Below are positions 1-64,000 of a stretch of DNA of 64,000 nt, piece by piece; position 1 is the first letter of the stretch; each line of letters starts with the position of its first letter. The DNA is from Sulfurimonas sp. HSL3-7 (lineage in GTDB: Bacteria > Campylobacterota > Campylobacteria > Campylobacterales > Sulfurimonadaceae). The notes below the pieces were generated by a model. That model saw only the letters and a list, made by a program, of their open reading frames with translations, made no database searches and had not been told where the DNA came from. The stretch is taken from contig NZ_CP147919.1 of NCBI RefSeq assembly GCF_039645985.1, forward strand, positions 496,001-560,000, written 5' to 3'. The translations under genes were made by a program, and so were the position numbers.

Positions 1-672
1 GGCGGCCATGTCCAGGTGAGCGGAAACTATACGGTCAATGAAGCCAATGACCTGGCGATCGCCCTGCGTTCCGGTGCACTTCTGGCGCCGATCTATATGA
101 TGGAGAAACGTTCTGTCGGTCCGAGCCTCGGTGCGGAGAGTATTCGTAACTCGCTTATCGCCCTGATCGGCGGCTTTGTTCTGGTCTTCATCTTCATGAT
201 CGTCTATTACAAAGCGGCGGGTGTCATTGCCAATATCGCGTTGATCGCGAATCTCTTTATCATTCTGGCGGTGATGGCGCTTTTCGGGGCCACCCTGACC
301 CTGCCGGGTATGGCGGGGATCGTCCTCACCGTCGGTATGGCGGTGGATGCCAATGTCATCATCTCAGAGCGCATCCGTGAACTGCTTTACGAAGGCAAAT
401 CGCTGCATAAAGCGATCGAAGAGGGGTATGCCAATGCGATGCGCGCGATCCTGGATGCCAATATCACCACGCTGATCGCTGCCGTCGTGCTCTATGCTTA
501 CGGTACCGGTGCGATCAAAGGTTTCGCCATTACCATCAGTATCGGTATTCTGGCGTCAATGCTGACAGCTATCCTGGGTACACACGGTATCTACACGCTG
601 CTTGAAAGCAAGATCAATAAAAGTAAAAATCCAAGCTTCTGGTTTGGTATCAGCAAAAAGAGGTTAGGTTAA
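1..672 (+). CDS. secD: SecD, protein translocase subunit (3' part, runs off left edge)
   Basis: Open from base 1 with no start inside the window, so only the C-terminal ~220 residues are present. SecD is the membrane partner of SecF that uses proton motive force to help late steps of SecYEG export. Visible here are the end of the periplasmic domain ([21 protein letters not shown]) and the C-terminal membrane bundle with the family motif [16 protein letters not shown]. The last A of the TAA stop is the first base of secF, so the two are translationally coupled. Identification is firm; the GTG at 16 is internal, not a start. Confidence 0.96.
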
Positions 673-1643
673 TGGAATTTTTTAAACAGACAAAGACCAT
701 CAACTTTATGGGCGGGTCGAAATTGGCGATAGCCATTTCGATCATTCTTGTCCTCAGCTCTTATGCACTGCTTTTTACCAAGGGATTGAACTTCGGTGTC
801 GACTTTGCCGGCGGTACCATCGTTCAGGTAAAGTATGAAAATACGGCACCTATCGATGCGATGCGTGAGCAGCTCTCGGGCAACGAGATGTTTCAAGGCG
901 CATCGATCACGGAGTTCGGTTCACCCGATGAGGTGATCATCCGTCTTAAGAGCAGTTCTAAAGATGTCAGCAAAGATGTCGGGGATGTGACACGCGAAGC
1001 GCTTAAAGGCACGGGTGACTACACGATTCGTCGTGTCGATATCGTCGGGCCGAAAGTCGGAGACGAACTGCGTGAAAAAGGGGTGATGTCGCTGCTGCTG
1101 GCAATGATCGGTATTTTGATCTACGTCGCATTTCGATTCGAGTGGCGTTTTGCGGTCGCTTCGATCTTTGCATTGGTGCATGATGTCTCGATCGCCCTGG
1201 GCGCACTCGCATTGACGCAGATCGATGTAAACCTCGATGTACTGGCGGCACTTTTAACTATTTTAGGGTACTCTTTGAATGATACGATCATTGTATTTGA
1301 CCGCATACGTGAAGGGATAGTTGACGCAAAAAGTGCTGTGTTGAGTGAGGTTATTGATGAATCGGTCACGAAGACCCTTTCACGTACCACACTGACCTCA
1401 TTGACCACATTCTTTGTGGTCTTGACCCTCTTTATATTTGGCGGAGAGATCATTCACTCATTTGCATTCACCTTGCTTGTCGGTGTCATCGTCGGTACCT
1501 ATTCATCGATCTTTGTTGCATCACCAATCTTGATGTGGCTTGGATTTGATATTAGAAGTTACCACTCAAAACTGGCAGAAAAGAGACGACGCAAGGCGGA
1601 AAAAGAGAAGATGCGTGCGCAATTTGAACAGGGGACTTTGTAA
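672..1643 (+). CDS. secF: SecF, protein translocase subunit
   Basis: 323 residues, normal length for SecF. An N-terminal membrane helix is followed by the family signature GLNFGVDFAGGTIVQV (residues ~35-50), a periplasmic domain and five more membrane helices. The conserved stretch GYSLNDTIIVFDRIRE near residue 200 is the equivalent of the SecD motif. The tail is basic (KLAEKRRRKAEKEK), as expected for a cytoplasmic end. It overlaps secD by one base. With SecD it forms the accessory translocon complex in the inner membrane. Confidence 0.97.
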   Translation: MEFFKQTKTINFMGGSKLAIAISIILVLSSYALLFTKGLNFGVDFAGGTIVQVKYENTAPIDAMREQLSGNEMFQGASITEFGSPDEVIIRLKSSSKDVSKDVGDVTREALKGTGDYTIRRVDIVGPKVGDELREKGVMSLLLAMIGILIYVAFRFEWRFAVASIFALVHDVSIALGALALTQIDVNLDVLAALLTILGYSLNDTIIVFDRIREGIVDAKSAVLSEVIDESVTKTLSRTTLTSLTTFFVVLTLFIFGGEIIHSFAFTLLVGVIVGTYSSIFVASPILMWLGFDIRSYHSKLAEKRRRKAEKEKMRAQFEQGTL

Positions 1644-1776
1644 GAAGTCACTCGGGACCTGAGGCGATGATATGCCGTTGAAGAATGCCTAAATGGCATA
1701 GTTCAGCGGATAAAGTTATCTTAATAGCTAACAGCACCGCCGACGGCAACCTAGCTGAAATTTTTAGGAGAAAGTT
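1644..1776 (+). ncRNA. Structured intergenic leader, candidate cis-regulatory RNA of unknown class
   Basis: The 133 bases between secF and the next gene fold well by eye. Bases 1675-1709 form a long hairpin: an 8-pair outer stem (CCGTTGAA with TTCAGCGG, one G-U), a small internal loop, then ATGCC/GGCAT around a five-base loop. Bases 1726-1756 form a second stem (AGCTA/TAGCT) enclosing a GCC/GGC mini-stem, ending just before the Shine-Dalgarno TTTAGGAG at 1763-1770. I do not recognise a known riboswitch class. Whether it is conserved or even transcribed separately is unknown. Confidence 0.4.
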
Positions 1777-2115
1777 ATGGATTGGGGAAAAGTAGTATAC
1801 GTCTTTTTTACATTGATGAGTCTAACATCGACAGCAGGTTTTTTATTTGAACATTCGTCGGTTGCCCTCTTTGTAGCGGCAAGTCTGAACCTGGTCTCGA
1901 CTATTTTGAAACTGGGCGTACGCAACCTGCTTGCAGCAGAACTGCTTGCCAGTTCTTTAGTTGCGGATCTGCATCTGATCCCTGCCTTTGTCTACCTGGA
2001 ATTGGCCGGCAACGTCAAATGGGCCATCGCCCTGGCGATCGGTGCGCTTCTGGCCAACATCTTCTCTATGGCACTGGTCCTGATAGAGAGCTCGAGAACA
2101 AGAGAAGAGTATTAA
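1777..2115 (+). CDS. DUF6394-like small membrane protein
   Basis: 112 residues, almost entirely hydrophobic, with three to four predicted membrane helices. A conserved-looking polar centre (ILKLGVRNLLAAELLASSLVADLHLIPA) lies in the middle. It starts at ATG behind a good AGGAG site. It sits between secF and leuS, the place held by a small hypothetical gene in Helicobacter, and I believe it belongs to the DUF6394 family of Campylobacterota. Function is unknown. A structured leader precedes it and a 7-pair hairpin follows its stop. Confidence 0.75.
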   Translation: MDWGKVVYVFFTLMSLTSTAGFLFEHSSVALFVAASLNLVSTILKLGVRNLLAAELLASSLVADLHLIPAFVYLELAGNVKWAIALAIGALLANIFSMALVLIESSRTREEY

Positions 2116-2124
2116 AATTTTATC

Positions 2125-2148
2125 ATCAAAGGAACGCCTTTCTTTGAT
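2125..2148 (+). terminator. Hairpin after the small membrane gene, possible terminator
   Basis: ATCAAAG at 2125-2131 pairs perfectly with CTTTGAT at 2142-2148 around a 10-base loop, ten bases after the stop codon. No clear T-run follows, so it may be a processing or attenuator stem rather than an intrinsic terminator. Confidence 0.35.
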
Positions 2149-2276
2149 TACCTTAACACTAGGTTCTTTTACGACGCAGCATTAGTACCTTGCTGATACC
2201 TCTGGGCAAAGGCTTCACAGACAGTGGAGTGATTTTGACGGTAAGAGAACAATTATTATATATTTAGGAGAACTTT
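2149..2276 (+). promoter_or_regulatory. leuS leader with hairpin
   Basis: This 128-base untranslated stretch upstream of leuS contains a 5-pair stem CAGCA/TGCTG (2177-2195), other short complementary segments (for example TTACC near 2148 with GGTAA near 2240), and a good ribosome site AGGAG at 2266-2270. It lacks T-box features, which in any case are not expected in this phylum. Promoter or leader function is inferred only. Confidence 0.3.
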
Positions 2277-4727
2277 TTGCACTACAATCCTGCAGAGATC
2301 GAAAAAAAATGGCAATCATATTGGGATGAAAACCGCAGTTTTGAGCCAGACGACTCTTTTGATAAAGAGAAAAAATATATTTTAAGCATGTTCCCGTTTC
2401 CAAGCGGACGCCTGCATATGGGGCATGTACGCAACTATACTATCGGCGACTCCTTCGCCCGTTATTACCGTCAGCAGGGGATGAATGTCCTGCACCCGAT
2501 CGGCTGGGACAGTTTTGGTATGCCGGCGGAAAATGCTGCGATTAAAAACGGCGTGCATCCGAAAAAATGGACCTATGAGAACATCGACTATATGCGCAAG
2601 GAACTCTCTTCTTTAGGACTTTCTTTTTCAAAAGAGCGTGAATTCGCTACTTCGGATGAGCTCTATACCAAGTTTGAACAGGCCTTTGTTATTGATCTTT
2701 TCGAGAAAGGGCTGATGTACCGTAAAAAGGCCTATCTGAACTGGTGCCCACACGATCTGACGGTTCTTGCAAACGAGCAGGTTGTCGACGGCTGCTGCTG
2801 GCGCTGTGATACGCCGATCGTTAAAAAAGAGATGAATCAGTACTATCTGAAGATCTCGGACTATTCGGATGAATTGATCGAAGATCTCAAGGTGCTTGAA
2901 AAAGGGTGGCCGAAACAGGTCCTCACGATGCAGGAGAACTGGATCGGCCGTTCGAACGGGCTTGAGTTTACCTTGCAGCTTGCGGAACATGACAGAAAAA
3001 TGCTGCGCGACAAGTTCGAAGGTTTTGATGTCTACACCACCCGTCCGGATACGATCTACGGTGTCACCTATACGGCACTGGCACCGGAGCATGAACTTGT
3101 TACTTTTATGATCGAGAACGGTATGCTCGATATAAAAGTCGCTGCGGAGATCGAGGCGATGAAAAATGCCAGTTCGATCGATCGTCAGAAACACAAACAC
3201 GGCGTTGCGCTGGGTATCGAAGTGATCCACCCTCTGACGCAGAAACCGATTCCTGTATGGGTTGCGAATTTTGTATTGATGGATTACGGTTCGGGCGCCG
3301 TGATGGCGGTACCGGCACATGACGACCGCGATTTTGAGTTCGCGACCAAGTATGAACTGCCGATCATTCCTGTGATCGCTTCAGAAGCGGGCGGCATTGT
3401 TGAAGGCGCCGCCATGACGGAGCCGGGTATGCTTTTTAACTCGGGGGAATTCAGCGAGATGAACTCTGCCGAGGCAAAAGCGGCTATCATCGACCATTTT
3501 GAAAAAGAGAAGCTCGGCAAAAAGGTGACCAACTACCGTCTGAAAGACTGGGGGATCAGCCGTCAGCGCTACTGGGGTGCACCGATCCCGCTGATCCACT
3601 GTGAGAGCTGCGGTATTGTCCCTGAGAAAAAAGAGAACCTGCCGGTGACACTGCCTGAAGATGCAGAGATCACCGGGGAGGGGAATCCTCTTGAACATCA
3701 CCCGACCTGGAAATATTGCAAATGTCCAAAATGCGGCGGTGATGCAGAGCGTGAAACCGATACGATGGACACCTTTATCCAGTCCTCATGGTATTTTCTT
3801 CGTTATACGGCGAGTCCCAAGATCCAGCAGGAGAAGCCTTTCGACAAAGAGGAACTGGCGTACTGGATGAATGTCGACCACTATATCGGCGGGATCGAAC
3901 ATGCCATCTTGCACCTGCTTTACAGCCGCTTCTTTACCAAAGCGCTGCGTGATATCGGCTATATCGACACCGATGAGCCTTTTGAGAGACTCCTGACACA
4001 GGGAATGGTCCTTAAAGACGGTGCCAAGATGTCAAAATCAAAGGGCAATACCGTTGATCCGGATGCCCTGATCGAAAAGTACGGGGCAGACACTGCCCGT
4101 CTCTTTATACTCTTCGCCGCACCGCCGACGCAGGAGCTGGAGTGGAACGACAGTGCGGTTGAAGGGGCTTACCGCTTTTTGAAACGTTTTTCAGAACGCA
4201 GCGAGAATGCCAGAACGACAAGTTCCCTGCCTGAGATCGATCACGCTTCCCTCTCAAAAGAGGAAAAGGCAGCACGTAAAAAAGTGTATGAGGCACTTCA
4301 GCGCTCGCACGAGGTATTCAGCGAACGTTACACCTTCAACACGATGATCGCAGGTGTTATGGAAGCGATGAATGCGCTTAACGACCAGAAAAACGAAGAT
4401 GTCTGGACAGAGGGGTATTGGGTACTGTGTGCTGTGTTGGAGCCGATTGTACCGCATCTTGCCTGGGAGATCTCGACCAAGCTGTTTGAACGCAGAAACC
4501 TTGTGCCCAATGCAGTCAAAGAAGAGGTCTTCACTGTTGATTCCGTCACGCTGGGTGTGGCGGTCAACGGAAAACGCCGCGCCGAGATTGAGGTAGGCGT
4601 CAATGACGACAAGTCGGTGATTATCGCTCAGGCGAAAGAGGTCCTTGCCAAATGGCTTGAAGGCAAAGAGATCGTCAAAGAGATCGTTGTGCCGAACAAG
4701 CTTGTCAACATCGTCGTAAAAGGCTAA
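2277..4727 (+). CDS. leuS: Leucyl-tRNA synthetase
   Basis: Charges tRNA(Leu) with leucine in the cytoplasm; class I synthetase. 816 residues, in the usual range. It shows the HIGH-type motif ([16 protein letters not shown], residues ~40-55), a zinc/insert region with Cys pairs, the editing domain ([22 protein letters not shown]) and the KMSKS loop ([12 protein letters not shown], residue ~585). The start is TTG, chosen because AGGAG lies six bases upstream and the protein begins [12 protein letters not shown] as the family does. lptE follows after three bases. Confidence 0.98.
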
Positions 4728-4730
4728 GTC

Positions 4731-5276
4731 ATGGGTCAGGGGAGCAGCGTGTTTTCTAAACGATATACGCTCCTTTTTATACTTCATGCTCTTCTCTTGG
4801 CGCTACTAAGTGGCTGCGGTTACCACCCGAGTGCACATGAATCTAAAAAAGTGATGGGCGAATCGGTCAGTACCCAGGTCATCATATCGATGACCGATCC
4901 TGAAAACACAGTGGTCCTTAAAGACGCTTTGAATGAAGCGGTCATACGCCGTTTTCAGACAAACCTCCGCAACCGTGGCAATGCACAGACCCATCTCAGA
5001 ATCGAGTTGAAAAATGTCGGTTTCAGCGCTTTGCAGTTCGACGCCAACGGATATGTCATCGCTTATCGGACGACCATCAACCTCTCTGTCATGCGCAAGA
5101 CCAAGGCGCTTACCAAAATGTACAGAGCAGTGGGAAACTACGATTTTTCGATCAGCCCCAATGCGATCATCACCGACCAGCAGCGTTTTGAAGCGATAGC
5201 CAACAGTGCGACGAAAGCTCTCGACAGTTTCGTGGCGCAGGTGGCGGCCGAGGGCACACGCCAAAAGTCAGAGTGA
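4731..5276 (+). CDS. lptE: LptE-like LPS-assembly lipoprotein
   Basis: Outer-membrane lipoprotein that plugs the LptD barrel during lipopolysaccharide export. 181 residues with a hydrophobic signal and lipobox LLSGC, followed by GYHP, the classical LptE mature start. The body carries the LptE-type pattern of amphipathic strands. An ATG start at 4731 follows leuS by three bases; GTG at 4749 is a possible shorter start. It lies in the same place as the H. pylori homologue, between leuS and folC. Sequence similarity in this family is low, so the call leans on lipobox plus synteny. Confidence 0.82.
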   Translation: MGQGSSVFSKRYTLLFILHALLLALLSGCGYHPSAHESKKVMGESVSTQVIISMTDPENTVVLKDALNEAVIRRFQTNLRNRGNAQTHLRIELKNVGFSALQFDANGYVIAYRTTINLSVMRKTKALTKMYRAVGNYDFSISPNAIITDQQRFEAIANSATKALDSFVAQVAAEGTRQKSE

Positions 5277-6427
5277 TGCCGAAACTGCAACCATTTTTAG
5301 ACCGTAAACCGCTTTACTATGACGAGATTGATCTGGAGCGGATGCCCCGAACCTACCAGGTTCTGAAAGAACAGCTTGCAACACCAAAGATCATTCATGT
5401 TGTCGGTACCAACGGTAAAGGGACGACAGGCCGTTTCTTGGCCAGTGCGCTTTTACAAAACGGCCTAAATGTCGGTCACTACACCTCACCGCATATTCTG
5501 AGTTTTAATGAACGCATCTGGCTCAACGGCGAGAATGTAGATGAACGTGTGTTGGAAGCGGCGCATCAAAAGCTTTTTGGGCTTCTTACACAAGAGCAGG
5601 CCGATGCATTGAGCTATTTTGAGTACACCACCTTTCTGGCGATGGTCGTTTATGAAAAGTGCGACTATGTGGTACTCGAAGCGGGACTAGGGGGCGAGTT
5701 TGACGCGACCAACGTCTTTGAAAAAGTACTTTCCCTCTTCACCCCGATTGACAGAGACCACCAGGCCTTTCTGGGCGACAGTATCGAGGGTATTGCCAAA
5801 ACGAAGTTTCGTTCCATGCAGAATGTTGCGATCTCAGCCAGACAGCCCCATCCGGAAGTTGAGAAGATCTACTATGAGATCGCGCAGCAAAAGGGGTGTG
5901 ATGCAAAGCAGATCGATGACCTGTTAAGCAAGCATGAAGAAGAAGAGATACGTTCAATAGCCTCAAAAGAAGGGTTGGTAAGCTATCTGCAAGATAACCT
6001 TCTTCTGGCCCTGAGCGGATTGAAACTCCTGGGGTTCAAGGCAGATGTTTCGGCTCTTGCCAAGGCACCGCTTTTTGGACGACTCACCAAAATAGGCCAG
6101 AATGTGCTGCTTGACGTCGGCCACAATGTCCTGGCTGCCGAGGCGATCGCCTCGACACTGAAGGGGCAGAAGTTCACCCTGGTCTACAACTCATACCGCG
6201 ATAAAGATTATGCCGTCATCATACGGACACTCAAGCCTATAATCGAGAGTATCGAATTGATCGATGTCGATGATGTCCGTATAGAGCAGCGATCACGGCT
6301 CGATGCGGTGATCAAAGCCGAAGGTATCCCCCTTTCCAAGTTCGCTACAATAGATAAAAACAAAAACTACCTGGTCTTTGGCTCTTTCAGTGTAGCAGAG
6401 GCTTTTTTACGCAGGATACAGCTTTAA
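5276..6427 (+). CDS. folC: Folylpolyglutamate synthase / dihydrofolate synthase
   Basis: Adds glutamate to dihydropteroate/folate; Mur-ligase-like ATP enzyme of the cytoplasm. About 383 residues. The P-loop is VVGTNGKGTTGRFLA, followed by VGHYTSPHI and NERIWLNGE; the Mur-type EAGLGGEFDATN and DRDHQAFLG segments are present, and the C-terminal domain has LDVGHN. The ATG at 5276 overlaps the lptE stop by one base, and a GTG three bases earlier is an alternative. The Helicobacter counterpart also sits between lptE and the csd shape genes. Confidence 0.95.
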   Translation: MPKLQPFLDRKPLYYDEIDLERMPRTYQVLKEQLATPKIIHVVGTNGKGTTGRFLASALLQNGLNVGHYTSPHILSFNERIWLNGENVDERVLEAAHQKLFGLLTQEQADALSYFEYTTFLAMVVYEKCDYVVLEAGLGGEFDATNVFEKVLSLFTPIDRDHQAFLGDSIEGIAKTKFRSMQNVAISARQPHPEVEKIYYEIAQQKGCDAKQIDDLLSKHEEEEIRSIASKEGLVSYLQDNLLLALSGLKLLGFKADVSALAKAPLFGRLTKIGQNVLLDVGHNVLAAEAIASTLKGQKFTLVYNSYRDKDYAVIIRTLKPIIESIELIDVDDVRIEQRSRLDAVIKAEGIPLSKFATIDKNKNYLVFGSFSVAEAFLRRIQL

Positions 6428-6439
6428 AAAGGAGTGAGT

Positions 6440-7369
6440 GTGGACCATAACATCACCATCACTGTTGAAGACGTCAAAGGGGTCAAAGAGTTCACCTTTC
6501 ACAAACGCGTCAAACATTTTGTTTTTTACACACTAGCCACGGTGATCTTGGTGCTGATCGCGAGTGTCTATACGGTCTTTTATCTTACCAAAGAGCTGGG
6601 CAGCATCGAGGCAAAAAAGGGTATGCTCGAGGCACAGAACTTCGTTCTGGAGAAGACGATCCAAAACAAAGAACTCGAACTCGCCCAGCTTGATGAGCGT
6701 CTCGAATCTATAGAAGAACTCATCGGTATGGATGTTCGCGATGATGCCCCTTTGAGTGAGCGCGTCAATGTGGCTCAGCTCACTTCGAAAGAGCGTTCTC
6801 TTATCTTCGACATCATTCCAAACGGTTCGCCTATCGAGTATCACGGTATAACAAGCAAGTTTGGTTACCGTACCCATCCCACCATGGGAAAACGGGAGTT
6901 TCACAAGGGCAGTGATATGAAAGCCAAGCTCTTTACCGAGGTCTATGCGACAGCCAACGGCGTGGTGGAATACGCAGGATACCACCGGGCGAGCGGCTAC
7001 GGACGGCTGATCATCATCGACAACTCCTATGGGTTCAAGAGCTATTTTGCCCATTTGGGCAAGATCAATGTCAAGCACGGCCAGGTGATCCAGAAGGGGG
7101 ATCTGATCGGTTTGACCGGAAACAGTGGCCTCAGTAACGGCCCGCACCTGCACTACGAGATCCGTTTCATGCAGCGGGCATTGAACCCTTACTGGTTTAT
7201 CAAATGGACGATGAGCAACTATGAAGAGATCTTCAAAAAAGAGAAACATGTGCCCTGGGAACCGCTGCTCGAGCTGGTCGCAGGCGGGGTCAGCGGCGAC
7301 CTTGTTTCTGAATGTGTAAACAATAGACGTAGCGGCGTCAATGACCTGCCGGATATGCGGAAACTTTAA
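6440..7369 (+). CDS. M23 peptidase, Csd1/Csd2-like cell-shape endopeptidase
   Basis: About 309 residues: short cytoplasmic N-terminus, one membrane helix (~28-50), a coiled-coil stretch (~55-100) and a C-terminal LytM/M23 domain with zinc ligands in HKGSDMKA and GPHLHYEI. Such enzymes cut peptidoglycan cross-links in the periplasm; in Helicobacter, Csd1 and Csd2 at this locus set helical shape. GTG at 6440 is preferred over GTG at 6434, which is too close to the AAAAAGGAG site. Both metal-ligand motifs are intact. Unlike Helicobacter there is one peptidase here and no bactofilin gene next to it. Confidence 0.88.
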   Translation: MDHNITITVEDVKGVKEFTFHKRVKHFVFYTLATVILVLIASVYTVFYLTKELGSIEAKKGMLEAQNFVLEKTIQNKELELAQLDERLESIEELIGMDVRDDAPLSERVNVAQLTSKERSLIFDIIPNGSPIEYHGITSKFGYRTHPTMGKREFHKGSDMKAKLFTEVYATANGVVEYAGYHRASGYGRLIIIDNSYGFKSYFAHLGKINVKHGQVIQKGDLIGLTGNSGLSNGPHLHYEIRFMQRALNPYWFIKWTMSNYEEIFKKEKHVPWEPLLELVAGGVSGDLVSECVNNRRSGVNDLPDMRKL

Positions 7370-7461
7370 CCTTGGCTGACTGTTTGCCCTTGAAATTTCT
7401 ATAGCAATAAAGCTTTGGTACAATGTTACCAATACTTTTAGCTGCCCAATAAAGAAGAAAA

Positions 7462-10452
7462 ATGCTCCAAAGCCGCCTGTTCGAACAGTTTCGTAAAAAC
7501 AACATAGATGATCTTGAGCTTTTGATCTGCGAAGATGAAAAAGAGAGCCACCACTTAGCCGATGTCGCGAGATTCTTTGAACGCGAAGTTCTGGTCTTCC
7601 CCGATTTTCGTGCCCGTTACGAAGATGACCTCCGTCCTTTCAAAGAGGAGATGCAGGAACTTTTTAAAGCGCTTCGAAGCTATTACTCCGCCAACAACAA
7701 ACCGCTGATCATCTCGCCGCTTAAAACCCTGCTTTTCCCTCTGCCTAAGCCGGAACTGTTGGAGGTAGTGAGCATAGAATACGCGCAGACCATCGATCTC
7801 AAAGCCTTTAAAGAGAAGATGCTCTTCTGGGGCTACAGCTTTGTCGATATGGTGCAGGTCGAAGGTGAAATCTCGTTTCGCGGCGATATCATCGATATTT
7901 TTACCCCGAACTCCGAAAACCCCTACCGCATCTCCCTTTTTGATGAAGAGATCGAAGAGATCAAGCACTTTACCCTTGAAAAACAGCGTACGATCGGCGA
8001 TACGATTGATACCATAGAGATATCGCCCGCCCTGTACGCATTGAATGAGACCGCGTTCGAGGCGCTGAATAAAAAGTGCGAGGAGAGCGGGAGCGACAGT
8101 TTTGTCAAAGATGTGGCTTCTCTCGGGTTCTGGTATCTTGATATTCTGGCAGACACTTTTACAGAGGGGAAAAAGGCTCTCTTTATCAAGCCGATGGAGG
8201 CTCTGTTGGATGAGGTCTATATCATCAACGAGCCTCAGGTACCGCGTGAGAACTTTGCGATAGATGTCATGGCGGAGGAGCAGCACTGTAAAGAGCTGGC
8301 CGTGACCAATGTCCCTACGCTGCTCTCGGTGCATAAAGGCAAAAAAACGACGATCATTGCCAGTAACGAAGCACAGGTCAAACAGGCCAATATCTTCGAC
8401 ACGACAGCCGTTGAGATACGCTATTCGCCCATTATCCTCAATGTCATCAGCGACGAGGAGATCGTCATTTCGCTCAACAAGCCGGTTGCCAGACGCCGCC
8501 GCCGCAAAAGCAGCATTATCCTCGATGATCTGAAAAAGGGCGACTATGTCGTGCACGAGGACTACGGTGTCGGTATCTTTGAGGGGATCGAACAGGCTGA
8601 GATACTGGGCGGGGTCAAGGACTTTGTCACCATCAAGTATCAAGGCGACGACAAGGTGCTGCTGCCGGTAGAGAACCTGGAGACCATTGACCGTTATATG
8701 GCGGGCGGCGGGGCACTGCCGGTGCTCGACAAACTGGGTAAAGGGAGTTTCGGACGCCTTAAAGAGAAGGTGAAGAAACGGCTCTTTGAGATCGCCTCCG
8801 AGATCATCAACACTGCCGCGTCGCGTGCGCTGATCAAAGCGCCGGTGATCGCTTACGATGCCGAGGAGGTCAAGAACTTCCAGGCGATGGCCGGGTTCGA
8901 CTATACGGACGACCAGAACCAGTCTATCCGGGAGATACTCGAGGAGATGGCCTCCGGCCACATCATGGACCGACTGTTGAGCGGGGATGTCGGTTTCGGC
9001 AAGACCGAGGTGGCGATGAACGCGATCTTCGCCGTAGCCAAGGCGGGGTTCCAGTCGGCACTGATCGTACCGACGACCCTGCTGAGCTCGCAGCACTATC
9101 ACTCTCTTGAAGAGCGGTTCAAGGAGCTCGATATCAAGGTCGCCAAGCTCGACCGTTTCTCCACGCCGAAGGTCAAAAAAGGGACCCTGACGGCACTGAA
9201 AGAAGGGCGCATCGACGCGGTGGTAGGGACGCATGCCCTTTTTGGCGCCGAGTTCAAAAACCTCGGCCTCGTCATCATCGACGAGGAACACAAGTTCGGG
9301 GTGAAGCAGAAAGAGAAGCTCAAGCAGCTCTATGAGAAGGTGCACCTCCTCTCAATGAGTGCGACGCCGATCCCGCGTTCGCTCAACCAGGCGCTCAGCT
9401 CAATCAAGACGATGAGCCAGCTTCTTACACCGCCGAGCGAACGCCAGGGGGTACGCACCTTTGTCAAGGCTTATGACGAGAAGCTGGTCAAAGAGGTGAT
9501 CCTGCGCGAACTCCGTCGCGGCGGCCAGGTCTTCTACGTCTTCAACAACATCAATATGATGCCGATCAAAGAGGGGGAGCTGAAAAAGCTTCTGCCTGAG
9601 CTGCGCATCCTGATGCTCCACTCGCAGGTCTCGGCCGTCGAGACCGAGAAAGCGCTTCTTGATTTCCAGGAGGGCAAGTACGACCTGATGCTGGCCACTT
9701 CGATTATCGAGTCGGGCATCCACATGCCGCAGGTCAACACCATGCTGATCGACGGGGCAGACCGCTTCGGCATCGCCGACCTGCACCAGCTCCGCGGACG
9801 CGTCGGACGGGGCCACACCGAGGGCTTCGCCTATTTCATTGTCGACAACAAAGAGAACCTGACCGACGAGGCGAAAAAAAGACTCGTGGCCCTGGAGTCC
9901 AACTCTTTCCTGGGCAGCGGCTCCATTTTGGCCTTTCACGACCTTGAGATACGCGGCGGCGGGAACCTGGTCGGCGATGCGCAGAGCGGCCACATCAAGA
10001 ACATCGGTTATTCGCTCTACCTGAAGATGCTCGAAGACGCCATCAAAGAGCTGAGCAATACGCAGGAGAAAGCGCGCGCCAAGGTGGACATCAAGCTGGC
10101 CATCTCTGCCTATATCTCGGACGAGGTGGTCAAAGAGGACCGTCTGCGTCTGGAACTCTACCGCCGTCTCAGCCAGTGCGAGGAGCCGACCGAGATCTAC
10201 GAGATCGAGGAGGAGGCAATTGACCGTTTCGGCAAGCTAGACGAGCCGACCAAGCAGTTCTTTGAACTGATGGTCATCAAACTGCTTTCGATCGGGAAAA
10301 AGATCGTCAAGATCATGAACTATGGCCAAAACATCACCGTCGAATACGCCAACGGTTCTAAAGAGAGTATGAAGGCGGCGAGCAAAGACGACGATGATAT
10401 CATCAAAGAGGTGCTGCACTACCTGCGTACGGCGAAACCGAAGGTACTTTAA
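7462..10452 (+). CDS. mfd: Mfd, transcription-repair coupling factor
   Basis: DNA translocase that removes stalled RNA polymerase and recruits UvrA. 996 residues, the compact length I associate with epsilon-type Mfd (enterobacterial ~1150). In order: a UvrB-like N-terminal part with GDIIDIFTP, the RNA-polymerase-interacting domain ([17 protein letters not shown]), the SF2 motor with Walker [23 protein letters not shown], and [15 protein letters not shown], then the C-terminal TRCF domain. It follows the M23 gene by 92 bases with a TACAAT-like -10 near 7419. Confidence 0.97.
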
Positions 10453-10454
10453 GA

Positions 10455-10474
10455 GGGGGAACCCGGTTGCCCCC
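10455..10474 (+). terminator. Hairpin after mfd
   Basis: GGGGG (10455-10459) pairs with CCCCC (10470-10474), with AA/TT extending the stem and one bulged G. It lies two bases after the mfd stop. The following bases are only mildly T-rich (TTGTCC...), so termination may be partial. Confidence 0.5.
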
Positions 10475-10551
10475 TTGTCCATCATTTGTCCTTATTTGTC
10501 CTTCTCTGGTAAAATTTTATACAGGTATAGGATAGAAAAAGAGGTGAGATA

Positions 10552-11391
10552 ATGGAGTTATTCAAAACATTTTTTCTGATGGGTGCGATGACGCTGCTTT
10601 TGGTCTGGGCGGGCGGAATGCTCGGCGGTCAGCAGGGGATGACAATCGCTTTTCTTATTGCCTTGGGGATGAACTTCTTCAGCTATTACAACTCCGACAA
10701 GCTGGTGCTTCACCACTATAATGCCGTCGAGGTAAGCCGCGCCAAAGCGCCTGGTCTCTATGCGATCGTGGAGCGACTCTCGCACAAAGGCGAGGTGCCG
10801 ATGCCCAAGGTCTATATCATTCCCGACCGCACGCCTAATGCTTTCGCGACCGGGCGTAATCCGTCGCACGCTGCCGTGGCGGTGACGGAGGGGCTGTTGG
10901 AGCTGCTTGATGAGGAGGAGGTCGAAGCGGTGCTGGCCCATGAACTCAGCCATGTCAGGCATTACGACATCCTCATCGGCAGCGTTGCCGCGACGATGGC
11001 CGGGGCGATAGCACTGCTGGCGCAGTTCGGGATCTTCTTTCGTGACAACAGCAACCGCCAAAACCCGATCGTAATGATCGCACTGATGATCATCATGCCG
11101 TTGGTGGCGACCGTTATCCAGATGGCGGTGAGCCGCAACCGCGAGTTCATTGCCGACGAGGGGGCTGCTCGGCTGACCGGGCACCCCGAGTGGCTGCAGC
11201 GCGCTCTTGCAAAGCTGGACAACTATGCCCGCAGGGGCGATCTGGCGCATGCCACACAACAGACAGCGCATATGTTCATCATCAACCCCTTCAGCGGGCA
11301 CGATATCTCTTTTAAAGAGCTCTTCTCCACCCATCCGAGTACCCAGAACCGCATCGACCGGCTCGAGCAGCTCAAGCAGGAATTGCGATAG
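10552..11391 (+). CDS. htpX: HtpX-type M48 zinc metalloprotease
   Basis: Inner-membrane protease for quality control of membrane proteins. 279 residues. Two N-terminal membrane helices are followed by the zinc motif [10 protein letters not shown] (HExxH, residues ~126-135), then two more helices and the third ligand region [15 protein letters not shown]. The C-terminus is [14 protein letters not shown], typical of HtpX. The start ATG lies behind GAGGTGA. It stands alone between mfd and the YmdB-like gene. Confidence 0.95.
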
Positions 11392-11526
11392 CTGGAGCAG
11401 TCGAGTGGAGTTTAACGCATCTGTCGATACAATACGATTATGATTAGAAGTAACAGTTCATTACAAAAGGGCAGTAATAAATGCCGAGTCATATCAGTGT
11501 TAAAGCACAATGCAGGGAGGCACTAA
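11392..11526 (+). promoter_or_regulatory. Intergenic region with duplicated start context
   Basis: The words ATGCCGAGTC at 11481-11490 and 11527-11536 are identical and 46 bases apart, each preceded by AAATGCC-type context. Only the second is followed by a long reading frame and has GGGAGG upstream (11515-11520). The first copy looks like a partial duplication of the gene start. Confidence 0.4.
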
Positions 11527-12354
11527 ATGCCGAGTCGTAACAATTTGACACTGGCATTTATCGGTGATATCGTCGGTCGTCCAGGCCGTTCGATGGTCAA
11601 GACGCATCTGAAAGTTCTGCGCGAAGAGTTCGGTATCGACTTCGTTATCGGTAACTACGAGAACGCCTCGCACGGTTTCGGGCTCACGGAAAAAAATGCA
11701 AAAGAGCTCTTTGATGCAGGCATCGACGTCATGACTGGCGGCAACCACTCTTTCGATAAAAAAGAGATCCTGCCGCTCTTTGAGAAGATGGAACTGCTGC
11801 GCCCGCACAACTACCCTGACGAGACGCCCGGAACCGGGATGAAGCTTTACGAGGTCAACGGCACCAAACTCGGTGTGATCAACATCATGGGCCATTACAC
11901 GATGCCGATGGTGGACAACCCCTTTATTTGCGCGCAAAAGAGTGTCGAAAGCCTCAAAGAGCAGGGTGCTGAGGCGGTCTTCCTCGACATCCATGCCGAA
12001 GCCAGCAGCGAAAAGCGGGCGATGATGATGCTGCTGCAGGGCGAAGTGAGCGGTATCATCGGGACGCATACCCATGTCGGCACCGACGACTTTCAGATCG
12101 CTAACGGCACGGCCTACCTGAGCGATATCGGTCTGACGGGGTGCCGAGACAATGTCATCGGCATGGATCCAAAGATACCTCTGCAGCGATTTCTGACCGG
12201 GATCGGCGGCCATTTCAATGTGCCGGATAAATGCAAAAAGATCATGCAGATCGTGATCATGGAGCTCGAAGAGGGCAAGTGTGTCCGCGCCAGAAAATTG
12301 AAGATTTTCGATGACGGCAGGCGCCTGGAGAGCGAGGCGTGGCCGGAGTCATGA
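11527..12354 (+). CDS. YmdB-family metallophosphoesterase
   Basis: 275 residues, complete TIGR00282/YmdB family: GDIVGRPGR at the N-terminus, then NYENASHG, GGNHSFDKKE, NIMGHYT and HTHVGTDDFQI supply the dinuclear metal ligands. Bacillus YmdB is a cyclic-nucleotide phosphodiesterase affecting biofilm and motility; substrate here is not shown by sequence. The ATG is preceded by GGGAGG. Its stop overlaps the start of the next gene (ATGA), so the two are coupled. Confidence 0.92.
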   Translation: MPSRNNLTLAFIGDIVGRPGRSMVKTHLKVLREEFGIDFVIGNYENASHGFGLTEKNAKELFDAGIDVMTGGNHSFDKKEILPLFEKMELLRPHNYPDETPGTGMKLYEVNGTKLGVINIMGHYTMPMVDNPFICAQKSVESLKEQGAEAVFLDIHAEASSEKRAMMMLLQGEVSGIIGTHTHVGTDDFQIANGTAYLSDIGLTGCRDNVIGMDPKIPLQRFLTGIGGHFNVPDKCKKIMQIVIMELEEGKCVRARKLKIFDDGRRLESEAWPES

Positions 12355-12989
12355 TCGAGAGCGGCTACGATCTCTACCGGACACTGCAAAAGCTCGACCT
12401 TCTGAAAGCGTCGCCGGAGTTCTGGTGGCCGAACGCCTACAGCTTTGAGGTCGTTGTCGGGGCCATCCTGACGCAGAACAGCCAGTGGCAGCGAGTCGAA
12501 CAGTCGCTTGACAACCTCCGAAACAATGACCTTCTCTCCCTTGAGGCCATCGCTAGAGCGCCAATGGAACTGCTGATAGAGTGCATAAGACCCAGCGGAT
12601 TTTTCAAGGCAAAATCCAAAAATATCCAGTGTCTCTGTCGAAACATCATCGGGGATTTCGGCGGTTTCGAAAATTTCTGCTGCGGGGTGAACCGGGAGTG
12701 GCTCCTGGAACAGCGCGGCATCGGGTTCGAGAGCGCCGACGCCATTCTCTGCTACGGCTGCGGCCGCGCGGTGATGGTGGTCGACAAGTACACACAGCAG
12801 CTGGCGGCCGCTCTCGGAAGGGAGTTCGAAGACTACCACGACCTTCAGGCCTGGTGCAGGGAAGGCTTTAAGGAGAGTGACGGGCTCGCACGTGAACTGG
12901 CCCTTTTTCACGGTATGATCGTGGAGTACATGAAAAAATACAAAAAGGGGAGAGAAATAGACCTCTCGCCTATCAACGAGACATTATAA
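12351..12989 (+). CDS. MagIII-like 3-methyladenine DNA glycosylase (endonuclease III superfamily)
   Basis: About 212 residues. It has the helix-hairpin-helix fold region (LLEQRGIGFESADAILCYG) and the Asp of the superfamily in MVVDKYTQ. The WWP near residue 24 matches the aromatic base-stacking residues of H. pylori MagIII, which removes 3-methyladenine from alkylated DNA. There is no C-terminal four-Cys iron-sulfur cluster, also as in MagIII rather than Nth. ATG at 12351 overlaps the upstream TGA; a GTG at 12339 is possible but less likely. Confidence 0.85.
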   Translation: MIESGYDLYRTLQKLDLLKASPEFWWPNAYSFEVVVGAILTQNSQWQRVEQSLDNLRNNDLLSLEAIARAPMELLIECIRPSGFFKAKSKNIQCLCRNIIGDFGGFENFCCGVNREWLLEQRGIGFESADAILCYGCGRAVMVVDKYTQQLAAALGREFEDYHDLQAWCREGFKESDGLARELALFHGMIVEYMKKYKKGREIDLSPINETL

Positions 12990-12998
12990 GGGGACACC

Positions 12999-14249
12999 AT
13001 GCCGTTTTCAATTTTCGGGCTCTCTGAGCCGATACTGCGCGCGCTTCAGGCGAGCGGCTATAGCGAACCGACGCCGATTCAGGCGAAGGTGATCCCGCTC
13101 GTGCTTGAAGAGCATGATGTGATGGCGAGGGCACAGACCGGCAGCGGCAAGAGCGCGAGCTTCGTCCTACCGGTGCTGGAGCTTCTATCCGGACGCAGAG
13201 GTGAAGGGAAGGCGAAGATCAGGGTACTGGTACTGACGCCGACAAGGGAGCTGACGCTTCAGGTCGCGCAGACTTTCGAGACGATGGGAGCATTTTTGGC
13301 GAAAAAGCCGAAGGTGGTCAGTCTCATCGGCGGCGAAAGCATCGGCGATCAACTCTACAGGGTCCAGCAGGGGTGCGACATCCTTGTGGCGACCGCGGGT
13401 CGCTTCCTCGATGTCCTGAGAAAAAAGCAGATGAACCTCTCTAATCTGGAGTTCTTTATCCTGGACGAAGCGGACAAGATGCTCAACCTCGGGTTTGCCG
13501 AGGAGCTTGACCTTGTCCTGGTAGCGATCCCTGAAAAGCGTCGGAACCTCCTCTTTTCGGCCACCTATCCGCAGAAGATACGCGACATTGCCGCCAAGAT
13601 CACCCGCAACCCCGTCGAAGTGACGATCGAGGAGGAGACGCCGACGGTACAGAGCATTCTCCAGCGGGTCATCGAGGTCAACCACGAGAACCGGGGGCCT
13701 CTGCTGAGGCATCTGCTCAATACCGAGAAGTGGGAACAGGTGCTGGTCTTTATGGCCAACCGAAGAGCCACCGACAACATCGCGATGAAGTTCAAGAAGT
13801 ACGGCTTCTCGGCGCAGTCGTTTCACGGCGACCTCGATCAGGAGGAACGTAACTACACCCTCGAGCAGTTCAAGGCAAAGAAGATCCGGATCCTCTTCGC
13901 CACCGACATCGCCGCGAGGGGGCTGGACATCGACGGCATCAGCTGCGTCGTCAACTTCGATCTTCCCCGTTCACCGGCAGACTACATCCACCGCATAGGA
14001 CGCACCGCGAGGGCCGGAAAATCGGGTATAGCGGTCTCTTTTATCGACCACGATGACATGGCGCACTTCGCCCTGATCGAAAAACGCAGCGGCATCAGGC
14101 TTGAACGCGAGCAGATAGCGGGTTTTGAGCGCAAAGGCGAGGCGCCGAAAAAAGTAAAGGGGCCGGCCCCTGTTAAAGGAAAGGGCAAGAGCAAAAAGGA
14201 CAGAGCGAGGGAAAAGAAGGCTGCCGAAGAGGCGGCCAAAGGGAGATAG
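12999..14249 (+). CDS. DEAD-box RNA helicase, RhlE-like
   Basis: 416 residues. Q motif GYSEPTPIQ, Walker A AQTGSGKS, PTRELTLQV, DEAD (FILDEADKML), SAT, and the second RecA domain ending in HRIGRTARAGKSG are all present in order. The C-terminal ~45 residues are a Lys/Arg/Ala/Pro-rich tail (KGKGKSKKDRAREKKAAEEA), typical of RhlE-type helicases that remodel ribosomal or messenger RNA. It follows the MagIII gene by nine bases with an AAGGGGA ribosome site, so probably the same operon. Confidence 0.94.
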   Translation: MPFSIFGLSEPILRALQASGYSEPTPIQAKVIPLVLEEHDVMARAQTGSGKSASFVLPVLELLSGRRGEGKAKIRVLVLTPTRELTLQVAQTFETMGAFLAKKPKVVSLIGGESIGDQLYRVQQGCDILVATAGRFLDVLRKKQMNLSNLEFFILDEADKMLNLGFAEELDLVLVAIPEKRRNLLFSATYPQKIRDIAAKITRNPVEVTIEEETPTVQSILQRVIEVNHENRGPLLRHLLNTEKWEQVLVFMANRRATDNIAMKFKKYGFSAQSFHGDLDQEERNYTLEQFKAKKIRILFATDIAARGLDIDGISCVVNFDLPRSPADYIHRIGRTARAGKSGIAVSFIDHDDMAHFALIEKRSGIRLEREQIAGFERKGEAPKKVKGPAPVKGKGKSKKDRAREKKAAEEAAKGR

Positions 14250-14262
14250 GCGTTTTTGGCCT

Positions 14263-14682
14263 CTACTGCTCCTGCAAAACGGCGTAGGTGCCGGTCGCAT
14301 AGGCGACGAGTTTCGCGTCGTCGAAGAGCTCGATCGTTACGAACGATGTACTCCGTCCCTGACGCTTCACTTTTGCTATGGCTTTGAGCTCTTTACCCGA
14401 AGCGGGTTTGAGGTAGTTGATCTTGATCTCCATGGTGACGGAAGTGAACCCCTCATCGAGATTGGAGACGGCCGCATACCAGCCGGTGTTGTCCATAAGC
14501 GTCGAGATGACGCCGCCGTGAACAAAGCCCATGTGCTGAAGGTGGTAGGACTCTGTCTTGAGGGCGACTTCGGCCTCCCCCTTTTCGGCGCGGATCAGCC
14601 GCGCTCCGATATGTTCCAGAAAAGGGAACCTGATATCGTCCATAAGATCTCCTCGAAATGAATTTTCAGAATCATAGCACAT
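14263..14682 (-). CDS. PaaI-type hotdog thioesterase
   Basis: 139 residues of a single hotdog domain. Motif HGGVISTLMDNTGWYAA (residues ~57-73) carries the family's HGG and catalytic Asp region, and the strand VTMEIKINYLKPA is typical. Enzymes of this family cleave acyl- or aryl-CoA; the actual substrate cannot be read. The ATG at 14640-14642 starts the alternative form MDDIRFPFLEHIG, which has AGGAGAT just upstream and is a strong candidate for the real start. Convergent with the helicase, 13 bases apart. Confidence 0.82.
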   Translation of the reverse strand: MCYDSENSFRGDLMDDIRFPFLEHIGARLIRAEKGEAEVALKTESYHLQHMGFVHGGVISTLMDNTGWYAAVSNLDEGFTSVTMEIKINYLKPASGKELKAIAKVKRQGRSTSFVTIELFDDAKLVAYATGTYAVLQEQ

Positions 14683-14828
14683 CTTCGCACCGTATCAATA
14701 TTGATGCAACTCTCCAAGTATAGTGAGAGGTCTCATAGCGCTGCGTGAGTACAATTATAATTCAATGGTATCTCTCCTTATCTTGGTTACAATGGGCATA
14801 CATGAGTTTTGTCCAAAAGAGGTGGAAG

Positions 14829-15974
14829 ATGCAGGACCGATACGATGTCGTTGTATTGGGTGCCGGGATCAACGGGTCGGCGATTGCCAAAGCATTGGCG
14901 CAAGAGGGAAAGAGCGTGCTGGTGCTGGAGAAGAGGCGCATTGCATCCGGGGCATCGTCACACTCGTCGCGGCTTATTCACGGCGGGCTGCGCTACCTTG
15001 AGAACTTCGAGTTTTCCCTGGTCCGAGAGGCCCTGCATGACCGGAAATATCTCCTGGAGAACTACCCCGATCTTGTGAGGCTGCGCCAATTCTATCTTCC
15101 TCTCTACAAACACTCCCGACGCCCGGTTTGGATGATCCGTCTGGGTCTTTGGCTCTACACTCTTCTTGCGGGGCACGGCCAGAAGGCGCAGGAGGTCGAC
15201 AAAGCGCTTTTTCTGCAGCAGTTCAACCTGCTCAAGGCAGACAACCTCAAGGCGGTCTTCCGCTACTCCGACGCCAAGACAGACGATTATGCCCTGACAT
15301 GCAGGATCGCCGATGAGGCGGAAGCCTGTGGCGCGGAGATCGTAGAAGATACCGAGATAAAGAGTATCAGGATAGATGATAAAGAGGTCAGGATCGAACT
15401 GGACGGGGGCCCCGTCCGGACCGGGGTGCTCGTCAACGCGACCGGGGCTTGGGTGGACGAGGTCAATGCCCGTTTCGGGCTCCCCTCATCCTACACCATC
15501 GAAAAACTGAGCGGCATCCACCTCGTCATCGACAGGGTGCTGGTGCCCGACCCGCTTTTTCTCGAGACCGCATCCAAACGGATCTTTTTCATCATTCCCG
15601 AAGAGGCGACGACGCTGATCGGCACGACGGAACGCAGCGAAACGGTCGAGGTGGACAAGATAAAGGTCAACAACGAGGATATCGAGTACCTGCTCAGAGA
15701 GAGCAACGCCTACCTGAAAAAAGCGCTGACAAGCAAGGATATCAAAGAGGTCTTCATCGGCACCCGCCCGATCATCAAAAGTGCAAAAGACCCGACCCGG
15801 ATGTCGCGCGAATACAAGCTCGATCTCCACCGCATCGGGCAGAACAGGGTGCTTCATGTCTACGGCGGCAAACTGACGACCTTCCCCTCCCTGGCGAAGC
15901 GGGTTGCGAAGGTTTTACGATCAAGGCAAGCTGTCGCCAAACAGGGGGACGCCTTGAAAATCGGACAAAGTTAA
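14829..15974 (+). CDS. glpD: GlpD/GlpA-type FAD-dependent glycerol-3-phosphate dehydrogenase
   Basis: 381 residues from ATG 14829, chosen because the FAD-binding motif begins at once (YDVVVLGAGINGSAIAKAL). The family signature SSHSSRLIHGGLRYLE follows, and the C-terminal part has GTTERSE, IGTRPIIKS and HVYGGKLTTFPSLA. It oxidises glycerol-3-phosphate to dihydroxyacetone phosphate with electrons to quinone. It is shorter than enteric GlpD (~500), lacking the C-terminal cap domain, as some bacterial forms do. An in-frame start at 14745 would add an implausible N-terminus. Substrate is inferred from family only. Confidence 0.82.
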   Translation: MQDRYDVVVLGAGINGSAIAKALAQEGKSVLVLEKRRIASGASSHSSRLIHGGLRYLENFEFSLVREALHDRKYLLENYPDLVRLRQFYLPLYKHSRRPVWMIRLGLWLYTLLAGHGQKAQEVDKALFLQQFNLLKADNLKAVFRYSDAKTDDYALTCRIADEAEACGAEIVEDTEIKSIRIDDKEVRIELDGGPVRTGVLVNATGAWVDEVNARFGLPSSYTIEKLSGIHLVIDRVLVPDPLFLETASKRIFFIIPEEATTLIGTTERSETVEVDKIKVNNEDIEYLLRESNAYLKKALTSKDIKEVFIGTRPIIKSAKDPTRMSREYKLDLHRIGQNRVLHVYGGKLTTFPSLAKRVAKVLRSRQAVAKQGDALKIGQS

Positions 15975-16057
15975 ACGTGATAGAATTGTCCCAATATGAA
16001 TCTTGTTCAAGGTGTTATGAACGTGAACGCAAAATTTGATAAATCAAAGGAAGATCT

Positions 16058-16684
16058 ATGGGATACCGTTTCACGCTTCTGTTTTTCAGTTTGATACTTT
16101 TGGTTTCGGCCGACGCTCTGGCCGCCGACCACAACAGCACGGCGACAAGCCGCATCGAGGTGGTGATCACCGTCGCGGGTGTTCAGGAGACGGTTGCTTC
16201 CATACAAAAGAGTTCCGAGCAGATCGCTGCACTGACCGAACGGCTCTCCGACAAAGAGGATTTTACCGATCAGGACCATGCGCTCATCACCGCTCTGACC
16301 AAAGCTTTGAACAACAACGCCGATGCCATCAACAAGGTCGCCGATGCGCTGCCGAAACAGTTTGAAGAGGTGCAGGGCGGCATCAATGCGCTTCTGGACC
16401 ATGCCAAGGTGAATGTAGAGGAGGTGCTCAGTTCGTCTAAAAACGATCTGATCGACCCGACGCTTAGCCGCATCGAGACGAGGATCCTGATCTTGGTGCT
16501 GGTGATCGCCGCCGTGTTGTTCGGCCTGCTCTGGTACGGGTTGTGGAAAGTACGCGCCATTGTCTCTACCGGCTCCGAGACCGTCGGAAACATCATGAAT
16601 ACGGTCAGGTCGCTTGAGAAGGTCCTGGAGAAGGTGAATGTGCCTGAAAAGGCAAAAGAGGGTGAGAAACAGCGTGGCGAATAG
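16058..16684 (+). CDS. Membrane-anchored protein of unknown function
   Basis: 208 residues, not recognised. A signal peptide (cut after ADALA, ~22) is followed by a helical extracytoplasmic part rich in repeated Ala/Asp/Glu heptads (VQETVASIQKSSEQIAALTERL; ALTKALNNNADAINKVADAL), one membrane helix at ~147-170 (LILVLVIAAVLFGLLWYGLW) and a cytoplasmic amphipathic tail. The pattern recalls methyl-accepting or apolipophorin-like coiled coils, but no signalling domain is present. A good AAAGGAAG site precedes the ATG. Confidence 0.65.
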   Translation: MGYRFTLLFFSLILLVSADALAADHNSTATSRIEVVITVAGVQETVASIQKSSEQIAALTERLSDKEDFTDQDHALITALTKALNNNADAINKVADALPKQFEEVQGGINALLDHAKVNVEEVLSSSKNDLIDPTLSRIETRILILVLVIAAVLFGLLWYGLWKVRAIVSTGSETVGNIMNTVRSLEKVLEKVNVPEKAKEGEKQRGE

Positions 16685-16694
16685 CGAGGTACAG

Positions 16695-17843
16695 TTATTG
16701 CCAGGTCAATGTAAAGCAGCTCCCTTTATCTAACTCCGATTCAACAGTGATCTCGATCTTGAATTCGTCGCAGATCTGCTTGACGATGCTCAGCCCGATC
16801 CCGAAACCGCCGGCGATCTGCGAACCCCGTTCGTAGGGCTTGAAGATCGTCTCCAGTTTCTCTTTTTTGATGCCGACGCCCTCATCCTTGATGCTGAAGA
16901 GGTGCTCTTTAAGTGTGACCGTAACGGTGGTGTTCGGCATGGAGTATTTGATGGCGTTGGCGATGAGGTTTGAGAAGAGAAGCCCGGCCCTCTCTTCGGT
17001 GATACGCAGCGCGGCATCGCTCAACTCGGTTTTGAAGACGATCTTTTTCGCACGGCTCAGTTCGCCGTAGTAGGCGATGTTCTCCTCCAGTATCGGCCGC
17101 AGGTTAAGCTCTTTTGGCTCCTCTTTTGGGGTAGCGAAGTTGAGGTAGGCCAGTGAGCGGTAGATGCTGTAGAGCTGTTTGGTGCTGATGACGATATTGG
17201 TGAGGATCTTCTCGTCATAGATCCCTTTCTGCAGGGCCCGTTTTGAGCTCATCTGCAGTGCGGTGACGGGGGTGTTCAGTTCGTGGGAGATGTCCTGGAT
17301 GAACTGTTCGATCTGTTCGACTTTCTGGTGGATGGGACGCATAAAGATCTTGGAGAGCACCCATGCGACAGTGACGATGCCGAGGGAAATAGCGATCATC
17401 ACCAGCAGCAGATAGGCCAGCAGCGCTTCGAGTTCTTCGGGATAGGTCGTGCTCTCGACGATGACATATCTGATATTGAGGTGTTCCTGCGGGGCATCGG
17501 AGATGAGGATAGTACGGTTGTCGAGCAGCAAAAAGTCATTTTTCAATGTCTCAATATCCTGGGGCAGTGCACCGTAAACAACGTCGTTCTGTGTCGAGAC
17601 CAGGGTGAGCTCTGTCTTTTGCGGCGGGGCAGGCAGGTGCAGACCGCCGCCATGCATGTGCGCGTTGATGATGGCCGCGCTCACCTTGTCGCTGTAGTGC
17701 TGCATCTGGAAATAGTTGTTGTTTTGCAGGGCATTTTTCTGGGCGGTGTAATACCAGAAACCGGCCAGTGCCAGAAAGAGAAAAGAGGAGCCGACGTAGA
17801 GACTCAAAAATGAGTAAAATGAGCGTTTTTCGAGATCATTCAT
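16695..17843 (-). CDS. CrdS/CusS-like sensor histidine kinase of the copper island
   Basis: About 382 residues from the ATG at 17843. Membrane helix ~12-32, a periplasmic loop of ~130 residues, membrane helix ~165-190, then HisKA with phospho-His in FIQDISHELNTPVT and an ATPase domain (NAIKYS, DEGVGIK, GGFGIGLSIV). The loop contains HMHGGGLH (about residues 62-69), a plausible metal site. It overlaps the response regulator gene by eight bases. Position beside a Crd/Cus-type efflux operon points to copper or silver sensing, comparable to H. pylori CrdS; ligand identity is inference. Confidence 0.88.
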   Translation of the reverse strand: MNDLEKRSFYSFLSLYVGSSFLFLALAGFWYYTAQKNALQNNNYFQMQHYSDKVSAAIINAHMHGGGLHLPAPPQKTELTLVSTQNDVVYGALPQDIETLKNDFLLLDNRTILISDAPQEHLNIRYVIVESTTYPEELEALLAYLLLVMIAISLGIVTVAWVLSKIFMRPIHQKVEQIEQFIQDISHELNTPVTALQMSSKRALQKGIYDEKILTNIVISTKQLYSIYRSLAYLNFATPKEEPKELNLRPILEENIAYYGELSRAKKIVFKTELSDAALRITEERAGLLFSNLIANAIKYSMPNTTVTVTLKEHLFSIKDEGVGIKKEKLETIFKPYERGSQIAGGFGIGLSIVKQICDEFKIEITVESELDKGSCFTLTWQ

Positions 17844-18483
17844 AGCGATACCCTTCGCCTCTGATGTTGATAATGTGCTCTTTGCCGATATGTTTGCGGA
17901 GCTGCTTGATGAGGGTGCGGATGGTGTCTTCAGAGGGAATCTCATCATAGGCCCAGAGATTTTGCAGCAACTCGTCCGAGCTGACGACCCTGTTGCGGTT
18001 CTTATAGAGGTAGTGAAGGCATTCACTCTCTTTGGCGCTGAGTTTATGGAGTGCACCTGCGATGTTCAGCGTATGGGTCTGCGGGTCAAAAGCGGTGTCG
18101 TCAGAGAGGGTGATCTGCATGTCCAGACCGAAATGACGTTTGATGTTGTCGATGCGGACGTTCAGTTCTTCAAGGTCAAACGGTTTTTTGATGAAGTCGT
18201 TGCCGCCGGACTGAAAAGCCTCGGTAAGATGCTTTGTGTCATGAAAAGCGGTAATGAAAATAGCCGGGGTCTCATCGCGGAAGGCGCGAAGCTCTTTTAA
18301 GAGGGTAATACCGTCGCCGTCGGGAACGTTGATGTCGAAGATATAGAGGTCGTACCGGTTCTCGTCACAAAGACGCATTGCCTCTTTCATGCTGTAGGTA
18401 TGCGTTACCTGATATTGCTCTTGAAGATAGTCCTTCAAGATATCGGCCAGAACAGTGTCATCTTCGAGGAGTAGTATGTGCAT
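17836..18483 (-). CDS. CrdR/CusR-like OmpR-family response regulator
   Basis: 215 residues. Receiver domain with acidic pair LEDD (7-9), phospho-acceptor Asp50 in YIFDINVP and Lys near residue 100 (FIKKPFD), then an OmpR-type winged helix (LSAKESECLHYLYKN; TIRTLIKQLRKHIG; IRGEGYRYE). Regulators of this type bind two direct repeats about one helical turn apart, just what is seen in the three boxes at 18823-18854, 18925-18956 and 19542-19573. It lies between the HMA gene (30 bases upstream) and the kinase gene. Confidence 0.92.
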   Translation of the reverse strand: MHILLLEDDTVLADILKDYLQEQYQVTHTYSMKEAMRLCDENRYDLYIFDINVPDGDGITLLKELRAFRDETPAIFITAFHDTKHLTEAFQSGGNDFIKKPFDLEELNVRIDNIKRHFGLDMQITLSDDTAFDPQTHTLNIAGALHKLSAKESECLHYLYKNRNRVVSSDELLQNLWAYDEIPSEDTIRTLIKQLRKHIGKEHIINIRGEGYRYE

Positions 18484-18513
18484 AGGGCATTATAACGGCA
18501 AATGCGTAAACTG

Positions 18514-18801
18514 TTATGCCGAAGGCGTGTCCATCCGTCCGACGGCGCAGGAGACGAAGCTTTTGGCTTTGGTGGCGGTCGTGTCAAAGAGGTTAAGTTT
18601 CTCATCGCTCATCGGGTAACCCAGTTTTCTCAGGGCCGCGCGCAGTTCATCGATTTGTGCAGCATCGACGTCGAGGGTGATCTCTCTCGGCATCTTCTCA
18701 AGGTTGACTTCGACCTCTCCGAAAGGCTCTTTCAGCTTGCTTTTGAGCGTCGAGGCACACCCGCCGCACTTGACGTTTTCGACTTGAAATGTCTGTTCCA
18801 T
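18514..18801 (-). CDS. Small HMA-domain copper-binding protein
   Basis: 95 residues from ATG 18801, which has CTAAAGGAG just upstream. The first ~65 residues form a heavy-metal-associated fold with metal site VKCGGCAS (GxxC...C form) and the following LKSKLKEPFGEVEVNLE, as in CopZ chaperones and ATPase N-domains. A ~25-residue tail contains one more Cys (SFVSCAVG). First gene of the minus-strand unit HMA-regulator-kinase, behind box A. It likely carries Cu(I) to the kinase loop, pump or (lost) ATPase. Confidence 0.85.
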   Translation of the reverse strand: MEQTFQVENVKCGGCASTLKSKLKEPFGEVEVNLEKMPREITLDVDAAQIDELRAALRKLGYPMSDEKLNLFDTTATKAKSFVSCAVGRMDTPSA

Positions 18802-18822
18802 TACCCACTCCTTTAGGCGCGT

Positions 18823-18854
18823 AGTATGCCGGGTCTGTGTGAACAGTTTGTGAG
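18823..18854 (-). promoter_or_regulatory. Copper-regulator box A with -10, drives HMA-regulator-kinase
   Basis: Read on the minus strand: CTCACA (18854-18849), then TTCACA exactly 11 bases on (18843-18838), then CATACT 15 bases later (18828-18823) as the -10. Spacing is identical to boxes B and C. Direct repeats one helical turn apart upstream of a -10 are typical of OmpR-family activators. Function is inferred. Confidence 0.65.
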
Positions 18855-18924
18855 CCGACATTTTATAAACGTCCATTATACCTTGGGACCCTACAAAAAA
18901 TGAATGTGATCTGAATATGTTTTG

Positions 18925-18956
18925 TTCACACACTCCTCACAATGACTCGATATACT
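18925..18956 (+). promoter_or_regulatory. Copper-regulator box B with -10, drives SHOCT gene
   Basis: TTCACA at 18925, CTCACA at 18936 (11-base step) and TATACT at 18951 (15-base step). It has the same architecture as boxes A and C. It lies 22 bases before the SHOCT start and points to the SHOCT gene and the ATPase remnant. Confidence 0.65.
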
Positions 18957-18977
18957 AAGTCCAAAAAGGAGTCGCAG

Positions 18978-19163
18978 ATGCATGGTTATGAAATGGTGAT
19001 AGTTTGGACACTGCCACTGCTCTTGATTGTGGCATTGGTGTATTTCATAAACAATAACAAAAAAGAAACCCTCTCTGCCAAAGAGATCTTGGACATACGG
19101 TTTGCAAAGGGTGAGATCGATGAAGAAGAGTATAAAAGAAAGAGGGATGCCTTGGAAAAATAG
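18978..19163 (+). CDS. SHOCT-domain small membrane protein
   Basis: 61 residues from ATG 18978, behind AAAAAGGAG. One membrane helix (MVIVWTLPLLLIVALVYFI) and a C-terminal SHOCT motif (AKEILDIRFAKGEIDEEEY). SHOCT tails are common on small proteins near transporters and are thought to mediate assembly. Its promoter carries box B, so it probably belongs to the copper response. Similar small SHOCT genes often sit just ahead of copper ATPase genes, consistent with the remnant that follows. Confidence 0.8.
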   Translation: MHGYEMVIVWTLPLLLIVALVYFINNNKKETLSAKEILDIRFAKGEIDEEEYKRKRDALEK

Positions 19164-19177
19164 TGTGGAGGTGTAAT

Positions 19178-19507
19178 GTGACTAACAAAGAAAGCCCCTA
19201 TTGAGATGACGGTACATGCGGCGTTATAGGAACATTTTACACCTGTCCCATGCATCCTGAAGTTCGACAAAAGAGCCCCGGCTCATGTCCAAAGTGCGGT
19301 ATCGCACTGGAAAAAGCGGTTGAGAATTTTGAAAGTGTGCAGATGCAATACATCTGTCCGATGCACCCGGAAGTGGTGAGTGACAGACCGGGAAACTGTC
19401 CGAAATGCGGTATGGGATTTGAGCCGATGATTGCGGCAACGGCGATGAGTTTCAGTTCGGTGTCGGTCATCATTAACGCCTTGTGTCTGAAAAAGACAAA
19501 ACTCTAA
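19178..19507 (+). pseudogene. Decayed CopA-like P-type ATPase: metal-binding N-terminus joined to C-terminal end
   Basis: From GTG 19178 (GGAGG upstream) the frame meets TGA at 19202 and then continues open to 19507. After the stop it encodes two copies of the heavy-metal-binding zinc-ribbon-like motif (TCPMHPEVRQ..CPKCG and ICPMHPEVVS..CPKCGM) found at the N-terminus of copper ATPases. It then jumps directly to IAATAMSFSSVSVIINAL, which is the usual extreme C-terminus of P1B ATPases. All membrane, phosphorylation and nucleotide domains are missing. I read this as an internal in-frame deletion of ~600-700 codons plus a nonsense codon. The part from ATG 19250 could still make an 85-residue metal-binding peptide. 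Confidence 0.68.
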
Positions 19508-19541
19508 ACAAGAAAGGGTGATTTCTACCTCGTTAGGCGCT

Positions 19542-19573
19542 TTCACAAACGCTTCACACAGTACCGATATACT
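19542..19573 (+). promoter_or_regulatory. Copper-regulator box C with -10, drives the efflux operon
   Basis: TTCACA at 19542, TTCACA at 19553 (11-base step) and TATACT at 19568 (15-base step): the clearest copy. It lies ~70 bases before the CrdA-like start, so transcripts would include the hairpin at 19586-19626. Confidence 0.68.
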
Positions 19574-19585
19574 CGTATAAATTTA

Positions 19586-19626
19586 AGGGCACCTCTGAAG
19601 TCTGTTATGGTCTTGAGAAGTGCCCT
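19586..19626 (+). promoter_or_regulatory. Leader hairpin of the copper efflux operon
   Basis: AGGGCAC (19586-19592) pairs with GTGCCCT (19620-19626), and CTC/GAG continue the stem inside after a small bulge. It ends four bases before the AAGGAG ribosome site of the first gene. A stem this close to the ribosome site may tune translation or protect the 5' end; no T-run follows, so it is not a plain terminator. Confidence 0.5.
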
Positions 19627-19641
19627 ATAGAAGGAGAAACA

Positions 19642-20028
19642 GTGAAAACCTTGATCAAACTTCTTATGATGGCCGTGTTGACAGGTGGGCTGCTCCATGC
19701 AGCAGGTTTTGAAAAAACGGCAACGTTTAGAACAACCAAGGTTGTCATGAGCGTAGAAAAGCCTCTGGCCGTCGGCAGCAACACGCTTGAACTTATGCTG
19801 ACGCTCGATGCCAAGGTTTCCGAAGGTGCGGCAGTCAGCCTGAAAGTCTTTATGCCTGCCATGCCGGGTATGCCGGCGATGGAGAGTGTTGTTGACGCGA
19901 CCTCCCTTGGCGGTGGTAAGTACAAAGCCGATGTGAACTTTTCGATGGGCGGAACATGGCAGATACATATTCTTATTACACCGAAAACCGGCAAGCGGAT
20001 ACGGGTAAAAACATCCGTCAATATCTAG
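19642..20028 (+). CDS. CrdA-like secreted protein with FixH/YtkA-type fold
   Basis: 128 residues from GTG 19642 (AAGGAG upstream). Signal peptide (MMAVLTGGLLHAA), then one Ig-like domain of the FixH/YtkA type with a Met-rich loop (VFMPAMPGMPAMES, four Met), a likely Cu(I) site. It is followed after eight bases by the TolC-like gene. In H. pylori a secreted CrdA precedes crdB-czcB-czcA in the same order and is needed for copper resistance. Homology to CrdA itself is by position and general features. Confidence 0.72.
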   Translation: MKTLIKLLMMAVLTGGLLHAAGFEKTATFRTTKVVMSVEKPLAVGSNTLELMLTLDAKVSEGAAVSLKVFMPAMPGMPAMESVVDATSLGGGKYKADVNFSMGGTWQIHILITPKTGKRIRVKTSVNI

Positions 20029-20036
20029 GATAGATC

Positions 20037-21230
20037 ATGAAACAGATACTCTTGATGTTTCTGCCCCTGTTGTTGAGTGCCACACCGTTGGAGGTGATCA
20101 TCGATAATGCGTTGGCTTTCCATCCCTCTTTAGAGGCGATACAAGCGCGTCTCTATGCTGAAGATTATCAGATCTCCTCTACCCGTAACTTTGCCAACCC
20201 CGAGATCGCTTTCGCTATCAACGACATTCAGTTTGAGGACATAACCGACCGTTCGCTTGAACCGATGCAGACGACCAGTGTCATCCTGAAACAGAAGTTT
20301 CCCTCTTTCGGAAAACGTGACGCCGCGACGGCACGCTCACGCGCGAGGAAGCAGGTCACCGCTTTGAGCCTGGAAGAGTCGAAGGTGAAACTGGTGGAGC
20401 GCATCAAGATGACGTCCTATGGCATTTGGGAAGTCGATGAAGAGTTGAAGGTCATCGGAGAATACATCGAGGTAACGCGCCAAAACATCGAACTCAATAC
20501 CGCTTACAGTGCCACCCGTACCAGCAGCCATATGGGGATCATGTCGGCCGAGCTGACACTATCGCAGCTAAAGATCAAAAAGAGCCGGTACGAGAGTATG
20601 CGAAAAATGCTGTACGCGAAACTCAGCTACCTCGCAGCACAGGAGATTTTGAGTGTCGAGGTCGATCTGCAGGTCCAGGCCCCGAAAGAGCTGGAACTCT
20701 ATACGCAGAAGTTGGCGAACAACAGAGGCTACGGCGCAAAAAGTGCCGAAGTCCAACTGGCACAGAGCGATATAAAAGTACAGGACCTTTCGGGCAATGT
20801 CGACCCTTTTGTGCAGGTCGGCTACTTTCACCGACAATCGTATAACGACTATGTCAATGTCGGTTTCGGCATGGCCCTGCCCATCTACGGTACCGAGAGC
20901 GACAACACGGAAGCGGCCCGTAAGATGGCGCTCTCGAAAGCTTCGGAGAGCCAGGACTATCTGCAACGCCTCCGGGGTGAACTCGGAGGGCTTTACGCCC
21001 AGCTCGAAGATGCGTACGCTATCTATCGGATCATTCATGACGAGAGCATGCCGCAGATCGAGCATATGTTTGAGTTGACCAGCGCCTCGGTCAAAAGCGG
21101 GCAGGATCTTTTTGTCTATATCGACCTTTTAAAGCAGAAACTGGCGCTTGATGAGCAACTCATCAAAGCGACGGTACGGTTTAACATGACGGAAGCTTCG
21201 TTAGATGCGATGACAGGAGAGACACGATGA
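20037..21230 (+). CDS. TolC-family outer-membrane efflux protein (CusC/CrdB-like)
   Basis: 397 residues with a short signal peptide (LLMFLPLLLSATP) and the long helical repeats of TolC channels (LEVIIDNALAFHPSLEAIQARL; NPEIAFAINDIQ; second repeat from ~230). It forms the outer-membrane exit duct of the tripartite pump. The start of the adaptor gene overlaps its stop (ATGA), so expression is coupled. Alternative names CrdB or CusC are by context. Confidence 0.88.
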   Translation: MKQILLMFLPLLLSATPLEVIIDNALAFHPSLEAIQARLYAEDYQISSTRNFANPEIAFAINDIQFEDITDRSLEPMQTTSVILKQKFPSFGKRDAATARSRARKQVTALSLEESKVKLVERIKMTSYGIWEVDEELKVIGEYIEVTRQNIELNTAYSATRTSSHMGIMSAELTLSQLKIKKSRYESMRKMLYAKLSYLAAQEILSVEVDLQVQAPKELELYTQKLANNRGYGAKSAEVQLAQSDIKVQDLSGNVDPFVQVGYFHRQSYNDYVNVGFGMALPIYGTESDNTEAARKMALSKASESQDYLQRLRGELGGLYAQLEDAYAIYRIIHDESMPQIEHMFELTSASVKSGQDLFVYIDLLKQKLALDEQLIKATVRFNMTEASLDAMTGETR

Positions 21231-22222
21231 AAAAAGCAGTCATAATTTTGATGTTATTGATGCCTCTGATGGCAAAAGAGGCGACGGTTGAACAGCTCTT
21301 CAATGTTCAGACGGTGAAAGTCAAAGCGCAAAAGAGTGCGCAAAGCCGAAAAAATTACGGTTATGTAAAGGTGGACGAATCGCGTGTGTACGATGTCGTA
21401 CCGCGTTACGGCGGTTACATTGTCACGCTGTATGCCGACAAGCGCTACCAAAAAGTGCGCAAAGGCGAAAAGCTGGCAAAGGTCTATTCGCCGGAGATTC
21501 TGCAGGCCAAAGAGGATTACATCAATGCGGTCAACTATGACAAGCAGCGTCCCAATGCGGCGATGGTAGAGAGCGCCAAAGAGAAACTGCAGCTGCTGGG
21601 CGTTGCAGGCAGTGAGATCGCTGCGGTCAGAAGAAGCGGCAAGGCAGGTCAATACAGCTACATCACCGCACCGTCAAGCGGGTATCTTTTTGAAAAAAAT
21701 GTCAACAATCTGGGCGCATTCGTCACCAAACAAAAGCTCTTTACCATTGTCGATCTTAAGAAGGTCTGGGTTGAGGTAAAGGTCTACCAAAAAGAGCTTG
21801 CCGGGTACCGGAACTTGACTGACTTCAGTGTCACGGCAGTGGGCTCGGACGGTGTTTTTTCTGCCAGGAAGATGCAATTCTACCCCAGCATCGATCCGAA
21901 AGAGGCAACGGCGACGCTGCGTTTGGAGGTCATGAACGCCAAGGCAGATCTGTTGCCCGGCATGTATGCGACGATCACCGCAAGCAGCGCGCCTGAAACC
22001 CATCTCACTTTGCCGACCACAGCGGTCATCCGAAAGAACGGGCAGTTCTATGTCTTTGGCGTGGGTGAATTTGAGGGTGAGTATGAACCCAAAACGGTCG
22101 ATGTCGAGCCGCTTGACAACAATACCTATATCGTAAAAAGCGGTCTCGATGCCGGCGATGAGGTGGTGGACAACGCCCTCTTTATGATGGACTCTGATGC
22201 CCAGATCAATGGCTTGTACTAA
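21227..22222 (+). CDS. Periplasmic adaptor of RND efflux pump (CusB/CzcB-like)
   Basis: 331 residues: signal peptide (IILMLLMPLMAKE), barrel-sandwich hybrid halves (YGGYIVTLYADKRYQKVRKGEKLAKVYSPEI and YITAPSSGYLFEKN), an alpha-hairpin and a beta-barrel plus membrane-proximal domain (LTLPTTAVIRKNGQFYVFGV). It bridges the inner-membrane pump and the TolC-like duct. No extra N-terminal heavy-metal domain is present, unlike some CusB proteins. Confidence 0.9.
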   Translation: MKKAVIILMLLMPLMAKEATVEQLFNVQTVKVKAQKSAQSRKNYGYVKVDESRVYDVVPRYGGYIVTLYADKRYQKVRKGEKLAKVYSPEILQAKEDYINAVNYDKQRPNAAMVESAKEKLQLLGVAGSEIAAVRRSGKAGQYSYITAPSSGYLFEKNVNNLGAFVTKQKLFTIVDLKKVWVEVKVYQKELAGYRNLTDFSVTAVGSDGVFSARKMQFYPSIDPKEATATLRLEVMNAKADLLPGMYATITASSAPETHLTLPTTAVIRKNGQFYVFGVGEFEGEYEPKTVDVEPLDNNTYIVKSGLDAGDEVVDNALFMMDSDAQINGLY

Positions 22223-22235
22223 GTAAGAGGAGAAA

Positions 22236-25200
22236 ATGATGATTGAAAAACTCATAGCGTTAAGTATCAGAAACCGTTTTCTCGTTTTGATGGTGACGCT
22301 CTTTTTGGTCATCGGCTCATACTGGGCGATGAAGAACACCCCGCTGGACGCCCTGCCGGACCTTTCGCCGCCGCAGGTCATCGTCAAGGTCAACTGGGCG
22401 GGACAGAGTCCTGAGATCATAGAGGATCAGGGGACCTACCCGCTGGTGTCACAGTTTCTCTCCATCGCCGATATCGAGACGGTACGCGGTTACTCGACCT
22501 ACGGCAATGCGCTGATCTACATCATCTTCAAAGAGGGCACCGACCTCTACTGGGCACGCTCACGGGTACTTGAACAGCTCGCTTCGGTGCAGTCTCAGTT
22601 GCCTTCAGGCCTGGAAGTGAGCCTCGGACCCGACGCTTCGGGCGTCGGTTGGGTCTATGAATATGCACTGACCTCCAAGACCAAAAATCTTGCGGAATTG
22701 CGAACCCTGCAGGACTACTATTACAAATACGCACTGTTGGGCATGGACGGAGTCTCCGAAGTGGCCAGCATCGGCGGTTTCGTCCCGACCTATCAGGTCA
22801 CGGTCAAGAGTGACGCTTTGGTCATGCACAACCTCTCTATCGGTGATGTCGCCAAGGTCCTCAAAGCAAACAACGATGACACCGGCGGGCGCATCGTCAT
22901 CCAGAACGGTTACGAGTGGATGGTGCAGGCCAAGGGTTACCTCAAGGACCTCGATGAGATCCGCTCCCTCGTAGTTGCCACCCCGGAGGGGGTGCCGCTT
23001 ACCATCGGCGATATCGCCCGGGTGGAGCTGGTACCGGCCAACCGCCGGGGTATGGCTGACCTGAACGGCGAAGGGGAAGTGGTCGGTGGCATCGTGATGG
23101 TGCGCTACGGCGAGGATGTCTATTCGGTCATCAAAAAGATAAAGTCGAAGATGGCGGAGCTCAAGGTCGACGGCGTCGATGTAGTCACGGTCTATGACCG
23201 CTCGGGATTGATCGAAAAGGCGGTGGGCACGCTGCGGGGCACCCTGATCGAAGAGAGCACCATCGTGGTGGTTATCATCGCCCTCTTCCTGCTGCACCTG
23301 CGTTCATCACTGATCCTGTTGATTATTCTGCCGCTGACCATCGGGTTTACCTTTTTACTGATGAAAGGATTCGGGATCGGTTCGAACATCATGAGTCTCG
23401 GTGGCATCGCGATCGCGATCGGGGCGATGGTGGATGCAACGATCGTGATGATCGAGAATGCCCACAAGTCCATTCATAAAGCTGAAACGGTCAAGCAGCA
23501 AAGCCGCCAGGCCTACGCTAACGCTGAGTTTTCCTCGGCGGAAGGCCCACGTGCAGATGAACCGCACTTAAGGACTCCCGAAGATGTCAGATTAAGCGAT
23601 AAAGAGCGGGTCAATGTCATTTTGCACTCCTCTCAGCTCGTCGGCAGACCTATCTTTTTTGCGCTGGCGCTGGTCGTAGTCTCTTTTCTGCCGATCTTCG
23701 CTTTGGGAGGACAGGAAGGGCGGCTCTTCGGGCCGCTGGCCTATACCAAGACCTTTGCCATGAGTGCCGGGGCGCTGCTCTCGGTCACACTGGTGCCGGT
23801 GCTGATGCTCTTTTTCGTCCGCGGCAGGATCCTTGAAGAGCGCAGAAACCCGTTGAGCCGTTTTTTTATCTGGCTCTACCGTCCTATTGTTGTCTACGGA
23901 CTGAAGATCAAATACCTTCTGATTGTGTTGCTGATAGTCTCGCTGGGATACATGTACCCGCTCTACAAAAATCTCAATTGGGAATTTATGCCGATGCTCA
24001 ACGAAGAGACCTTTATGTACATGCCGGTTACCCCGTTTGGTATCAGTGTCGATCAGAGCAGGGCGTTGACCCAGAAAACGGACAAGATCCTGAACTCCTT
24101 TCCCGAGGTCGAGACTGTTTTCGGCAAGGGCGGCAGGGCTGACTCGGCGACCGACCCGGCGCCGCTGGGAATGCTCGAGACGATCATTACCTTTAAAGAG
24201 AAGAGCGAATGGCGCGAGGGGATGACTTATGAAAAGCTGATGGCGGAGATGGAGGCAGCTCTTCGGGTGCCGGGTCTGGTCAACTCCTGGACCTACCCGA
24301 TCCGAGGGCGTATCGACATGCTGCTCAGTGGTATCCGCACCCCGCTGGGGATCAAGCTTTACGGCGCCGATGCCGAGGTGCTGCAGCGTCTCTCCAAGGA
24401 GATCGAAGAGCGGCTGCGCAATTTCAACAAGACCCTTTCGGTCGTCGCCGACCGGGCAAGTGCCGGGTATTACATCGATATCGATATCGACAAAGCCGCG
24501 CTGGCGCGATACGGCCTGAGCGAAGCGGTTCTTTTGGCTTACACGTCGGCAGCCATCGGCGGTATGCAGATCTCGACGATGTACAAGGGGCTCGAACGCT
24601 ATAGCGTAGCACTGCGCCTTGAGGAGGAGGAACGCCGAAGTGTCGGGGCGATCCGCAATCTGCAGATCAAGACGAAGCTGGGGTTTGTCCCTCTGGAGAC
24701 CTTTGCAAAGGTCGATTACCGTGAAAGCGCTTCCGTCATGAAAAGCGAGATGGCCACCCCGGTCACCTTTGTCTACATCACGCCAAAAGAGGGGATCTCG
24801 GCAACCGCCTACAAGGACGAGGCGAAGAGTGTGGTCGAGGCGATCGAACTGCCTGAGGGGTATTACCTGGAGTGGGCGGGGCAGTCGGAGTATCTTGAGT
24901 CGGCGATGGCGAAGATCGTCTGGATCGTGCCGGTCACGTTTCTGCTTATTTTGCTGTTGATCTACCTGGCACTCAAAGAGATCATACCGACACTGATCGT
25001 CTTCTTTGCCCTGCCGTTTGCTCTGATGGGCGGGCTGCTCTATATCGACTATTTGGACTTCAACATGAGTATCGCCGTTATCGTCGGCTTTCTCGCCCTG
25101 CTGGGTATCGCCGCCGAGACGGCGATCGTCATGATCGTCTATCTGAAAGAGAGTGTCGAAAATGCTCAGGAAAAATGGGGCGAAACGTACAATGTAGAGC

Positions 25201-25481
25201 ATCTCGAAGCCGCCATTTATGAGGGTGCTGTTCAGCGGGTACGCCCAAAACTGATGACGGTCTTCGCCACCCTTGCCGCACTGTTGCCGATCATGTACAA
25301 CACCGGGGTCGGTTCCGAAGTGACACAGCGCATCGCCGCACCGATGATCGGCGGCGTCGTCTCCTCCGCACTGCTGAGCCTCGTCATTATCCCGCTGCTT
25401 TACGAGATCTACGGTAGGTGGCAGCTTAAGCGTATGCAGCGCGAAGGAGAAGAAAAAAAAGAGGAGGTCGAAGATGATTAA
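22236..25481 (+). CDS. Heavy-metal efflux RND permease (CusA/CzcA family, Cu/Ag type)
   Basis: 1081 residues, twelve membrane helices and two large periplasmic loops. Opening LIALSIRNRFLVLMVTLFL and GTDLYWARSRVLEQL are typical. The three Met positions of Cu/Ag pumps appear retained (MPVTPFGIS; DPAPLGMLET; RIDMLLSGI), favouring monovalent metal over Zn/Co. Proton motive force drives export. Odd point: the cytoplasmic loop between helices 4 and 5 is about 28 residues longer than E. coli CusA, with an Ala/Glu/Pro-rich insert around 23500-23590. The next gene starts inside its last codons. Confidence 0.93.
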   Translation: MMIEKLIALSIRNRFLVLMVTLFLVIGSYWAMKNTPLDALPDLSPPQVIVKVNWAGQSPEIIEDQGTYPLVSQFLSIADIETVRGYSTYGNALIYIIFKEGTDLYWARSRVLEQLASVQSQLPSGLEVSLGPDASGVGWVYEYALTSKTKNLAELRTLQDYYYKYALLGMDGVSEVASIGGFVPTYQVTVKSDALVMHNLSIGDVAKVLKANNDDTGGRIVIQNGYEWMVQAKGYLKDLDEIRSLVVATPEGVPLTIGDIARVELVPANRRGMADLNGEGEVVGGIVMVRYGEDVYSVIKKIKSKMAELKVDGVDVVTVYDRSGLIEKAVGTLRGTLIEESTIVVVIIALFLLHLRSSLILLIILPLTIGFTFLLMKGFGIGSNIMSLGGIAIAIGAMVDATIVMIENAHKSIHKAETVKQQSRQAYANAEFSSAEGPRADEPHLRTPEDVRLSDKERVNVILHSSQLVGRPIFFALALVVVSFLPIFALGGQEGRLFGPLAYTKTFAMSAGALLSVTLVPVLMLFFVRGRILEERRNPLSRFFIWLYRPIVVYGLKIKYLLIVLLIVSLGYMYPLYKNLNWEFMPMLNEETFMYMPVTPFGISVDQSRALTQKTDKILNSFPEVETVFGKGGRADSATDPAPLGMLETIITFKEKSEWREGMTYEKLMAEMEAALRVPGLVNSWTYPIRGRIDMLLSGIRTPLGIKLYGADAEVLQRLSKEIEERLRNFNKTLSVVADRASAGYYIDIDIDKAALARYGLSEAVLLAYTSAAIGGMQISTMYKGLERYSVALRLEEEERRSVGAIRNLQIKTKLGFVPLETFAKVDYRESASVMKSEMATPVTFVYITPKEGISATAYKDEAKSVVEAIELPEGYYLEWAGQSEYLESAMAKIVWIVPVTFLLILLLIYLALKEIIPTLIVFFALPFALMGGLLYIDYLDFNMSIAVIVGFLALLGIAAETAIVMIVYLKESVENAQEKWGETYNVEHLEAAIYEGAVQRVRPKLMTVFATLAALLPIMYNTGVGSEVTQRIAAPMIGGVVSSALLSLVIIPLLYEIYGRWQLKRMQREGEEKKEEVEDD

Positions 25482-25839
25482 AAGGGTGATGAAAAGCCTG
25501 TTATTGCTCTCATTGCTCGCTGCAGGCCTGGGCTGCAGCGAGCGGGACGACAGGTCCAAAAACAGTGCTGCGGCCGGCAGCATTATGAAGTGCGGTGCCG
25601 GCAAGTGCGGGGCCAATATGCCTGAGGGAAACAGCGCACTGGCGAAAAAGAGGATGAATATCCTCTCGCAGATGCGAGAAGAGGACAGCCGGCGCGACTG
25701 CGTCACAAAAGCGCAAAACACCAAGGCGCTTTATGACTGCGTGCGTGACCCGGAGACGGGGAGATTGAGCACAAAGTGCGGTGTCATGAATGACGGGAAG
25801 CCGATGAGATGCGGTGCCGGCAAATGCAGCGGTGGCTGA
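25474..25839 (+). CDS. Small exported Cys-rich protein with CGAGKC repeats
   Basis: 121 residues, family not recognised. A signal peptide (LLLLSLLAAGLGC) ends at a Cys in a poor lipobox. The mature part has KCGAGKCG near residue 39 and RCGAGKCSGG at the C-terminus, with three more Cys (RDC, YDC, TKCG) between. Two CGxGKC motifs near a Cu/Ag pump suggest a periplasmic copper-binding protein. The motif resembles EGKCG repeats of HvfA-type copper-binding peptides, but no modifying enzymes are present. Its start overlaps the pump gene by eight bases, so it is the last gene of the efflux operon. Confidence 0.72.
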   Translation: MIKRVMKSLLLLSLLAAGLGCSERDDRSKNSAAAGSIMKCGAGKCGANMPEGNSALAKKRMNILSQMREEDSRRDCVTKAQNTKALYDCVRDPETGRLSTKCGVMNDGKPMRCGAGKCSGG

Positions 25840-25930
25840 AGCACATTGACACATCTCTTCTTATCAAAATTATAAGGAGCACCTTTTAATACACTGTTTA
25901 GTTTGGTTAAACTACAATGTATAGATTACT

Positions 25931-26392
25931 ATGAGAAGGATTTTGATGTTGGATCTAACGATTTCCGAGGGCAAACTCGGGGAATTTCCGCCTGTGACGA
26001 AACCGCATCCGGGCTTTTTTTACGAGGTGGGCGAAGAGCGTTTCAGAGAGTTGGTCAATGCACACTATGACCTGATACGCGAGAGTGATATCGCCTTTCT
26101 TTTTCCGGTGGATGATGAGGATTTCGCCGAAGCGCAAAAACATGCGGCCGATTTCCTGATCCAGATCTGCGGCGGGCCGAACTATTTCGAACAGACAAGG
26201 GGCGAAGCGCGCATGGTGGGGCGCCATGCACCGTTCCGTATTGACGAACATGGCCGCCGCACCTGGCTGAGCCTCTACGCCAAACTGCTGCCCGAGCTTG
26301 AAAAAGAGGGGATCACCCCCGAGTATATCCAGTCTTTCTGGGACTATCTGGATACCCACTCCAAATGGATGGTCAATACCCCAAGCAAATAA
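25931..26392 (+). CDS. Truncated (2/2) globin
   Basis: 153 residues. The pattern FFYEVGEERFRELVNAHYDLI and the core QICGGPNYFEQTRGEARMVGRHAPFRIDEHGRRTWL match bacterial truncated haemoglobins of group II, with the haem-ligating His in VGRHAPFRI. Likely roles are O2 or NO binding in the cytoplasm. It is transcribed alone, with a TACAATG-like -10 shortly upstream (~25913). A short N-terminal extension precedes the globin fold. Confidence 0.82.
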   Translation: MRRILMLDLTISEGKLGEFPPVTKPHPGFFYEVGEERFRELVNAHYDLIRESDIAFLFPVDDEDFAEAQKHAADFLIQICGGPNYFEQTRGEARMVGRHAPFRIDEHGRRTWLSLYAKLLPELEKEGITPEYIQSFWDYLDTHSKWMVNTPSK

Positions 26393-26403
26393 TATATGCC
26401 GTG

Positions 26404-26430
26404 GCAGCGGGGCCTTCTTTCGGACGCTGC
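26404..26430 (+). terminator. Hairpin after the globin gene
   Basis: GCAGCG (26404-26409) pairs with CGCTGC (26425-26430), 12 bases after the globin stop. The sequence beyond is not T-rich, so the call as a terminator is tentative. Confidence 0.35.
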
Positions 26431-26549
26431 ACGGACCCTCTCGCTTTATCTATCAAAAACTTATAAAATTTCAGTAGTGCTGAACCTTATGTTAATGTTA
26501 CAGATACAATATGGCAAGCTAAGGTATAGATAAGTGTGAAAAAGGGGAG

Positions 26550-27068
26550 ATGATGAGAATGATAGCAGTATTGCTGTTCACGGCAATAATAGCCTTAGGT
26601 AATGAGCTGACAGTGGATACAAAGCGTTCGTCTATCGATTTTACGGCGACAGAGTTCTTTTTTGCCAGTGTGGATGGTAACTTTAGCAGTTTTGGCGGTA
26701 CGATCACCGTAGAAGAGGGGAAGGTCACGGCCATTAACGGTGAGGTCGCCGTTATTTCTATCAATACCGGCAATGCCAGGCGTGACGACCATCTTCTGAG
26801 CAGTGACTTTTTTTATGAGGTGAAGTTTCATACCATCACCTTTCGTTCAAAAGCGGTAACGCAGAAGAACGTTATTGCCGATGTAACGATCAAAGATATT
26901 ACGAAAACACTCAATTTCAAGATTAAAAAGATCGAAGTAGGTGATGATGGGGTCACAATCAAACTCACCGGCGTAGTCGACCGTACAGCGTTCGATATCG
27001 ATAACAGCTTTATGAGCGCGATCATCAAAGATAATATCAATGTAGTAGCAAGGCTGGTAGCGCACTGA
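26550..27068 (+). CDS. YceI-family periplasmic lipid-binding protein
   Basis: 172 residues with a signal peptide (MIAVLLFTAIIALGN). Then comes the YceI barrel: LTVDTKRSSIDFTATEFFFASVDGNFSSFGGTITVE, RRDDHLLSSDFFYEVKFHTITF and TIKDITKTLNFKI, each a family hallmark. YceI proteins bind polyisoprenoids or amphiphiles in the periplasm; the ligand here is unknown. It is a single gene with an AAAAGGGGAGATG start region and a TACAATATG -10-like motif upstream. Confidence 0.92.
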   Translation: MMRMIAVLLFTAIIALGNELTVDTKRSSIDFTATEFFFASVDGNFSSFGGTITVEEGKVTAINGEVAVISINTGNARRDDHLLSSDFFYEVKFHTITFRSKAVTQKNVIADVTIKDITKTLNFKIKKIEVGDDGVTIKLTGVVDRTAFDIDNSFMSAIIKDNINVVARLVAH

Positions 27069-27145
27069 ATTTCGGGTAAATCTCTGCCTCTCTAGGATTA
27101 GCGCACATCTTCGGGTATAATCTTCCCTATTGAGAAGGAGAATGT

Positions 27146-27538
27146 ATGATAAAACTATTGATGTCTATATTGCTTGTCAGCACATCGCTGTTTGCCGATC
27201 TTGATTGGGCAGAGGATTACACGGAAGCACTCAAGCAGGCAAAAGAGGAGAACAAAAAAGTCCTGATCATGTTTTCACGTGAAGAGTGTAATGCCTGTAA
27301 CAAGATGAAAAAAGAGGTCTATACCGACCCCGAAGTCTCCAATTATGTCAACTCCTTTTTTGTCCCTGTTGAGATCGATACCGAATATGATTCAAGAAAG
27401 GGTTTCAAGGTTTTTGCCACGCCAACGTACTACTTTTTGGATTCTGACGGCAAGCAGATCGGGCGCATGATGGTCGGCGGCGCTGATGCCAAAAGCTTTC
27501 TGAAAAAACTTCAAGAGGTCGAACACTCGAAAAAATAG
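27146..27538 (+). CDS. Exported thioredoxin-like protein (SoxW/DsbD-gamma type)
   Basis: 130 residues: signal peptide (LLMSILLVSTSLFA), then a thioredoxin fold with VLIMFSREECNACNKMKKEVY (CNAC active site) and the cis-Pro in VFATPTYYFLD. The charged EDYTEALKQAKEENKKVL segment is typical of periplasmic thioredoxins in Campylobacterota that reduce cytochrome or Sox components. The partner is not visible here. TATAATC lies just ahead as -10. Confidence 0.88.
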   Translation: MIKLLMSILLVSTSLFADLDWAEDYTEALKQAKEENKKVLIMFSREECNACNKMKKEVYTDPEVSNYVNSFFVPVEIDTEYDSRKGFKVFATPTYYFLDSDGKQIGRMMVGGADAKSFLKKLQEVEHSKK

Positions 27539-27572
27539 GCTAAAATACGTCCATCAAACAATAGGAAACAAC

Positions 27573-27836
27573 ATGACAAATGTAGAAGATCTGATCGACC
27601 TGCTTAAAAACGATATTATCCCCGAGATCGAAGACGTCATAGACGGGCTGTTTGAGCTGATCAACGATACCAAAACGGCAACCGATGATGTGAAAAAGGA
27701 GCTGGCAGAGCTTCAGGAACTCAAGACCGATTTCAAAGTGATGCTCGAAGAGGCGGAAGCGGGCGAGATCGATGAAGAGGAAGCGGGCGAGATCATCGCC
27801 GAGATCGACGAAATGCGTTCTGAAGGCGAAGCGTAG
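27573..27836 (+). CDS. Small acidic coiled-coil protein, unknown function
   Basis: 87 residues, about one third Asp/Glu, with heptad spacing through most of its length (LIDLLKNDIIPEIEDVIDGLFELI; VKKELAELQELKTDFKVMLEEAE) and no membrane segment. The region GEIDEEEAGEIIAEIDEM repeats EEAGEI. It is cytoplasmic by appearance and 34 bases behind the thioredoxin gene. It is not assigned to a family. It ends three bases before the convergent epimerase gene. Confidence 0.6.
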   Translation: MTNVEDLIDLLKNDIIPEIEDVIDGLFELINDTKTATDDVKKELAELQELKTDFKVMLEEAEAGEIDEEEAGEIIAEIDEMRSEGEA

Positions 27837-27839
27837 TCT

Positions 27840-29129
27840 TTACCTCTGCTGCAGCGAGATCAGCCTCTCTTTCTGCGAACGCGACATCTTCTTAATTTCC
27901 AACTCTCTTTTCAAAGCACTGCTTTTTGAGCGGTGTTTCTCCTCATAAACGACTTTAACGGGACGTCTTGCCTTGGTGTACTTGGCACCTTTCGGCGAGT
28001 TGTTGTGCTCGTCCAGGCGCTTGTCCAGCTCTTTGGCAATGCCGGTGTAGAAGCTGTTGTCGGAACACTGCAGGATATACAGGCTGTAAATATCATCCTC
28101 TTCAAGCGTGATGGTGTTGTTGAAAAATTGCAGGCCTGTCCCTGTCGGGATCTTTTTGTAAAGCAGCGGACTGTCGAGGTCGATATGGCTGAAGGCGTCG
28201 CTGTAAGCCATCACCAGCTGGGCGGTCAGGGCGATGGAGGTCGGCCCCTCCAGCATCGATCCCATCATGCATTTGACTCCGTTTTTACGGCAGTACTCGA
28301 TGATCTCGATCGCCCTGGATATTCCCCCGCACTTCATCAGTTTGATGTTGATGAGATCAGCCGCTCTGTTCTCGACGACCTTTTTGGCATCTTCCAGTGT
28401 AAAGACCGCCTCATCGGCCAATATCGCAATGGGACTTTTCTCGGTGATCTGTCGCAAACCTTCAATATCACTGCCGACCACCGGCTGCTCGATCAGCTCG
28501 ATGTTCAGCGGCGCGATCGCCTTGATGATATGCAGCGATTCGTCAACGTCCCACGCCTGGTTGGCATCGATCAGCAGACGCGCTTCGGGTACGGCTTCTC
28601 TAACAGTTTCGATGCGTGCTATATCGAGGCCGTCTCTTCCGCCGACTTTTACTTTGAGGATGTCAAAGCCGCGTCCATAGGCCTCTCTGGCATCGTCGGC
28701 CATCTCCTGCGGCGATTTCAGGCTGATCGTCACGGCGCTCTGAAGCGGTTTCGGTGATGCCCCCAGAAACGCAACAAGGGAGCTGTTGTCTGAAACAGCG
28801 GCGAGGTCGTACAGCGCCATGTCAACGGCCGCTTTGGCACTGCTGTTGCCTTTACAGCAGGTGTGCAGAAGCTTGAGCAGTCCGGTCAGCTCAAAAGTCT
28901 CTCCGACAAGCTTTGGCGCGATGCTCTTTTTGATGGTATGCGCAATCGTTTTGAGGCCTTCGCCCGTTATCGCCTTGGTGGCAGGCGCTGCACCGTAGCC
29001 GATGTTCGGGGTGTCGGTGTGAATAGCAATACGGATGTTCTCAACATCGTCCACTCTGCGAAGGGCGGTGATAAACGGAGTGCGCAGCGGGATCTTTTCG
29101 ATCTCAAGCGTAATATGCGTAATGATCAT
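27840..29129 (-). CDS. L-Ala-D/L-Glu (dipeptide) epimerase fused to a GIY-YIG domain
   Basis: 429 residues in one frame. Residues 1-~340 are an enolase-superfamily dipeptide epimerase: KVKVGG (catalytic KxK), DANQAW, ELIEQP and LADEAV (metal ligands) and IKLMKCGG (second Lys). Residues ~345-429 are a UPF0213-type GIY-YIG domain (YSLYILQCSDNSFYTGIAKELDKRLDEHN; KYTKARRPVKVVYEE). No stop or ribosome site separates them. The first part epimerises murein-derived Ala-Glu; the second is nuclease-like with unknown role. Last gene of the amidase-DUF819-epimerase operon, overlapping DUF819 by four bases. Confidence 0.88.
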   Translation of the reverse strand: MIITHITLEIEKIPLRTPFITALRRVDDVENIRIAIHTDTPNIGYGAAPATKAITGEGLKTIAHTIKKSIAPKLVGETFELTGLLKLLHTCCKGNSSAKAAVDMALYDLAAVSDNSSLVAFLGASPKPLQSAVTISLKSPQEMADDAREAYGRGFDILKVKVGGRDGLDIARIETVREAVPEARLLIDANQAWDVDESLHIIKAIAPLNIELIEQPVVGSDIEGLRQITEKSPIAILADEAVFTLEDAKKVVENRAADLINIKLMKCGGISRAIEIIEYCRKNGVKCMMGSMLEGPTSIALTAQLVMAYSDAFSHIDLDSPLLYKKIPTGTGLQFFNNTITLEEDDIYSLYILQCSDNSFYTGIAKELDKRLDEHNNSPKGAKYTKARRPVKVVYEEKHRSKSSALKRELEIKKMSRSQKERLISLQQR

Positions 29130-30256
29130 CCGGCGATACCTTGCAGGATGTAGCCGATCGCCAGTCCGGCAAAGGTACCGATGAGGTAGCCCATGATCGC
29201 CATCAGTACTGCGATACCGATGAGGGAGCGGTGATAGGCAGCGGCCAGTATGGGCGCCGAGGCGACCCCGCCGATATTGGCCAGGGAGGCGACCCCTATG
29301 CTGAAAAGGTCAAGTTTGAACAGTTTCGCGGCGATGACCATGATTGCTGCGTGCAGCAGCAATATCAGCAGCCCTATGCCCAGGTAGAGCGGCACCGCCT
29401 CGAACCCGCGGAGGTGGGCCTGTGAACCGATAAGTGCGATCAGGAACATCAGCATAGCACCGGCGAGCAGAGGCGAACCTGCTATATCCCTGAGCGGTGT
29501 ACGTGAAGCTATCACGCCAAAAAGTGTGGCAAAGAGAACACTCCAGGTGGTTTGAGAGAGGCCGATCGGAAACGAAGCGAGCATGTTTCCGAGGTAGGCG
29601 ATGAGGAGCGAGAAGGCAAAAAGCAGCACAAGAGGCCATGGTTTGATCTTTTTGCTCTCCTGCTCTGTATCGACACTCTTGAATCGGAGGGGCGCGTTTG
29701 TCCAGCGGTTGAAAGCAGGGGCAAAGGCGACCAGAAAGAGCAGGGTCATCACCCAGACGGTGTAGTCGATGGAGTCGACGATCAGCGCATACCCCATCAG
29801 CTCTTCACGGACACCGAGTGCGCCGGCAACGGCCAGCATGTTGGCGGTACCGCCCGTCCAGCTTCCGGCCAGCGTGGCAAAGACGCCGGCAGCGTCGTTG
29901 TCCAGAGAAAAGAGCCAGAACAGCGCGACAAAAGCAAAAGAGAGCGAGAGTACGGAAGCCACATAGGCGATGATGAGGGATCTTCCGAGTCCGGCAAAGG
30001 CTTTGAGATCGATCTGCAGGAGCATCACAAAAAGCATGGCCGGCAGCAGCACTGTTTTGACGCTTTTATAGCTTGCGTGTATCGTTTCATTTTCCTGCCA
30101 CAGGCCCAACTGCGCCAAAAGCATCGCAGCGGCATAGATGAGAACGACAGCCGGCAGAAAGGTAAAAACCCTGTATCTGCTGACTTTTTCCAGAGCGCCG
30201 AGCATGCCGGCAAGCAGGGCAAGACTTAACAGATAAAAGAGCGGCGTGGCGATCAT
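29126..30256 (-). CDS. DUF819 (YjcL-like) integral membrane protein
   Basis: 376 residues with about eleven membrane helices. The family signature LAGSWTGGTANMLAVAGALG lies near residue 130. DUF819 has a duplicated transporter-like fold, but its substrate is unknown. Here it is coupled by ATGA overlaps on both sides, to a secreted murein amidase upstream and a murein dipeptide epimerase downstream. This suggests it handles muropeptides or the released Ala-Glu peptides, most likely as an importer. That role is inference from context. Confidence 0.85.
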   Translation of the reverse strand: MIATPLFYLLSLALLAGMLGALEKVSRYRVFTFLPAVVLIYAAAMLLAQLGLWQENETIHASYKSVKTVLLPAMLFVMLLQIDLKAFAGLGRSLIIAYVASVLSLSFAFVALFWLFSLDNDAAGVFATLAGSWTGGTANMLAVAGALGVREELMGYALIVDSIDYTVWVMTLLFLVAFAPAFNRWTNAPLRFKSVDTEQESKKIKPWPLVLLFAFSLLIAYLGNMLASFPIGLSQTTWSVLFATLFGVIASRTPLRDIAGSPLLAGAMLMFLIALIGSQAHLRGFEAVPLYLGIGLLILLLHAAIMVIAAKLFKLDLFSIGVASLANIGGVASAPILAAAYHRSLIGIAVLMAIMGYLIGTFAGLAIGYILQGIAG

Positions 30257-30897
30257 GGGCAGGGTGCTTGTTTGAGCGCAGGCAGGGTGATTCGAAGGTC
30301 TAGCATGAACTTCTCGCCCGGATCCTCTTTCTCTGTACGGTAGCTTCGGTCTTTTTCAAGCCAGAGAGGACTCTTTTCAAAACAGCGGTATTCGGAGTGG
30401 CCGATGAGGTATTCGATGCTGCTGTATGTTTTTGTGAGGTGATCGATGAGGGCGATGTTTGCCTGCAGCTGTTTCGGGGTCAAATCACCGAGGTTACCCA
30501 CATTTTCGATGCCGATGCTGCTGTAGTTCAGCCCGATGACATGGCGTCCCATCCAGTTCTCAGGCATGAGCTGATAGATGGTGCCGTCACGGTCGACCAG
30601 GTAGGGGACTGCGACATTTACTGTCGTGTGTTTACCCGAGATATCGCTTCGGCTTGCAGGCAGCTCTTCATTGTCAAAAGCGTCGAAGGAGCCCTTCAGT
30701 GTCGGGATCGCCGTATAATGAATGACGATCATACGCGGGACAATAGTGATATCGGCGGGAGAGAATCCGTAATGTGTTTGGATATACTCTAAGGTGAGCT
30801 GCTTGCGATGCTCGCTGAAACGGATCGGTTTCTGGATGATCTCAAGCGCATAGCCTGTTGTGAAAAATGTAAGAATGAGCAGTAGTGATTTAATCAT
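30253..30897 (-). CDS. N-acetylmuramoyl-L-alanine amidase (Amidase_2, AmiD-like)
   Basis: 214 residues from the ATG at 30897, which gives a clean signal peptide (SLLLILTFFTTGYA). The Amidase_2 zinc ligands appear as IVIHYTAI, GLNYSSIGIENVG and the distal IGHSEYR. It splits the bond between muramic acid and the stem peptide in the periplasm. Overlap with the DUF819 start is four bases. A longer start at 30939 would place a non-signal segment before the hydrophobic core. Confidence 0.88.
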   Translation of the reverse strand: MIKSLLLILTFFTTGYALEIIQKPIRFSEHRKQLTLEYIQTHYGFSPADITIVPRMIVIHYTAIPTLKGSFDAFDNEELPASRSDISGKHTTVNVAVPYLVDRDGTIYQLMPENWMGRHVIGLNYSSIGIENVGNLGDLTPKQLQANIALIDHLTKTYSSIEYLIGHSEYRCFEKSPLWLEKDRSYRTEKEDPGEKFMLDLRITLPALKQAPCP

Positions 30898-31023
30898 GCG
30901 CCCATTATATAGCGTAGCAGCTATCAAAACGGTTAACAAAAATGGAATATAATTTGCTAAACGTTTAAAGTGCCATCATGGATTGTAGAGATCCACAATA
31001 GGGGGATGAAGGAGTCTGTTGAA

Positions 31024-31407
31024 ATGTCCGAGATAAAAAAACGATTACTCAAGAAACATCCGAGCGAGGATGCTGTCAAGTTGGCAAACAGGATCTATTA
31101 TACATCGCTACAACAGAGAGAACCGTATGTCTATATCTCGATGAATGCCTTGTGCAAGCTTTTTAACAAGCCGGATGCAGAAGAGTGCAAAGTCTATCTG
31201 ACCGCGCTTCTTGAAGAGTTGACTGAACCGGTAGCCGTCAAAGACTTCACATATAACCGAAAAAAGATCAAGTGGCAGGTGATCAGTTTTATCAGCTATG
31301 CGTTTACTCTTGAGAATGGCGATGAGTATGTCGATATTGAGATCGATCCGATGTTCATCGAGGTGATGAAAGCTGTGGAAGTCGAACCTTACATTAATTT
31401 CCAATAA
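31024..31407 (+). CDS. Conserved-looking protein of unknown function, possible winged helix
   Basis: About 127 residues from ATG 31024 (AAGGAG nine bases before). The sequence DAVKLANRIYYTSLQQREPYVYISMNALCKLF followed by FISYAFTLENGDEYVDIEIDPMFIEVM faintly resembles winged-helix replication-initiator (Rep_3) architecture, but no origin repeats are nearby and I do not claim that function. A TATAAT at 30948-30953 gives a promoter. The exonuclease gene follows 36 bases later and may be co-transcribed. Confidence 0.55.
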   Translation: MSEIKKRLLKKHPSEDAVKLANRIYYTSLQQREPYVYISMNALCKLFNKPDAEECKVYLTALLEELTEPVAVKDFTYNRKKIKWQVISFISYAFTLENGDEYVDIEIDPMFIEVMKAVEVEPYINFQ

Positions 31408-31443
31408 TCTATAATCGCAGATACTTTTTTTGAAGGCCGGTGG

Positions 31444-32193
31444 ATGGCAAAATATATTATTTTAGATACTGAGACGACGGGGGCGGGTGAAAAAGACCGT
31501 GTGATTCAATTGGGCTATATGGTGTTGGACCCGGGAAAGCCGACAGAGATTCATAATGAGCTCTGTTCCAGCGAGGTGCCGATAGAGATCGGTGCCATGG
31601 AGGTGCATAACATCACACCTGAGATGATCGAAGGCAAACCCCTCTGCATCGAGATAAGAGCCTATCAGCGTCTGATCGAGCTGAACAGTCCGGAAAACTA
31701 CATGATCATCCATAACGCCCCGTTTGATATCGGCATGCTTGAAAAAGAGGGATTTGCGCTGGAGATGAAGTTGATCGATACGCTTCGTGTGGCCAAACAT
31801 GTCTTCCCGGACTCGGAGTATCACCGTCTGCAATATTTTCGCTATGCATTGGAGCTCTACAAAGAGGAGGAGTCTGAAGCGGCAAAACTGGGTATCGAAC
31901 TCAAAGCGCATGATGCCCTGGGCGATGTCCTCTTTTTGAAACTCCTGCTTTCCAAGCTTCGCGAGGCCGTTGAAAAACAGTTTCCCGGTATGAACGCCGT
32001 TGAAAAGATGGTCGCGCTGACCAAAGAGCCGGTCTTTATTACCAAACCGATGCGTTTTGGAAAACACAAAGGCAAGACAATCCAGGAACTTGCACAGGAA
32101 GATGCAGGGTATCTACGCTGGATGATGGAGAATATGCAAAATCTTGATGAAGATGTACGCTATACGATACGAAAAGTACTGGAAGGGTATTGA
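31444..32193 (+). CDS. DEDDh 3'-5' exonuclease with ExoX-type C-terminal domain
   Basis: 249 residues. Exo I LDTETTG, Exo II HNAPFDIG and Exo III HDALGD (His four before Asp) define a DnaQ-like DEDDh nuclease. The C-terminal part MRFGKHKGKTIQELAQEDAGYLRWMMEN is the small domain found at the end of exodeoxyribonuclease X. Likely a DNA repair or proofreading-type nuclease acting on single-stranded ends. All catalytic residues are present. Confidence 0.9.
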   Translation: MAKYIILDTETTGAGEKDRVIQLGYMVLDPGKPTEIHNELCSSEVPIEIGAMEVHNITPEMIEGKPLCIEIRAYQRLIELNSPENYMIIHNAPFDIGMLEKEGFALEMKLIDTLRVAKHVFPDSEYHRLQYFRYALELYKEEESEAAKLGIELKAHDALGDVLFLKLLLSKLREAVEKQFPGMNAVEKMVALTKEPVFITKPMRFGKHKGKTIQELAQEDAGYLRWMMENMQNLDEDVRYTIRKVLEGY

Positions 32194-32234
32194 TTATTCA
32201 AATCGTACGGGTTTGTGAATTGGTTTAATTTTTT

Positions 32235-32474
32235 TTAGTGTGATCTTTTTTTGCAGGCGATGTAAAGATCGAAGAGAAGAAAAACTGCCAGGGTCAACAG
32301 GAGCAATAAGAAAACGGTTCCGAGCCCAAAAACGATGAGGTTGTCCGTCTCATTGGCAAAAAACAGGATAATACTGCCACTCAGCATAAATATGAGTATT
32401 GTCGATAACAAAATGCCGAGATTTGTTACCGAACGGTGCAAAGTACTTCCTTTTCTGAAAGCAATTGTAGCCAT
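32235..32474 (-). CDS. Small two-helix membrane protein, unknown function
   Basis: 79 residues with two membrane helices (LGILLSTILIFMLSGSIILFF and LIVFGLGTVFLLLLLTLAVFLLF) and a basic tail (CKKRSH). No family recognised. Its end lies close to the T-rich stretch after the convergent exonuclease gene. Weak upstream ribosome site (AGGAAG), so a modest confidence. Confidence 0.5.
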   Translation of the reverse strand: MATIAFRKGSTLHRSVTNLGILLSTILIFMLSGSIILFFANETDNLIVFGLGTVFLLLLLTLAVFLLFDLYIACKKRSH

Positions 32475-32499
32475 ATGAAATGTGAAAAAAATGTTGGAT

Positions 32500-32527
32500 T
32501 CTGTCTGCTTTTTTAAAGGCAGACAGA
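32500..32527 (-). terminator. Intrinsic terminator after the Sel1-like gene
   Basis: Perfect 9-pair stem TCTGTCTGC (32500-32508) with GCAGACAGA (32519-32527). On the minus strand it lies 21 bases past the Sel1-like stop and is followed by ATCCAACATTTTTTT, a plausible though slightly displaced T-run. Confidence 0.6.
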
Positions 32528-32547
32528 TTTAGAAAGACTAGCGGTGT

Positions 32548-32811
32548 TTAAAACAGGTTTTTTGTAGAGATCTGGATCTCGCTCAAGGCATAGGCGGCGT
32601 CGCGGTGCCCTTCGCGGCGTGCCATCGTCCACCATTTTGCGGCCTGCTCGATGTCTTTCTCAACCCCTTCGCCGTCGTGACACATCAGACCGAGATAGTA
32701 TTGCGCCTCGGCGTTGCGCTGAAAGGCGCCAAAGGGATAGAGCATCTCATATGCTTCTTCAAATTTATCGTCGTTATAGAGGGCGATGCCGTTTGCGACA
32801 CTCTTTTCCAT
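32548..32811 (-). CDS. Sel1/TPR-like small repeat protein
   Basis: 87 residues. One TPR-like unit (GIALYNDDKFEEAYEMLYPFGAF) is followed by one clear Sel1 repeat (AEAQYYLGLMCHDGEGVEKDIEQAAKWWTMARREG). No signal peptide, so probably cytoplasmic; such repeats bind protein partners. It is divergent from the repeat-protein/MoxR/VWA operon, 75 bases away, and could be functionally linked to it. Confidence 0.75.
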   Translation of the reverse strand: MEKSVANGIALYNDDKFEEAYEMLYPFGAFQRNAEAQYYLGLMCHDGEGVEKDIEQAAKWWTMARREGHRDAAYALSEIQISTKNLF

Positions 32812-32886
32812 CTCATATCCTTTAGAAAATCTTGTGAAATTATAGCTAACTCAAAGGCATTAGCCCAATATGATTATAATAACATC

Positions 32887-34236
32887 ATGAATTTTGATGC
32901 GTTAGAGAATAAGAACATTATGCTTTTCGGCAAAACCAGGGCATTGAGTGCGGATGAGTTTACGATGCAGCTTCGAAACCACAATATCCGCATTGTCAAT
33001 GATAGCACGGCGGATGTCGCCCTGATTGTTGAAGGGCGCCTGGTTAATCCGATAGAACAGGATCAGCTCGATAAACTCTATGAAGAGAGAGTCGCACCGA
33101 TGATCGAGATCGCCGACCTGGAAAAATGGTTGTGTGCCAGCATCGATGCCGATAAGCTTCTGATGAGCCTCAAGCTCAGTGGTGACCGCAACCGCCTGAT
33201 GGGGTACCTGCAAAACCCTTATATCTCCAACGCGTTTTTTTTGCGTCTTCTAAAACTCTACAACTGGGAAGGTCTCGGCTTTTTTGAAAGCGATGACAAC
33301 CGCGATATCACTGCCGCGCTGATCAGCCGCTTTTATGAGAACATCGAACGCAATCACAATGTCCAGTACGCCAATATGGGGATCATGCACCTGCTCCACC
33401 AAAGCAGTGATCCCGGGTTGACCGAGACGATCGCTCTGCTGGCACCGCTGCAGAATGCACTCAAAGAGGGGTGCGATAACTCGACACGGAAGATACTCAA
33501 TACGATCGCACTGCATCCGGCCACGTCCACAAAGGTGTTGAAACAGTGGCTCAAAAAGGGGAGTGACGCGATACAGATACTCATTGCCATGCGCCATGAT
33601 CTTGACCTGCAGCTGCAGCAGTATCTTCTCAACCTTAACAAAGCGGTCATCAATGAGGCACTCTCGTTGAACACCTCGATCGAACATGAGATCGCGGAGA
33701 TCCTGCTGGCGATGTTTCCGGAGAACATTGCCAAGCATATTGCTCTGGACGATGCGCTGTATCGCCATCTTGCTGAAGAGTACGCACTGGAGTTGGCGCA
33801 AAACCCGACCCTGACCCCGGCGATGCAAAAAGAGCTGCTGGGCGAAGATGAAGATGTTCAGGTTGCTCTTGCCGGCAATGCAAAGATCGACGACTCTGTT
33901 TTTAACGCCCTTCTGGAGAGTAAGAAGGTCGATGTACTGCGCAGGCTGATAGCGAATCCACAGATGCCGCAGGAGACACTGAAAGCGCTTTTCGAAGAAG
34001 ATGCAGAACGTCTCGGTGCCGATATCGCCGCCAATGCCAAAACCGATGTTGCCATCTTAAACCAGCTTGCCCAATCAGAAGATGTAGAAGTCCTGCTCGC
34101 GTTGGCTAAAAACCCTTCAACGCCTGTCGGACTGCTCTATCAGTTCCAGCTCGACAGGCGGCTGGAACGCGCCGTCAAAGAGAATCCGAGTTTCGGAAAA
34201 CATATCCAGCGCGATAATATCGGCTGGGATGTCTAA
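32887..34236 (+). CDS. Repeat protein (LRV/HEAT-like) with BRCT-like N-terminus, MoxR-operon partner
   Basis: 449 residues from ATG 32887. Residues 1-~60 (NIMLFGKTRALSADEFTMQL, IVNDSTADVALIVEG) resemble a BRCT fold. From ~290 to the end runs a series of ~24-residue helical repeats of leucine-rich-variant type (LAQNPTLTPAMQKELL; LAGNAKIDDSVFNALL; LIANPQMPQETLKALF; IAANAKTDVAILNQLA; LAKNPSTPVGLLYQF). It is probably a scaffold or adaptor. Eleven bases later comes a MoxR ATPase, then a VWA protein, forming an operon. Function unknown. The frame is open further upstream, but that extension lies across the divergent gene's promoter. Confidence 0.72.
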   Translation: MNFDALENKNIMLFGKTRALSADEFTMQLRNHNIRIVNDSTADVALIVEGRLVNPIEQDQLDKLYEERVAPMIEIADLEKWLCASIDADKLLMSLKLSGDRNRLMGYLQNPYISNAFFLRLLKLYNWEGLGFFESDDNRDITAALISRFYENIERNHNVQYANMGIMHLLHQSSDPGLTETIALLAPLQNALKEGCDNSTRKILNTIALHPATSTKVLKQWLKKGSDAIQILIAMRHDLDLQLQQYLLNLNKAVINEALSLNTSIEHEIAEILLAMFPENIAKHIALDDALYRHLAEEYALELAQNPTLTPAMQKELLGEDEDVQVALAGNAKIDDSVFNALLESKKVDVLRRLIANPQMPQETLKALFEEDAERLGADIAANAKTDVAILNQLAQSEDVEVLLALAKNPSTPVGLLYQFQLDRRLERAVKENPSFGKHIQRDNIGWDV

Positions 34237-34247
34237 AAGGAGAAGAT

Positions 34248-35243
34248 GTGTATTCAAAAGAGGTGACCAGCTCGTTAACGGCGATGATCAAAGCCCAGAT
34301 CCCGACCTTTCTCTGGGGCCCGCCGGGCATAGGCAAATCATCGATCGTCAAACAGATCGCACAGGCCAATGCGTACGAATTTATTGACCTGCGTCTCTCT
34401 TTGATGGACCCGACCGACCTCAAAGGGATCCCTTTTTATGATAAAGAGGCCCATCAGGCACTCTGGGCACCCCCCTCATTTCTGCCGCGCGAGGGCAGAG
34501 GGATCCTTTTTCTGGATGAGCTCAACTCCGCGCCGCCGGCGGTGCAGGCTTCGGCATACCAGCTGATACTCGACCGCAAAGTGGGCGAATACACTCTGCC
34601 CGAGGGATGGGCGATCATCGCCGCCGGTAACCGCGAAGGTGACCGCGGCGTGGTCTACCGCATGCCGTCGCCGCTGGCGAACCGTTTTGTGCATCTCGAG
34701 ATGGATGTGAATGTGGAAGACTGGCGTGACTGGGCCTATGGTGCGGGTATGGACGAACGTGTTATCGCCTACATCGGCTATAAAAGCGACGACCTCTTCT
34801 CTTTTGATCCGACGAAGAACGAGAAGAGCTTTGCCACACCTCGGAGCTGGGAGTTTGTCAGTTCCGTTCTCCGAAGCGAGATGGACGAGAAGCTGCTTTT
34901 GGAGACGATCGGCGGGGCAATCGGAAAAGACCGGGCGGTCCGTTTTCTGAGCTTTGCCAAGGTGATGCACAAACTCCCTGACATTGCGGCCATCCTCTCC
35001 GGCGGAGAAGGGGCGTATCCCGAAGAGGTGGAGGTGCTACATGCCCTTGCCACAGGGCTTGTCATGGCGATCAGAGAAAATTTCTCAAAAGAGCGCATGG
35101 ACAATCTGCTGCACTATACGCTCGGTCTGCAGAGTGAGTTTGCGGTAATGATCGTTCAGGACCTTCAGCGGGCGGGTTACACGATGGAAGACCAGAAAGT
35201 CTTTGACAAATGGGTAGCCAAGTTCGCCTACCTGCTCGCCTAG
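34248..35243 (+). CDS. MoxR-family AAA+ ATPase
   Basis: 331 residues. Walker A GPPGIGKSSIVKQIA (~24-38), Walker B GILFLDELNSAPPAVQAS, sensor 1 IIAAGNREGDRG and a C-terminal lid mark a MoxR AAA+ protein. The start is GTG 34248; the ATG two bases earlier is out of frame. MoxR ATPases work with VWA proteins to remodel or insert metals into target complexes, as in RavA/ViaA, NorQ/NorD and CbbQ/CbbO. The client here is unknown. Confidence 0.9.
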   Translation: MYSKEVTSSLTAMIKAQIPTFLWGPPGIGKSSIVKQIAQANAYEFIDLRLSLMDPTDLKGIPFYDKEAHQALWAPPSFLPREGRGILFLDELNSAPPAVQASAYQLILDRKVGEYTLPEGWAIIAAGNREGDRGVVYRMPSPLANRFVHLEMDVNVEDWRDWAYGAGMDERVIAYIGYKSDDLFSFDPTKNEKSFATPRSWEFVSSVLRSEMDEKLLLETIGGAIGKDRAVRFLSFAKVMHKLPDIAAILSGGEGAYPEEVEVLHALATGLVMAIRENFSKERMDNLLHYTLGLQSEFAVMIVQDLQRAGYTMEDQKVFDKWVAKFAYLLA

Positions 35244-35246
35244 ATC

Positions 35247-36440
35247 ATGACGCCCCGGCTCAAACAGAAGATCTCCGAAGCCAAGGCCAGACTGCTGGTC
35301 GATTACCCCTACTTCGGGACACTCGCTTCCAAACTCGAACTCCAGCAAAACGACAATATCCAGGCCTATCTGAGCGACGGTGTCCGATTTGAATATAACG
35401 ATGAGTATCTTCTCGATCTGACGCAGGACGAACTGGCCTTTGCCCTCTCCAACGGGGCGATGCATGCCGCGCTGGCGTATGAGAACCGTCAAAAAGGGCG
35501 CATGTCGTGGCTCTGGCAGCTGGCGACCGATCATGCCATCAATGCGATGCTCTCAGCCAACGGGCTGGAACCGCCGATAATGATCGACCTTGACCCCCGT
35601 TTTGAGGGGATGTATGCCGAAGAGATCTATGCGATTCTCAAAGATGAGATCAAAAACGAAGAGTTTGATGACGACGAATCAAACGAGACCGGCTTTAACG
35701 AAGAGAACAAGCGAAAGCAGCAGCAGATGAAAGACGCCGAGGGAAATCATGACCCCGACAAAAAGCGTGAAAAGATGGAGGTTGAGAACGTTGAACAGAA
35801 GATCGCCGAGGAGGAGATGTTCGAACAGTTTGCCAACGAAGCGCTGGAGAAGATCGCCGATCAGGGGGAGCTGCCGCTGGAGATCGAGCGTTTCTTTACG
35901 CTTACCGACAGCAGCAGGGTCGACTGGCGCAGAGAGCTCTATAACGCAATTGACCGCCACTACCACGATAACTACCGTATGATGCCGCCCTCGAAGAAGC
36001 TGCTCTATAGCGGTATCTACCTCCCTTCGCTCTACAGCGACACCCTTCGTCTGACGATCGCGATCGACAGCTCAGGCTCTGTCGATGAGCAGCTGCTCTC
36101 GCTTTTTATGAGCGAGGTCGAGGCGATCCTGATCCATTTTCCAAACTATGTGATCGACATGATCGTCTGCGACGCCAAGATCCAGAACTATCGGCAGTTT
36201 TTGACAGGCGAAGCCCTCGATATAGAGATCAAAGGGGGCGGGGGCACCGACTTCCGTCCGGTCTTCGATCGCATCGAAGAGCGCCTCGATGCGCCGTCGC
36301 TGCTGCTCTACTTCTCAGATACCAAAGGGAGCTTTCCTCAGAACGAACCGTTCTATGAAGTGATGTGGATCAGTGTAGAAGAGAGCGATGTCCCGTTCGG
36401 CAGGGTGCTGGTCATAGACAGAGATGAAGAGAAAGAGTGA
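35247..36440 (+). CDS. VWA protein with degenerate DUF2201-type metallopeptidase domain
   Basis: 397 residues, three bases after the MoxR gene. The N-terminal part matches the putative metallopeptidase domain that precedes VWA domains (ELAFALSNGAMHAALAYENR, WLWQLATDHAINAML). Where the family has HExxH this copy reads NGAMH, so the first His and the Glu are lost. A highly charged linker (~135-195) follows. The C-terminal VWA domain keeps the MIDAS motif IDSSGSVDE and GGGGTDFRPVF. It likely acts with the MoxR ATPase as an adaptor rather than a peptidase. Confidence 0.85.
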   Translation: MTPRLKQKISEAKARLLVDYPYFGTLASKLELQQNDNIQAYLSDGVRFEYNDEYLLDLTQDELAFALSNGAMHAALAYENRQKGRMSWLWQLATDHAINAMLSANGLEPPIMIDLDPRFEGMYAEEIYAILKDEIKNEEFDDDESNETGFNEENKRKQQQMKDAEGNHDPDKKREKMEVENVEQKIAEEEMFEQFANEALEKIADQGELPLEIERFFTLTDSSRVDWRRELYNAIDRHYHDNYRMMPPSKKLLYSGIYLPSLYSDTLRLTIAIDSSGSVDEQLLSLFMSEVEAILIHFPNYVIDMIVCDAKIQNYRQFLTGEALDIEIKGGGGTDFRPVFDRIEERLDAPSLLLYFSDTKGSFPQNEPFYEVMWISVEESDVPFGRVLVIDRDEEKE

Positions 36441-36452
36441 TTGTTACGGCTT

Positions 36453-36632
36453 TCACTCCAGCCCTTTCTCCTCGTAACATTGATCGATCTCTCTGTCGAT
36501 CGCCATCTCGACACTGCTGCCGCCGCTGACACCGCTGGTGATGTAGTAGCCGGTAATAATCATAAAAGCAAGACCGACCGCGATGATAAGGGTTGTCATG
36601 TAGATGCTGCGTTTTTTCTCGTCAAACTGCAT
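36453..36632 (-). CDS. Small single-helix membrane protein
   Basis: 59 residues, too short for most automatic lists. It starts MQFDEKKRSIYMTTLIIAVG, has one membrane helix (TLIIAVGLAFMIITGYYI), a Gly/Ser linker and an acidic tail with one Cys (EIDQCYEEKG). AAAGGA lies seven bases before the ATG on the minus strand. It is convergent with the VWA gene. No family recognised; helix, ribosome site and ordinary codon use support a real gene. Confidence 0.55.
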   Translation of the reverse strand: MQFDEKKRSIYMTTLIIAVGLAFMIITGYYITSGVSGGSSVEMAIDREIDQCYEEKGLE

Positions 36633-36727
36633 TGTTGTCCTTTCATGGTTCCATTACTCTATTGTAGTCCCGAAGATATCGATTTTCTTTGATAAAATAT
36701 GATTAATTTAAATAGATAAAGATTCTG

Positions 36728-38002
36728 ATGTCCGAATACGAACGTATAACTTCTCTACTGGATACGAAACAGAACGTCTTTTTGACCGGCGGCGCCGGGA
36801 CCGGGAAGACGACACTGACGCGCAAGCTCATCGAGCATTATGCCGGTGAAGGCAAAAAGATAGCGAAGCTCGCGTCGACAGGGATGGCAGCGACCTTGAT
36901 CGGCGGGCAGACCCTGCACAGCTTTTTGGACCTCGGCATTGCCGATTCCATCGAGGAGCTGGAGCGTCAAGGCCGTTTAGAGATCAAGAAAAAGATCAAA
37001 AAGCTGGTTTCTTCGATGGATCTGATCATCATCGATGAGATCTCGATGGTGAGTGCACCGCTATTTGAGATGATCCGTCTTCGTCTGCTGCAGAGCGACT
37101 TCAAGGGGGCTCTTTTGGCGGTGGGGGATTTTCTTCAATTGCCGCCCGTTGTCAGAGGCTACGGTGAGATCTATTTTGCTTTTGAGTCGGAGAGCTGGCG
37201 GCGGTTCGATTTTAAGACCGTCACTCTGGAGATCAATCACCGAAGCGATGACAGGGATTTTGTAAAGGTGTTGGATAAAGTGCGGTTTGCCGAGATCGGG
37301 GATGCGGAGCATCACTATCTGCATCATCTCATCAAGCCGGTCGGTGAAGACCTGAGCCAATACACCTATCTTTACGGTAAAAATAATTCTGCATCGCGTC
37401 ACAATGAAGCGCAGCTTGCATTTATAGACAGCGATGAGGTGACGTATGAAGTACAGCTTGTCAGGCATGATAAAAACACAAATGACAAAGAGGTCGAGCG
37501 GTTTTTGAACGATGCGCGCATCGAGCCGAAATTAAAGCTCAAAGTGGGCGCCCCCGTGCTTTTTACCCGTAATGCCTGGAACTACTTTAACGGCGAACGG
37601 GGAGAAATCGTTCGTCTGAACGATGAGATCGTTTATGTCGAGAAGAGTGACGGTGTCGTTGTAAAGCTTGAACGCTCCGCCATGACCAAGACTCAGTGGA
37701 AAGAGAAGAGTGTCGAGGGGAAAAAGGAGATGATGGAAGAGCCAAAGTTCAGTGTCCATCAATTTCCGATTACCCTGGCCTTCGCCATTACGATCCACAA
37801 ATCGCAGGGGATGAGCATCGAAGATCTGATCATTGACACCACGGAGATCTTTGCCCCGTCGCAGTTCTATGTGGCACTCTCAAGAGCGACTTCCCCGCAC
37901 CGTTTGATCCTGAAACAGCCGCTGACTAACTGGTGCAATTTGGCCTTTGTTCACCATAAAGCGTTAGACTTCGTCCATGATCAAAGGGAACGCCATGAAT
38001 GA
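36728..38002 (+). CDS. PIF1-like superfamily 1 DNA helicase
   Basis: 424 residues. Walker A TGGAGTGKTTLTRK, motif Ia ASTGMAATLIGGQTLHSFL, DEISM (motif II), GDFLQLPPV (motif III) and the C-terminal HKSQGMSIEDL / VALSRATSP (motifs V-VI) are complete. PIF1-type helicases unwind 5'-3' and resolve G-quadruplexes or R-loops. It overlaps the small downstream gene by eight bases. It starts ATG with a nearby AT-rich promoter region (TAAAATATGATTAA). Confidence 0.92.
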   Translation: MSEYERITSLLDTKQNVFLTGGAGTGKTTLTRKLIEHYAGEGKKIAKLASTGMAATLIGGQTLHSFLDLGIADSIEELERQGRLEIKKKIKKLVSSMDLIIIDEISMVSAPLFEMIRLRLLQSDFKGALLAVGDFLQLPPVVRGYGEIYFAFESESWRRFDFKTVTLEINHRSDDRDFVKVLDKVRFAEIGDAEHHYLHHLIKPVGEDLSQYTYLYGKNNSASRHNEAQLAFIDSDEVTYEVQLVRHDKNTNDKEVERFLNDARIEPKLKLKVGAPVLFTRNAWNYFNGERGEIVRLNDEIVYVEKSDGVVVKLERSAMTKTQWKEKSVEGKKEMMEEPKFSVHQFPITLAFAITIHKSQGMSIEDLIIDTTEIFAPSQFYVALSRATSPHRLILKQPLTNWCNLAFVHHKALDFVHDQRERHE

Positions 38003-38189
38003 TGATAAACACAAACGCCGCTTTCGTACTCTCGATGAGTTGCAGGAAGAGTACGATCAGACCTCGCACAGTTTCAAAGAGGAGCTGAAAGATGTGGTTA
38101 AAAACCTGAAAGATGAGCTCTTCTCGATGTGGGGCCTTCTGATCCTCTCCGCCCTGACGCTGGCGATCTTGAGTGCCGTTGTAAAGTGA
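37995..38189 (+). CDS. Small tail-anchored membrane protein, unknown function
   Basis: 64 residues from ATG 37995 (AAAGGGAA before it), overlapping the helicase end. Charged N-terminal half (KHKRRFRTLDELQEEYDQ) and amphipathic helix (FKEELKDVVKNLKDEL), then a C-terminal membrane helix (WGLLILSALTLAILSAVV). No family recognised. Probably co-transcribed with the helicase and the following small gene. Confidence 0.6.
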   Translation: MNDDKHKRRFRTLDELQEEYDQTSHSFKEELKDVVKNLKDELFSMWGLLILSALTLAILSAVVK

Positions 38190-38197
38190 GAGAAACG

Positions 38198-38374
38198 ATG
38201 AAAAGCATAGAAGAGCTGACCAAAGAGGGTGTCGAACTCAAGGAAGTGGAGTTGATGCTTACACTCGATGAGTTAAAAACCTTTGGTGCCTACTGCATCG
38301 AACATGATCTGAAGTTTAATGACTGGATCAGAACATTGGCCCACGAGGCGATAAAACAGCAGGCAGATACCTAG
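38198..38374 (+). CDS. Small cytoplasmic protein, unknown function
   Basis: 58 residues from ATG 38198, below many length cut-offs. Helical and acidic (IEELTKEGVELKEVELMLTLDEL; FNDWIRTLAHEAIKQQ), with a shape reminiscent of ribbon-helix-helix or CopG-like antitoxins but without a clear match and with no toxin gene next to it. It has GAGAAACG upstream and lies eight bases after the previous gene. Its end overlaps the convergent phosphoesterase gene by four bases. Confidence 0.5.
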   Translation: MKSIEELTKEGVELKEVELMLTLDELKTFGAYCIEHDLKFNDWIRTLAHEAIKQQADT

Positions 38375-39162
38375 AACTGATCTGTCTTGTAATGTATGAC
38401 CTTCCATTCGCCCTCATGCGTCTCTGCGACAAAGGTGCAGGACTCGACCCAGTCACCGCAGTTGAGGTAGGCGGTCCCCTCCATGTTTTTGTACTCCGCT
38501 TTATGGATGTGGCCGCAGATGACACCGTTGAAGTCACGGCGCTTCGCTTCGGTTATCAGAACGGACTCGTAGTCGTCAATATACATGACGGCTTTTTTCA
38601 CGCTCTGTTTGGCAAAGTTGGAGAGTGACCAGAAACGTTTATAACCGATCAGGCGCCGAAAACGGTTGATCGGGTGGTTTAGGCGAAGCAGCAGGTCGTA
38701 ACTGACGTCACCGAACTTGGCCAGCCACTTTTTCGTCATGGTGATGGAGTCGAAAAAATCGCCGTGGGTGACGAGATAGTGATCATTTTCCTGCGTCACA
38801 TAGGTGTATTCGTTGACAATGTCGATGGTGTCACCCAGGGTCAGCGGCAGGAACTTCCGCACAAATTCGTCATGATTGCCCAGCACATAGGTCAGACGGG
38901 TCCCTTTTCTCGCTTTGCGTAACAGCTTCTGGATGACGTCGGAGTGGGCCTGCGGCCAGGTCCAGCGCCGTTTTAGCGCCCAGCCGTCGATGATGTCGCC
39001 GACAAGGAAGAGATGATCGCACTCGACCGTGCGCAAAAAGTCAAGCAGCAGTTCCGCCTGTGCATGTCTGGTGCCCAAATGGAGGTCTGATATAAAAACG
39101 CTTCGGTAATGATGATCGTGTTGCACGTTGTAACCTTCATGTGATTTCATGGTAGTACTCAT
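38371..39162 (-). CDS. LpxH-like UDP-2,3-diacylglucosamine diphosphatase / metallophosphoesterase
   Basis: 263 residues of one calcineurin-like phosphoesterase domain: SDLHLGTRH, VGDIIDGWAL, LGNHDEFVRK, VTHGDFFD and GHIHKAEYK. This variant (WTWPQAHSDVIQKLLRKA, YIDDYESVL) is the family annotated as UDP-2,3-diacylglucosamine diphosphatase, which makes lipid X for lipid A. It is less similar to E. coli LpxH, so other pyrophosphate substrates remain possible. Divergent from a glycosyltransferase with 27 bases between; an ATG at 39147 is an alternative start. Confidence 0.82.
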   Translation of the reverse strand: MSTTMKSHEGYNVQHDHHYRSVFISDLHLGTRHAQAELLLDFLRTVECDHLFLVGDIIDGWALKRRWTWPQAHSDVIQKLLRKARKGTRLTYVLGNHDEFVRKFLPLTLGDTIDIVNEYTYVTQENDHYLVTHGDFFDSITMTKKWLAKFGDVSYDLLLRLNHPINRFRRLIGYKRFWSLSNFAKQSVKKAVMYIDDYESVLITEAKRRDFNGVICGHIHKAEYKNMEGTAYLNCGDWVESCTFVAETHEGEWKVIHYKTDQF

Positions 39163-39189
39163 GAGACTTTACTATTAAATAATAACAAT

Positions 39190-40359
39190 ATGAATACAGA
39201 GCTACCGAACATCATATTGGTGAGTGATACCGTTTTTGATTCCAACGGCGTTTCGCGTTTCATTCACGATATGGCTAAATTCGCCCCTTCCTACGGTAGC
39301 CGGTTTAACGTGATCACATCATCGCCTTTGGAGACGTATGGCTTCAGTGACAACATTCTGAATGTAAAATCATTGTTGAGTATCAGGATGCCTTTTTACA
39401 AAGAGCAGTTTATCAGTGTCATCCCCCCGTTTTGGAGGCTGTTTAACGAGGTCAGGGCATTCAACCCCGATGTGATCCATATTTCGACACCGGGGAGTTT
39501 GGGGATCTGCGCGCTGTTGATCGCAAAGATGCTGAATATTAAAGTGGTGGGTACCTATCACACAGATTTTCCAAGCTATATCTACCAAAATACGAAAAAA
39601 GAGTTTATGCTGGCGGCAACACGGGGCTATATGCGTTTCTTTTATCAAAAGCTCGACAAAGTGTTCGCCCGGTCACAGCAGAATCTGAAGATACTGGAAA
39701 CGGAGATACATGTCAATGCCGAAAACCTGGTCGAGATCAGAGCGGGTACGGATATTGAGGCTTTTTCACCGAGCTTCGCATCTGAGACGATCTGGGCAAC
39801 GTATGATATTGACAAAAATGCTGTCAAACTGCTCTATGTAGGACGTTTGAGTGTGGAGAAGAACTTCGACTTTCTGCTTGATCTGTTCCAACGATACCGC
39901 ACAAACAGTGATAAGAAAGTGGTCCTGGTCGCAGTAGGAGAGGGTAGCCGCCTGAAAGAAAAAGAGCGGCTAAAAGAGGAGGGGATCTATCTGCTGGGCA
40001 GAAAAAAAGGGGAAGAACTTTCACGTATCTATGCCAGCAGCGACCTTTTTGTTTTTCCTTCCGTCACTGAAACCCTGGGGCAGGCGGTTATGGAAGCCGC
40101 TGCAAGCGGATTGAGCGCTGTCGTATCCAATCAGGGCGGCGTGACACAAAGCGTTGAACACGGGGTAAACGGTTACTGTGTCGATACAAATAATGAGCTG
40201 CTGTGGCTGGAAAAAATGGATGAACTTATCTGTAATGGTTCATTACGCAGAGAGATGGGGCAATCGGCAAGAGCTAAAATGGAAGGAAGGTCAATAAAAT
40301 CAAGCTGTGAACAGTTTTTAAAGCAGCACGATTTTGAATTAAGAGAGAAGAGAGGGTGA
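39190..40359 (+). CDS. GT4-family glycosyltransferase
   Basis: 389 residues with GT-B fold. N-terminal Rossmann domain (SDTVFDSNGVSRFIHDMAKF; NPDVIHISTPGSLGICALLIAKML; VVGTYHTDFPSY) and C-terminal nucleotide-sugar site (LLYVGRLSVEKNFDFLLDLF; FVFPSVTETLGQAVMEAAASG, the E-x7-E motif). Similar enzymes transfer mannose or glucose to lipid carriers or lipids. Sugar and acceptor cannot be read. The neighbouring LpxH-like gene hints at envelope lipid work. Confidence 0.88.
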   Translation: MNTELPNIILVSDTVFDSNGVSRFIHDMAKFAPSYGSRFNVITSSPLETYGFSDNILNVKSLLSIRMPFYKEQFISVIPPFWRLFNEVRAFNPDVIHISTPGSLGICALLIAKMLNIKVVGTYHTDFPSYIYQNTKKEFMLAATRGYMRFFYQKLDKVFARSQQNLKILETEIHVNAENLVEIRAGTDIEAFSPSFASETIWATYDIDKNAVKLLYVGRLSVEKNFDFLLDLFQRYRTNSDKKVVLVAVGEGSRLKEKERLKEEGIYLLGRKKGEELSRIYASSDLFVFPSVTETLGQAVMEAAASGLSAVVSNQGGVTQSVEHGVNGYCVDTNNELLWLEKMDELICNGSLRREMGQSARAKMEGRSIKSSCEQFLKQHDFELREKRG

Positions 40360-40371
40360 CGCCGCAAGGCG
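40360..40371. terminator. GNRA-capped hairpin between convergent genes
   Basis: CGCC-GCAA-GGCG, a 4-pair stem with a GCAA tetraloop, fills the 24-base gap between the convergent glycosyltransferase and peroxiredoxin genes. It could serve both strands, but there is no T-run. Confidence 0.35.
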
Positions 40372-40383
40372 CACCGTCAGTGC

Positions 40384-40980
40384 TTACAGATCTTTTTCGT
40401 GTTTAGCAAGGTACTCGGCAACACCGGCAGTGTCGGCTTTCATACCTTCGTCACCTTTGTTCCAACCCGCAGCACATACTTCACCGTGCTCGTTAGTGAA
40501 AAGCATTGCGTCAACCATACGGATCATCTCATCGATGTTACGTCCAAGAGGAAGGTCATTGATAACAGCGTGGCGAACAGTACCGTCTTTGTCGATCAGG
40601 AATGAACCGCGCAGTGCAACACCGCCGTCAAGAAGAACATCATATGATTTTGCGATCTCTTTGGTAAGGTCGGCAACCAGCGGGTAACGGACCTGGCCGA
40701 TACCGCCTTCGTTTACCGGTGTGTTCTTCCAGGCAAAGTGAGAGAACTGAGAGTCAATAGAGACACCGATTACTTCAATACCACGTGACTTGAACTCATC
40801 CAGACGGTGGTCGAATGCGATGATCTCAGATGGACATACAAAGGTGAAGTCAAGTGGATAGAAGAAAAGAACCGTACCGTTTTCACCGAAGTTCTCGTAT
40901 AGGTTGAAGTCTTCTTTGATTTCATTGTTTCCCATTACAGTGGTTGCTGTAAAGTCAGGTGCTTTGTTTGTTACTAGCAT
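40384..40980 (-). CDS. 2-Cys peroxiredoxin (AhpC/TSA family)
   Basis: 198 residues. Peroxidatic Cys in DFTFVCPSEIIAFD (~48) and resolving Cys in HGEVCAAGWNKG (~170); the usual VCPAGW reads VCAAGW here. GSFLIDKDGTVRH is typical of the family. It reduces hydrogen peroxide and organic peroxides in the cytoplasm. GGAGACAACCT precedes the ATG, and on the minus strand TACAAT near 41018-41023 serves as a -10. Location next to metK/ferredoxin matches the ahpC neighbourhood of Campylobacter. Confidence 0.94.
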   Translation of the reverse strand: MLVTNKAPDFTATTVMGNNEIKEDFNLYENFGENGTVLFFYPLDFTFVCPSEIIAFDHRLDEFKSRGIEVIGVSIDSQFSHFAWKNTPVNEGGIGQVRYPLVADLTKEIAKSYDVLLDGGVALRGSFLIDKDGTVRHAVINDLPLGRNIDEMIRMVDAMLFTNEHGEVCAAGWNKGDEGMKADTAGVAEYLAKHEKDL

Positions 40981-41085
40981 AGGTTGTCTCCAAATATTAA
41001 TTTTTTATGGCAAGGATTGTAGCACAAGAAAATAAATAAAATTATGTGATAAAAAACCAGCTTAAAAGTTTAAATTGCTTTCAGC

Positions 41086-41091
41086 TATAAT
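41086..41091 (+). promoter_or_regulatory. metK promoter -10
   Basis: TATAAT at 41086-41091 preceded by TTGCTT about 15 bases earlier and AT-rich DNA, followed by a ~110-base leader. The gap 40981-41205 thus holds divergent promoters for peroxiredoxin and metK; no further gene is seen in it. Confidence 0.55.
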
Positions 41092-41205
41092 CGCGGACTT
41101 TCATTTTATATGATGATGTGCTTTGTAAAAATGTTGGACATGGATTCCGGTATATTTATGAAGTATCAGCACACAAGGTGAAGGATAATACAATAAAGGA
41201 AATCG

Positions 41206-42363
41206 ATGACTAGAGAGTATATTTTTACTTCTGAGTCTGTAACAGAAGGGCATCCTGACAAGATGGCCGATCAGATTAGTGATGCTATTCTGGATGACAT
41301 TATTGCTAAAGATCCTAAAGCGCACGTCGCGTGTGAGACTTTGGTTTCGAATGGTTTTTGTGTAATTGCAGGCGAATTAAAAACACATGCGTATACCCCG
41401 ATGCAGGATATTGTACGTCAGGTAGTAAAAGAGATCGGCTATACCGATGCCACCTATGGATTTGACCACCGCTCTGCGGCTGTCTTGAATGCTATTGGCG
41501 AGCAGTCGCCGGACATCGACCAGGGTGTTGCCCAGGCCGGTGGGGAGATCGGCGCAGGTGACCAGGGACTGATGTTCGGTTTTGCATGCAAAGAGACACC
41601 TGAGCTGATGCCGCTGCCGATTCACTTGGCACATCGCATCACGGAACGTCTGGCAGAAGTCCGCAAAGAGGGAATTATCCCGTATCTTCGTCCGGACGGA
41701 AAAGCGCAGATCTCTGTAAAATATGCAGGCGGAAAACCTGTCTCTGTTGAAACGGTTGTTGTCTCAACACAACACCATGAAGAAGTCTCCCAAGAACAGC
41801 TGCATAAAGATGTTATCGAAGAGGTCATTAAAAAGGTGATTCCGGCGGAACTGTTGAGTGAAAATGTAAAGTACCACATCAATCCGACCGGTAAATTCGT
41901 AATCGGCGGACCGCAAGGTGATGCGGGTCTTACAGGCCGTAAGATTATTGTTGACACCTACGGCGGTTCATGTCCGCACGGCGGGGGCGCTTTCTCAGGA
42001 AAAGATCCAACCAAGGTAGACCGTTCAGCTGCTTACGCTGCGCGTCACGTTGCAAAAAACCTGGTGGCCTCCGGTGCGTGTGAACGTGCAACGATCCAGG
42101 TCGCTTATGCGATCGGTGTTGTCAAACCGGTCTCGATCATGGTCAATACGCATGGTACAGGTGTTGTTGATGAAGAGAAGATCGAAGAGTGTGTTAAAGA
42201 ACTTTTTGACTTGACGCCTAAAGGTATTATCGATGCACTCGATCTATTGCGCCCTATCTATCGTAAAACAGCGGCATACGGCCATTTTGGTCGTGAACTG
42301 CCTGAATTTACGTGGGAAAAGACCGACAGAGCTGAAGAGATCAGGAACTATTTAGGGCTCTAA
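41206..42363 (+). CDS. metK: S-adenosylmethionine synthetase
   Basis: Makes SAM from methionine and ATP. 385 residues. N-terminal [24 protein letters not shown], the hexapeptide region [31 protein letters not shown] and [19 protein letters not shown] are all intact. AAAGGAAA precedes the ATG. It stands alone in its transcript, with ~110 bases of leader. SAM use is expected for the methyltransferase in the right-hand cluster and others. Confidence 0.98.
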
Positions 42364-42749
42364 AATGTTACTCTCTCTCTGAAGGAAACGTCAGACTGAC
42401 CGCGCTGTTTCGGATGAAAGAATGCGGCAGTATGGGTACGATGAAGAGACGGAAAATTTCCGCCTCTTCAAGCAAAGACACACCTTCTTCCAGACTATCT
42501 TTATGTCCAAGACAGAGGCATACGTCTCTCTTTTTTTTTACAAGTCTGATATGACGCTTTTAGCCCATGTTTTTCCACCCAAAAACCTCAAGTCTGATTG
42601 TGCTGATAATGACTCTCAAAACACCTATTTATGGGCTTTAGGTCAATTAGTAACAGTTTTTTTATTGTGCAAAATATAGCTATTTATTTTTAGAAACAAT
42701 TAATGTTCTTGTGTTATAGTTATCTCGAAATTACAATAGGAGACTGATT
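42364..42749. other. 386-base gap with palindrome and T-run
   Basis: No convincing gene. A 27-base inverted repeat lies at 42443-42469 (GAAGAGaCGGAAA-A-TTTCCGcCTCTTC, one mismatch) and a T-run at 42530-42540 following AGAG/CTCT. The palindrome may be an operator or processed stem; the later hairpin plus T-run may terminate metK. The ferredoxin promoter (GTGTTATAGTT near 42711) lies at the right end. Confidence 0.4.
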
Positions 42750-43109
42750 ATGGCAGTATTTATTAATGACACATGTATCAACTGTGGCGCTTGTATTGAC
42801 GAATGTCCGGTAGAAGCAATTGTTGACGAGGATGATAACCCGACAGGAGAAGAGCTGTACTACGTTTACCCAGATAAATGTGTAGAGTGTGTTGGTCACC
42901 ACGATGAGCCGGCATGTGCAACTGCATGTCCAACTGAGGGCTGTATCACATGGGATATGCCTTTTACTGCTGAAAACAAAGACTTCTTTGCTGCAGGCAA
43001 CTATGTAGACGGTAAAAACTACGTGATGGAAGATGCAGATGCTGAAATGCCATTCCGTGAAGATATCTCTATGGAAGCACGTACTGCTCGCGAAAACATC
43101 GTAGATTAA
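42750..43109 (+). CDS. 2[4Fe-4S] ferredoxin
   Basis: 119 residues. First cluster CINCGACIDECPVEAI, second CVECVGHHDEPACATACPTEGCI with the longer spacing of Allochromatium-type ferredoxins. The acidic C-terminal ~50 residues extend beyond the clusters. It carries low-potential electrons, for example for pyruvate/2-oxoglutarate oxidoreductases. AGGAG precedes the ATG. Campylobacter has fdxB beside ndk at the same locus. Confidence 0.94.
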   Translation: MAVFINDTCINCGACIDECPVEAIVDEDDNPTGEELYYVYPDKCVECVGHHDEPACATACPTEGCITWDMPFTAENKDFFAAGNYVDGKNYVMEDADAEMPFREDISMEARTARENIVD

Positions 43110-43118
43110 TACGACACA

Positions 43119-43145
43119 GTATCGGCTTTTGCCGATACGCTTTTA
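43119..43145 (+). terminator. Rho-independent terminator after ferredoxin
   Basis: GTATCGGC (43119-43126), TTTT loop, GCCGATAC (43131-43138), an 8-pair perfect stem followed by GCTTTTAC. It lies nine bases after the ferredoxin stop and is the clearest terminator in the window. Confidence 0.85.
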
Positions 43146-43209
43146 CTCTCTTTCATTTTAATTAACTTCATAAGATTTCATTTAAACTAAAACACAACAT
43201 AGTTTCAGT

Positions 43210-43215
43210 ATAATC
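43210..43215 (+). promoter_or_regulatory. -10 of the ndk-DUF177-rpmF-plsX-fabH operon
   Basis: TATAAT at 43210-43215, 33 bases before the ndk start, in AT-rich DNA with no clear -35, as is usual for the vegetative promoters of this phylum. Confidence 0.6.
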
Positions 43216-43248
43216 CCACTCTAAATTTTCAATTTTCGGGAGTTCTGA

Positions 43249-43662
43249 ATGGAACGCACACTATCAATCATCAAACCTGACGCAGTGGCTAAAGGTGTTA
43301 TCGGCAAGATCCTAGATCGCTTTGAAAGCAATGGTCTTCGTATTGCAGCAACAAAAAAACTTCAACTGTCTCGTCAGGATGCTGAGGCGTTTTATGCGGT
43401 TCACAGCGAGCGTCCTTTCTTTAAAGACCTTGTTGACTTCATGATCTCTGGTCCTGTTGTCGTTTCTGTCCTTGAAGGCGAAGATGCAATGAAAAAAAAC
43501 CGTGACCTTATGGGCGCAACAAACCCTAAAGAAGCTGAAGCAGGAACAATCCGTGCTGATTTCGCTGAGAACATCGATGCGAACGCAGTTCACGGAAGTG
43601 ACTCTTTGGAAAATGCTGCGGTTGAGATCGCTTTCTTTTTTGCTGAGAGAGAGATCGCGTAA
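43249..43662 (+). CDS. ndk: Nucleoside diphosphate kinase
   Basis: Balances NTP pools by phosphate transfer through an active-site His. 137 residues, standard length. [12 protein letters not shown] at the start, [19 protein letters not shown], and the catalytic His in [19 protein letters not shown] precedes the ATG. First gene of a tight operon leading to fatty-acid synthesis. Confidence 0.98.
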
Positions 43663-43668
43663 TTACCG

Positions 43669-44028
43669 ATGAACATCCCGTTCAGACGTATTACAAAAAC
43701 ACCGACTGAATTCGAAGTCGAGTCAGACGGTGTCACGCTTAAAGGGACGGTTGTCTTTAAAGAGCGTAACATAGTTCTACTTCAAGCACAGTTGCAAGGA
43801 CAAATCGAGCTTACTTGTGACATTTGTGCGGAAGATTTCGCTACAATACTGAACGAAAAAATAGAGCTACTTGTTTCCGACGGCATTTACCAAGGCTTTG
43901 ATGAGAAGCTGGATGTTGTCGAAATGCAAGATAATATCGATTTTGATGAGTTGTTACATACCGAGATCGAATTGATCCGTAGTGACTATCACAGTTGTGA
44001 AAACTGTAAAAACCAAGAAAGGAATTAA
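43669..44028 (+). CDS. DUF177/YceD-family protein
   Basis: 119 residues. DUF177 features are the central CDICAEDF (cysteines of a small zinc knuckle) and C-terminal [11 protein letters not shown], with the acidic [12 protein letters not shown] between. In most bacteria this gene sits directly before rpmF, as here (two-base gap); the plant and E. coli relatives assist 23S rRNA maturation. It follows ndk by six bases. Confidence 0.88.
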
Positions 44029-44030
44029 AC

Positions 44031-44180
44031 ATGGCAGTACCTAAGAGAAGAGTATCACACTCACGTTCGGCAAAACGCAGAACGCACTATAAGATCACAC
44101 TAGCACGCCCGGTTAAAGATAAAGATGGCACATACAAGTTGCCACACCACATTAACCCGACTACTGGCGAGTACAAATAA
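44031..44180 (+). CDS. rpmF: 50S ribosomal protein L32
   Basis: 49 residues, too short for many ORF lists. [20 protein letters not shown] at the start and [13 protein letters not shown] at the end are characteristic. The zinc-binding Cys of some L32 forms are absent. AGAAAGG lies before the ATG. It is encoded between DUF177 and plsX, the usual arrangement linking ribosome and lipid synthesis. Confidence 0.97.
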
Positions 44181-44183
44181 TCA

Positions 44184-45179
44184 ATGGTGAAAATTGCGAT
44201 TGACGCAATGGGCGGGGACTTTGGTCCCGAGCCAATTGTCAAGGGTTGTTTATTAGCACTAAAAGAGCGTAAGTTCGAGCCAATTCTGGTTGGTAAACGA
44301 GATGAGATTTTGTCTTTGTTACCCAAGGGTTATAAAAATAAGATTTTGATTGTGGACGCTGATGACGTTATAGATATGTCGGATGCAGCAACCGATGCAT
44401 TAAAGCGAAAAGAGAGCTCTATCTACAAGGCTGTCGAGCTGGTCAAAAACGGCGAAGCACAGGGTGTCGTCTCTGCAGGTCACAGCGGTGCGACCATGAC
44501 ATTGGCCACACTCCGTCTGGGCCGGTTGAAACATGTTTCCCGTCCGGCACTGGTGACATTGATGCCGAGTAAGGGGAAACAGCGCACCGTTCTTCTGGAT
44601 GTTGGCGCGAATGTCGACTGCAGTGCTGATAACCTTGTAGAGTTCGCCGTGATGGGACAATATTATGCTCACGACATGCTTGGTATCGAAAAACCGAGTA
44701 TCGGCCTTCTCGCCAATGGGGAAGAGGCATCAAAAGGCAACGAGGTGACAAAGGCTGCGTTTAAAAAACTGCAGGGTTATGAAGGCTTTAAAGGCAATGT
44801 TGAAGGAAGCGATATCTTTAACGGTTCGTGCAATGTCATTGTTTGTGACGGTTTTATCGGTAACCTTGTATTGAAAACGGCAGAAGGTGTTGCAAGCACC
44901 ATTTCGTTCTTCATCAAAGACTATATCCGTAAGTCACCTATTGCGATTACGGGTGCACTGCTGATGCGTAAGGTATTCAAGCTGCTTAAAAGGCAGATTG
45001 ACTATGCAGAAGTGGGCGGTGCACCGCTTATCGGCATTAAGGGGTGTGCGATCGTCAGTCACGGAAAAAGTAACCCAAAAGCGATCAAAAATGCTATTTT
45101 TCAAGCAATCCGTTATGTCGATACCGGCGTCAATGAACATATTGAACGCTCATTAACGCAACTAGTTGAAGGTAAATAA
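44184..45179 (+). CDS. plsX: Phosphate acyltransferase PlsX
   Basis: 331 residues. [55 protein letters not shown] and [18 protein letters not shown] are all PlsX signatures. It makes acyl-phosphate from acyl-ACP for phospholipid synthesis. Three bases after rpmF; its last base is the first base of fabH (TAATG overlap). Confidence 0.97.
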
Positions 45180-46174
45180 TGTACGCTGCTTTTCGTTCTA
45201 TCGGGGCCTATGCACCGGAAAAGATTCTATCTAATGATGAGTTGACCAAAATGGTCGATACCACTGATGAGTGGATTACCAAACGTACCGGTATCAAAGA
45301 ACGCCGTATTGCGGCAGAAAATGAGACCACGTCCGATATGGCGGTAAAAGCGGCTGAAAAAGCGATTGAACGTTCGGGGCTTAATAAGAGTGATATCGAT
45401 ATGATTGTTGTTGCGACGATCTCGCCGGACTATTTCAACATGCCCTCTACCGCTACGGTGGTTGCCCACAAGATGGGACTTGATAAGGTGACTGCTTTTG
45501 ATATATCTGCAGCTTGTACAGGGTTTATCTATGTGCTCAGTGTCGCGAAAGCGTTTATTGAATCCGGTATGAAGAAAAATGTACTGATCGTAGGCGCAGA
45601 AAAGATGTCCGCGATAACGGATTACACGGACCGCGGTACCTGCATCCTGTTCGGTGACGGTGCCGGTGCGGCTGTTATCTCTGCAACTGAAAACAAAGAA
45701 GAAGCGATTGTCGATATCCATACAGCTGCTGACGGAAGTCTGGGTGATTTTTTGATGACCCCGGACGGCGGTACGGGAAATCCGCACAAGAACGAGCTAA
45801 AAGCAGAGGCCTCTTTTATTCAGATGAAAGGCAACGAGACTTTTAAAATCGCCGTTCGCACTTTGACGAATGACGTGGTTGATATTCTTAAAACGAACAA
45901 CATCACACCGAATGAAGTCACGCATTTTGTTCCGCACCAAGCCAATTACCGTATCATTAAAGCGGTTGGCGATGCACTTAAATTCAGAGATGAACAGGTT
46001 GTCCTGACGGTTGCGAAGTATGGTAATACTTCGGGTGCTTCGATTCCTATGGCGATCAATGAGGTATATGAACAAGGTAAATTGAAGGCAGGCGATTTGA
46101 TGCTGCTGGATGCTTTTGGCGGCGGACTTACCTGGGGTTCAGCGCTGGTTCCGTTTTCTCCTCTGACTAAATAA
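45179..46174 (+). CDS. fabH: Beta-ketoacyl-ACP synthase III
   Basis: 331 residues. Catalytic Cys in [10 protein letters not shown] (~112), His in [13 protein letters not shown] and Asn in [13 protein letters not shown] complete the triad. [13 protein letters not shown] is typical. It starts fatty-acid synthesis from acetyl-CoA and malonyl-ACP. This is the housekeeping enzyme; a second, divergent KAS III lies in the cluster at 58.2 kb. Confidence 0.97.
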
Positions 46175-46293
46175 AAACTACCGCTACACGGGTCAGCGTA
46201 CCCTCCCGTTTCACAAGGCTCTCTTGCTGTTTTTTGACATTTTTTGTTAAGATACACTTATATTTATAAAAATACAGGCAACAAGGTTTTTTT

Positions 46294-46584
46294 ATGGAGA
46301 TGGATAAGCAGACATTTGGATATATTTTTGGTTTTCTTGTAATCGCATTTCTTTGGCTGCATTTTCGAAACCCCTACAGTGGAAAAAACGATCGCCGGAA
46401 AAGCCAGCGGCGTTCTGGTCTGAAAGACCGCCGTGTGAATAGCGGACGAAGAAAAAGCAACCAGCTTATGCATGAAAGCAAATTGCCGGAAAGACGCCAT
46501 CACCGTTCAGAGAGAAGGATCGGTGAAAAAACGCGCCGTCATAAACGCCGTCGCAAAGAAGACAAGGTGGGCAAGAGTGTTTGA
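46294..46584 (+). CDS. Small membrane protein with very basic tail
   Basis: 96 residues: one N-terminal membrane helix (GYIFGFLVIAFLWLHF), then ~75 residues of which nearly half are Arg/Lys/His (RRKSQRRSGLKDRRVNSGRR; PERRHHRSERRIGEKTRRH). A recurrent R-R-x-G/S pattern suggests nucleic-acid or acidic-lipid binding. No family recognised. The HIT gene start overlaps its stop by eight bases, indicating coupling. Confidence 0.6.
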   Translation: MEMDKQTFGYIFGFLVIAFLWLHFRNPYSGKNDRRKSQRRSGLKDRRVNSGRRKSNQLMHESKLPERRHHRSERRIGEKTRRHKRRRKEDKVGKSV

Positions 46585-46978
46585 AAACGATCTTATACGT
46601 ATCGAGATCGAAGAGAGCGAGGTGCCCTGGCTAAAGATCTTTACGCAGGTTGAACGCAGAGAATTCAGTGAATGTACCGCTGCTGAAAAGAGTGCGATCC
46701 TGGAAGCCCTGGATGTCATTGAAAAAGAGATGCTCGCTTACTATCAACCGTTTAAGATCAATATTGCTTCTTTTGGGAACTATGTACCTTTAGTGCATTG
46801 GCATATCATGGCACGTTTCAAAGAGGATAGTTTTTTTCCTGAGCCAATGTGGGGGAAGAAGCAGAGAGAGGGGCATCTGCTTCTTCCCTCTTTTGATACA
46901 TTTTGTGAAAAGGTAGATATGAAGCTTGAAAAAACGTTGAATGCAGTTCTCAAACCGACTGCAATCGTCAATACGTAA
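46577..46978 (+). CDS. HIT-family hydrolase
   Basis: About 133 residues from GTG 46577 (AAGGTGG upstream); the frame is open earlier but that region belongs to the basic gene. HIT motif VHWHIMARF, with FGNYVPLVHWH before it, in the form typical of Campylobacterota HIT proteins. It hydrolyses dinucleoside polyphosphates or nucleoside phosphoramidates. Its end overlaps the convergent kinase gene by 11 bases. Confidence 0.85.
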   Translation: MFENDLIRIEIEESEVPWLKIFTQVERREFSECTAAEKSAILEALDVIEKEMLAYYQPFKINIASFGNYVPLVHWHIMARFKEDSFFPEPMWGKKQREGHLLLPSFDTFCEKVDMKLEKTLNAVLKPTAIVNT

Positions 46979-48434
46979 GAATATCCCCCGTCGATTCCAC
47001 CTGTTCAGGCTTTGCTTCTTCGGACGGGATAAGGTCAACTAGGGGCATCTTGATGATAAACTCGGCACCATTGCCACTGTTTCTGGCCTCAAGACTGCCG
47101 TCCATCTCCTTTTCTATGATCATCTTACTCATATACAGCCCCAGACCGGTACCGTTTTTCCCTTTTGTGCTAAAGTAGGGTTCAAAGATATTGTTAAAAA
47201 TATCATTCTCGATCCCGCCGCCGTTGTCGTAAATGTGTACTTCAATATTCTCTTTGTTGACAAGACTCTCGATTTTGATCTGAGGGTTTTCTACCTTGTG
47301 TTCCAATAGTGCATCTACCGCGTTGTTGATGATATTGATGATGACCTGGGTAAACTCGTTGCTGTGTATCAAAATTTCAGTGCTCTGACGGCAGCTGTAA
47401 TCTAATTTGATGTGGGCAACCTTCAAACGCGGTTCGGCAAAACTGACCGCATGCTCTATCAGTTCGCATACCGTAGTGACCTCTTTTCCTTTATTGGGAT
47501 GAAAGAAACGCTGAAAATCATCAATTGTTTCGGACAGGTAGATGATCGTTTCCGAGATGCGCTCAAGCGCATCATTGGTCTCTTCGACAGAGGCTTTGCC
47601 GAGCATGGCGTTGATCTTGATATTGGAGATCTGGAGGGTGATGGTAGAGAGCGGTTGTCGCCATTGATGTGCGATCATACTGATCATCTCACCCATTGCA
47701 GCTTGTCTGGACTGGGCCAGGATCATCTCATCTTTTCTGATCAGCTCTTTGACTTTCTCTTCGACCTTTAGTTCGAGCTGGGCGTTAAGCTGCTGAAGTT
47801 CTTTGGTCTTTTCTTTTACGGTGCATTCCAGCTCTTTTGTAAAACCTTCAAGCCGGTCTTTCTGTTCAGTAATCGTTTTGTTGGCCAGGTCTATTCGGCT
47901 TTTGTACACATAGACAACAACCGTCATAATCGTTAAAACGACAGAGAGATAGATAATGTCTCTCAAGGAGTACTGAATAGGATAAAACGGTTGTATCTTG
48001 GCGACAAAGAGGGATGTGATCAACAAGCCTATCCATAAGAGCCATGATCGGTCCCCTTTATAGAAGAAGATGAGTGCCGGATAGGTGAGTAACCATATAT
48101 GTTTAAGATCGGACGGCTCAGAGATCACGATGAGAAGGGTGAAGAGAAGAAGAAATTCGGTAGCGAATATGCTTGCGATGAATTCAAAATACTCTTTTTT
48201 CAGGTGCAAAAAAAATGCGGTCACTGACAAAATAAAAATCGCTGCGATATCGACAACAGCACCGAGATAGTCTGCTTTCATCAGATTGAGCGTCGTACCG
48301 AATACCAGTCCGCTGAGTGCCAACATAATTGTTATGTTGATAATATTATGGCGAATTTTCAGGTCCTGCTCATTTTCATTAAAAAACGAACCACTGTTGA
48401 TAAAAAGTAAAAATCTTTTTTTGAATGCCGTCAT
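46968..48434 (-). CDS. Sensor histidine kinase with multi-pass membrane sensor
   Basis: About 488 residues from ATG 48434 (AAGGTG six bases before). Six or so membrane helices (~30-190), a long coiled coil (KEKTKELQQLNAQLELKVEEK), then HisKA with MISMIAHQWRQPLSTITLQ, the form common in this phylum, and the ATPase domain (IINNAVDALLEH, DNGGGIEND, KGKNGTGLGLYMSKMI). No response regulator is adjacent, so it is an orphan here. The signal is unknown. Confidence 0.9.
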   Translation of the reverse strand: MTAFKKRFLLFINSGSFFNENEQDLKIRHNIINITIMLALSGLVFGTTLNLMKADYLGAVVDIAAIFILSVTAFFLHLKKEYFEFIASIFATEFLLLFTLLIVISEPSDLKHIWLLTYPALIFFYKGDRSWLLWIGLLITSLFVAKIQPFYPIQYSLRDIIYLSVVLTIMTVVVYVYKSRIDLANKTITEQKDRLEGFTKELECTVKEKTKELQQLNAQLELKVEEKVKELIRKDEMILAQSRQAAMGEMISMIAHQWRQPLSTITLQISNIKINAMLGKASVEETNDALERISETIIYLSETIDDFQRFFHPNKGKEVTTVCELIEHAVSFAEPRLKVAHIKLDYSCRQSTEILIHSNEFTQVIINIINNAVDALLEHKVENPQIKIESLVNKENIEVHIYDNGGGIENDIFNNIFEPYFSTKGKNGTGLGLYMSKMIIEKEMDGSLEARNSGNGAEFIIKMPLVDLIPSEEAKPEQVESTGDILTY

Positions 48435-48491
48435 GAAAATCACCTTTTGAACTGGTATTTTAGTCTAATTGCTGTTAAATCTAGTTGTTAG

Positions 48492-49421
48492 TCAGGGAAT
48501 ATAGATTTTATCGATCATCTCTTGATACTCGTCTTCTGCACAACTGTCGAGAGTAATCCCGCCGCCGCTTTTATAGATAAGCCTGTCTTTCTGCTTCTCT
48601 ATGAAACGTATCATGACAGCACTGTCGAAGTTTTTACCGTCAAAATAACCGAAGATACCGGTAAAAAAGCCGCGTCGATGCTGCTCCACCGCTTTAATAA
48701 TGGAGACGGTACTCTTTTTCGGGGTGCCGCTGATACTGCCTGCCGGTAACAGTGCTCGGAGAATAGGACCAAAATCGTCTCGCCAGTCGGCGGAAAGTTT
48801 CCCCGTAATCTTGGAACTGACCTGTAGAAGTGTTTTATCTCCGGTAAAGAGATGATCGATATAGCGGAACTTTTCGACTTTGATATTGTGCGCGACAATC
48901 CCCAGATCGTTGCGAAGCAGATCGACCACCATGATGTGCTCGGCCATCTCTTTGTCATTTGCCAATATCTGCTCTTGCGCATTTTCCAACGCGGCATCTA
49001 TCGTCCCTTTCATTGGATAGGTAGAGATCGTCTGACCCTCGATTTTGATGAAGCGTTCGGGTGAAAAACAGACAAACTGATCTTTAAAGCGCAATTTGAA
49101 CTTGGCGTGTGCTTTTTGGTAGATCTGCTTAAGCGTCAGCGGCGTTTCTATCGGTGTGGAACAGGTATAGTTCAAAAGGTAGGTATCACCGGCTTTGATA
49201 TGTTCGATGATCTGATCAAATCCGATCTTATACTGTTTGAAGCTTATGGGTTTTCTGGTGAGCGGCGTTGCTTCTAATGGCGGGGTAGGCAGGAAACTGA
49301 ACTCTATATCCTCTTTCTGTAACTCTTCCTGGGTATAGATAAGAATGGTATCGGCCTCAAAATTGCTGATTACTAAAAAAGGGGTGCCCTCACCGGCGAG
49401 TTGAGAGATTCTGTCTTGCAT
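48492..49421 (-). CDS. pabB: Aminodeoxychorismate synthase component I
   Basis: 309 residues covering only the chorismate-binding core. PMKGTID (Lys form typical of PabB), VDLLRNDLGIVA, LLPAGSISGTPKK, GIFGYFDG and YKSGGGITLDSCAEDEY are present. It makes 4-amino-4-deoxychorismate for folate. Shorter than E. coli PabB (453) because the N-terminal lobe is reduced, as I expect for the phylum. It overlaps pyrB by one base. An anthranilate synthase role is less likely given the PMKGT motif. Confidence 0.88.
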   Translation of the reverse strand: MQDRISQLAGEGTPFLVISNFEADTILIYTQEELQKEDIEFSFLPTPPLEATPLTRKPISFKQYKIGFDQIIEHIKAGDTYLLNYTCSTPIETPLTLKQIYQKAHAKFKLRFKDQFVCFSPERFIKIEGQTISTYPMKGTIDAALENAQEQILANDKEMAEHIMVVDLLRNDLGIVAHNIKVEKFRYIDHLFTGDKTLLQVSSKITGKLSADWRDDFGPILRALLPAGSISGTPKKSTVSIIKAVEQHRRGFFTGIFGYFDGKNFDSAVMIRFIEKQKDRLIYKSGGGITLDSCAEDEYQEMIDKIYIP

Positions 49422-50290
49422 TAATAGATCAGTTTTTTAAGCACTGCCATACGCATCGAGACCCCGTTGGCGACCTGCTCTAGAACCTTGCAGCGGGGAT
49501 CGGCCAGTAGGGTGTCGTCAATGTCGATATTGCGGTGAACCGGCCCCGGATGCAGGAGGATCAGATCACGATCGCCGACAAGCTCTTTCGTGATGCAGAA
49601 ATCACTCGCATAATCTTTGAGCGAGGCATAGGACTGCTGAGAGTGGCGTTCGGTCTGGGTCCGAAGACTCATGATAATATCCACGTTATCGATGACATCT
49701 TCGATATGATAGGTGTTTTTGAGGTTCGTAGCAGGCATAAACTGCGGGGGTGCGACCAGGGTGACATCGAGACCGAAACGGTTGAGCAGTTCGATGTTCG
49801 AGTTGGCCACGCGTGAGTTTTTGATATCGCCTACGATGGCGATGCGTTTGCCTTTGACATTGCCGAAGTGCTGTTTGAGGGTAAAAAGATCAAGCAGCGC
49901 CTGTGTCGGGTGGGCATGGGCGCCGTCACCGGCATTGATAATCGAGGCTTTCGTGTGCTTGGAGAGAATATTCGGAACCCCGGCGTCGGCATGACGGACG
50001 ATGATGGCATTGGGGCCCATCGCATCAAGGTTGGTTGCGGTATCGACAAGGGTCTCGCCTTTATTGGTCGAACTCTTTGACACATCAAGATGAACAATTT
50101 CCGCGCCAAGACGTTTTGCTGCGATCTCAAAAGAGCTTCTGGTGCGGGTAGAACTCTCGAAGAAGAGGGTGATGATTATCTTGTCCTGCAGGATACGGTT
50201 GAAACCACCTTTTGCAAACTCAGCGGCATCGTCCAGGAGCGCTTCGATCTCCGCTGTGCTGAAGTCGTCGGTTCGTATGAGGTGGCGCAT
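49421..50290 (-). CDS. pyrB: Aspartate carbamoyltransferase catalytic subunit
   Basis: 289 residues. Carbamoyl-phosphate site [13 protein letters not shown], Lys-containing [23 protein letters not shown] and [11 protein letters not shown]. Second step of pyrimidine synthesis. It is transcribed with pabB (one-base overlap) and probably bioD upstream (28-base gap). No pyrI regulatory gene is adjacent. Confidence 0.96.
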
Positions 50291-50318
50291 CGTTTTTCCT
50301 TGAATTATAGTAGTGTGA

Positions 50319-50960
50319 TTATAGCAAAAGTGTATCGGCTATTTTTACAATATCGCGCTCAAAAATAGTGAATTCCGGAAAATTATCCCTGAAATAGGGT
50401 TCGGAGGTTTGATAGAAATCTTGATCATCCTGATGACAATTGAGTGTCCAGGCAAAGTCAAGTGTTCTATCCTGCATCGCTTTGATAGAGAGGATCGTGT
50501 CATTAATGCAGCCAAGCTTGCAGTGCGATACCAGCAGGGCTTTCGAATCGTAGCGTTCAATCAGGTCGATCATCATCGTATCTTTGTCGATCGGGACATA
50601 GAGCCCACCTGCACCCTCTATGATCAGAATATCACATACGGCTTCGATCTTTTCGATGGCGGCATCAATAATCGAGAGATCGACAGCTTGTGCATCATTG
50701 GCACAATAAGGTGCGGCAGGCAGTGCAAACTGGAGGGGGACGATATCATTGACAGAGAGGTCGGTGGCGGCGGGATTGAGCGATTGCAACAGAGTATGAA
50801 GTTTCGTTCCGTCCAAAGGGACTTCAGCAACACCGGTCTCTATCGGTTTTATAACGCCGACCCTGTACCCCATAGAGGCATACTGCTTGAGCAGGCGGAC
50901 GGTGACAAAGGTCTTGCCAATATCGGTGTTGGTTGCGGTAATAAAGATACGTTTTGGCAC
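50319..50960 (-). CDS. bioD: Dethiobiotin synthetase
   Basis: 213 residues. P-loop [25 protein letters not shown] and [13 protein letters not shown] define BioD, which closes the ureido ring of dethiobiotin with CO2 and ATP. It heads the minus-strand group bioD-pyrB-pabB and is divergent from the PLP enzyme at 51038. No other biotin genes are in the window. Confidence 0.93.
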
Positions 50961-50976
50961 ACAAAATTCTTTTAGC

Positions 50977-50982
50977 TATAAT
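50977..50982 (+). promoter_or_regulatory. -10 for the PLP enzyme in a divergent region
   Basis: TATAAT at 50977-50982, 55 bases before the ATG at 51038. The leader contains CAGGG...CCCTG (near 51000-51021), a short stem of unknown meaning. Confidence 0.5.
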
Positions 50983-51037
50983 TTTGCATTATTTTACGGC
51001 AGGGTAGCTCTTAAAGCCCTGAATAGAGGTTTTGTTA

Positions 51038-52276
51038 ATGAACAATTTTGAAGAATTCAGTACCTATTTTGTCCAGAATGTGGGAAGTAAAGAGGGTGCT
51101 GTCAGCCCTGCGATCATGCAGTCGGCCGCATTTGGTTACGGAAATCCGGAAACAGCAGAAGGGATCTTTGACGGTAGTGTAAAAAAGCCGCTCTACTCCC
51201 GAATGGGCAACCCGACTACCGCCAAGCTTGAAGGTATTCTGGCAGAGATGGACGGCGGCGTCGGCGCTGTCGCAACCAGTTCGGGGATGGCGGCAACCGC
51301 GCTTGCTACGATCTCTCTACTTAAAAGCGGTGACAGCATCATCAGCATCGGCGGTCTCTTTGGCGGAACCTACTCCTACTTCTCCGAAACACTTTCACGC
51401 TTCGGCATCTCGACACAGTTTTTTGATGTAGATGAGTTTGAGAAGATAGAAAATGCGATTGATGAGCAGACCAAGATCATCTTTTTGGAGTCGGTCGGCA
51501 ACCCGAACATGCGTCTGCCGGATATCCGTGCGATTGCCGATATCGCAAGCCGTCACGGTATCGTGCTGATCGTCGACAATACGATTACCCCTATGAGTGT
51601 CGCACCGCTTGAACTGGGTGCCGATATTGTCGTCTATTCAACGACCAAGATCATCAGCGGAAACGCTTCTGTTCTCGGCGGAGCAGCGGTTTTCCGTGCT
51701 ATCAGCGAGGGAGAAGACAAGTTCAAAACCGAGCGTTACGAAGAGGTCCATAAATTTATCAAGAAGATGGGCAAGATGGCCTTGATCGCCAATGCCAAAA
51801 AACGGGCTATGCGTGATTTCGGGATGAGCGCTTCGGCATTTTCGTCGTATCTGACACTTTTGGGTCTTGAGACTCTGCCGCTCAGAATGGACCGCGTGGT
51901 CAGCAGTGTCGAGAAGATCGCAGCGGCGCTCCATGCGAAAGGGCTCAATGTGAACCATCCCTCTCTAAACGGTCACGTGCAGAATGTGCGTTACAACGCG
52001 CAGTTCGCAAAAGGGTGCGGTACCCTGCTGACAATCGATATGGGAACACAAGAGGCGGCGTACGAATTCCTGCGCCGTTCAAAACTGGCGACGATCACGG
52101 CAAATATCGGTGACAGCCGTACCTTGGCGCTGCATATGGCCTCAACGATCTACAGCGATTTTGACGACGCGACCCGTACGTTCTTAGGGATCACACCGGG
52201 ATTGATCCGTATCTCGGTCGGACTCGAGAATCCGGATGATATTATCGAGGATTTCATACAGGCTGCCGCGCTCTAG
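51038..52276 (+). CDS. Cys/Met-metabolism PLP enzyme (O-acetylhomoserine sulfhydrylase-like)
   Basis: 412 residues from ATG 51038; a TTG six bases earlier is less likely. Fold type I: SRMGNPTTAKLEGILAEMDGG, SSGMAATALATISLL, LESVGNPNMRLPD, VDNTITPMSVAPLELGADIVVYSTTKIISG with the PLP Lys in STTK. Members of this group include MetY/MetZ, cystathionine enzymes and methionine gamma-lyase; the exact substrate is not decided by sequence. Likely makes homocysteine from an activated homoserine. Confidence 0.85.
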   Translation: MNNFEEFSTYFVQNVGSKEGAVSPAIMQSAAFGYGNPETAEGIFDGSVKKPLYSRMGNPTTAKLEGILAEMDGGVGAVATSSGMAATALATISLLKSGDSIISIGGLFGGTYSYFSETLSRFGISTQFFDVDEFEKIENAIDEQTKIIFLESVGNPNMRLPDIRAIADIASRHGIVLIVDNTITPMSVAPLELGADIVVYSTTKIISGNASVLGGAAVFRAISEGEDKFKTERYEEVHKFIKKMGKMALIANAKKRAMRDFGMSASAFSSYLTLLGLETLPLRMDRVVSSVEKIAAALHAKGLNVNHPSLNGHVQNVRYNAQFAKGCGTLLTIDMGTQEAAYEFLRRSKLATITANIGDSRTLALHMASTIYSDFDDATRTFLGITPGLIRISVGLENPDDIIEDFIQAAAL

Positions 52277-52421
52277 CTGCAGCCTGATACATTTCTACTG
52301 CGATTTCGCTTGCCTCTGCCGAGATAACACTCTTTAGAGGCGTTCTTAACTTCATCTTTTAAGCGAAAGTACACCCAAACATTGATACATTTAATAAAAT
52401 AATATGATTTTAGGATAATTT

Positions 52422-52715
52422 TTGAGTACAAAACATGAATTAGAGAGTGAACTCTCTTTAATGGAGCCAAAGCAGTACCTTGTCCTCCTGCTGAATGACG
52501 ATTACACTTCGATGGATTTTGTGATCGATGTTTTGATGAATATCTTTCATAAAAACTATCAGGAAGCGGAGCGGATCATGCTTGATGTACATAAAAAAGA
52601 CCGCGGGGTCTGCGGTGTGTACACCTATGAAGTGGCAGAGACGAAGGTGATGCAGGTAAGCAAACTGGCACGGGAACAGGGTTTCCCGCTTAAAGCAACG
52701 ATGGAAGAGGCATAA
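52422..52715 (+). CDS. clpS: ClpS, N-end-rule adaptor of ClpA
   Basis: 97 residues from TTG 52422 (TAGGAT upstream). VLLLNDDYTSMDFVIDVLMNIF, EAERIMLDVHKKDRG and YTYEVAETKVMQV are ClpS hallmarks, with Asn-Asp of the hydrophobic N-residue pocket. It delivers N-degron substrates to ClpAP. One base separates it from clpA. Confidence 0.94.
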   Translation: MSTKHELESELSLMEPKQYLVLLLNDDYTSMDFVIDVLMNIFHKNYQEAERIMLDVHKKDRGVCGVYTYEVAETKVMQVSKLAREQGFPLKATMEEA

Positions 52716-52716
52716 A

Positions 52717-54900
52717 ATGATCAGTGCAGAACTAAACAGTATTTTTCAAAAAGCGCTTACCTACGCCAAAGATCAGCGTCATGAGTACCTGACGATCGAA
52801 CATGTGTTCTTTGCATTGCTGGGTTCAAAAGAGGGCATCGCAATTATCAAAGAGTGCGGCGGTAATGTCGAAGCGATGCGCGAAGCGGTAGCAGCGTATC
52901 TGAGTGAGACCATGCAGCCGCTTCCCGAAGATGTGAATCAGGAGCCTTTTGAGACGGTCGCGCTTTCACGTATGATTGACAAGATGATCAAGCATATTCA
53001 AAGTGCGCAAAAAGAGCAGGCTGATGTCGGCGACCTGATGGCTGCCGTCTTTGAAGAAGAGCACACCTTCGCGATAGCACTGCTGAACGAGCAGGAGATC
53101 TCGCGTGTCGATGTACTGGAGGTGATCTCGCATCAAGATGTTGAAGGCGGTTCCGTCACTAGCGACGACACTGAGAGTTATCTTGAAAAGTACACTGTCA
53201 ACCTGGTGGCAAAAGCGAAAGAGGGCAAGATTGATCCTGTGATCGGGCGTAAAAATGAGATTGAACGTGTTGTACAGACGCTCTGCCGACGCAAAAAAAA
53301 CAACCCGCTCCTTATCGGTGAACCGGGCGTCGGAAAGACGGCGATTGCTGAAGGTCTGGCGCTGCGTATCAGCGAAGATGATGTGCCCGAGATACTGCAG
53401 AACGCTCCGGTTTTCGCACTTGACCTCTCGGCCATGCTCTCGGGTACCAAATACCGTGGCGATTTTGAAAAACGTTTGAAAGGTGTGATTGACGAGCTGA
53501 AAAACACCAAAAATGCTATCCTTTTTATTGATGAGATCCACACCCTTGTCGGTGCAGGGGCCGTGAGCGGCGGAAGTATGGATGCCTCCAACCAGCTTAA
53601 ACCTGCGCTCGCCTCGGGTGAGCTCAAATGCATGGGCGCAACGACCTTTGCCGAGTACAGAAATGCCTTTGAGAAGGACAGGGCTTTGAGCCGCCGTTTT
53701 GCCCGTATTGATGTTGACGAGCCGTCGCTCAAAGACAGTCTTTTGATCTTAAAAGGGCTGCGTTCAAAATATGAAGCGCATCACGGTGTCAAATATACCG
53801 ATAAAGCACTTGGTGCTGCCGTCGAACTTTCCAAAAAATACATCAGTGACCGTTTCCTGCCGGATGTTGCGATCGATCTGGTGGATGAGGCGGGGGCCTC
53901 ATTCCATCTTCAAAAGAAGAAACGTCAGACAGTGACACCGCACGATATCGAGAAGGTGATCTCCAAGATCACCGGCGTGCCGACGTCACGTATGAGTGAA
54001 GATGACACCTCCAGACTTGAGACATTGGAAACCGATCTTAAAAAACGTGTGATTGGTCAGGATGTTGCGGTAGCGAAGGTCGCCCAGGCGATCAAACGTT
54101 CGCGCGCAGGATTGAATGCGGGGGAAAAACCGATCGCCTCTTTTCTCTTTTCCGGACCAACCGGTGTGGGAAAAACGGAGCTGGCGAAATCCCTGGCCGA
54201 TGAGATGGGTATCCATTTTGAGCGCTTTGACATGAGTGAGTATATGGAGAAACATGCCCTTTCACGTCTGGTAGGTGCACCTCCCGGCTATGTCGGGTAT
54301 GAACAGGGGGGACTGTTGACGGAAGTGATCCGCAAGCACCCCTATACGGTACTGCTGCTCGATGAGATAGAAAAAGCGCATCCGGACCTTGTCAACATCC
54401 TGCTGCAGGTGATGGACAGTGCGGTTTTGACAGACAACAACGGCTACAAGGCCAATTTCAAAAACGTGGTCTTGATCATGACCTCAAACATCGGCGCGAC
54501 TGCGGCAAGTGTCATGGGATTCAAGGCTGACCAGTCTCTGTCGCGCGGCGAAGAGCTTAAAGCCTTTTTTACGCCGGAGTTTAGAAACAGGCTCGATGCG
54601 ATCATCGATTTCGCACCGCTGGATATCGACGTGGTGGAAGGGATCGTTGACAAGTTCATTGCCGAACTCAACGTTCAACTCTCAAAGAGAAAGGTATCGG
54701 TCTCCGTTACTGAAAAAGCACGGGGCTATTTAGCCGAAATGGGTTACGATGTTGCTATGGGAGCCCGTCCGCTTGGCCGTGTGATCCAGGAGAAGATCAA
54801 AGACCCATTGACGGATGAGATGCTTTTCGGCAAATTGAAACATGGCGGCAAGGTTCTTGTCGATTATGATGAGGGTCTCACCTTCAACTACAGTGAATGA
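52717..54900 (+). CDS. clpA: ClpA, ATP-dependent Clp protease ATPase subunit
   Basis: 727 residues: Clp N-domain, then AAA-1 with GEPGVGKTAIAEGLA and IDEIHTLVGAGA, and AAA-2 with SGPTGVGKTELAKSLA and LLDEIEKAHPDL. The IGL/IGF-type loop needed to bind ClpP is not obvious by eye but would lie near residue 610. It unfolds proteins for ClpP. The aat start overlaps its stop (ATGA). Confidence 0.95.
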   Translation: MISAELNSIFQKALTYAKDQRHEYLTIEHVFFALLGSKEGIAIIKECGGNVEAMREAVAAYLSETMQPLPEDVNQEPFETVALSRMIDKMIKHIQSAQKEQADVGDLMAAVFEEEHTFAIALLNEQEISRVDVLEVISHQDVEGGSVTSDDTESYLEKYTVNLVAKAKEGKIDPVIGRKNEIERVVQTLCRRKKNNPLLIGEPGVGKTAIAEGLALRISEDDVPEILQNAPVFALDLSAMLSGTKYRGDFEKRLKGVIDELKNTKNAILFIDEIHTLVGAGAVSGGSMDASNQLKPALASGELKCMGATTFAEYRNAFEKDRALSRRFARIDVDEPSLKDSLLILKGLRSKYEAHHGVKYTDKALGAAVELSKKYISDRFLPDVAIDLVDEAGASFHLQKKKRQTVTPHDIEKVISKITGVPTSRMSEDDTSRLETLETDLKKRVIGQDVAVAKVAQAIKRSRAGLNAGEKPIASFLFSGPTGVGKTELAKSLADEMGIHFERFDMSEYMEKHALSRLVGAPPGYVGYEQGGLLTEVIRKHPYTVLLLDEIEKAHPDLVNILLQVMDSAVLTDNNGYKANFKNVVLIMTSNIGATAASVMGFKADQSLSRGEELKAFFTPEFRNRLDAIIDFAPLDIDVVEGIVDKFIAELNVQLSKRKVSVSVTEKARGYLAEMGYDVAMGARPLGRVIQEKIKDPLTDEMLFGKLKHGGKVLVDYDEGLTFNYSE

Positions 54901-55571
54901 TTACAAAGCTTGACTATCAGCTTGTCTTTCCCCATCCCGATGAGGCCAATGAAGACGGTATCGTTGCTTATGGCGGTGACCTGAGCCCTTCGCGTCTCTA
55001 TCTGGCGTATAGAGAGGGAATTTTTCCCTGGTACTCTGTCGGTGATCCCATCCTCTGGTGGTCACCGGACCCTCGGTTGATCCTGCATCTGGATGATTTT
55101 AAACTGCGCCCCTCTTTGAAAAAAAGAATGAAACATTTCGAAGTACGTTTTGACACCGCTTTCACGGAGGTGTTGCAGGCGTGTGCAAGCGTCCATCGTC
55201 CCGGACAGCAGGGGACCTGGCTGCAGCCGGAACTGATCGAGGCGATGAGCGTGCTGCACAGTCTGGGTAAAGCGCATTCGGTTGAGGCCTACTATAAGGG
55301 TGAACTGGTCGGCGGTCTCTACGGTGTGAGTGTGGGTGCCGTCTTTTGCGGCGAATCGATGTTCGCTAAAAAGAGTGATGCCTCGAAAGTCGCTTTTGCC
55401 GTATTGATCGGGAAGTTGAAAGAATGGGGATACGCCTTTGTCGATGCCCAGGTACCGACAGCGCATCTGAAATCATTGGGTGCTATTGAAGTCTACCGAG
55501 ACTACTTTCTAAAACTGCTCTATGAAAACCGGGACAAAGAGGTCTCTCCGGATGCCTGGAAGGGGTATTAG
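54897..55571 (+). CDS. aat: Leucyl/phenylalanyl-tRNA-protein transferase
   Basis: 224 residues. FPHPDEANEDGIVAYGGDLSP, FPWYSVGDPILWWSPDPR, HSVEAYYKGELVGGLYGV and FCGESMFAKKSDASKVAF are the Aat signatures. It attaches Leu or Phe to proteins with N-terminal Arg/Lys, creating N-degrons read by ClpS. Overlap with clpA by four bases puts tagging enzyme, adaptor and unfoldase in one operon. Confidence 0.96.
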   Translation: MITKLDYQLVFPHPDEANEDGIVAYGGDLSPSRLYLAYREGIFPWYSVGDPILWWSPDPRLILHLDDFKLRPSLKKRMKHFEVRFDTAFTEVLQACASVHRPGQQGTWLQPELIEAMSVLHSLGKAHSVEAYYKGELVGGLYGVSVGAVFCGESMFAKKSDASKVAFAVLIGKLKEWGYAFVDAQVPTAHLKSLGAIEVYRDYFLKLLYENRDKEVSPDAWKGY

Positions 55572-55648
55572 TAATGCAGCATTGTTTTGCCCCTAGCCTT
55601 AAAGCGGGGTGTGGTAAACTTTCCAATAAACAATTAATAGGGTGAAAC

Positions 55649-55906
55649 ATGGTAACGACAGATGTTTTAAAAGAGAAAATTATTGCGGGTCTGAACCTTG
55701 AAGATATCGATCCAAGCGAGATAAGTGACACCGATCCACTTTTCGGTGATGACGGGTTGGGACTCGACTCCGTAGATGCGATTGAGTTGACATTGGTTAT
55801 TGAAAAAGAGTTTGGTGTAAAAGTGACAAATATTGCTGATGCTGAGACTATTTTCGCAACAGCAGAATCTCTATGTAATTTTATTAACGAGCAGAAAAAC
55901 GCGTAG
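55649..55906 (+). CDS. Acyl carrier protein (cluster-associated)
   Basis: 85 residues. Phosphopantetheine site GLGLDSVDAIELTLVIEKEFG (Ser in DSVD) and acidic helices. It is not the housekeeping ACP, which normally sits with fabF. Similar ACPs accompany flexirubin, dialkylresorcinol and aryl-polyene pathways. GGGTGAA precedes the ATG. First gene of the biosynthetic region. Confidence 0.88.
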   Translation: MVTTDVLKEKIIAGLNLEDIDPSEISDTDPLFGDDGLGLDSVDAIELTLVIEKEFGVKVTNIADAETIFATAESLCNFINEQKNA

Positions 55907-56025
55907 TTTTGGAGTTAATTGGTCGGTATGCTAGTGGTACCTTGCAATATTGCAGTGTATGAAAGAGAGTGACTGAAACAAGCGAAGCGGGTCATTGACC
56001 CCCTTGACTCAATTGCAGCGAAACC
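55907..56025. other. Gap between convergent genes with a palindrome
   Basis: Contains the 13-base palindrome GGGTCATTGACCC at 55989-56001 and otherwise nothing recognised. The palindrome resembles a small operator more than a terminator. Confidence 0.3.
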
Positions 56026-56045
56026 AAAAAAGTTTAGACTTTTTT
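56026..56045. terminator. Bidirectional A/T hairpin at the end of the methyltransferase
   Basis: AAAAAAGT (56026-56033), TTAG loop, ACTTTTTT (56038-56045): an 8-pair stem with T-run on each strand, overlapping the methyltransferase stop. It can end transcription from both the acyl carrier protein and the methyltransferase. Confidence 0.6.
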
Positions 56046-57104
56046 CTTACAGACGGTCATTGTATGGCCAAATCCCAGTCTATCGATCTCTTCATCAACT
56101 TCCAGTCCGGCAGCTTCGATATAGTCATGCATCTCTTTGGCGCTGTACATCTTGCTCGTTCCATTGGCCAGTGCTGTAAAATAGGGGGAGCAGTTGATCA
56201 GAATGTAGGCACCGATCTCATGTTGCTGTCGGTCCCAGTAGGGTTCGATGATGTGAACACGCCCGTCTTCGTTCAGAGCCTCTTTTGCCCGCTGCAGGAT
56301 CGCGATGATATCTTCGGGTGGAAAACAGTCCAGAAACTGGCTCATCCAGACGACATCAAACCCTTCCGGAAAGGCTTTGGAGTGGTCAAGCAGGTCCATC
56401 GCCACCCCGTCTACTCTCTCTTTTACCCCGGCAGCCTCGGCGTTTTTGAAGGCAGTCTGGATCTGCAGGGGGTGATCCAGAATCGTGACCTTTGTCGCTT
56501 CTGAGGCGGTCGTGATCGCAATCGCCCATTTCCCAGTGTTTCCGCCGATATCAAGGATTTTATCGGGTTTGCGTTCCGCCATCAGGTCAACGAGGGGCTT
56601 AAAGGCCGAGTCCGAGTAGAAATGGTCGTAACCGAACCAGCTCTTTTGTGCCTTCTCCGGCAGTTCGGTCAGGTGAGGGTAGATGGTCTCCCACTTTTTA
56701 TTGAAATATTTCTGCAGACCGGCCGGACGGGACTCTTTGATCGAATCGCCAAGTTCATTAATGCCGAACAGGTTGACATCCAGCGAGTAGTTGAAATTGG
56801 CATTCGTCATCTCATCGAAAGCAAGAAAAAAACCGATACGTGTAATATGATAGCGTTCATCCTCAAGCTTCAATGCACCCATGCTGAACCCTGATTCACA
56901 GAGGACTTTGATGCCGTACTCACTGATACCGGTAGCTGCCATCAACTCCTCGACCCGCATACCTGTCTTTTTGTTTTCATGCAGCAACTTTAATATTCCC
57001 CATTCACGAAGAAGATTGGCGACCTGAAAAATGATAGGAGCATGGGCGATTTTTTGGGCTTCCATTAAGGCGTCCAATGAACTGAGCTTATCCGTATCAA
57101 ACAT
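56034..57104 (-). CDS. SAM-dependent methyltransferase, O-methyltransferase type
   Basis: About 356 residues from ATG 57104 (AAGGAA before it). An N-terminal helical winged-helix-like dimerisation part (QKIAHAPIIFQVANLLREWGILKLLHENKKTG; TGISEYGIKVLCESG) is followed by a Rossmann SAM domain (KILDIGGNTGKWAIAI, VTILDHPLQIQ, DVVWMSQFLDCFPPEDI). This is the layout of small-molecule O/C-methyltransferases such as those of polyketide pathways. Divergent from the DarA-like gene; it likely methylates the cluster's aromatic or polyene product, an inference. Confidence 0.82.
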   Translation of the reverse strand: MFDTDKLSSLDALMEAQKIAHAPIIFQVANLLREWGILKLLHENKKTGMRVEELMAATGISEYGIKVLCESGFSMGALKLEDERYHITRIGFFLAFDEMTNANFNYSLDVNLFGINELGDSIKESRPAGLQKYFNKKWETIYPHLTELPEKAQKSWFGYDHFYSDSAFKPLVDLMAERKPDKILDIGGNTGKWAIAITTASEATKVTILDHPLQIQTAFKNAEAAGVKERVDGVAMDLLDHSKAFPEGFDVVWMSQFLDCFPPEDIIAILQRAKEALNEDGRVHIIEPYWDRQQHEIGAYILINCSPYFTALANGTSKMYSAKEMHDYIEAAGLEVDEEIDRLGFGHTMTVCKKKV

Positions 57105-57253
57105 ATTATTCCTTGCGTCTATGTATAGAATAATTATAGTTGAGTTGACCTCTGAAAGTCCTGAAAATAGCGTTGAAAGTATACGCTGCTTATTATAGTT
57201 TATGGACATATACGGTAAAATATTTATTACATTAAATACATTTTTGGGCAGTT

Positions 57254-58168
57254 ATGAAAAGAGTTCTTGTTCTTTATTATTCACAAAGCGGACAGCTGAC
57301 AAATATGGTCGATTCCGTTACCAAACCTCTTAAAGAGAGCAGTGCGGTCACAGTTGATTACCGTCAGATCAAACCTGTGAAAGCATACCCATATCCATGG
57401 CCGTTTTATCCATTTTTCGATGCCTTCCCCGAAGCGATCTATATGAACGGCTGCGAAGTGGAAGAGTTTGATGATCTCGCAGATGATTATGATCTTATTA
57501 TTCTGGGATATACGGTCTGGTTCTTGTCCCCATCGATCCCCGTAACGGGTTTTATGCAGAGTGAACAGGCAAAGAAGATCTTTAAAGACAAGCCCGTAGT
57601 GACGTTGATCGCCTGCAGAGATATGTGGGTCATGGCACAGGAGAAGATGAAAAAATTGATCAGCGATCTCGGTGCGACATTGATCGACAATGTCGTTTTG
57701 ACCGATCAGGGGGGCTCAATCTACGCCTTCGCAACAACGCCAAGATGGCTGCTGACAGGAAAAAAAGATGCTTTCTGGTTCTTTCCTCCGGCGGGTGTTG
57801 CAGATGAAGAGATACAAAACAGCTCACGTTTCGGCGAACGCATACTCGTGGCGCTGAAAAGCGATGAAGAGAAGAAAAAAGAGCCGCTGCTGAAAAACAT
57901 GGGTGCGGTCACAGTCAACGGCAAACTGGTCGGAACCGAGAAAATCGCGACACGTTCTTTCATGATCTGGGGTAAACTGATCCAGAAAGCGGGTGAACCC
58001 GGTTCGTTTGCGCGAAAGATCGTTATTACTGTCTATGCCCTGTTTTTGGCAACACTGGTATTGACGATCGTGCCCTTAAACATATTGGTGAGACGATTGA
58101 TCTATCCATGGCGTAAAGAGGCGATTGAAAAGAGTGTGAAATATTATGAACAACCATCAGGAAGGTGA
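57254..58168 (+). CDS. DarA-like flavodoxin-fold protein of resorcinol/polyene clusters
   Basis: 304 residues. N-terminal flavodoxin-like segment LVLYYSQSGQLTNMVDSV (phosphate loop) and LADDYDLIILGYTVWFLSPSIPVTGFM, with a C-terminal membrane helix (VITVYALFLATLVLTIVPLNILV). Proteins of this kind are annotated as dialkylresorcinol condensing enzyme next to DarB-like KAS III genes in Bacteroidota and Proteobacteria. The exact chemistry of this variant is not established here. The next gene overlaps or abuts its stop. Confidence 0.78.
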   Translation: MKRVLVLYYSQSGQLTNMVDSVTKPLKESSAVTVDYRQIKPVKAYPYPWPFYPFFDAFPEAIYMNGCEVEEFDDLADDYDLIILGYTVWFLSPSIPVTGFMQSEQAKKIFKDKPVVTLIACRDMWVMAQEKMKKLISDLGATLIDNVVLTDQGGSIYAFATTPRWLLTGKKDAFWFFPPAGVADEEIQNSSRFGERILVALKSDEEKKKEPLLKNMGAVTVNGKLVGTEKIATRSFMIWGKLIQKAGEPGSFARKIVITVYALFLATLVLTIVPLNILVRRLIYPWRKEAIEKSVKYYEQPSGR

Positions 58169-58176
58169 AGAGAACA

Positions 58177-59325
58177 GTGAGTAGAGACGTTTATATTAAT
58201 GATATTCAGGCATTTCTGCCTAATGAAGCCGTCGACAATACCGAGATCGAGAAGGTCCTGGGACAGGTCGGACCGCGCCCTTCTCGTGCGAAAAAGCTGA
58301 TTCTGCGTTCCAACCAGATCAAGACCCGTCACTACGCTATCGACAAAGAGAGCGGCAGGACGACCCATACCAACGCACAGCTGGCTGCAGAAGCGGTACG
58401 CAAGCTCAACTCCGATGCCTTTGATCTCACCAAGACGGAACTGCTTGCCTGCGGTACGACCCTGCCGGACCAGCTTCTTCCGAACCACGCCCTGATGGTC
58501 CATGGCGAACTCGGTATCCCGAGCTGCGAGGTGATCGCTACGGCGGGGATCTGTCTTTCGGGTACGATGTCTCTCAAGTACGGTTATATGTCAGTGTTGA
58601 GCGGGCAAAGCAGTAATGCTGTTGCAACCGGTTCCGAGAATGCTTCTTCAGTAATGCGTGCGCAGAACTTTGAAGAAGAGGTCGAAGCCCGTGTCGAGAA
58701 GCTGGAACGTCAGCCCGAGATCGCATTTGAGAAAGATTTTTTGCGCTGGATGCTGAGCGATGGTGCGGGTGCGGCCCTGATGAGCGCCGAACCCAACAAA
58801 ACAGGGATCTCGCTCAAGATCGACTGGATTGTCCAGAAGTCTTATGCCAATGAGCTTGACGCCTGTATGTATGCCGGTTGTGAGAAGATGGAAGAGGGGA
58901 ACATCAAAGGGTGGCGCGAATACACCCCCAAGGAGTGGCTTGAACAGTCCATCTTCTCGGTCAAACAGGATGTCAAACTGCTGAACGAGAAGATCATCGA
59001 GTACACGGTGACAAAACCGCTTCAAGAGCTGATAGCGAAAGGTACGCTCAATCCGGACGAGATCAGCTACTACCTTCCGCACTACTCCTCCGGCTATTTC
59101 CGGGACAAAGTCTACCAAGGGATGAAGGAGGCCGGCTGTGACATCGCCCAGGATAAGTGGTTTACCAATCTCTCCTACAAAGGCAATACCGGTTCGGCGT
59201 CGATCTATATTATTCTCGAAGAGCTCTTTCATTCGGGCAGACTGAACCCGGGTGAGAAGCTGCTCTGCTACATTCCTGAAAGCGGCCGTTTCTCTACCGC
59301 CTTTATGCAGTTGAGCGTGGTCTGA
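58177..59325 (+). CDS. KAS III-type condensing enzyme, DarB-like
   Basis: About 382 residues from GTG 58177 (AAGGTGA nine bases before; GTG 58165 also possible). Thiolase fold with a complete triad: Cys in ATAGICLSGTMS, His in YYLPHYSSGYF and Asn in YKGNTGSASIYI. It differs strongly from the housekeeping FabH at 45.2 kb. DarB-like enzymes join two beta-keto acyl chains head to head to make cyclohexanediones or resorcinols. It is coupled to the next gene by a one-base overlap. Confidence 0.85.
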   Translation: MSRDVYINDIQAFLPNEAVDNTEIEKVLGQVGPRPSRAKKLILRSNQIKTRHYAIDKESGRTTHTNAQLAAEAVRKLNSDAFDLTKTELLACGTTLPDQLLPNHALMVHGELGIPSCEVIATAGICLSGTMSLKYGYMSVLSGQSSNAVATGSENASSVMRAQNFEEEVEARVEKLERQPEIAFEKDFLRWMLSDGAGAALMSAEPNKTGISLKIDWIVQKSYANELDACMYAGCEKMEEGNIKGWREYTPKEWLEQSIFSVKQDVKLLNEKIIEYTVTKPLQELIAKGTLNPDEISYYLPHYSSGYFRDKVYQGMKEAGCDIAQDKWFTNLSYKGNTGSASIYIILEELFHSGRLNPGEKLLCYIPESGRFSTAFMQLSVV

Positions 59326-59735
59326 TGGAGATCAAGAATGTGCCTCAGGACGGCATCTCGACCTTCGCCGGAGGCAGAAAAGCGATGTACGCCACCGACG
59401 ATGAAGGCAAATACGGCGTGGTCGCCTCATCCGGTTGGGAAGTAGAGGAAGAGGCGACAAAACAGGCGCTCCACGAGCTGGAACGTCTGGCCGACGAAGC
59501 ATACGAAGCGGTGAGAGAGGGACAAATGTCGCCGCTCTACTACCATATGTACGCGCAGCGCATGGACCTGATCGTCTTGAGCCAGTCGGTCGGGATGTTC
59601 CAGTGGCGGATCAAACGTCATTTCAAACCATCGGTCTTCAACAGACTGTCCGACACGCTTCTAGGGCGCTACAGCGAAGCCCTTGGCCTGAGTGTGGACG
59701 CGTTGAAACAGTTACCTGAAAAAGAGTCTGTGTGA
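59325..59735 (+). CDS. Cluster protein of unknown function
   Basis: 136 residues, no family recognised. Opens EIKNVPQDGISTFAGGRKAMYATDDEG, then a helical part with EEEATKQALHELERLADEAYEAV and PLYYHMYAQRMDLIVLSQSVGMFQWRIKRH. No signal or membrane segment. It overlaps the condensing enzyme by one base and the BtrH-type gene by four, so it is almost certainly part of the pathway, perhaps a small scaffold or regulator of the condensing step. Confidence 0.7.
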   Translation: MEIKNVPQDGISTFAGGRKAMYATDDEGKYGVVASSGWEVEEEATKQALHELERLADEAYEAVREGQMSPLYYHMYAQRMDLIVLSQSVGMFQWRIKRHFKPSVFNRLSDTLLGRYSEALGLSVDALKQLPEKESV

Positions 59736-60736
59736 ATACGAATACAAAAGAGTTTACCCACCAACATGCGGCGCACTGCGAAAGCGGTGTGATGTCATCG
59801 ATGCTATCACATTACGGTCTCCGGCTCTCGGAGCCGATGGTCTTCGGGCTGGCGAGCGCGCTCACCTTCGCCTACCTCCCTTTCGTCAAACTCGGCGGCA
59901 TGCCCCTTATCGCCTACAGAACGATGCCAAAAGCGATCATCAGAGGTCTGCAGAAGAGCATCGGCATCAAGATGAACCTGGAGAAGTTCTCCAAGGCGCA
60001 GGCCGGCTCTCTTCGTCTCGATGCACTTCTGGACGAAGGCAAGATCGTCGGCGCACAGAGCTCGGTCTTTTGGCTCCCCTATTTTCCCGAAGAGATGCGG
60101 TTCCATTTCAATGCGCACAACCTTCTTATCTACGGCAAAGAGGAGACGAACTATCAGATCAGTGACCCGGTCTTTGAACACACGGTCGAGGCGGATGAAA
60201 AGGCACTTGAAAAAGCACGTTTCGTCAAAGGGGTGATGGCGCCAAAAGGGCTGCTCTATTATCCGACCTATGTTCCCACATCGATCGATTATGAGAAGGT
60301 GCTTCCCAAAGCGATAACAAAAGTGGCCAAGAGCATGTTGAAAACGCCGGTACCGATCGCCGGCCTCAAAGGGATACGGTCTCTGGCTAAAAATATCCGA
60401 AAGCTTGAGAGCAAAGACCGCCGCTATGCCAAACTTTTTCTGGGGCATATTGTCCGCATGCAGGAGGAGATCGGTACCGGCGGGGCAGGCTTTCGCTATA
60501 TCTACGCCTCGTTTCTGCAGGAGGCATCGGAGATCCTGGATAACGGGACCCTCTTTGAAGCGTCAAGGATGATGACGGACGTCGGCGATAGCTGGCGGGA
60601 GTTTGCGCTGTTGGTCGCGAAGTCGATTCGTTCAAAGAAAAACGAGACCATCGATTTTAATGCCATTGCCAAAAAACTTGAATCGATAGCAGACGAAGAG
60701 ACGATGGTCTATAAGAAACTGTTAACGGCGTTTTAA
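59732..60736 (+). CDS. BtrH-type acyltransferase domain protein
   Basis: 334 residues from GTG 59732. N-terminal HQHAAHCESGVMSSMLSHYGLRLSEPMVFGLASALTFAYLP, the BtrH_N pattern with Cys in HCESG and a downstream His region (HFNAHNLLIYG). In butirosin synthesis BtrH moves an acyl chain from ACP to the product. Here it would transfer a chain from one of the two cluster ACPs. The C-terminal half is helical. It overlaps the ABC ATPase gene by one base. Confidence 0.82.
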   Translation: MNTNTKEFTHQHAAHCESGVMSSMLSHYGLRLSEPMVFGLASALTFAYLPFVKLGGMPLIAYRTMPKAIIRGLQKSIGIKMNLEKFSKAQAGSLRLDALLDEGKIVGAQSSVFWLPYFPEEMRFHFNAHNLLIYGKEETNYQISDPVFEHTVEADEKALEKARFVKGVMAPKGLLYYPTYVPTSIDYEKVLPKAITKVAKSMLKTPVPIAGLKGIRSLAKNIRKLESKDRRYAKLFLGHIVRMQEEIGTGGAGFRYIYASFLQEASEILDNGTLFEASRMMTDVGDSWREFALLVAKSIRSKKNETIDFNAIAKKLESIADEETMVYKKLLTAF

Positions 60737-61659
60737 TGATCAAGATCAGGAACCTCTGTAAACGTTATGATACGAAGGTGGCGCTTGACCATCTTTCGTT
60801 GGAGATAAAAGCGGGGAGTATTTTTGGACTTTTGGGGCCAAACGGTGCGGGAAAGACGACACTGATATCGATACTCAACGGTTTGACGACATATGACGAG
60901 GGCGAGGTGAGCGTTTTTGGACTTCCGCTTTCGAAAAACCTGACAGCGATCCGAAAACGGTGTGCGCTTGTGCCGCAGAGCCTTGCTTTTTATGAGAACC
61001 TCACCGTCATTGAAAACCTCAGGTTTTTCGGCGGTATCCAGAATATCCCGGCAGACCTTCTTAAAAAGAATATCGATTATGCGGTCGAGACGAACCGTCT
61101 CGGTTCGATGCTCAACCAGAAAGCGGCCACCCTTTCGGGTGGTCAAAAGCGGCGTTTGAACATTGCGATTGGTCTGCTGAACGACCCCGACATCCTCTTT
61201 TTCGACGAACCGACGGTGGGCATCGACCCTGAATCGCGCAATGAGATCCTGGAGACGATCAAGTCGTTCAAAGCAAGTGGGAAAACAGTGGTCTACACGT
61301 CCCACTACATGCCGGAGATCGAGAAGATCTGTGACGAGGTCGCTATTATCAATGCGGGCCGGATTATTCGACAGGGGAGCATCGAGAGTATGCTTGTAAA
61401 TGAACATGGCAACGCGCTGGTCATCGAAATCTATGAGACGCCTTTGGAACTTCTTCAAGCCTGCAGCGATGCGATGGAGGGCCTGAAGGTTATCGATGAG
61501 AGCACCTTGATGCTGAACTCGAAAGAGAGTGCTTCCGTGGCAAAAGCACTGGCGCTGCTGGAAGCCGACAATATCGGTATCAGAGCCCTGCGTTACGGTA
61601 CGACGACGTTGGAGTCGCTCTTTATCAATCTTACCTCGAAAGGGAGAGCCGATGTTTAA
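60736..61659 (+). CDS. ABC transporter ATPase
   Basis: 307 residues. Walker A GLLGPNGAGKTTLIS, signature LSGGQKRRLNIAIGL, Walker B DILFFDEPTVGIDP and the switch His in YTSHYMPEIEKICDE. The C-terminal ~80 residues match the DrrA/CcmA-type extension of ABC-2 exporters. It overlaps the permease start by eight bases. Likely exports the cluster product or its lipid form. Confidence 0.94.
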   Translation: MIKIRNLCKRYDTKVALDHLSLEIKAGSIFGLLGPNGAGKTTLISILNGLTTYDEGEVSVFGLPLSKNLTAIRKRCALVPQSLAFYENLTVIENLRFFGGIQNIPADLLKKNIDYAVETNRLGSMLNQKAATLSGGQKRRLNIAIGLLNDPDILFFDEPTVGIDPESRNEILETIKSFKASGKTVVYTSHYMPEIEKICDEVAIINAGRIIRQGSIESMLVNEHGNALVIEIYETPLELLQACSDAMEGLKVIDESTLMLNSKESASVAKALALLEADNIGIRALRYGTTTLESLFINLTSKGRADV

Positions 61660-62842
61660 GGCGATGCTGATCAAAGAGTTCCTTCTGGTCTCGCGTGACA
61701 AACATGCGCTTGCGGCGCTCTTTGTAATGCCGGCTGTCTTTATCCTCATTATGTCATTGGCGCTCAAAGATGTCTTTAATGAGGAGAAGGCCCTGATCGA
61801 GTATGCGGTTGTCGACAGGGACAACTCGCTGGAGAGCCTCTCTGTTGTCTCCAAACTGCGTGCAAACAAAGTGCTGAAAGAACATAAGATCAGTGCCGAT
61901 TTCAAAACACCAAAAGAAGAGGGCGTCCAGTTTATTGTCGTGATCCCGAAGGGGTTCAAGTCGCAGTTCTCAAACGATGCAGACACGGCCGCATCGCTGC
62001 AGATCGAAGTGGCTTCCGACATTGCCCAGACCCATCTGATGCTCTTTAAAACACAGGTCATCAGTGCCTTTATGCAGGTGCAGCTCGATGCACTCAATCT
62101 TGCCCAGGAGATGCAGCAGGGCGTGCGCGGTCAGGGCGCTGAAATAAAGAAGATGGCGTTTGACGAAGCGAAGATGATGAAGATCCATTATGCAGCGCTC
62201 GCCGAGGATGAAAAACCGACGTCGACACAGCAGAGCGTTCCGTCATGGATCGTGTTCAGCCTCTTTTTTGTTATTATCCCGATGTCGACGATCTTCATCA
62301 GCGAGCGTAAGCAGAACACGTTGATGCGTCTGAGTACGATGAATGTTTCTCTGCCCGTACTCTTCGGCGGAAAGATCATCCCCTATATGGTGATCAACCA
62401 GCTGCAGGTCTGGGTGATGATCGCGGTGGGTATCTTCATCGTACCACTTTTCGGTGCGGCGCCGCTGAATATCGGTGGGTCGCTCAGCGGTCTGATAGCG
62501 ATCTCGATGGCACTGAGCCTCTCGGCGATCGGCCTTTCGATCCTGATAGCCACCCTTGTGGACAGTGTGGAACAGGCGACGACGATAGGGGGTATTATCA
62601 ATATTCTTTTAGGGGCGATAGGCGGGGTGATGGTGCCGAAATTCGTGATGCCGGAATTTATGCAGGAGTTCGCCAATGTCTCGCCCATGTCGTGGGGGCT
62701 CGAAGGGTTTTTGGATATCTTTCTGCGTCGCGGCGGTATCAGCGACGTGCTGAGTGAGGTGCTTGCGCTAAGTCTGTTCGGCCTGGTTTCACTTCTGCTG
62801 GCGGCACTGATATTTAATTATAAAATAAGGAGAGTGGCATGA
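61652..62842 (+). CDS. ABC-2 type permease
   Basis: 396 residues from ATG 61652. One N-terminal helix (ALAALFVMPAVFILIMSLAL), a large extracytoplasmic part (~40-190), then five helices with the ABC-2 pattern (WIVFSLFFVIIPMSTIFISERKQNTLMRLSTMNVS; GGIINILLGAIGGVMVPKFVMP; MSWGLEGFLDIFLR). It pairs with the upstream ATPase. Its end overlaps the ACP start by four bases. Confidence 0.9.
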   Translation: MFKAMLIKEFLLVSRDKHALAALFVMPAVFILIMSLALKDVFNEEKALIEYAVVDRDNSLESLSVVSKLRANKVLKEHKISADFKTPKEEGVQFIVVIPKGFKSQFSNDADTAASLQIEVASDIAQTHLMLFKTQVISAFMQVQLDALNLAQEMQQGVRGQGAEIKKMAFDEAKMMKIHYAALAEDEKPTSTQQSVPSWIVFSLFFVIIPMSTIFISERKQNTLMRLSTMNVSLPVLFGGKIIPYMVINQLQVWVMIAVGIFIVPLFGAAPLNIGGSLSGLIAISMALSLSAIGLSILIATLVDSVEQATTIGGIINILLGAIGGVMVPKFVMPEFMQEFANVSPMSWGLEGFLDIFLRRGGISDVLSEVLALSLFGLVSLLLAALIFNYKIRRVA

Positions 62843-63108
62843 GAGGTTCAGAGGACGAGGCACTGAAACTGCGTCTTAAAAAGATGATCATCGAAGAGTG
62901 TGAAAAAGAGGATATCGAACCCGAAGACGTGGCCGACGATGTCGAGCTTTTTTCGGAGGCGAGCGGACTTGAGCTGGACTCTCTGGATGCCCTCCAGATC
63001 TCGATGGGATTGCAAAATCAGTTCAATACGCGACTGGGCGATTCGAAAGAGTTCCGCCGTGTCGTGACGACCATCAACGATCTTGCCGACTATCTGCAGC
63101 CGGAGTAG
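62839..63108 (+). CDS. Second acyl carrier protein (cluster-associated)
   Basis: 89 residues. Carrier site ASGLELDSLDALQISMGLQN with the Ser in DSLDA, after an acidic first helix (KKMIIEECEKEDIEPEDVADD). Two different ACPs in one pathway is typical for aryl polyene and flexirubin clusters, one for starter and one for chain. It overlaps the permease gene by four bases. Confidence 0.88.
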   Translation: MRGSEDEALKLRLKKMIIEECEKEDIEPEDVADDVELFSEASGLELDSLDALQISMGLQNQFNTRLGDSKEFRRVVTTINDLADYLQPE

Positions 63109-63114
63109 GTGCCG

Positions 63115-64000
63115 ATGATCACAATACTCGGCGGCGAGATACTCAGCGCTTTGGGAGAGACGGGTGAACGTTTAAAGCACCTCGAACAAGGCACATATGC
63201 GAGCGTTGAAAAAAAGATGATGCTTAACGGCGAAGAGCTCTCCTTTGCCTATTACGCCATAGATGAGGGCGAACGCAACAGTGCGCTCTCTATTCCGCTG
63301 CGCTACCTTGAGGATGTCGTTCAGAAAGCGATAGACAAACTTGCCCTGACGCCGGATGATCTGCAGCGCTGCGGTCTCTTTTTAGGCAGCTCTTCGAATG
63401 ATCTTTCACTGAGCCTGCCTTTGGGTAGGAATTTTGACGGCTCGCAAGAGGAGACTATTGCATGTGCGCGTATCGGCAACGGCTATTATGCCGATCATCT
63501 CGTCAAACATTTCGGACTTAACGATTTTACTTTGACCTATAATACCGCCTGCACCTCAAGCGCCAATGCCGTTATCGATGCGGCCTCTATGCTTGAGGGG
63601 GGAATGATCGATTATGCCCTTGTGATCGGGTTGGAGATGTTTGCTCCGGTTACCTTTGAAGGGTTTGCCTCGATGCAGCTGCTGTCGCCGACCAAGATAG
63701 CACCGTTTGACCGGGATAGACAGGGTATCGTTCTGGGCGAAGCCGTCAGCGCACTCTTTCTCAGCCGAGACGATGTCGCCGCTTCGCCCTGGCATTTCCG
63801 CGGCGGTGTCAGCAACTGTGAAACCCACAGTGTGACCGGAGCCAACCCTAACGGTACGGGTATCAGTCAGGTGATAAAGGCGGCACTGAAAAGTACCGGA
63901 GTCCGAGACGATGAGATCGCAGCGGTAAAAGCACACGGGACGGCCAGTGCATTGAACGATGAGGCGGAGATGAACGGTATGAAACAGGCCTTTGCCAAAT
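63115..64000 (+). CDS. Beta-ketoacyl synthase (KAS I/II family), 5' part; runs off right edge
   Basis: ATG 63115, open to the window end (~295 residues). It starts MITILGGEILSALGETGERL. Catalytic Cys in LTYNTACTSSANAVIDA (near residue 147), then SPTKIAPFDRDRQGIVLGEAV, and the first catalytic His in VKAHGTASALNDEAE. The third (GHTLGA-type His) lies beyond the edge. The N-terminus is divergent compared with FabF. It would elongate the chain on the cluster ACPs. Confidence 0.88.
   Translation, partial: MITILGGEILSALGETGERLKHLEQGTYASVEKKMMLNGEELSFAYYAIDEGERNSALSIPLRYLEDVVQKAIDKLALTPDDLQRCGLFLGSSSNDLSLSLPLGRNFDGSQEETIACARIGNGYYADHLVKHFGLNDFTLTYNTACTSSANAVIDAASMLEGGMIDYALVIGLEMFAPVTFEGFASMQLLSPTKIAPFDRDRQGIVLGEAVSALFLSRDDVAASPWHFRGGVSNCETHSVTGANPNGTGISQVIKAALKSTGVRDDEIAAVKAHGTASALNDEAEMNGMKQAFAK

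Follow-up and report, generated by a model that had tools for sequence, protein, structure and literature searches.

Three tightly packed genes, encoding a BRCT-LRV repeat protein, a MoxR-type AAA+ ATPase, and a pseudo-metallopeptidase-VWA protein, are a real, conserved unit that is kept together in sulfur-oxidizing Campylobacterota. In the favored reading, with a probability of roughly 55%, the trio encodes a NorQD-like remodeling machine with the BRCT-LRV protein as its client adaptor. MoxR-VWA pairs are widespread and few have known clients; in the trio such a pair comes in compact form, together with a third protein of its own.

Organization of the locus

The window is the whole stretch of DNA analyzed, 64,000 nucleotides (G000:C1:496001-560000) from a complete 2.87-Mb genome whose nearest named relatives are Campylobacterota MAGs. 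The first-pass annotation described an operon of repeat protein, MoxR, and VWA genes with very short gaps, and the open reading frames agree: the repeat gene and MoxR are separated by 11 bases, and MoxR and VWA by 3 bases (Table 1).

Table 1. Features of the trio and its neighbors, in window coordinates.
Feature	Position	Strand	Basis
BRCT-LRV repeat protein, proposed client adaptor	32887..34236	+	ATG start, 449 aa ORF; LRV_2; AlphaFold pLDDT 92
BRCT-fold head, residues 1-86 of repeat protein	32887..33144	+	structure match to DnlJ; HHalign to LigA BRCT
Helical domain, residues 87-187 of repeat protein	33145..33447	+	43/101 columns at >=90% identity (56 homologues)
LRV/HEAT-like solenoid, residues ~188-400 of repeat protein	33448..34086	+	two-helix repeats; 1lrv structure match; sequence and length vary
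MoxR-type AAA+ ATPase	34248..35243	+	GTG start, 331 aa; AAA_3, AAA_5
MoxR Walker A, GPPGIGKS	34317..34340	+	seen in translation
MoxR Walker B, ILFLDE	34503..34520	+	seen in translation
Pseudo-metallopeptidase-VWA protein	35247..36440	+	ATG start, 397 aa; DUF2201_N, DUF2201
Degenerate HExxH site of VWA protein (HAALA, residues 73-77)	35463..35477	+	homologue comparison
VWA domain, intact MIDAS (D274, S276, S278, T334, D358)	36051..36419	+	all five invariant, 39/39 homologues
Divergent Sel1-repeat protein, 87 aa, neighbor	32548..32811	-	Pfam Sel1 E 1.8e-10
RNase T/ExoX-like exonuclease gene, upstream neighbor	31444..32193		
Pif1-like helicase gene, downstream neighbor	36728..38002		

Conservation of the trio

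A profile built from ten repeat proteins found 128 relatives in named genomes, and the best 80 of the 128 were taken for locus analysis. These 80 belong to Campylobacterota lineages or to 'bacterium' MAGs resembling them; a plasmid search with the repeat family gave partial LRV matches only. Among the best 80, MoxR lies immediately 3' of the repeat gene in every locus whose contig continues (77/77). The gap between the two genes ranges from -86 to +75, and the predicted ORFs overlap in 50 of the 77 loci. The VWA gene follows MoxR within 30 bp in 46/55 loci, and nine further loci have a MoxR-VWA separation of 231-4185 bp. Ten long loci have no VWA gene, or just its start, within the 2-5 kb of sequence examined. 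MoxR and VWA are separated by other genes in about 19 of the 65 loci with sufficient sequence; named by eye, these are varied and include restriction-modification, TerC-like, uracil-DNA-glycosylase-like, and ferritin-like genes.

Of 397 genomes searched in the phylum, 69 carry the repeat gene, and most lack the whole system. MoxR is found at most 1.2 kb downstream of the repeat gene in 62 of the 69. Five others have it at a separate genomic position, and the search did not detect it in two. One of these two genomes (G177) has a MoxR fragment that adjoins the repeat gene and stops at an assembly gap. The intervening genes, together with the five genomes in which the two genes lie apart, indicate that strict co-expression is not required. 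The trio is frequent in one family (43/52 genomes). In every genome that has a strong MoxR relative but lacks the repeat gene, that relative falls within one separate, nif-linked clade. The repeat gene is thus a regular neighbor of MoxR among the relatives, as the first-pass annotation had supposed in treating the three genes as one unit.

A conflict or defense module of the MoxR-VWA ternary type is a very improbable explanation of this pattern. Third components are known in such systems (PMC7159879), and several relatives have restriction-modification genes after MoxR, but PADLOC gives no solid match for the trio, and the bpMoxR score is 20.1 bits, under the cut-off of 27. The trio also has no effector domain, is common in one family, and is accompanied by inserts that vary.

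The repeat protein

The repeats, labeled LRV/HEAT-like in the first pass, turn out to be of the LRV type. LRV_2 matches the window protein with an E-value of 6e-7 (29.8 bits, above the Pfam cut-off of 27) and is also found in 9/10 homologues. The AlphaFold model, for which 56 homologues served as input, has a high mean pLDDT (Table 1). In this predicted model, residues 2-84 are similar to the C-terminal BRCT region of the bacterial DNA ligase DnlJ (9a6z_B 592-668; Z 9.3, rmsd 2.3 Å over 77 residues), and the order of strands and helices in the head is compatible with a BRCT fold. Support from sequence is weak. The head aligns collinearly with Campylobacterota LigA BRCT domains in HHalign (E 3e-4 to 8e-4, probability 25-40%), and among ten homologues one matched Pfam BRCT, at E 0.085, so the cut-off was not reached.

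The C-terminal part of the protein is similar to solenoids of the HEAT, ARM, and LRV types. One of them is 1lrv, with Z 7.6, a value that for solenoids may reflect only a shared arrangement. The window protein has only two cysteines. A second LRV protein, of 204 aa, is encoded in the same genome upstream of a NUBPL-type iron-transfer NTPase.

The helical domain and the C-terminal tail (residues 401-449) are the best-conserved regions among the 56 homologues. The solenoid varies in sequence and length, and whole proteins range from 384 to 452 aa, with sizes in three groups near 387, 414, and 449 aa. No recognized enzymatic domain is present. With its variable solenoid and conserved ends, the repeat protein resembles a binding device. 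The first-pass annotation had suggested a substrate adaptor; this anatomy fits the suggestion, and such a role is plausible.

The BRCT-LRV protein could instead be the client itself, a scaffold or regulator that is assembled, loaded, or released by MoxR-VWA. The near-obligate linkage and frequent ORF overlap would be no less natural for a dedicated client than for an adaptor, and LRV proteins such as the 204-aa protein also exist outside such operons. This explanation is nevertheless unlikely. Most of the clients known for MoxR-VWA systems are enzymes or large complexes. The repeat protein lacks a recognized enzymatic domain, and its conserved ends and variable middle look like those of a binding device. 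An adaptor is the preferred role.

The MoxR ATPase and the VWA protein

The window MoxR has an AAA+ core, Walker A and B motifs, and a VWA gene next door, as is characteristic of the MoxR family. It matches Pfam AAA_3 at 31.8 bits (cut-off 27) and AAA_5 at 31.3 bits (cut-off 22). It was rejected as a RavA, scoring 13.9 bits with the NCBIfam RavA model against a cut-off of 681.

The VWA protein matches DUF2201_N (E 2.5e-27, 96.6 bits) and DUF2201 (E 2.7e-22, 79.6 bits), both above the cut-off. A literature search found four papers that mention DUF2201, none of them in its title or abstract. The AlphaFold model is of moderate quality (pLDDT 74.6, pTM 0.49) and has an N-domain, a disordered acidic linker, and a VWA domain. 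Foldseek gives weak matches to this model (E ~0.03); archaeal selecase, with prob 0.90-0.94, and the NorQD complex, with prob 0.75, are among them.

The DxSxS-T-D motif of the MIDAS is invariant in the trio VWA homologues (Table 1). The HExxH motif, in contrast, is missing from 39/39 of them: none has His at residue 77, and only 5/39 have Glu at residue 74. It is also missing from all A-, B-, and C-type Campylobacterota VWA proteins checked (pairs B and C are described below) and is kept in 10/10 outside DUF2201 homologues, from phages, Thermus, cyanobacteria, proteobacteria, and Streptomyces. Because the motif is absent from the Campylobacterota members and present in outside homologues, the window VWA protein is probably non-proteolytic, and its lineage has probably lost protease activity. 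An active metallopeptidase was rejected because the motif is missing. The comparison suggests that loss of its zinc site can turn a protease-linked AAA+ machine into a pure remodeler.

Neighboring genes

The trio is flanked by the exonuclease gene upstream and the helicase gene downstream. As the first-pass annotation stated, no client gene is adjacent, and this absence holds across relatives: in the locus comparison no gene beyond the trio is constant across families. No metalloenzyme gene lies beside the trio in the window, and none is conserved beside it in relatives. The divergent Sel1 gene noted just upstream in the first pass is confirmed, 75 bp from the repeat gene. A Sel1 homologue is upstream, mostly divergent and adjacent, in 23/80 related loci.

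Homologues of the exonuclease and the Pif1-like helicase occur in 40/80 and 38/80 related loci, respectively. These frequencies, the similarity of the BRCT-like head to that of DNA ligase, a DUF2201 gene adjoining a DNA helicase in an N4-like phage, and the helicases that flank a Thermus trio would all fit a machine acting on DNA-bound complexes in repair or replication. Such a function is improbable. The exonuclease and helicase are outside the three tightly packed genes and do not occur with the more distantly related trios that were inspected (L075, L077-L082), so that their linkage may be plain synteny. Moreover, in a check of the phosphopeptide pocket, the Thr of the LigA 'TG' motif lies opposite Phe14 of the window protein, in an alignment of low confidence.

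A hypB-like gene adjoins the repeat gene in two genomes. This led to [NiFe] hydrogenase being considered as a client of the window trio, and it was rejected since its presence does not track the trio.

Paralogous pairs and the nif link

The window genome encodes two more MoxR-DUF2201 pairs, B at 2679 kb and C at 2627 kb. The first-pass reading, sound on the operon, missed these nif-linked paralogues as well as the BRCT head and the lost protease motif. Pair C is beside nifQ, in a cluster that also encodes an ODP/flavodoxin protein and a member of the nitroreductase family. In many genomes, the window genome among them, pair B lies at a distance of 10-50 kb from nifH. Among the 397 genomes surveyed, B occurs together with nifH in 25/27 (Fisher p 3e-18) and C in 29/31 (Fisher p 1e-21); one set of two draft genomes accounts for the exceptions in both pairs.

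In the MoxR tree, B forms one clade (100/99) that is sister to the MoxR of the G074 trio (100/100) and lies within the repeat-bearing group, near the base of which support is low in places (88/34). C is outside this group. Because the B MoxR branches inside the repeat-bearing clade, the simplest reading of the tree is that B descends from a trio, lost its repeat gene, and became part of the nif region.

The strong tie of B and C to nitrogenase suggests this enzyme as a strong lead on the client class of the repeat-less pairs. Nitrogenase was rejected as the client of the window-type trio, which has no association with nifH within the family (nifH in 24/43 genomes with the trio and 3/9 without; p 0.28).

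Proposed mechanism

The trio would encode a three-part, non-proteolytic AAA+ remodeling machine. MoxR would be its ATP-driven ring, and the DUF2201 protein would be the VWA co-chaperone of MoxR, in which an acidic disordered linker joins the N-terminal pseudo-metallopeptidase domain to a MIDAS-intact VWA domain. By analogy with NorQD, ATP hydrolysis would shift the position of the VWA domain with respect to the N-domain and place strain on a bound target. The BRCT-LRV protein, as client adaptor, would add target selection. Three conserved parts, the head, the helical domain, and the C-terminal tail, may dock on a constant partner, either MoxR or the VWA protein, while the variable LRV solenoid may hold the client, whose gene would be elsewhere in the genome. 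The analysis shows the order and conservation of the genes, the predicted folds, the loss of HExxH, the phylogeny, and the co-occurrence of the paralogues with nifH; that the three proteins form a complex, how the motor works, the role as adaptor, and the class of client are inferred. As the closest relatives of the trio system are nif-linked, a complex metalloenzyme or a large assembly would be the likeliest class of client.

A broader and speculative proposal, rather unlikely, is that the Campylobacterota machines are protease-dead descendants of metallopeptidase-VWA/MoxR machines that came to perform adaptor-guided cofactor insertion. The BRCT-LRV form would then serve a metalloenzyme or respiratory complex, and the adaptor-less B and its cousin C, beside nifQ, would be dedicated, so far undescribed nitrogenase-maturation factors. 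As natural variants without the third protein, B and C make adaptor dependence testable.

Comparison with known systems

The Azotobacter vinelandii LRV protein (1lrv) has a 4Fe-4S domain. It shares the LRV solenoid with the window protein, as judged by structure match; the window protein adds the BRCT head and has two cysteines. On a Thermus oshimai plasmid, the gene for an LRV protein that lacks a BRCT head overlaps a gene for MoxR, which in turn is followed by an HExxH-bearing DUF2201 gene. The pairing of an LRV protein with this machine is therefore not unique to Campylobacterota.

Relatives of the DUF2201-VWA protein are found in 571 phage records. Group 2.2 jumbo phages encode a MoxR and an N-terminal metallopeptidase-vWA protein described as a chaperone system (PMC7824862), and gp25 of N4 is a core 'vWFA' gene of N4-like phages (PMC4193335). 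The architecture of the phage metallopeptidase-vWA/DUF2201 proteins matches that of the trio VWA protein; the best phage matches cover 98% of the latter at ~29% identity. Unlike the trio protein, both phage proteins checked retain HExxH, and no BRCT-LRV protein was seen adjoining them.

RavA-ViaA has a chaperone-like role on respiratory enzymes (PMC10585395) and is like the trio in being a MoxR and VWA pair. NorQ-NorD and CbbQ-CbbO resemble the trio in having a MoxR ring and a VWA partner in which a disordered linker connects an N-domain with a MIDAS-bearing VWA domain at the C-terminus. NorQD is the best-studied model; its remodeling is ATP-driven and serves metal insertion (PMC9976466, PMC13036017). 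An intact MIDAS and the NorQ ATPase are required, with the MIDAS being necessary for client activity and not for ring binding (PMC9976466). The VWA protein inserts a finger into the pore of the MoxR ring, and ATP hydrolysis puts the linker that joins the N-domain to the VWA domain under strain, which opens the client (PMC13036017). The trio differs from NorQ-NorD and CbbQ-CbbO in that its N-domain is a pseudo-metallopeptidase (DUF2201_N), it has an extra BRCT-LRV protein, and no client is adjacent.

MoxR-vWA-centric ternary systems combine MoxR and VWA with a dedicated third protein, as the trio does; their third proteins include VMAP, iSTAND, FtsH, and beta-propeller types (PMC7159879). By Pfam and the predicted model, the third protein of the trio has none of these domains and has LRV and BRCT instead, with no recognized effector or peptidase. 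The trio also differs in its DUF2201-type VWA protein and its Campylobacterota hosts. It extends the known MoxR-VWA ternary theme with a BRCT-LRV third protein.

Genes around the repeat-MoxR-VWA trio

Of 80 related loci (the best 80 of 128 repeat-protein relatives), 23 have a homologue of the Sel1 gene upstream of their repeat gene. These homologues are mostly divergent and spaced 40-132 bp from it, and thus a promoter region shared by the two genes is possible. Restriction-modification-like and other genes are found downstream of MoxR in L145, L151, L155, and L163, at the place expected for the VWA gene, as if the MoxR-VWA junction were an insertion site. The trio is unusual or broken in three genomes. 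In G177 and G335 the repeat gene is near a hypB-like gene, and in G285 it is near a MobB-like gene; the names were assigned by eye from sequence, and there are only these three cases.

Proteobacterial plasmids L183, L185, and L186 carry the order MoxR, a protein of ~300 aa, and DUF2201. The ~300-aa protein is possibly another third component; scans of two of the three, those of L183 and L185, gave no match in Pfam.

Coordinates of the features (G000:C1 is the window's own contig)
Feature	Location	Remarks
Sel1 gene	window 32548-32811	minus strand
Dipeptide-epimerase-like enolase-superfamily protein with GIY-YIG domain	window 27840-29129	minus strand
MoxR-DUF2201 pair B	G000:C1:2679029-2681169 (L083)	outside window
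MoxR-DUF2201 pair C	G000:C1:2626084-2628154 (L084)	outside window
LRV-only protein (204 aa) and NUBPL/Mrp-type NTPase gene	G000:C1 ~2787304-2789331 (L091:4305-6332)	
Repeat gene and hypB-like gene	L200:4384-6579; L204:2954-5148	G177; G335
Repeat gene and MobB-like gene	L206:3064-6026	G285
~300-aa protein genes	L183:5110-6027; L185:5049-5948; L186:5106-6032	proteobacterial plasmids

Other genes of the window's genome

The enolase-superfamily protein carries a GIY-YIG domain as an in-frame fusion, matched in Pfam at E 6.1e-16. This extension is absent from related proteins in 24 loci, where full-length members end near 340-365 aa.

The gene for the LRV-only protein is directly followed by that of the NUBPL/Mrp-type iron-transfer NTPase.

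A limited literature search found no paper naming pairs B and C, which lack the repeat gene, as nitrogenase factors. Both pairs co-occur with nifH among the 397 genomes compared, and nifQ adjoins pair C.
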